8,235 nucleotides of DNA from positions 1 through 8,235 of the forward strand of contig JAFGKO010000184.1 of the NCBI GenBank assembly GCA_016928525.1. The letters are read 5' to 3'. Shown in pieces: positions 1-8,235 of the stretch. Position numbers and translations under genes: made by a program. Within the stretch, counting starts at the first letter, position 1. The number at the start of each line of letters is the position of its first letter. The notes below the pieces were generated by a model, which saw nothing but the letters and a program-made list of their open reading frames with translations, made no database searches and had not been told where the DNA came from. The DNA comes from Anaerolineales bacterium. GTDB lineage: Bacteria > Chloroflexota > Anaerolineae > Anaerolineales > Villigracilaceae.

Positions 1-7
1 CCATATC

Positions 8-60
8 AACACAGAGAACCGGACGCGGTTGAACGCGGATCGGATGGATGGACGCGGATT
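8..60 (+). repeat. Degenerate CGCGGAT-type intergenic repeat, left copy
   Basis: Three near-copies of one short unit follow each other: GACGCGG (22-28), AACGCGGAT (32-40) and GACGCGGAT (51-59), preceded by an ACACAGAGAAC stretch. It is non-coding and lies just past the stop of the EVE gene. I remember this 'acagaga...acgcggat...' pattern as dispersed intergenic debris in Chloroflexota and some other phyla; that is recall, not a search. A related stretch in opposite orientation lies on the other side of the EVE gene at about 740-795. Confidence 0.5.
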
Positions 61-88
61 TTTTTACAGATCAAACAGTACCGGGCTG

Positions 89-559
89 CTATGATCGGCT
101 CGTTACCCCGGCTGCTTCCAGGATCTTCTGATAATCTTCTTCGGGCAACCGTCTCACCCCACCCTGGAAATGAGCGCCCCAATTATCTTTATTGGTGATA
201 AAACCCAGCTCTTCCTTGATCTCCCTCACCGGGACGCCAAGAGGCCAGGGGTCGGTTTCCGTAAGGCGCACCCCGAAGTAATGGAAGACAAACCTACCAC
301 CATGAGAATATTTTTCTTGTTCCTCGGGGCCGAGTTCATAATATTCAGAGGCCGCCGTGGCAGTCCCACAAAATACCTTTTCTTTTCCCGCCAGGTAAAA
401 CACAATCTTATCGCCTCTGGCAATCTGATACCTGTTCGGCGTGTTTTCCCCTAATCCCCAAAATTCATCCTGCATGCGCTGCTCGAAAATACAGCGCGCA
501 GAGAGTTCTTCTACTTTCGATTTCCCTTTTTGGGCGGAAAAGATCCAATGATTCATCAT
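89..559 (-). CDS. EVE-domain (PUA-like fold) protein, putative modified-base reader
   Basis: This 156-aa soluble protein is almost entirely one EVE domain. The family signs are the N-terminal HWIF (residues 4-7), RGDKIVFY (48-55) forming the core strand, GTATAAS (65-71), and the C-terminal block from F120-I-T-N-K through W127-G-A-H to GGVRRLPEEDYQKI (133-146). EVE domains belong to the PUA/YTH-like superfamily. They are known or predicted to bind modified bases in DNA or RNA, and they are often fused to or encoded beside modification-dependent restriction enzymes. No nuclease domain is attached here, so this would be a stand-alone reader. An AGGAG Shine-Dalgarno at 564-568 lies 4 nt from the first ATG and 7 nt from the second (554-556). 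The second gives the family-typical MNHWIF start and is probably the real one. The gene has its own TATAAT box about 85 bp upstream. A functional tie to the adenine methylase about 5.5 kb away is possible but unproven. Confidence 0.8.
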   Translation of the reverse strand: MMNHWIFSAQKGKSKVEELSARCIFEQRMQDEFWGLGENTPNRYQIARGDKIVFYLAGKEKVFCGTATAASEYYELGPEEQEKYSHGGRFVFHYFGVRLTETDPWPLGVPVREIKEELGFITNKDNWGAHFQGGVRRLPEEDYQKILEAAGVTSRS

Positions 560-563
560 TTTT

Positions 564-568
564 CTCCT
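564..568 (-). promoter_or_regulatory. Shine-Dalgarno AGGAG of the EVE gene
   Basis: Read on the minus strand, AGGAG is followed by AAAA and the tandem ATGATG. The spacing is 4 nt to the first ATG and 7 nt to the second. The usual optimum favours the second ATG, so the protein probably starts at MNHWIF. Confidence 0.6.
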
Positions 569-644
569 GTAGATTCTAGGGCGTCTAACATGTGATGGTG
601 GTTCTGCTTCTATCCTCTATGCCTGGTTCACATCGAGCATATCT

Positions 645-650
645 ATTATA
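645..650 (-). promoter_or_regulatory. Probable promoter -10 box (TATAAT) of the EVE gene
   Basis: The minus strand reads CTATATAATAG, with a perfect TATAAT at 650-645. No good -35 lies at 17 bp spacing (ACCTGC at 673-668); a weak TTCACC sits at 20 bp (676-671). The predicted start near 638 gives a leader of roughly 80 nt before the EVE start codon. Expression from here would be independent of the gene at 852-1235. Confidence 0.45.
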
Positions 651-699
651 TAGGGAAATGTTGGCGCGCAGGTGAATACAGACTCGAGCATCCACGTTG

Positions 700-720
700 G
701 GGCGGGTCTGAGACCCGCCC
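700..720. repeat. GC-rich perfect palindrome GGGCGGGTCT-G-AGACCCGCCC
   Basis: Two 10-bp arms (700-709 and 711-720) are exact reverse complements around a single G at 710. As RNA this would form an 8-bp GC stem with a five-base CUGAG loop. No T-run follows on either strand, so it is not a canonical intrinsic terminator, although it might slow polymerase between the 127-aa gene and the EVE gene. I remember near-identical 'GGGCGGGTCT..AGACCCGCCC' elements as multi-copy intergenic repeats in Chloroflexota; that is recall only. Confidence 0.55.
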
Positions 721-739
721 GTACGAGGCGCTTTCCGCC

Positions 740-795
740 ACAGAGGAGCGCAGATTGGCGCAGATCATAGTACGCGGATCCACGCGCGTTCATCC
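740..795 (-). repeat. Degenerate CGCGGAT/GCGCAGAT-type intergenic repeat, right copy
   Basis: GCGCAGAT occurs twice in direct repeat with a 10-bp period (748-755 and 758-765). It is followed by ACGCGGAT (772-779) and CACGCGCGTTCATCC. On the minus strand this reads GGATGAACGCG...CCGCG...ATCTGCGCC, which resembles the left-hand element at 8-60 in inverted orientation. An 85-codon open frame across this region (617-874, minus) consists of the repeats and the palindrome and has no protein-like character, so I treat the region as non-coding. With the palindrome at 700-720, it fills most of the gap from 560 to 851. Confidence 0.5.
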
Positions 796-851
796 TTTCT
801 TTCGAGGATGCGGGGGGAATGTTACTTGAAATCCTCCGGGCTGACAAAACC

Positions 852-1235
852 CTATTCCGCCCGCCAGGTCTCATAGACTCTGGCCTTCTGCTCCTCCCAG
901 AACTGGCGCTTCTCTTCAGGAGAGTCGTCCTGCAGCAGACCTAGTTCCTTCGCCAAGGTATAAAATCCCTCGCCTGGTTCACCGCTGACGCCCACCGCCA
1001 TAGCGCTCAACATCGGGCGACCCTTCCGGACTTCATCTTCCGAAATCTCGCCGAGGATGATACCCAACTCGTGGGCCATGTAGTTGCCACTCGATGGCAA
1101 CCCCATCATCTTTGCGATCACCTGGTAGGTGACCAGGCCATGGTATTGGGCTGCCATGATCAGCTCGTGGGTGACAAAGTGGTATATTGTTTGGCCTCGG
1201 TATTTACCAGAAAGTTGAGGATTTACTTGCTCCAT
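852..1235 (-). CDS. Uncharacterised 127-aa protein, possible winged-helix fold
   Basis: I cannot name this family with confidence. The N-terminal half (residues 10-65) is predicted helical and contains VTYQVIAKMMGLPSSG (35-50), which reads like a helix-turn-helix or the 'Y..IA..lG' region of MGMT/ATL-type winged helices. It is followed by GRPMLSAMAV (72-81) and GEPGEGFYTLAKELG (85-99). The pairing of P-L-[ST]-A-[LM]-x-V with G-x-PG-x-GF is one I remember from small hypothetical proteins, some near restriction genes, but I cannot cite a family. The C-terminus (103-127) is charged and helical. There is no signal peptide or membrane segment, so it is cytoplasmic. A Shine-Dalgarno AAAGGA (1251-1246) lies 10 nt before the ATG. 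The gap to the upstream lipoprotein stop is only 33 bp, so co-transcription is likely, although this gene is clearly richer in GC than the lipoprotein gene. Confidence 0.7.
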   Translation of the reverse strand: MEQVNPQLSGKYRGQTIYHFVTHELIMAAQYHGLVTYQVIAKMMGLPSSGNYMAHELGIILGEISEDEVRKGRPMLSAMAVGVSGEPGEGFYTLAKELGLLQDDSPEEKRQFWEEQKARVYETWRAE

Positions 1236-1268
1236 AACGTCACAATCCTTTCTGCGTGAAAAATTTTA

Positions 1269-2531
1269 TTATTTCTCAATAGAAACATAATAAAGCACGA
1301 CTGTATTTTCGCAGTTATTAAAATAGTTGTAATTTCCAACGATCCTGTTTATTGTGGCTTCAAGCATTACTTCTTCGCCACCGGAAATTACAATACCCAC
1401 ATCATAGGGAACTCCAGATACGATCACACAAAAATCAGTGAAGTTAAATATCCAAGGTGACCAGGGACCGCTAACAATGACTCTTCCCTTATCATCAACG
1501 TTACCCACGACCACAGATTGCCGCACCGTTCTGCCAATAATTTCTGAAGTATACTTATTAAACTGCAGTTCGGTCATCGAATTGTAATTATCATAGATTG
1601 TTTCAAGCAGAATGGGGGGAATCGGGGTTCGGGTAGGTACGAGGGTGGCAGTCGGAACAGGTGTCCGGGAGGGAGTAGGAGTTGGAGAGAGTGTTATTGT
1701 AGGCGTCAAGCTGGGTACAGGAGTTGGAACGAGAGGGATCATATCAATTGTTTGATCCAGTGTTCCGAGAGAGGAGAAGACCCAATAGTAATTGGCCGGG
1801 TCAATTAATAGCCATGATCCATCAGCATTTTTCCCATAAACAGGAAGAATATCTCCACTCACGCCTCCAGAAACAACCTTGTACTCGGTGCCCGGTCCAG
1901 AGCGAATGTTTGCACTTTGATCAAGTGTAAAGGTAGCTAAAGGCAAAGAGGTGCTCGTAGCTGTGGGAGAAGCTGTGTAAGTTGGTGTAGGCTCCAGTGT
2001 AGCAGTTGATGTATCGGTAGGAACTAGAGTTTTCGAAGGAATAGGAGTGTTGGTTGGCTTGTTGGTAAGTTTTTGAATTATATTGGGGTCTGTTAAGTAC
2101 AAGGAAAATCCAAGAAACCGGTTGAAATCATCTATTGTTGCTTCGAACTCAAGATATAAATTCCTAGGAACATCTTCGGTGGAAATGCCTTTTAGATACA
2201 CAGATCGGAAAGATTTTTGGCCGATATCCAAATAGAGTGTATCTTCATCTCCTCCTGAGACCTTGCCAATCCAATGAATTCTTGTGCCCTTGAGTCTATC
2301 AATATAAGCATCAAAATCATTATCACTTAAGGAATCGTACTGAGATTCGATCTGCTCGAAAGATAGCTCTGTATTGACTGTTAAGGTTTGAGGAATTGCT
2401 GTGGGTGATTGGGTTTTACTTGTTGATGGGGTAACTGAACTACCTGAACCGATACATGCGCAAATAGTCAACATGAGGCTGGACACAATCAGTAAAGAAG
2501 GAGTTATTTTTTTAAAGGATTTTGTGATCAT
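1269..2531 (-). CDS. Secreted lipoprotein: SH3b domain between two copies of a duplicated domain
   Basis: A 420-aa extracytoplasmic lipoprotein. MITKSFKK is followed by a hydrophobic core (9-23) and the lipobox-like I23-C-A-C26, so Cys26 is the likely acylated residue. The order after that is a Ser/Thr/Pro stalk (27-50), domain A (about 56-155), a Pro/Thr spacer (157-199), a bacterial SH3 domain (about 200-258, with SANIRSGPGTEYKVV at 206-220 and a closing YYWVFSSLG), a second Pro/Thr spacer (266-306) and domain B (about 308-418). Domains A and B share 'I-x3-Y-x-S...F-x2-Y...G' and an '[FL]EATI' strand, so they look like an internal duplication. Bacterial SH3 domains usually bind cell-wall or other surface ligands; I see no catalytic motif. 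AAGGGG (2543-2538) lies 6 nt before the ATG. Composition is AT-rich (24 of 60 G/C at 2341-2400), unlike its neighbours. It is transcribed divergently from the defence operon and is probably unrelated to it. Confidence 0.8.
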   Translation of the reverse strand: MITKSFKKITPSLLIVSSLMLTICACIGSGSSVTPSTSKTQSPTAIPQTLTVNTELSFEQIESQYDSLSDNDFDAYIDRLKGTRIHWIGKVSGGDEDTLYLDIGQKSFRSVYLKGISTEDVPRNLYLEFEATIDDFNRFLGFSLYLTDPNIIQKLTNKPTNTPIPSKTLVPTDTSTATLEPTPTYTASPTATSTSLPLATFTLDQSANIRSGPGTEYKVVSGGVSGDILPVYGKNADGSWLLIDPANYYWVFSSLGTLDQTIDMIPLVPTPVPSLTPTITLSPTPTPSRTPVPTATLVPTRTPIPPILLETIYDNYNSMTELQFNKYTSEIIGRTVRQSVVVGNVDDKGRVIVSGPWSPWIFNFTDFCVIVSGVPYDVGIVISGGEEVMLEATINRIVGNYNYFNNCENTVVLYYVSIEK

Positions 2532-2603
2532 GCTTTTCCCCTTATAAAAAACAATGTCCAGATCGGATAGAGGCTCATAACTTCCTAGATTTCTTCAACT
2601 TTC

Positions 2604-2609
2604 ATTATA
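2604..2609 (-). promoter_or_regulatory. Probable -10 box (TATAAT) of the leftward lipoprotein promoter
   Basis: The minus strand reads GTACTATAATGAA with a perfect TATAAT at 2609-2604. The -35 is poor: CTCCTT (2632-2627) at 17 bp, or TTACTC (2635-2630) at 20 bp. The predicted leader is about 65 nt to the ATG at 2531. This box lies 35 bp from the palindrome at 2644-2663, so one DNA-binding protein could affect both directions. Confidence 0.45.
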
Positions 2610-2643
2610 GTACAGAAATCTGGAAAAAGGAGTAACTCTGTCT

Positions 2644-2663
2644 GATCTTGTCAAGACAAGATC
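2644..2663. promoter_or_regulatory. Perfect 9-2-9 palindrome, candidate operator
   Basis: GATCTTGTCAAGACAAGATC consists of two exact 9-bp inverted arms around AA. It covers the -35 zone of the rightward promoter whose TATAAT is at 2674-2679. A third half-site AGACAAGTTC (2686-2695) matches the right half AGACAAGATC (2654-2663) at 9 of 10 positions, 32 bp away (about three helical turns) and on the predicted start site. A further inverted pair, TGTCTGAT (2639-2646) and ATCAGACA (2683-2690), frames the promoter. The likely role is a binding site for a dimeric regulator of the PLD-SNF2/methylase operon. No candidate regulator gene adjoins it except possibly the 127-aa protein. No T-run follows, so a terminator is unlikely. 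Confidence 0.55.
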
Positions 2664-2679
2664 CAACACAAGTTATAAT
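2648..2679 (+). promoter_or_regulatory. Promoter of the PLD-SNF2 / methylase operon
   Basis: There is a perfect -10 TATAAT at 2674-2679. A TTGTCA resembling a -35 lies at 2648-2653, but the 20-bp spacing is long. At the standard 17 bp only TCAAGA (2651-2656) is present, which suggests activator dependence or a weak basal promoter. The predicted start near 2686 leaves a leader of about 30 nt. A short AAGG (2707-2710) serves as ribosome-binding site 7 nt before the ATG at 2718. Confidence 0.55.
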
Positions 2680-2717
2680 AGTATCAGACAAGTTCAGCAT
2701 TTCACCAAGGAATTGCC

Positions 2718-5700
2718 ATGCCGCAAATATTTGACAATATCGAATTAGTCCTGATGCCAACATTGAAGAGTACCATAAAGCTCTCTTACCGGGCTGATTT
2801 TTGCGTGGGGTATTTCAACCTGCGGGGTTGGAAACATCTGCAAGATGAAATTGAGGCCTGGCCAGGCGGCGAAGGCAACTGTGTGCGTTTGTTGATCGGG
2901 ATGCAGCGCCCGCCCGAAGACTCTCTCAGGGAATTGGTCAGCCTGACCCCAGATAAACAGATGATAGATCTACAGACCGCCTCCCGGCTAAAAAAGCAAC
3001 TGGCAGAAGATTTGCGCACGCAGTTAACCTTTGGCGCGCCAAATAATTCTGATGAAATTGCCTTGCGCCGTTTAGCCGAACAATTACGCACGAAAAAAGT
3101 GATTGCCAGGCTCTATTTACGGCATCCTCTCCATGCAAAATTATATCTATTGTATCGTGATGATCCCATTAACCCCATCGTAGCCTATCTGGGTAGCAGC
3201 AATCTCACCTTTTCAGGGTTATCTAACCAGGGTGAACTCAACGTGGATGTCTTGGATATAGATGCAGGGAGCAAATTGTCCCGCTGGTTCGAAGACCGAT
3301 GGAATGACAATTTCTGTGTGGATATTTCCAAAGAATTGGTTCAGATTATTGATGAAAGTTGGGCCAGGGAAGACCCGCTCCCACCTTATCATATTTACCT
3401 AAAGATGGCTTACCACCTTTCCCAGGAGGCTCGTACCGGAGTCAGTGAATTCCGTATCCCCGGCGACCTGAAGAATATCCTATTTGATTTTCAAGCTGCA
3501 GCAGTGAAAATCGCTGCCCACCATATTCACAAGCGGGGCGGGGTATTGGTGGGAGATGTCGTGGGATTGGGCAAGACCCTGGTTGGCACAGCCATCTCCC
3601 GGATTTTTGACGAAGACTTAGGATATGATACGTTGATCATTTGCCCCAAAAACCTGGCGAAGATGTGGCAGAGTTACTGCGACCAATACCGGCTGCGGGC
3701 AAAGGTGCTCTCGATCAGCAAAGTATTGAATGAGTTGCCCGATCTACGTCGCTACCGGTTGGTCATCATTGATGAAAGCCACAACCTGCGCAACCGTGAA
3801 GGGCGTCGCTATAAAGCCATCCAGGAGTACATCCAGAAGAATGAAAGCAAGGTGGTTTTACTGACCGCCACGCCATACAATAAAACTTACCTGGACCTCT
3901 CCAGCCAACTGAGGCTCTTTTTACCCGACGATCAGAAATTGAGCGTGCGCCCTGAGAAACTCTTGCGAGAGATGGGCTTGATCGAGTTTATCCGCCTACA
4001 CCAGGCAGATACCCGCTCCATCGCCGCCTTTGAGAAAAGCGCTTTCGCAGAAGACTGGCAAGAATTGATGCGTCTATACATGGTACGGCGGACGCGCAGC
4101 TTTATCAAGAGCAATTACGCTGAAACAGATCTAGAGAACGGTCGCAAGTTCCTGAGCTTCCCGGATGGCAGAAGGTCTTATTTCCCCAACCGAACGCCCA
4201 GGAGGGTTAGTTTTCCTATAGATGATCAGGATCCAAACGACCAGTACGCCCGTCTTTACGCCGAGGATGTCGTTGATACCATTAATCAATTAAACCTGCC
4301 CCGTTATGGCTTGGGAAACTATGTAAAAAACACCCTGCCTCTTGCCCCCACCCCGGCTGAAAAGAAAATATTGGCGAACCTCTCCCAAGCTGGTCGCAGA
4401 TTGATGGGTTTCTCACGAACCAACCTGTTCAAACGCCTGGAGAGCAGCGGGTACGCTTTTCAACTTTCTATCGAGAGGCATATCCTGCGGAATTACGTCT
4501 TCCTATATGCCCTCCAGAATAATCTATCCCTCCCGATCGGAACTCAAGATTCATCGCTGCTAGATTCTCGTTTCAGCGACGCCGACAAAGATGCTGACCT
4601 GGGAGATGTCTATGATCCCCTGGTAGAAGTAGACGAGGAAGAACCAGAGACCGAACCCCTGGTAGATCACATATCCCGGTTATTGCGCAGTGAAGCTGCC
4701 TTTCAACAACGGGCAGCCGAGGTTTATAAGTTGTACACCACCCAATTCCGCAAACGGTTCGATTGGGTGCGTCCTGGCTTTTTTCAACAGGAACTGGCCG
4801 AACACTTGGCCGAAGATGCCTATGCGCTGCTTGAGGTTTTACGATGTTGCGGCGATTGGGATCCATTGCGGGATGCAAAACTGCACGCGCTGAGAATGTT
4901 GTTGACAGTAGAATATCCCCAACAAAAGGTGATCGTCTTCACCCAATTCGCAGACACGGTTCATTACCTGGAGGAACAATTACAGGAAATTCCCGCCTTG
5001 ATGGGGGTGACTGGTGACAGCGAAGATCCGACTGGCCTGGCTTGGAGATTCAGCCCGATGAGCAACGACAAACGCCAGGAAATTACGCCAGAAAATGAAC
5101 TGCGCGTTTTGATCGCCACCGACGTGCTCAGCGAGGGGCAGAACTTGCAAGATTGCGCCGTGGTGGTTAATTATGATCTGCCCTGGGCGATTATTCGACT
5201 GATCCAACGCGCTGGACGCGTCGATCGCATCGGCCAGCAGGCGGACCAGATTTTTTGCCACACTTTTCTGCCCGCCGAAGGCGTTGAGCGAATCATCAGG
5301 CTGCGTGACCGGGTGCGCCAGCGACTGAAAGAAAATGCCGAAGTGGTAGGGACAGACGAGGTATTTTTCGAAGACGACACCGATAACCAAGCCATCCTCA
5401 ACCTGTATAATGAAAAAGCCGGCATCCTGGATGGGGATGAAGATGAAACCGAAATAGATCTATCTTCCTACGCTTTTCAAATCTGGAAGAACGCTACAGA
5501 AGCTAATCCTGCCCTGAAGAAAACCATCCCCGACCTGCCAGATGTCTCCTTTTCCGCCCGCGCCTACCTGCCCACCCCCGAGGAACCCTGTGGGGCGCTG
5601 GTTTACTTACGCACCGGAGAAGGCAACGACGCCCTGGCCTGGATTGACCCGGCGGGGGAGAGCGTGACCGAATCGCAGTTCACCATCCTGCGGGCGGCCG

Positions 5701-6110
5701 CCTGTCCGCCGGATACGCCAGCCCTGCCGCGCAGCCCGGAACATCACGAGCTGGTGGTCCAGGGCATTCAGCATATTGCCCAGGTGGAAAGCACTATAGG
5801 AGGGCAACTGGGACGGCCATCCGGGGCTCGTTTTCGTACTTACGAACGACTGAAAAACTACGCGACCCAGGTGCGGGGCATGTTGTGGGATACCCAGGAA
5901 TTGCACCGGGCGATTGACCAGATCTACCAGCACCCCTTGCGCCAGTCCGCAGTGGATACGCTCAACCGCCAACTGCGCTCCGGGATCGCTGATGAAGACT
6001 TGGCCTCGTTGGTCGTCAGCCTCTACAACGAAGACCGATTGTGCCTGGTGAGTGAGGCGCCCCAGACCATCGAACCGCGCATCATCTGTTCATTGGGGTT
6101 GCAGGAGTGA
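2718..6110 (+). CDS. PLD-nuclease / SNF2-type helicase fusion protein (DrmD-like), restriction or defence translocase
   Basis: A complete 1130-aa cytoplasmic protein. Residues 1-215 form a phospholipase D-like domain with one HKD half-site: H139-A-K141, D148/D149 and G159-S-S-N162. A single half normally means the active site is completed by dimerisation. Residues about 250-870 form an SF2/SNF2 motor: Walker A GDVVGLGKT (279-287), DESH box (352-355), motif III LTATP (382-386), motif IV VIVFTQFADT (738-747), motif V ATDVLSEGQNLQ (800-811) and motif VI QRAGRVDRIGQ (830-840). A long helical insert (about 500-730) containing an acidic stretch (620-648) separates the two RecA lobes. Residues 880-1130 match nothing I can name. 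Such enzymes move along double-stranded DNA; the PLD head is the likely cutting part. Followed after 3 bp by a DNA methylase, it is inferred to be the restriction/translocation arm of a modification-based phage-defence system. In class 1 DISARM the SNF2 protein (DrmD) and PLD protein (DrmC) are separate. G/C rises from 27 of 60 at 2761-2820 to 42 of 60 at 5641-5700. Confidence 0.88.
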   Translation: MPQIFDNIELVLMPTLKSTIKLSYRADFCVGYFNLRGWKHLQDEIEAWPGGEGNCVRLLIGMQRPPEDSLRELVSLTPDKQMIDLQTASRLKKQLAEDLRTQLTFGAPNNSDEIALRRLAEQLRTKKVIARLYLRHPLHAKLYLLYRDDPINPIVAYLGSSNLTFSGLSNQGELNVDVLDIDAGSKLSRWFEDRWNDNFCVDISKELVQIIDESWAREDPLPPYHIYLKMAYHLSQEARTGVSEFRIPGDLKNILFDFQAAAVKIAAHHIHKRGGVLVGDVVGLGKTLVGTAISRIFDEDLGYDTLIICPKNLAKMWQSYCDQYRLRAKVLSISKVLNELPDLRRYRLVIIDESHNLRNREGRRYKAIQEYIQKNESKVVLLTATPYNKTYLDLSSQLRLFLPDDQKLSVRPEKLLREMGLIEFIRLHQADTRSIAAFEKSAFAEDWQELMRLYMVRRTRSFIKSNYAETDLENGRKFLSFPDGRRSYFPNRTPRRVSFPIDDQDPNDQYARLYAEDVVDTINQLNLPRYGLGNYVKNTLPLAPTPAEKKILANLSQAGRRLMGFSRTNLFKRLESSGYAFQLSIERHILRNYVFLYALQNNLSLPIGTQDSSLLDSRFSDADKDADLGDVYDPLVEVDEEEPETEPLVDHISRLLRSEAAFQQRAAEVYKLYTTQFRKRFDWVRPGFFQQELAEHLAEDAYALLEVLRCCGDWDPLRDAKLHALRMLLTVEYPQQKVIVFTQFADTVHYLEEQLQEIPALMGVTGDSEDPTGLAWRFSPMSNDKRQEITPENELRVLIATDVLSEGQNLQDCAVVVNYDLPWAIIRLIQRAGRVDRIGQQADQIFCHTFLPAEGVERIIRLRDRVRQRLKENAEVVGTDEVFFEDDTDNQAILNLYNEKAGILDGDEDETEIDLSSYAFQIWKNATEANPALKKTIPDLPDVSFSARAYLPTPEEPCGALVYLRTGEGNDALAWIDPAGESVTESQFTILRAAACPPDTPALPRSPEHHELVVQGIQHIAQVESTIGGQLGRPSGARFRTYERLKNYATQVRGMLWDTQELHRAIDQIYQHPLRQSAVDTLNRQLRSGIADEDLASLVVSLYNEDRLCLVSEAPQTIEPRIICSLGLQE
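6103..6107 (+). promoter_or_regulatory. Shine-Dalgarno AGGAG of the methylase, abutting the helicase stop
   Basis: AGGAG sits inside the last codons of the helicase gene, directly before its TGA (6108-6110) and 6 nt ahead of the methylase ATG at 6114. Such an arrangement usually gives translational coupling, which would keep methylase and translocase output in proportion. Confidence 0.7.
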
Positions 6111-6113
6111 GCC

Positions 6114-8235
6114 ATGCCATTCGACAAACAGCGCGCCCGCCAATATTTGCATGATTTTGATCTGACCAAACTCTTTACCGAGGAGATGGGCTGGGACCAT
6201 TCCAGCGGGAAGATCGAGATTCCCTTTGAAGATCATACCCTGGCTCTGGAAGCGGTTGCTCAAAAGCGCGGCCTGGTCGTATACTTATGCCCGCCGCTCT
6301 CCGCTGGAGACCTTCCCAATAATGCCCAACGCCGTAAGATCGAAGTCCAGGTGCGCCGACTGGTGCACGAGCATATTTTGATCTTCGTGGACGCGGCCCA
6401 TACTCGCCAGGTCTGGCAGTGGGTGCGCCGGGCGCCCAACCAGCCCATCACTGCCCGCGAATACACCTTTTATCGAGATCAGACGGGCGAGGATTTTCTC
6501 CAGCGACTCCAGGGGATGGTCTTCCATTTCGAAGATGAGGACGACTTGACCATCCTCGAAGTGGGAAACCAGGTGAGAGACACCTTCGACGTGGAGCGGG
6601 TCACCAAGCGGTTTTACGAACGCTTCAAGAGTGAACACACTGCCTTCTTACAGTTCTTGCAGGGCATCCCGGATGAGGAGCTGCAGCGCTGGTATGCCTC
6701 GGTAATGCTCAACCGCCTGATGTTTATCTATTTCATCCAGAAAAAGAGATTCCTGGATGACGATCCAGATTATCTGCGCAACCACCTCACCCAAAATCAT
6801 GGGGGGTATTATCGAGACTTCCTCTGCCCCCTGTTCTTCGAGGGCTTTGCCAGGAAAGATCGCTCTCCCGCGGCCAGGAAGCTGTTAGGGGAGGTGCCCT
6901 ATCTGAACGGCGGCATTTTCCAGCGCCACCAGGTGGAAGAGTTGTTTGGAAGAACGATCCACATCCCGGACGCGGCCTTTGAGCGCTTGTTTGACTTCTT
7001 CGACGACTATCGCTGGCATCTCGATGAGAGACCTTTAAGAGCCGACAACGAGATCAACCCCGATGTGTTGGGCTACATCTTTGAAAAGTACATCAACCAG
7101 AAACAGATGGGGGCCTATTACACCAAGGAAGATATCACCGAATACATCGCCAAGAATACGATCCTGCTCTACCTGTTGGAGAGTGTGCGCAAAGCCTGTC
7201 CAGAGTTTGACTCCTACGCCTGGAATTTACTATCTGGCGATCCTGAACGTTACATCTACCCGGCGGTGCGCCACGGCTGCGGATTGGATTTGCCCTCCGA
7301 AATCGCAGCAGGGATCGAGGCGGTGAGCCAGCGAGGTGGGTGGAACAAGAGCGCGCCCCCCGAGTACGCCCTGCCAACCGAAATCTGGCGCGAGGTGGTC
7401 GCCCGCCGCCAGCGCTATGACGAAATCCGCCAGAAGATCGAACAAGGCGAAGTTCACGAAGTCAACGACCTGATTACGTTCAACCTGGATATCCGCCAGT
7501 TCGCCCAGGATGTGCTGGAAGCCTGCCCCACAACTGATTTAATGCGAGCATTCTTCCTGACCCTGGGAAGCATCAAGATCCTGGATCCGACCGTGGGTTC
7601 GGGGGCCTTCTTGTTCGCCGCCCTCAACATCCTGGAGCCGCTCTATCAGGCCGGCCTGGGGCGCATGCAGGGGTTCTTAGATGAACTGGAAACCTCTGGA
7701 GAAAAACACCGCTCCGATAAGCTGAAAGACTTTCGCCAGATTCTGGAGCGCGTTGCCCAGCACCCGAATGAGCGCTACTTCATTTTGAAATCCATTATCG
7801 TTCATAACTTATATGGGGTGGACATCATGGAAGAGGCGGTTGAAATCTGCAAGCTTCGCCTGTTCCTCAAGCTGGCGGCGCAGGTGGAAGAAGCCAGCCG
7901 CATTGAGCCGCTGCCGGATATTGACTTCAACATCCGCGCTGGCAACACCCTGGTGGGTTTCGCCAGCCTGGAGGAAGTGGAAAAGGCTTTTAAAACCGGC
8001 GAGCAAGATGGCGTAAAGATGAACAAACTCTTCATGATGGATGAAGAAAAAAGCGCCGTGCAGCGCATCGAAGAGCGGGCTGAGGATATCGCCCGCCTGT
8101 TCAACCGTTTGCAGCAGCAGCAAACCGAGCTGGGCGGCGAGGTGACGCCCCAGGACAAGCAGGCACTGCGCCAGCGTCTAAAGCCCCTGGAGGAGGAGTT
8201 GAACCAGGCCCTGGCGCGCCAATATGGGGTGGACC
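6114..8235 (+). CDS. Eco57I/PglX-like N6-adenine DNA methyltransferase, 3' end beyond window
   Basis: This frame is open from ATG 6114 to the window end (707 codons, no stop). The visible order is: an N-terminal domain of about 320 residues of unassigned fold; GAYYTKEDI (333-341), the G-x-Y-Y-T signature of Eco57I/PglX-type methylases; an insert (about 350-480) with ALPTEIWREVVARR (421-434 region) and NDLITFNLDIRQFAQD; SAM-binding motif I DPTVGSGAFL (491-500); NLYGVDI (565-571), whose D570 should contact SAM; and the D604-F-N-I-R-A-G-N segment. A helical stretch ends at QYGVD, where the window stops. In this family the catalytic NPPY motif follows soon after, so it is probably just outside. 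The protein would methylate adenine N6, marking host DNA. Related full-length proteins are about 1000-1300 aa, so roughly a third or more is missing, including the likely target-recognition domain. No nuclease motif (PD-(D/E)XK) is apparent in the visible N-terminus, which fits a methylase relying on the preceding PLD-SNF2 protein for restriction. Confidence 0.88.
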   Translation, partial: MPFDKQRARQYLHDFDLTKLFTEEMGWDHSSGKIEIPFEDHTLALEAVAQKRGLVVYLCPPLSAGDLPNNAQRRKIEVQVRRLVHEHILIFVDAAHTRQVWQWVRRAPNQPITAREYTFYRDQTGEDFLQRLQGMVFHFEDEDDLTILEVGNQVRDTFDVERVTKRFYERFKSEHTAFLQFLQGIPDEELQRWYASVMLNRLMFIYFIQKKRFLDDDPDYLRNHLTQNHGGYYRDFLCPLFFEGFARKDRSPAARKLLGEVPYLNGGIFQRHQVEELFGRTIHIPDAAFERLFDFFDDYRWHLDERPLRADNEINPDVLGYIFEKYINQKQMGAYYTKEDITEYIAKNTILLYLLESVRKACPEFDSYAWNLLSGDPERYIYPAVRHGCGLDLPSEIAAGIEAVSQRGGWNKSAPPEYALPTEIWREVVARRQRYDEIRQKIEQGEVHEVNDLITFNLDIRQFAQDVLEACPTTDLMRAFFLTLGSIKILDPTVGSGAFLFAALNILEPLYQAGLGRMQGFLDELETSGEKHRSDKLKDFRQILERVAQHPNERYFILKSIIVHNLYGVDIMEEAVEICKLRLFLKLAAQVEEASRIEPLPDIDFNIRAGNTLVGFASLEEVEKAFKTGEQDGVKMNKLFMMDEEKSAVQRIEERAEDIARLFNRLQQQQTELGGEVTPQDKQALRQRLKPLEEELNQALARQYGVD

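Follow-up and report, generated by a model that had tools for sequence, protein, structure and literature searches.

The window analysed here, a stretch of 8,235 nucleotides from an Anaerolineales bacterium, contains two adjacent genes, the first coding for a protein in which a PLD nuclease domain is combined with a SWI2/SNF2 motor, and the second for an N6-adenine methylase. Judged by sequence, the pair looks like a widespread, unnamed bacterial anti-virus system, which often carries a swappable extra weapon. A methylase, a translocase and a nuclease are encoded together, as in the broad kind of ATP-dependent restriction-modification, and the pair probably represents such a system, resembling a Type ISP enzyme whose functions are divided between two subunits. 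Neither its profile scores nor its partners place it in DISARM, BREX or the DUF499-centred (BR/Hma) systems. Searches of openly licensed PMC papers gave neither a name nor a description for the pair and its DprA-like gene, nor a named system with the same architecture. The link of a dedicated DprA-like gene to the PLD-SNF2/methylase pair is new here.

The PLD-SNF2 Protein and the Methylase

The first-pass annotation had proposed that a nuclease and a translocase are fused in one polypeptide, and this was borne out by Pfam and by conserved residues, which identify a single-HKD PLD domain and a complete SNF2 motor (Table 1). Pfam matches were obtained for PLDc_2 (residues 114-195), the N-terminal PLD domain of RE_NgoFVII (121-200), SNF2-rel_dom and Helicase_C (721-839), while residues 915-1130 gave no Pfam match. 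In 60 aligned homologues, the window included, H139, K141, E173, K286, D352, E353, R831 and R834 are invariant, and N162 is present in 59, the remaining row being a gap; the PLD residues, on whose conservation the earlier proposal had been made to depend, are thus retained in 59-60 of 60. At least 119 relatives of the motor protein were listed, with 64-71% identity over 97-100% of the length of the window protein. Because of these close full-length relatives and the conserved adjacency of the two genes, the pair is real, far beyond chance.

Table 1: Features of the pair and their positions in the window.
Feature	Position	Strand	Basis
Putative restriction/translocase subunit, PLD (single HKD) + SWI2/SNF2, 1130 aa	2718..6110	+	ORF list of the window, Pfam, PADLOC, homologues, fold search
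PLD nuclease domain, approx. aa 1-200	2718..3317	+	Pfam PLDc_2 / RE_NgoFVII; residues in homologues
HxK...N of PLD (LHAKLY...SSN, aa 138-162)	3129-3203	+	residues conserved 59-60/60
E173 in QGELN of PLD	3228-3242	+	residue conserved in homologues
SWI2/SNF2 motor, approx. aa 239-914	3432..5459	+	Pfam, fold search, conserved motifs
Motor motif I (GDVVGLGKT, aa 279-287)	3552-3578	+	conserved motif
Motor motif II (DESHN, aa 352-356)	3771-3785	+	conserved motif
Motor motif III (TATPYN, aa 383-388)	3864-3881	+	conserved motif
Motor motif V (aa 801-812)	5118-5153	+	conserved motif
Motor motif VI (aa 830-840)	5205-5237	+	conserved motif
C-terminal region of PLD-SNF2 protein, aa 915-1130	5460..6107	+	conserved in alignment; fold matches hardly reach here
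Gamma-class N6-adenine methylase, first 707 of about 1095 aa, open at contig end	6114..8234	+	ORF, Pfam, PADLOC PDLC03628 730 bits, homologues
Methylase N-terminal region, aa 1-150	6114..6563	+	conserved-residue pattern, divergence comparison
Methylase motif I DPTVGSGAF (SAM binding)	7584..7610	+	motif read in window

The two open reading frames are separated by a 3-bp gap, read directly as TGA, gcc, ATG. Position 8235, given earlier as the end of the finding, is the end of the contig and not of the methylase gene; the window is readable only up to this point, and what lies downstream is predicted from relatives. Likewise, methylase motif IV falls beyond the contig end and was read in relatives. 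Its presence, which the first-pass annotation had also required, was found in 64 aligned methylases as NPPY in 54, NPPW in seven, and NPPA, NPPR and NPPF in one each; in a narrower set of 56, from which five divergent and three plasmid rows of the earlier alignment were left out, as they also were for the methylase model, 52 contain NPPY. The methylase has a Pfam match to Eco57I (564-630), and its best PADLOC profile is REase_MTase_IIG (PDLC03628), a lone Type IIG enzyme. At present the parts are annotated apart, the homologues appearing as 'helicase-related protein' and 'DNA methyltransferase'.

In a Foldseek search with the motor model, the top three matches were RapA. No PLD protein was named among the best 50 listed, and the PLD assignment rests on Pfam and on the conserved residues. 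The fold-search rows reach little outside residues 233-923 of the motor protein, and for the methylase none begins before model residue 126. These coverage gaps are no evidence of a new fold.

No promoter or terminator was found in a scan of positions 2500-2800, and no RNA family reached threshold in the window. An EVE-domain gene upstream (89-559, minus strand) was rejected as a partner: at an E value of 1e-5, no relative of the EVE, SH3 and 127-aa ORFs of the window was found among 1055 filtered ORFs from 80 loci.

Gene Neighbourhood and Distribution

Among 80 genome loci examined, the methylase gene follows the motor gene in all 75 that are readable. The earlier view of a compact restriction-like pair, with a methylase that could mark the host DNA, is supported. 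The only neighbour families recurring widely in these loci are the motor, the methylase and a DprA-like protein. The next most recurrent neighbour, similar by eye to a LuxR-type response regulator, is present in seven of the 80.

Genomes with the motor number 31 of 301 in the Chloroflexota sample, 12 of 198 in Nitrospirota and 3 of 299 in Pseudomonadota; every phylum sample includes one centre genome picked for carrying it. Plasmid copies occur in cyanobacteria and Pelobacter and, with about 36-40% identity, also in actinobacteria. A phage-borne system was considered and rejected, with nine of 50,697 phage records matching and none over 80% of the query.

The Methylase as the Putative Specificity Subunit

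The median identity is 63% for the motor and 19% for the recognition region of the methylase. Since the motor is conserved and the recognition region very variable, the methylase should supply the specificity of the pair. By sequence comparison, the recognition region is not freely shuffled everywhere, given that it correlates with the methylase core (Mantel 0.55) and that 42 of 1431 pairs share more than 50% identity. The divergence of the methylase core tracks that of the motor only moderately (0.46), and the methylase region whose divergence best follows the motor's comprises residues 1-150.

A homologue on the Synechocystis 6803 plasmid pSYSX, presumably slr6050, was identified by elimination as M.Ssp6803IV. 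The motif, linked to the gene in the same way, is GA(m6A)GGC, methylated on one strand at 1446 of 1451 sites. With its known site, this plasmid could be a tractable model for a translocase that fires a PLD nuclease, and once the pair is viewed as one system, some m6A motifs on one strand could be understood as arising from a restriction barrier.

Proposed Mechanism

In the proposed mechanism, the methylase (M+S) would read a short asymmetric site through its C-terminal target-recognition region and mark one adenine on one strand, as assigned by elimination for the Synechocystis homologue and as presumed for the window. The PLD-SNF2 protein (R) would dock on the methylase, probably via the N-terminal region of the latter. 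Unmethylated sites would fire the PLD-SNF2 protein, which would then translocate double-stranded DNA, and cutting would occur when two converging complexes meet, a model carried over from Type ISP. Two single-HKD domains would thereby pair to one active nuclease, as suggested by PLD chemistry together with Type ISP. Marking on one strand implies a two-site rule: because one daughter carries unmarked sites after replication, one such site by itself has to be left uncut. The variable abortive-infection or toxin-like genes and the DprA-like gene would add a second layer of defence. Alternatively, the pair may cut near one site, or block in a BREX-like manner without cleavage. The split Type ISP reading is considered the best explanation; however, in Synechocystis two small genes, one of them VapC-like, stand between motor and methylase.

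Comparison to Known Systems

Type ISP enzymes like LlaGI and LlaBIII are defined by an Mrr nuclease, a translocase, a methylase and a TRD in one polypeptide, the nuclease being Mrr-like (PD-QXK), whereas in the pair the functions are spread over two genes, the nuclease being of the PLD and the motor of the SNF2 type. An HKD and an SNF2 or helicase part in one chain are also present in the best library matches of the motor, PADLOC C3a139 'HKD+Snf2' (164 bits) and the phospholipase D-like anti-phage protein of NCBIfam NF042964, to which the likeness is remote (131 bits against a cut-off of 1100). No use of the label C3a139 was found in openly licensed PMC papers.

The methylase fold is common to the pair, BREX PglX/BrxX, the Type IIL enzyme MmeI and CamA. 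CamA modifies asymmetric m6A sites on one strand. The same holds for MmeI (PMC3874165) and, according to the available part of PMC12707154, for BREX. Unlike these, the pair has a PLD-SNF2 partner bringing nuclease and motor, and no BREX-partner family stands out among its recurrent neighbours. ARMADA, in the available part of PMC12458937, combines a RapA/BrxHII-like SNF2 helicase with a PglX-like methylase containing NPPW, as do seven of the 64 relatives mentioned above. However, its foundation is a YprA-like helicase, and no PLD domain is mentioned there for the SNF2 helicase; MZB (YprA-type) matches occur near the pair in only two of 24 genomes.

The designation 'DISARM-like' of the first-pass annotation is not supported. 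Class 1 DISARM (DrmD-DrmMI-DrmA-DrmB-DrmC) also contains an SNF2 motor, an adenine methylase and a PLD nuclease, and that the pair belongs to DISARM class 1 or BREX, or is an offshoot of them whose other core genes are encoded elsewhere or lost, could be argued from the same order of an SNF2 motor followed by a PglX/DrmMI-like methylase, from a methylase model closest to BrxX/PglX by Foldseek E-value, and from weak profile matches (DrmD 109, BrxHI/BrxHII 86, DrmMI 49 bits). However, in the pair the PLD domain is fused to the motor, and the DrmD likeness is mostly that of a generic helicase lobe, with its best PADLOC stretch at residues 724-877 and an NCBIfam DrmD score of 119 bits against a cut-off of 610. 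The first 707 residues of the methylase reached 39 bits against 500 for BREX-1 PglX and 37 against 900 for BREX-6. None of the recurrent neighbours in the 80 loci stands out as being of the PglZ/BrxC type, and no DrmA/DrmB-type family does so among those recurring in at least three of them. MZB (PF09369), a domain of YprA/DrmB-type proteins, speaks for such an origin with three matches within 15 kb of a motor in two of the 24 host genomes (about 7 and 13 kb in G008, about 9.5 kb in G017), a fourth in G018 lying about 22 kb away; the other 22 genomes are free of matches within 15 kb. With the three widely recurrent families given above, this origin is highly improbable. It is quite unlikely that the pair is a degenerate BR/Hma system, even though Type 2 of the latter, in the available part of PMC12839542, has an N-terminal HKD on its SWI2/SNF2 helicase, as here, together with an N6-methylase, and was proposed to be RM-like; a weak HmaA match (74 bits) points in the same direction. 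DUF499 (PF04465), which is absent from the operon, was found in 13 of the 24 host genomes, at the nearest 47 kb from the motor. In 20 DUF499 regions, the motor profile identified six SNF2 proteins, whereas no ORF was matched by the methylase profile. Whole, these six proteins (1121-1214 aa) scored 71-103 bits, the window protein, which is in the model, reaching 2001, and none of them shows the PLD pattern of the window; no Type-2 BR locus was recognised among the 20 regions. The pair has a two-gene core, often with the DprA-like gene, and lacks any further large partner that recurs widely.

The 730 bits obtained with the PADLOC profile would fit an orphan Type IIG enzyme that merely lies next to a helicase-nuclease of the Type IV kind and is unrelated to it, and SauUSI is, in the available part of PMC12707154, a PLD-ATPase protein able to restrict alone. 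This is unlikely, however, given the methylase beside the motor in every readable locus and the motor as the conserved partner of a varying recognition region; Pfam found no modified-base reader on the motor of the window, and an intact PD-(D/E)XK pattern, the pattern only being considered, is absent among the conserved residues of methylase residues 1-200 in 56 methylases. RapA-like SNF2 motors recycle RNA polymerase, and expression can be affected by methylation, so that the RapA matches might indicate an epigenetic regulator or a replication or repair module in place of restriction. Against this, which makes it very unlikely, stand the conserved PLD nuclease, the variable specificity, the patchy spread over the three phyla with carriage on plasmids, and the abortive-infection-like genes that many of these gene runs also contain.

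The DprA-Like Gene and Its Cargo

That the pair might head a longer operon had been anticipated correctly in form, while the drmA/drmB-like content suggested for it does not stand out among the recurrent neighbours of the 80 loci. Instead, the third gene is the dedicated DprA-like one, usually 2-12 kb downstream of the pair, with variable abortive-infection or toxin-like genes lying between it and the methylase gene. In about two thirds of the loci with enough sequence, the operon continues with cargo gene(s) and the DprA-like gene. Of 46 loci (43 genome and three plasmid loci) whose downstream sequence extends for 8 kb or more, 16 lack the latter, including all three plasmid loci; in two of these 16 (L018 and L020), it lies just past the fetched stretch. 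In two phylum samples, 16 of 17 resolvable DprA-like matches adjoin the pair or what is left of it. The exception, in G100, has 31% identity, and the 12 kb upstream of it show no sign of the pair. The gene was not found in 299 Pseudomonadota genomes, three of them with the motor.

For the cargo, 97 of 165 listed downstream ORFs were scanned together with four DprA-like proteins, the results covering the 25 most frequent among 76 Pfam and 382 PADLOC families. In addition, 20 hand-picked loci each contributed one gene from the stretch between methylase and DprA-like gene to a scan of single proteins. Six of these 20 gave no Pfam match, and one is a transposase. The DprA-like protein of locus L010 matched the PsyrA profile at 3e-24 and ShosA at 1.6e-5. 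In PsyrTA and ShosTA, a toxin has a DprA-like partner, and PrrC is a suicide effector carried by the EcoprrI restriction locus. The loci of the pair resemble both, but differ in that a restriction-like pair comes first and is separated from the DprA-like gene by many different genes.

Cargo and DprA-like gene are read as the second line of defence mentioned above. A tentative extension, which is possible but doubtful, is a two-layer platform in which the DprA-like protein, as a Rossmann sensor, would read the activity or failure of the restriction core and would restrain, then release, one interchangeable suicide effector. If this were true, DprA-like proteins would be safety catches of a general kind, by which a single restriction engine could take new warheads. 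The effectors would be loaded between methylase and sensor, the candidates being OLD-type ATPases, Schlafen/AlbA, SMODS, PIN, DarT/macro, HNH and others. The many natural cargo swaps could serve the study of restriction coupled to cell suicide. In one genome, G116, the DprA-like gene is located upstream of the motor instead.

The Gene Pair and Its Conservation

Pfam searches and motif reading confirmed the proposal of the first-pass annotation that a PLD nuclease domain with one HKD motif and a complete SWI2/SNF2 motor are combined in a single polypeptide, and identified the second gene as coding for an N6-adenine methylase of the Eco57I/MmeI type. The open reading frames and their junction likewise placed the methylase gene 3 bp behind the motor gene, as had been noticed. 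Upstream of the pair, the EVE, SH3_3 and 127-residue proteins had no relatives in the filtered ORF set from 80 related loci. The linker composition and lipoprotein-like style of the SH3_3 protein are common in Chloroflexota. The best genome matches to the motor (L001 and L002), together with the threonine-proline-rich stretches of an upstream protein, make the host of the window probably one of the Anaerolineae or a close relative of them. A link of other nuclease-SNF2 systems to EVE proteins is described in PMC7641849.

Features of the window and of homologous loci
Feature	Location	Strand	Basis or content
EVE-domain protein (PF01878, 1.9e-8)	89-559	-	Pfam
127-aa ORF, no family named	upstream of the pair	-	ORF
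SH3_3 protein, 420 aa, threonine-proline-rich linkers, lipoprotein-like N-terminus	1269-2531	-	Pfam
PLD-SNF2 motor	2718-6110	+	ORF, 1130 aa
Methylase	from 6114, 707 codons up to the contig end	+	ORF
Decayed copy, Nitrospirota	L131, 2735-3199 and 8044-11351		motor C-terminus, methylase in two pieces
Decayed copy, Nitrospirota	L132, 5582-5847		first 41 motor residues, then after ~20 bp methylase residues 1052-1092
Decayed copy, Nitrospirota	L133, 7997-8182		only motor residues 1-62 match
Second methylase-like gene	L018, 18515-21574		
Second methylase-like gene	L068, 18110-21568		
Very large ORF	L046, 18056-23386		1777 aa in the locus
ThiF / E2 / multiubiquitin set	L081 (pSYSX), 51619-54240		annotation

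Protein searches gave at least 119 relatives of the motor, the window's own motor being listed too (64-71% identity, coverage 97-100%), and at least 120 of the methylase (54-68% identity). The 80 genome loci used for comparison are the best 80 of 221 from one scan (55-68% identity), with records from Chloroflexi, Nitrospirae, Verrucomicrobia, Planctomycetes, Latescibacteria, Armatimonadetes, Deltaproteobacteria and others. In 74 of them the methylase match starts at most 2 kb after the motor; in five of the remaining six the contig ends before a methylase could show, and in L078 the methylase lies 2.9 kb off. All 60 aligned motors have H139, K141 and E173 of the PLD domain, the lysine of Walker A, both acidic residues (DE) of motif II and two arginines of motif VI; N162 is present in 59. 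The PLD residues are kept among the homologues. For the methylase, motif I (DPxxGxGxF) was identified in 62 of 64 aligned sequences, and motif IV, for which the first-pass annotation had named NPPY as a check, reads NPPY in 54, NPPW in 7, and NPPA, NPPR and NPPF in one each. The motor was found in 31 of 301 Chloroflexota (at E 1e-100), 12 of 198 Nitrospirota and 3 of 299 Pseudomonadota genomes, each count including the genome around which the sample was drawn and which had been chosen for carrying the system. The pair is a real, conserved unit.

Some loci vary in their methylases. In L028, L041, L047, L050, L063, L072 and L082, methylases of 1159-1217 aa, just 29-31% identical to the protein P0121, stand beside ordinary motors, possibly representing another methylase lineage that the same engine has taken up. 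In L018 and L068 the first methylase gene is followed by a second, methylase-like one, whose best segments share 53% and 30% identity, respectively, with the methylase of the window, as though a locus could hold two recognition units.

Comparison with Named Systems

Membership of the pair in DISARM, BREX and the DUF499-centred BREX-related systems (BR/Hma) failed on cut-offs or partners, and the suggestion of a DISARM-like system was thereby not borne out. Six SNF2 proteins that lie in DUF499 regions of the host genomes, taken at full length, reached 71-103 bits against the motor profile, and the PLD pattern was absent in all six. The nearest architecture in print is that of Type-2 BR (PMC12839542), where the helicase likewise starts with an HKD domain but is accompanied by DUF499 and DUF3780. 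As judged from sequence, the pair would represent a widespread variant of ATP-dependent restriction-modification, apparently unnamed, since no name for it was found in the openly licensed papers searched. Within these papers, the split layout of PLD-SNF2 motor and methylase appears new.

Of 24 host genomes, 2 have proteins with the MZB domain (PF09369) at most 15 kb from a motor; these proteins are read as defence-island neighbours. In L046, a very large ORF lies two genes after the methylase; because an MZB match of this genome (G017) falls within it, it looks like a YprA-type helicase of a neighbouring system.

The DprA-Like Gene and the Cargo Slot

When 1055 ORFs taken from the 80 loci were clustered all against all, three families proved widespread: the motor (80 loci), the methylase (72) and a family of about 210 residues (33); the next family, which reads by eye like a LuxR-type response regulator, is present in 7. 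Members of the third family are free-standing Rossmann proteins of the DprA/Smf-like kind, to which several sources give the name DprA; the copy in L010 matches PF02481 (3.8e-13) and PADLOC PsyrA (3e-24). Of the 46 loci (43 from genomes, 3 from plasmids) in which no less than 8 kb of sequence follows the motor, tblastn identified the gene in 30. Taking all 36 matching loci, the best match always shares the strand of the motor and begins 2.1-8.7 kb downstream of it, the shortest distance belonging to a weak match in a short contig.

The association was also seen from the side of the DprA-like gene. The 24 host genomes contain 20 matches better than E 1e-19, in 18 genomes; by comparison of positions, 17 are on the motor's contig, at most about 12 kb after the motor gene, and the other 3 have a contig edge at most 2 kb upstream. 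In the 301 Chloroflexota genomes 14 matches were found at E 1e-15: 7 on the motor's contig at most 7 kb away (one upstream of the motor), 6 at most 2 kb from the upstream contig edge, and one, of 31% identity, for which the 12 kb upstream showed no sign of the pair. The 198 Nitrospirota genomes, centre included, gave 15, of which 6 adjoin the motor, 3 adjoin decayed remnants and 6 lie at most 5 kb from the upstream contig edge. Over both phyla, 16 of 17 resolvable matches belong to the pair or its ruin, 12 of the 29 being unresolvable. The gene was absent from all 299 Pseudomonadota genomes, and since 3 of these carry the motor, it is not essential. Beside the decayed copies in L131-L133, where motor and methylase survive in fragments, the DprA-like gene itself is free of stops, which suggests that it can persist after its partners are lost.

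Between the methylase and the DprA-like gene lies a slot for variable cargo. Twenty such genes, hand-chosen at one per locus, were assigned by Pfam to OLD/AAA-type ATPases (4), Schlafen/AlbA (3), IrrE proteases (2), DUF4238 (2), HNH with MTaX1, macro domain and IS200-type transposase (1 each), 6 giving none; SMODS, PIN, nucleotidyltransferase and DarT were also present in a wider scan of 101 proteins. Many genes of this kind occur in known abortive-infection and toxin-antitoxin systems. In the genome of the window, the sequence past the contig end is predicted to encode about 390 further methylase residues and, more likely than not, cargo genes and a DprA-like gene on the + strand. Within the papers searched, the dedicated DprA-like gene with its cargo slot appears new; backup effectors as such are already known, since PMC12839542 reports auxiliary and backup effectors that accompany BREX and BR systems. 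A word count of that paper gave zero occurrences of DprA.

The pSYSX Homologue and a Proposed Mechanism

Plasmids, too, gave tblastn matches to the motor, among them the Synechocystis sp. PCC 6803 plasmid pSYSX, with 53.7% identity along the full length. There, the methylase follows after 0.7 kb, separated from the motor by one small hypothetical gene and one VapC-like gene. It aligns at 49% identity with 704 of the 707 residues of the window's methylase, contains the motifs DPTCGSGAF and NPPY, and is encoded by the gene we take to be slr6050. The sole other DNA methylase annotated on the whole of pSYSX, in a table that lists no pseudogenes, is a Type I M gene. According to the literature, pSYSX encodes two methylases, M.Ssp6803IV and M.Ssp6803V (PMC6604393), of which M.Ssp6803V was assigned to the Type I genes (PMC6560206, PMC7296061). 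By elimination, the homologue is thus M.Ssp6803IV, for which the motif GA(m6A)GGC was reported with 1446 of 1451 sites methylated (PMC7296061). In a passage from the introduction of an unrelated paper, M.Ssp6803IV is counted among methylases crucial for growth (PMC12024952); this remark would fit, if weakly, a methylase guarding against its own nuclease.

Since the complement of GAAGGC contains no adenine, the mark is on one strand only, and each replication gives one daughter with unmarked sites. The pair has the parts of Type ISP enzymes in common, namely nuclease, double-stranded DNA motor, gamma methylase and recognition domain; it differs in that they are split over two genes and PLD replaces Mrr. 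From these parts, their conservation and adjacency, together with the methylation motif assigned to one homologue by elimination, we infer a motor-methylase complex, translocation and two-site cleavage. A single-HKD PLD domain needs a partner for its active site, which fits a collision of two complexes, whose single-HKD domains would pair into an active nuclease.

On pSYSX, the pair is soon followed by an inverted ThiF / E2 / multiubiquitin set (L081), which by annotation is a ubiquitin-like conjugation module.
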